From NCBI GenBank assembly GCA_001799195.1, contig MGSU01000301.1, positions 1 through 5,482 on the forward strand: 5,482 bases of DNA. Reading direction: 5' to 3'. Source of the stretch: Deltaproteobacteria bacterium RIFOXYA12_FULL_61_11. GTDB lineage: Bacteria > Bdellovibrionota_F > JAHFAK01 > YA12-FULL-61-11. Positions 1-5,482 of the stretch are shown here, in pieces. Below the pieces are notes generated by a model. The model was not told the DNA's origin and did no database searches. It saw nothing but the letters and a program-made list of their open reading frames with translations. The number at the start of each line of letters is the position of its first letter. Within the stretch, counting starts at the first letter, position 1. The translations under genes were made by a program, and so were the position numbers.

Positions 1-64
1 CCAAGATCTTGAAAGTTCCACTGCACCGGGGTGAGGAACAAGCCATTTGGCCTTGGTGTCGCGA
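1..64. other. Non-coding end of window, downstream of the operon
   Basis: The 64 bases after the stop of the Cys-rich gene hold no gene I can support. An imperfect inverted repeat at 39-55 would form a 6-pair stem with one bulged G and a 4-base loop on the minus-strand transcript, but no U-run follows, so it is a poor intrinsic terminator. A perfect 10-base palindrome (CAAGATCTTG, 2-11) lies beside the window edge; it may be chance. Confidence 0.3.
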
Positions 65-1276
65 TCATGGACTTGCAGAATCAGCGGTCGTGTCCGTCCT
101 ATCACTTGTACCATCAATCACCACCTCGATCCGATACTCAAGCCTCATTTTTGCTCCCCCTATCGTGTCGGTGACCATTATTTGTACTTCTCCGGTGGAA
201 TCCTCCGGGGATGGTTCCCACGGATGTTGTTGTAAAAAGCCATCCCAAGAATGATAATCCTCGATCACTTCACCTGGTATCCATCGGAACAATCCCGTGG
301 TGGGATTGAGGTCCATACCTAGTTCGGCTCTTTCAAGGTCATAGGTCAAGGTGTTTGCCTCGCTCTGGATGGTCCCGAGATCGCAGCGATATTCCTCACC
401 CAGGCGAGCGGTCGTCGGGCAATCCAAGGCGCCGGCAACGATTTTCTCGCGAATGTCCGGATCTTGGTCGAGAGGACAGCCCTTGAACATGTTCTTGAAA
501 GTGTCGATGGAACACGATGACGTCATGGAAGACTCAACCACCGGTTCACCTTGCTCGTCAAAGAAAGGCTGCGCAGGTTTATACCGATCTGGAACGCAGT
601 TGTTACTGAAGGACCAACAAAATTCCTTCTCTTGGACGTACACGGGCTCACCGACACAATTGCGACCCTCGATGCATTCGATATATTTCCTGGTGATACA
701 TTCATCATGGATGGACAATCGTTTGCCAAAGACAGGTTCGCAGTTTTTGGCGGCAAAACAATGCTCCATGTCGAGCGAGGCACAGGTTCCACGAGGTTGC
801 TCCTCGGGTTGTTTCATTGAAGAGTGATGGTCGTTCATTCGCAGTTCGTTACAGTTATGATACCCAGATCCACAAGCGTGCGGATGCAGCGAAATCGGTA
901 AATAGGGCAGGGGTATTTCCTGGATCGTTGGTAATAGTGTCTTTGGATAATGTAAAGAGGAGTCCTGGTAATAGTCAACAAGATGGAAACAGGAGCCATC
1001 AAGCGAGGTCAATTCTGTTTGAAAAATACCTTCCGCCCCTATAACGCCTGGCAATGCCTGTCTTTCTTTCACTTTTTTATTTCGCATGTAAAACAGATGT
1101 TGCGCTGGTCCCAGGTCGTAACATGTATTCAGATGATCAAACTGCATGAGTTGTCCTTCTATGCTGTAACAATCGGGCTCGCAGTCATTGGAGGTAATCA
1201 TTTCATAGAGCGAGCAATTAGAGAACACAATGACTAAAAGAACCGCGCTGTAAAGGATGTATGCAGGTGGATACAT
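65..1276 (-). CDS. Cysteine-rich exported protein (possible lipoprotein) with C-terminal putative-Ig domain
   Basis: 403 residues, ATG at 1276-1274, stop TGA at 67-65. I chose this start because AAGGAG lies 13 bases upstream and the gene then begins 4 bases after the preceding stop. Residues 7-20 form a hydrophobic stretch ending at Cys21, like a lipoprotein signal peptide, but -3 to -1 is F-S-N rather than a standard lipobox and the n-region has no Lys or Arg. There are 19 cysteines; without Cys21, 18 remain, enough for nine disulfides. Residues 165-227 carry two similar segments, C-x5-C followed by EPV[FY] (Cys173/179 and Cys201/207). Residues about 285-388 resemble a putative-Ig (He_PIG) module: CPTTARLGEEY, LTYDL, GMDLNPTTGLFRW, VTD-x-IGGAK. 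A Thr/Ser/Asp tail ends the protein. No enzymatic motif is seen. It probably sits on the cell surface or in the periplasm; its function is unknown, and a role tied to the upstream peptidase is inferred from coupling only. Confidence 0.88.
   Translation of the reverse strand: MYPPAYILYSAVLLVIVFSNCSLYEMITSNDCEPDCYSIEGQLMQFDHLNTCYDLGPAQHLFYMRNKKVKERQALPGVIGAEGIFQTELTSLDGSCFHLVDYYQDSSLHYPKTLLPTIQEIPLPYLPISLHPHACGSGYHNCNELRMNDHHSSMKQPEEQPRGTCASLDMEHCFAAKNCEPVFGKRLSIHDECITRKYIECIEGRNCVGEPVYVQEKEFCWSFSNNCVPDRYKPAQPFFDEQGEPVVESSMTSSCSIDTFKNMFKGCPLDQDPDIREKIVAGALDCPTTARLGEEYRCDLGTIQSEANTLTYDLERAELGMDLNPTTGLFRWIPGEVIEDYHSWDGFLQQHPWEPSPEDSTGEVQIMVTDTIGGAKMRLEYRIEVVIDGTSDRTDTTADSASP
113..424 (-). other. 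Putative-Ig (He_PIG-like) domain in the Cys-rich protein
   Basis: Residues about 285-388 of the 403-residue protein. Pattern: P-x-x-A-x-x-G-x-x-Y, then LTYDLERAELGMDLNPTTG-LFRW-x-P, an insertion rich in Trp and acidic residues, then VQIMVTDTIGGAKMRLEYRI-EVV. This is the classic order of the domain, which is a non-enzymatic cadherin/Ig-like surface module. Cys286 and Cys298 near its start could form a local disulfide. Confidence 0.7.
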
Positions 1277-1280
1277 ACTT

Positions 1281-4200
1281 CTAGTAGTTCTCCTTATCTG
1301 TTGAAATAACAATATCATCGATCCAGCCATAGAATTGCGAATCCCAGGTGTGATTATCACCATCGTTGCCAAAGAAGATTTTCCCTGAAGTCAGGCCGGC
1401 GGTATCATTCAATACTTCCGTGTGATAAATGATAACATCATCGCGATAGACTCTATATTGTGAAATTGTGTGCGATGTATCCTGCCCAACTATCCGTTCA
1501 ACGGTTATTTTATGCCAATCGTCAAACGTGCCTAAATACTTACTATCAATTGGCTGATACCAAACACCATTGATATACATTGGATACATAGCACCACTAT
1601 ACTGAAGGGTCATCTGAAATGATGATGTTGAAATCATGAAAAGGACACTTGTACTTCGGTAAGTTCCATCGCCTTGCTTATTGAGAATTTCATCCGATTT
1701 GTACCAAAATGAAATGGAGAAAGAACGAGCAGCATTTAATACAGCACTATCCAACTCAAGCCAACTATGGCGAAGGCTTGGAAATTTTACGGATGAGTCT
1801 GTTGTAGTTGAGTTGCTACCATGACGAGTGTTCTGGCTGTCAAAAATAGTCCTTGTGAAGATCGCATCGTCATAGGGTGATGGTTTTATATCTGATATAG
1901 GCTGCTTAGAGGAGTTGTCGAATGTATACACCGCATAGACCTTTGTCTCCGGCTCAATGCCGGTACCAAAATACGTCGAGTACGATAGCTCTCCAACACC
2001 GTTCCTTCCTCTCGAATCGAGGAATGCGGCATAATAAACCAACATAGCGTTGTCACTCGCACAACTATTGCCATCTTTTTTATCAGCGGTGACGGAATAT
2101 CCATAAATATCCATGACAAGATGCTGACCACCTACCCCGGTCGCGAATACCCGCTCTTTGTTGTCATAGTATGAATGGCTTGTTTCGAGGTATTTCGCCT
2201 TCGTGCGAGAATAGAGCGAGAGATCGATATCATCAATAGCTTTCCCTTGCTGATGACGCCGATCATACCACCAGGCCACAGCTTTTGCCTCATTGATACT
2301 GTGCGGTAATTCACGCCCACCTGACAATCCAATAGACACGGTTTTACCCTGTTTGATGCAGGTACTGCCCAGTATCATTCGTGCGGCTTGTGACACCGAA
2401 CTGGTTTGGAAAAGACGCAGCTTCAAACGACCCGCACCCCATTCATTGTCGAAACCAGAGGTCAAATACCCCTCGCTACCAGACATCCTGTCACCCATGA
2501 GAAGGAGTGCAGCATAAAGATATCCAGGACTATCGATGATATCGGGGTTCTTGGTGTCTATTTTCTTATAGGCATTGATAAAATCGAGCGCAGCTCCTGC
2601 AACGACGGGCGCGGCGAAACTCGTACCGCAATGAGAGGGAGCCGGTATCCCATTCAACACGTTATCTTTTCCGAAAAGGAGCTTGCCTCCAGAATACCCG
2701 GTAATTGCATAGCCAGTGCAACCAGGTGCCACGAGATCGATGATGGTTCTCCCATGACCTTGACTCCAGAAATCCTCTCGTTTTTCAGGATCACGCGGAA
2801 TAATACCACCACGAGCGGAACAAGCCCCTTGTTTATACATGCACATCCGTTGTCCCAGTCGAAGAGAATTGGTAATAGAACCAGTAGAAGGTAGATATGC
2901 ATCAGGGTGTTTATTCGCAAAAGGATAAATGATTTTACCAGTGCTATCAGTGTAGGTATATTCAGGTACTCCACCCTGCCCCACAGCACCGACGGTGAAG
3001 ACACCTATTGCAGAACCTGGTGTACTGGACGTGCAACTTGTTGTATTAAAACTATTGTAATTATGCGGAATACTAATTGCGAGACCTCCAGACTCGAAAA
3101 AGGAATTGAAAGCCTTCGAGTTACTATCATCACCCAAACATGAATAGGCCCAGCCTGCTGAATGATTGACAATTTTCGGACGTGGTAACGAACGATCTGT
3201 CGTTTTAAAATTTTTTAGCATTTCAATGGCCTTGACTGTGTCAGAATCCTCAGGTGCTTGTATGAAGTAGCCTTCACCTTCAGGCGCCATACCTGAGAGT
3301 GCGGCGTTGGCGAAAGGTATGCCGACACGATTACCAGCTTGCCGATCTTCATAATCCCCGAAGAGAACACTCGCAACAGCAGTAGCATGACCGTAATCAG
3401 ACTGATTTCTTACCCCAGGACGAAGTGCAAAGGATGATACCTTGGCACATTTGCGATCCCAATACGTGTCACCATACCAAGTTGTCTTCTTCCTGTTTCG
3501 GCAATCATAGGCACCCAAGATGCGTGAATACGACGATGTAGAGTCATCCTTGAATCCCGGCACGGTCACATCAAAGGGGCCGGGCTCGATCACCGCAAAC
3601 ACAGTAGTTGGAGGATGGGTTTTCAGATTGCCGGCATAGCTACCATCGTAGCCTGCTGATATGTATTGTTGAAGCTGGGTCGCTGTGCGGATATGAGCGT
3701 TCGAGACCAGATTCGTACCCGCGGGCTGTGCCACGCGATCGCCTTGCTCGATACCTACCACGCCGGGATACTGGCGCAAGGCCTCGAGCTGTTGTCGCGA
3801 CACCGTGGCGAACAGACAGGGTTGAAATTCACAGGTCCCGGTCACCTCGCCGCCAAGACCTTCAAGGTACGTTCTGAGCGGCACAAGGGTCTGCTCGACC
3901 TCGTCAGCGAGGTCGAGGTTCAGCGCTGTAATGTAATTCTCTCGATCTTCGACGGTGCAAATCTCTTTCCTGGCGATGGCTCGTTCGACCAGCGTGCTCA
4001 GCCGTTCTCTCGGCAAGTCGACCAAGGAGACGATGACCTCGAAGAGCTGGTCTTCCGGACTGGTATTGATGAGTTGCGCGAATTCCTCGCTGATGATCGG
4101 CGGCGGATCATCGGGAATGATTTCTGGATTCATGGGGTCTTTCCCGGTGCCGGCATAGGAAGCAAGCAGTTCGGACGATGGTGTATGCTCGGTCTCCAAC

Positions 4201-5482
4201 TCGACCACACCGCTCGTCACCTGTATTCCCGGGTTCGGCGAATAGTAGAACTCCGTTTGGAGCGCATAGGTCTTCCCCTCTGGTGACTCTTGCCGCTCGA
4301 CGAAGGGCAGCAGGCCGTCGACCGGCTCGAGGTCGGCCAGGGGGTGGCGGATGGGGGTGAACTCGTCCGGGTTCTCGATGAGATAATCGACGTTGTCACC
4401 TATTCCATCGCCGTCTTTGTCCGCCCACTCGAAAGGATCCTCCGGGAAAGCATCCTCATCATCCGGTACACCATCCCCATCGTCGTCGAGGTCGGCGTTA
4501 TCGCCGCTGGCATCGCCGTCGGTGTCGAGCCATTCGGCGGGGTCATTCGGGAAGGCGTCCACGGCATCGGTGTAACCATCGCCATCGCTGTCGACCGGGT
4601 CCTGCTCGATGAACCGGGTCTCGAGGATGATGTCTCTGCGAACGTACAAGGTTTTGCCGCGATGCGATCCGGCAAGCTGCAGCGTGTAGCGCCCCGAAGG
4701 TGACAGGTCGCCGGAGGCATCGGTACCATCCCAAAGGACCTGGACAACCCGACCGGCCTCGAGCGTGGGGAAGGACCAGGAATTGACCGTGCCGCCGGAG
4801 CCATCCATCAAGGCGAGCGTGGCTGCGTCGGTCTGGACCAGAGTGTTTATTAGGATACGGACCTGGTTGGTCGTCCCTTCGGTGAGCTGGTAGCGCCTAG
4901 CCTCGGTGTGCAACGTGAGCAGTTCGCTCTGCTTGACCAGGGAGGAGGGTCCATCCCAGGAACACCAGTGTTCGGAAATAATCGGGTCACCGTTCTGGTC
5001 AAAATCGTCGATTCGCAGATAGCGGCGCTGGGTATGGAACCAGGATTCGATGAACATGGCCGGCTGATCATAGCTGCTCGGCCGGAGCGCAAGGTCGCCG
5101 TGAAACCAGCGGGCGCTGCAGTGGTCCTCGGTGCGTAGGATGCCGCCGAGGCCGTAGTGATTTCCGAACTGCACGATGCAGGCGATCTCGTGCCCGCAGC
5201 CTTCATTATAATAGGCCACGGTGCCGTCGGCATGGATGGTGCCGTGCAGGGAGTAGGGCACGTCGTTGAAGTTCAGCTCGCCCAGGGTGCCAAAGCTGCT
5301 GTCGGGACCTTGATAGAGGTAAAAATCCTCGGTCAGGCCGCAGGGGTAGTTCATGACCCCGAGGGTCGGGCATGACATCAGGATGCTACTGTCCGGGCCT
5401 TGCCACCACCAGCCGGTCAGGTCGTAGGCCACCACACCGAAGCTGGAAAACCCGTCGGTCGCCACGGTGAGGGTGTCGGCGC
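1281..5482 (-). CDS. Secreted multidomain subtilisin-like (S8) serine peptidase with TSP3 repeats and C-terminal LamG domain, 5'-partial
   Basis: The frame is open from the window edge to TAG at 1283-1281, giving 1399 visible residues (residue 1 = codon 5480-5478). No stop precedes the GTG at 5465, so the true start lies outside the window. Order of parts: Cys-containing region of no known family (1-210); FlgD-like Ig module (about 217-272); TSP3 repeats (297-365); linker; I9-like propeptide (about 477-585); S8 catalytic domain (about 623-1024); beta domain (about 1038-1155); LamG-like jellyroll (about 1180-1395). The family cleaves proteins after the propeptide is removed; substrate here is unknown. 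Cysteines in most segments and the calcium repeats argue for an extracellular or cell-surface location. Odd points: the catalytic Asp position is Glu, the propeptide sits deep inside the chain, and GC content falls sharply near 3720. The first residues (VATDGFSSFGVVAYD) look like the last strand of an upstream beta-sandwich domain. Protease family is secure; activity is uncertain. Confidence 0.93.
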   Translation of the reverse strand, partial: ADTLTVATDGFSSFGVVAYDLTGWWWQGPDSSILMSCPTLGVMNYPCGLTEDFYLYQGPDSSFGTLGELNFNDVPYSLHGTIHADGTVAYYNEGCGHEIACIVQFGNHYGLGGILRTEDHCSARWFHGDLALRPSSYDQPAMFIESWFHTQRRYLRIDDFDQNGDPIISEHWCSWDGPSSLVKQSELLTLHTEARRYQLTEGTTNQVRILINTLVQTDAATLALMDGSGGTVNSWSFPTLEAGRVVQVLWDGTDASGDLSPSGRYTLQLAGSHRGKTLYVRRDIILETRFIEQDPVDSDGDGYTDAVDAFPNDPAEWLDTDGDASGDNADLDDDGDGVPDDEDAFPEDPFEWADKDGDGIGDNVDYLIENPDEFTPIRHPLADLEPVDGLLPFVERQESPEGKTYALQTEFYYSPNPGIQVTSGVVELETEHTPSSELLASYAGTGKDPMNPEIIPDDPPPIISEEFAQLINTSPEDQLFEVIVSLVDLPRERLSTLVERAIARKEICTVEDRENYITALNLDLADEVEQTLVPLRTYLEGLGGEVTGTCEFQPCLFATVSRQQLEALRQYPGVVGIEQGDRVAQPAGTNLVSNAHIRTATQLQQYISAGYDGSYAGNLKTHPPTTVFAVIEPGPFDVTVPGFKDDSTSSYSRILGAYDCRNRKKTTWYGDTYWDRKCAKVSSFALRPGVRNQSDYGHATAVASVLFGDYEDRQAGNRVGIPFANAALSGMAPEGEGYFIQAPEDSDTVKAIEMLKNFKTTDRSLPRPKIVNHSAGWAYSCLGDDSNSKAFNSFFESGGLAISIPHNYNSFNTTSCTSSTPGSAIGVFTVGAVGQGGVPEYTYTDSTGKIIYPFANKHPDAYLPSTGSITNSLRLGQRMCMYKQGACSARGGIIPRDPEKREDFWSQGHGRTIIDLVAPGCTGYAITGYSGGKLLFGKDNVLNGIPAPSHCGTSFAAPVVAGAALDFINAYKKIDTKNPDIIDSPGYLYAALLLMGDRMSGSEGYLTSGFDNEWGAGRLKLRLFQTSSVSQAARMILGSTCIKQGKTVSIGLSGGRELPHSINEAKAVAWWYDRRHQQGKAIDDIDLSLYSRTKAKYLETSHSYYDNKERVFATGVGGQHLVMDIYGYSVTADKKDGNSCASDNAMLVYYAAFLDSRGRNGVGELSYSTYFGTGIEPETKVYAVYTFDNSSKQPISDIKPSPYDDAIFTRTIFDSQNTRHGSNSTTTDSSVKFPSLRHSWLELDSAVLNAARSFSISFWYKSDEILNKQGDGTYRSTSVLFMISTSSFQMTLQYSGAMYPMYINGVWYQPIDSKYLGTFDDWHKITVERIVGQDTSHTISQYRVYRDDVIIYHTEVLNDTAGLTSGKIFFGNDGDNHTWDSQFYGWIDDIVISTDKENY
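1290..1295 (-). promoter_or_regulatory. Shine-Dalgarno site for the Cys-rich protein gene
   Basis: On the minus strand AAGGAG is followed by 13 bases and then ATG at 1276. The site lies inside the codons Asp-Lys-Glu-Asn-Tyr-stop that end the peptidase gene, so ribosomes finishing that gene stop right beside the next start. This favours translational coupling and decides the start at 1276 over the in-frame ATGs at 1372 and 1318. I saw no comparable purine-rich site just before the ATG at 1318. The 13-base spacing is rather long. Confidence 0.65.
1296..1943 (-). other. LamG / concanavalin-A-like jellyroll domain
   Basis: Residues about 1180-1395, at the end of the peptidase protein. It shows VYAVYTFDNSS, then WLELDSAVL, FSISFWYKSDE, DDWHKITVERI, YRVYRDDVIIYH, KIFFGND and FYGWIDDIVIS, in the order typical of bacterial LamG-like (Laminin_G_3) jellyrolls. 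These usually bind glycans or other surface ligands, or act as adhesion tails. Here it may hold the protease on a target surface. Ligand not predictable. Confidence 0.85.
2016..2369 (-). other. Post-catalytic beta domain, KP-43-like
   Basis: Residues about 1038-1155. AVAWWYD followed by IDDIDLSLYS and then YYDNKERVF recall the 'LVWTD ... NDLDL ... NNVE' pattern of the beta-barrel that follows the catalytic domain in KP-43-type subtilisins. Two cysteines (1041 and 1140) could pair within it. Such domains stabilise the protease and may bind calcium. The match is by motif only. Confidence 0.55.
2409..3614 (-). other. S8 (subtilisin-like) catalytic domain
   Basis: Residues about 623-1024. Active-site positions by motif: VFAVIEPGPFD puts Glu632 (codon GAG, 3587-3585) where the Asp of 'VIDxG' belongs; DYGHATAVASV gives His698 (3389-3387); AISIPHNYN gives the oxyanion Asn807 (3062-3060); CGTSFAAPVVAG gives Ser954 (2621-2619). 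IVNHSAG matches the substrate-binding strand, and FDNEWGAGRL the usual closing GxG segment. Gaps of 66, 109 and 147 residues exceed those of subtilisin BPN' (32, 91, 66), so there are insertions, notably before Ser954. Eight cysteines fall in the domain, an even number consistent with disulfides. Confidence 0.9.
3726..4052 (-). other. Inhibitor_I9-like propeptide of the S8 peptidase
   Basis: Residues about 477-585. It starts with LFEVIVSLVDLP, has a charged helical middle, and ends FATVSRQQLEALRQYPGVVG-IEQ. That last part matches the usual end of subtilisin propeptides (two strands, an 'L..L...P.V..IE' helix and strand). In the family this domain folds the protease and blocks its active site until cleaved. 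Here it has three cysteines, one more segment than usual, and is preceded by at least 470 residues. Cleavage after it would separate the catalytic half from the whole N-terminal array, unless the parts stay associated. Confidence 0.7.
4386..4592 (-). repeat. Thrombospondin type 3 calcium-binding repeats (protein-level)
   Basis: Residues 297-365 of the peptidase protein form two units of about 35 residues. Each contains an Asp-rich DxDGDG loop, then DAFP-x-DP-x-EW, then a second D-x-DGD-x-x-GDN loop. In the first unit the second loop reads DTDGDASGDNAD, with Ala where Gly is usual. In this family the Asp side chains wrap calcium ions and form a stiff spacer. Here the spacer sits between the FlgD-like Ig module and the propeptide linker, so it would hold the protease away from the N-terminal region. 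The opposite strand gives a long spurious hydrophobic frame, as expected from such repeats. Confidence 0.92.
4665..4832 (-). other. FlgD-like Ig module within the peptidase protein
   Basis: Residues about 217-272. The segment AGRVVQVLWDGTDASGDLSP followed by SGRYTLQLAG matches the consensus of FlgD-type Ig modules (strand, WDGxDxxGxxLxxGxY, strand). These modules are common near the C-terminus of exported proteins and act as structural beta-sandwiches, not as enzymes. It directly precedes the TSP3 repeats. Confidence 0.7.
5295..5402 (-). repeat. Short internal duplication carrying QGPDSS
   Basis: QGPDSS occurs at residues 27-32 (5402-5385) and 57-62 (5312-5295) of the visible peptidase protein, exactly 30 residues apart, each after an aromatic residue (W or Y) and followed within a few residues by T-L-G. 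This suggests a small repeat unit in the unrecognised N-terminal part; more copies may lie upstream, outside the window. Confidence 0.5.

What the first reader, a model, noticed from the sequence alone, without database searches (positions are those of the whole stretch)
3300..4100. Sharp GC shift inside one open frame at the propeptide/peptidase junction
Hand counts per 60-base line give about two thirds GC upstream in the gene (40/60 at 5101-5160, 41/60 at 4741-4800, 40/60 at 3721-3780) but 28/60 at 3361-3420 and 22/60 at both 2521-2580 and 1561-1620. The change falls near 3720, just where the propeptide ends and the catalytic domain begins, with no break in the frame. The downstream Cys-rich gene also looks lower in GC (30/60 at 841-900). 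This looks like a mosaic: a GC-rich trunk joined to a catalytic/LamG cassette, perhaps with its downstream partner. Modular surface proteins with exchangeable low-GC ends are known from polymorphic toxins, but that comparison is inference.
Basis: partly seen in the sequence, partly recalled or inferred. Interest (0 to 1): 0.6.

Follow-up and report, generated by a model that had tools for sequence, protein, structure and literature searches.

The report
Patchwork surface protease gene, low-GC end
One bacterial gene changes sharply in base composition where its protease domain begins, and other large genes of the same genome with a similar front end but unrelated back ends do the same, which suggests that this bacterium builds surface proteins by fitting foreign-looking ends onto home-made fronts; whether those ends act as weapons is unproven.

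Summary
The shift is real. In the 1399-codon open frame (5480-1284, minus strand) GC3 falls from 0.75 to 0.42 at 3674 (support 3758-3662; log-likelihood gain 79 against at most 9 in shuffles), and fourfold-site GC falls from 0.82 to 0.43. It is the strongest C-terminal drop in gap-free sequence among 659 ORFs from a third of the genome. The next are two other giant proteins that share trunk modules but have unrelated low-GC tails, then an Rhs gene. In both giants a small low-GC gene follows the tail, and composition returns to host level after it. So 'same kind of trunk, different low-GC tail' holds inside this genome. The propeptide belongs by homology to the peptidase (Myxococcota relatives have both, with flat GC3 and no trunk), so the step cuts through a conserved unit about 220 codons after the trunk ends; and it may be a ramp rather than sharp. 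The downstream Cys-rich lipoprotein gene matches a conserved position: 18 of 29 relatives have such a gene directly after the peptidase. Best reading: an exoprotease with a laterally replaced, low-GC 3' end plus operon partner. A toxin role is not shown.

The parts
4326..5480 (-). GC-rich trunk, incomplete at the contig end: beta-rich module, FlgD Ig-like domain (4665-4859), thrombospondin-3-like Ca-binding repeats (4326-4655). GC3 0.75-0.81.
   Evidence: Pfam FlgD_ig E 8e-7; homologous to C188 and, in the TSP3 repeats, C122 and C309; codon usage correlates 0.92 with host for 3675-5480.
4050..4325 (-). Linker, GC3 0.70
   Evidence: no family match.
3675..4049 (-). Peptidase propeptide, GC3 0.70, on the GC-rich side but homologous to the propeptides of Myxococcota relatives
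   Evidence: Alignments; beta-alpha-beta elements with pLDDT up to 78 in an otherwise poor model.
3662..3758 (.). Composition breakpoint (GC3/GC4), best at 3674
   Evidence: Change-point fit with permutation null; step and ramp of up to about 260 codons not distinguished.
2031..3674 (-). S8-type catalytic domain and its C-terminal extension, low GC (GC3 0.37-0.47). Glu at 3585-3587 in the usual Asp position, His 3387-3389, Asn 3060-3062, Ser 2619-2621
   Evidence: Pfam Peptidase_S8 E 3e-9; alignment to 32 relatives.
1284..2030 (-). C-terminal region, LamG-like, GC3 0.42; absent from nearly all relatives
   Evidence: No Pfam hit; weak match to a model of the host's own LamG domains.
68..1276 (-). 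Downstream gene, starts 4 nt after the stop codon of the peptidase gene: Cys-rich putative lipoprotein (403 aa), GC3 0.51; operon partner
   Evidence: ORF; Cys-rich lipobox gene in the same place in 18 of 29 relatives; low-GC relatives elsewhere in the host genome.

Best explanation
The gene is a mosaic. A host-type trunk (beta module, FlgD-Ig, Ca-binding TSP3 repeats) displays or anchors a secreted S8-type peptidase of a family otherwise found here only in Myxococcota, and the peptidase is co-transcribed with a Cys-rich lipoprotein. The low-GC 3' end (catalytic domain, C-terminal region, lipoprotein gene) was most likely brought in by recombination from a lower-GC source or replaced by such a copy. 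The same process has put unrelated low-GC tails with their small partner genes on at least two other trunk-bearing giants in this genome. Working model: the trunk is exported and folds with calcium, the propeptide is cleaved and the peptidase acts at or near the cell surface, and the lipoprotein binds, folds or restrains it at the membrane. Shown: compositional mosaic, trunk sharing with different tails, conserved peptidase-lipoprotein pairing. Inferred: lateral origin, surface location, co-transcription, partner role.
For: Strongest gap-free intragenic GC3 drop of 659 ORFs; ranks 2-4 are C122, C188 and an Rhs gene. Trunk modules shared, tails unrelated. Low-GC tail plus partner is bounded by host-like composition on both sides in C188 (0.72/0.69, then 0.50 and 0.54, then 0.81) and C122 (0.73, then 0.43 and 0.52, then 0.78). 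The low tails share one codon usage (correlation 0.85-0.87 with each other, 0.28-0.50 with host). No comparable GC3 step between propeptide and catalytic domain in Myxococcota relatives, so the domain itself does not dictate it. Family in 31 of 377 genomes of that phylum against 0 of 385 other genomes. Partner Cys-rich lipobox gene in 18 of 29 relatives against 17 of 530 host control genes and 12 of 192 control ORFs of the relatives.
Against: The step lies about 220 codons inside the peptidase side, not at the trunk/peptidase boundary, and in C188 likewise about 240 codons after the TSP3 end. It can be fitted as a ramp. Low-GC genes of the same codon usage are scattered through the genome. No donor was found: catalytic identity to the nearest relatives is at most 35%. 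Paralogues of the downstream gene sit away from any peptidase of this family.
Confidence: 0.5

Rival explanations
1. The gene is old and vertically inherited; the 3' part and its neighbour drifted towards AT through regional mutation bias or weaker selection on codon use, as in other low-GC secreted-protein genes of this genome.
For: Transition can be gradual; the low-GC codon usage equals that of scattered host genes, correlation 0.91; propeptide already slightly lower; in C122 homologous repeats differ in GC by position in the chain.
Against: 489 ordinary genes are flat along their length; composition recovers at the next gene in C122 and C188; the strongest drops fall on proteins with shared trunks and unrelated tails.
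Confidence: 0.3
2. A polymorphic-toxin-like system: the trunk delivers exchangeable C-terminal enzymes against other cells and the downstream gene is the immunity protein.
For: Architecture trunk / low-GC tail / small secreted gene at three loci; C122 tail weakly resembles an endolysin; an Rhs gene in the same genome has a low-GC tip; S8 domains occur in toxin proteins (PMC3482391).
Against: The Myxococcota relatives are stand-alone proteases with propeptide and conserved partner, as expected of ordinary exoproteases; no known toxin or immunity family was matched; the trunk-like fragment after the C188 tail is only 36% identical to the trunk, unlike displaced Rhs cores (PMC2935791).
Confidence: 0.12
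3. The contig is a chimera made by the assembler from two organisms or strains.
For: This MAG holds at least one probable misjoin across an N gap (C238) and has 342 contigs.
Against: No N in the window; frame open across the step; propeptide and catalytic domain align as one unit to relatives and the expected partner gene follows; same pattern at two other loci.
Confidence: 0.06

Closest known systems
Rhs genes with C-terminal displacement (PMC2935791)
   Same: GC-rich conserved core joined in frame to variable tips with a distinct GC signature, small genes after the tip
   Different: No YD repeats in the window protein; step lies inside a conserved enzyme; no dissociated tips with identical core seen
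Polymorphic toxin systems (PMC3482391)
   Same: Modular exported proteins with exchangeable C-terminal enzymes and a downstream gene; peptidase domains occur there
   Different: No toxin, immunity or secretion hallmark detected; homologues elsewhere are stand-alone propeptide-bearing proteases
Subtilase family S8 (Pfam PF00082)
   Same: Propeptide, His, oxyanion Asn and Ser motifs
   Different: Glu in the place of the catalytic Asp in this protein and most close relatives; fused trunk and C-terminal extension
Thrombospondin type 3 repeat surface proteins such as myxobacterial MtsC (NF047638)
   Same: Similar TSP3 repeats in the trunk, weak match far below cut-off
   Different: Different domain order, with peptidase and FlgD-Ig domain

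Membership tests
Polymorphic toxin system | Shared N-terminal trunk with unrelated C-terminal domains | tested here: met
   Window, C188, C122; trunk similarity is modest and partial, strongest in TSP3 and FlgD-Ig.
Polymorphic toxin system | C-terminal domain is a recognised toxin | tested here: inconclusive
   S8 peptidase only; no toxin-family match. Toxicity not testable by sequence.
Polymorphic toxin system | Downstream immunity gene | tested here: inconclusive
   A downstream gene is conserved in position but no immunity family matched.
Polymorphic toxin system | Dedicated secretion or delivery domain at the N-terminus | not testable with these tools
   The contig ends inside the trunk.
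Subtilase S8 | Profile match over cut-off | tested here: met
   PF00082, 36.9 bits against cut-off 21.8.
Subtilase S8 | Asp-His-Ser catalytic triad | tested here: not met
   Glu-His-Ser: Glu at aa 632 in the Asp column, Asp retained in six more distant relatives. Fold relation stands; canonical triad does not.
Rhs C-terminal displacement locus | RHS/YD repeat core | tested here: not met
   No RHS match in the window protein.

The most novel reading that the evidence does not exclude
A previously undescribed polymorphic exoprotein system in a sparsely sampled bacterial phylum: Ca-binding TSP3/FlgD-Ig/LamG trunks carrying exchangeable low-GC enzymatic tails (a Glu-His-Ser subtilase, an endolysin-like enzyme, others), each with its own secreted partner or inhibitor gene.
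Probability: 0.25. Interest if true: 0.65.

Novelty: new variant of a known kind. Interest (0 to 1): 0.42.

Why it matters
Exchange of low-GC C-terminal ends is known from Rhs and Maf proteins. Finding the same pattern on TSP3/FlgD-Ig trunks with a protease tail would extend it to another class of surface proteins and make tail-plus-partner exchange testable by strain comparison. Separately, the conserved pair of a Glu-triad subtilase and a Cys-rich lipoprotein in Myxococcota is a concrete enzyme-partner hypothesis that can be assayed.

Tried and rejected
Domain-dictated composition: rejected, since relatives show no comparable step between propeptide and catalytic domain. Genome-wide 5'-3' gradient: rejected. 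Gene-length artefact: rejected, most of the 35 ORFs of 1000 aa or more have no comparable drop. Several strong 'shifts' in the survey were artefacts: out-of-frame 5' extensions and an N-gap misjoin. AlphaFold on a 3-sequence alignment gave pLDDT 37, so no fold search was run. No relatives in viral contigs or plasmids. Paralogues of the downstream gene do not sit beside the peptidase family.

Full report
Observation. The window is a whole contig (C301, 5482 bases) of a 4.64 Mb metagenome-assembled genome, 87% complete, whose phylum has one other genome in the collection. The minus strand holds an open frame from the contig end to 1281 (1399 codons, start missing) and a second gene at 1276-65. 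GC3 falls from 0.75 to 0.42 with the best break at 3674; the gain is 79 log units against at most 9 in permutations. Fourfold sites, which carry no amino-acid constraint, fall from 0.82 to 0.43. By region GC3 is 0.75-0.81 in the trunk, 0.70 in linker and propeptide, 0.47 from the break to the active-site His, 0.37 in the rest of the catalytic core, 0.47 and 0.42 in the C-terminal regions, about 0.5 in the second gene. A step and a ramp of up to about 260 codons fit equally well, so 'sharp' is not shown.

Rarity. In 1.56 Mb of the same genome (median gene GC3 0.745 in the first 1.18 Mb), 659 ORFs of at least 300 aa were tested. Leaving out one ORF that runs across an N gap, the largest drops towards the C-terminus are the window gene (lnL 79), C122 (70), C188 (48) and an Rhs gene on C149 (44). 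C122 and C188 were fetched because they match the trunk, so the sample is not random with respect to them. Length is not the cause: most of 35 ORFs of 1000 aa or more show no comparable drop. Ordinary genes are flat.

Same trunk, different tails. C188 matches the window trunk in TSP3 repeats (43-45%), in FlgD-Ig (26%) and more weakly over the beta module; C122 shares LamG and TSP3 modules with C188 (23-39%) and a TSP3 piece with the window. The tails of the three proteins do not match each other. In C188 the low tail and the 198-aa gene after it (GC3 0.50 and 0.54) lie between host-like stretches (0.69-0.72 before, 0.81 after; the latter is a trunk-like fragment, 36% identical to C188's own trunk). 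In C122 the low tail and the 280-aa gene are followed by a GC-rich gene with RHS repeats. The low tails resemble each other and the other low-GC genes of the genome in codon usage, not the bulk of the genome.

The peptidase unit. The window's propeptide, catalytic core and C-terminal extension align end to end with proteins of two GC-rich MAG records (L097, L098; 31% identity). A profile finds the family in 31 of 377 genomes of L098's phylum (taken as Myxococcota from the record title 'Deltaproteobacteria' and my own knowledge) and in none of 385 other genomes outside the window's own. Relatives carry 28-334 residues before the propeptide and mostly few after the core: no trunk. In no relative does GC3 differ between propeptide and catalytic core as it does here (0.70 against 0.41, p = 6e-9); most are within 0.1 and the largest differences are about 0.14. 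So the step is special to this gene and cuts through an otherwise conserved unit. A tree places the window catalytic domain among these relatives (with L201 and L202, support 0.88), while the propeptide tree is unresolved.

Partner gene. Directly after the peptidase gene, 18 of 29 testable relatives have a Cys-rich ORF with a lipobox, many with exactly nine cysteines and start overlapping the stop, against 17 of 530 host control genes and 12 of 192 control ORFs. The window's second gene is Cys-rich with a lipobox-like start and has a weak but above-shuffle match to one of these partners (8.2 bits; 100 shuffles reach 6.1). The pairing is therefore most likely ancestral to the family and not a product of the mosaic event.

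Interpretation. The data fit a modular surface protein whose 3' end and partner gene come from a lower-GC source. The break inside the peptidase can mean that a resident GC-rich peptidase end was replaced by a homologous low-GC one, or that composition drifted regionally; this genome alone cannot decide, since no close relative is available. A toxin role is possible but unsupported: the family looks like an ordinary secreted protease with a lipoprotein partner. Propeptide and export suggest activation outside the cytoplasm (established knowledge of S8 enzymes); the surface location and the partner's role are inference.

Catalytic site. The Asp column of the S8 triad holds Glu in the window (aa 632) and in most closer relatives, and Asp in six more distant ones; His 698, Asn 807 and Ser 954 are kept. 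Activity of such a site was not tested, and one literature search did not surface a matching description.

Noticed in passing
window 3585-3587; relatives L098, L097, L189-L216: Catalytic Asp of the subtilase triad replaced by Glu in this protein and most close Myxococcota relatives, with His, Asn and Ser kept.
   Followed up: partly
L098 and relatives: Conserved gene pair: Glu-type subtilase followed at once by a Cys-rich lipoprotein, often with nine cysteines; one genome (G098) has about ten matches to the peptidase profile.
   Followed up: partly
L044 5401-7143: C122 tail ends in an endolysin/M15-like region (phrog_894 E 1.5e-4; Peptidase_M15_4 only E 0.11) followed by a 280-aa HEAT-like gene with an apparent signal peptide and a gene with RHS repeats.
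   Followed up: partly
L132 550-2700: Rhs gene whose last 160 codons drop to GC3 0.34.
   Followed up: no
L154 1-12054: N-gap scaffold joining a host-like 5' piece to a GC3 0.2 repeat protein; probable misjoin in the MAG.
   Followed up: partly
L097: Record titled Klebsiella pneumoniae MAG but GC is 0.70 and the peptidase is of Myxococcota type; probably mislabelled.
   Followed up: no
L040 7250-8214: Paralogue of the second gene on C79 split over two frames (43% and 41% identity), possibly a broken copy.
   Followed up: no
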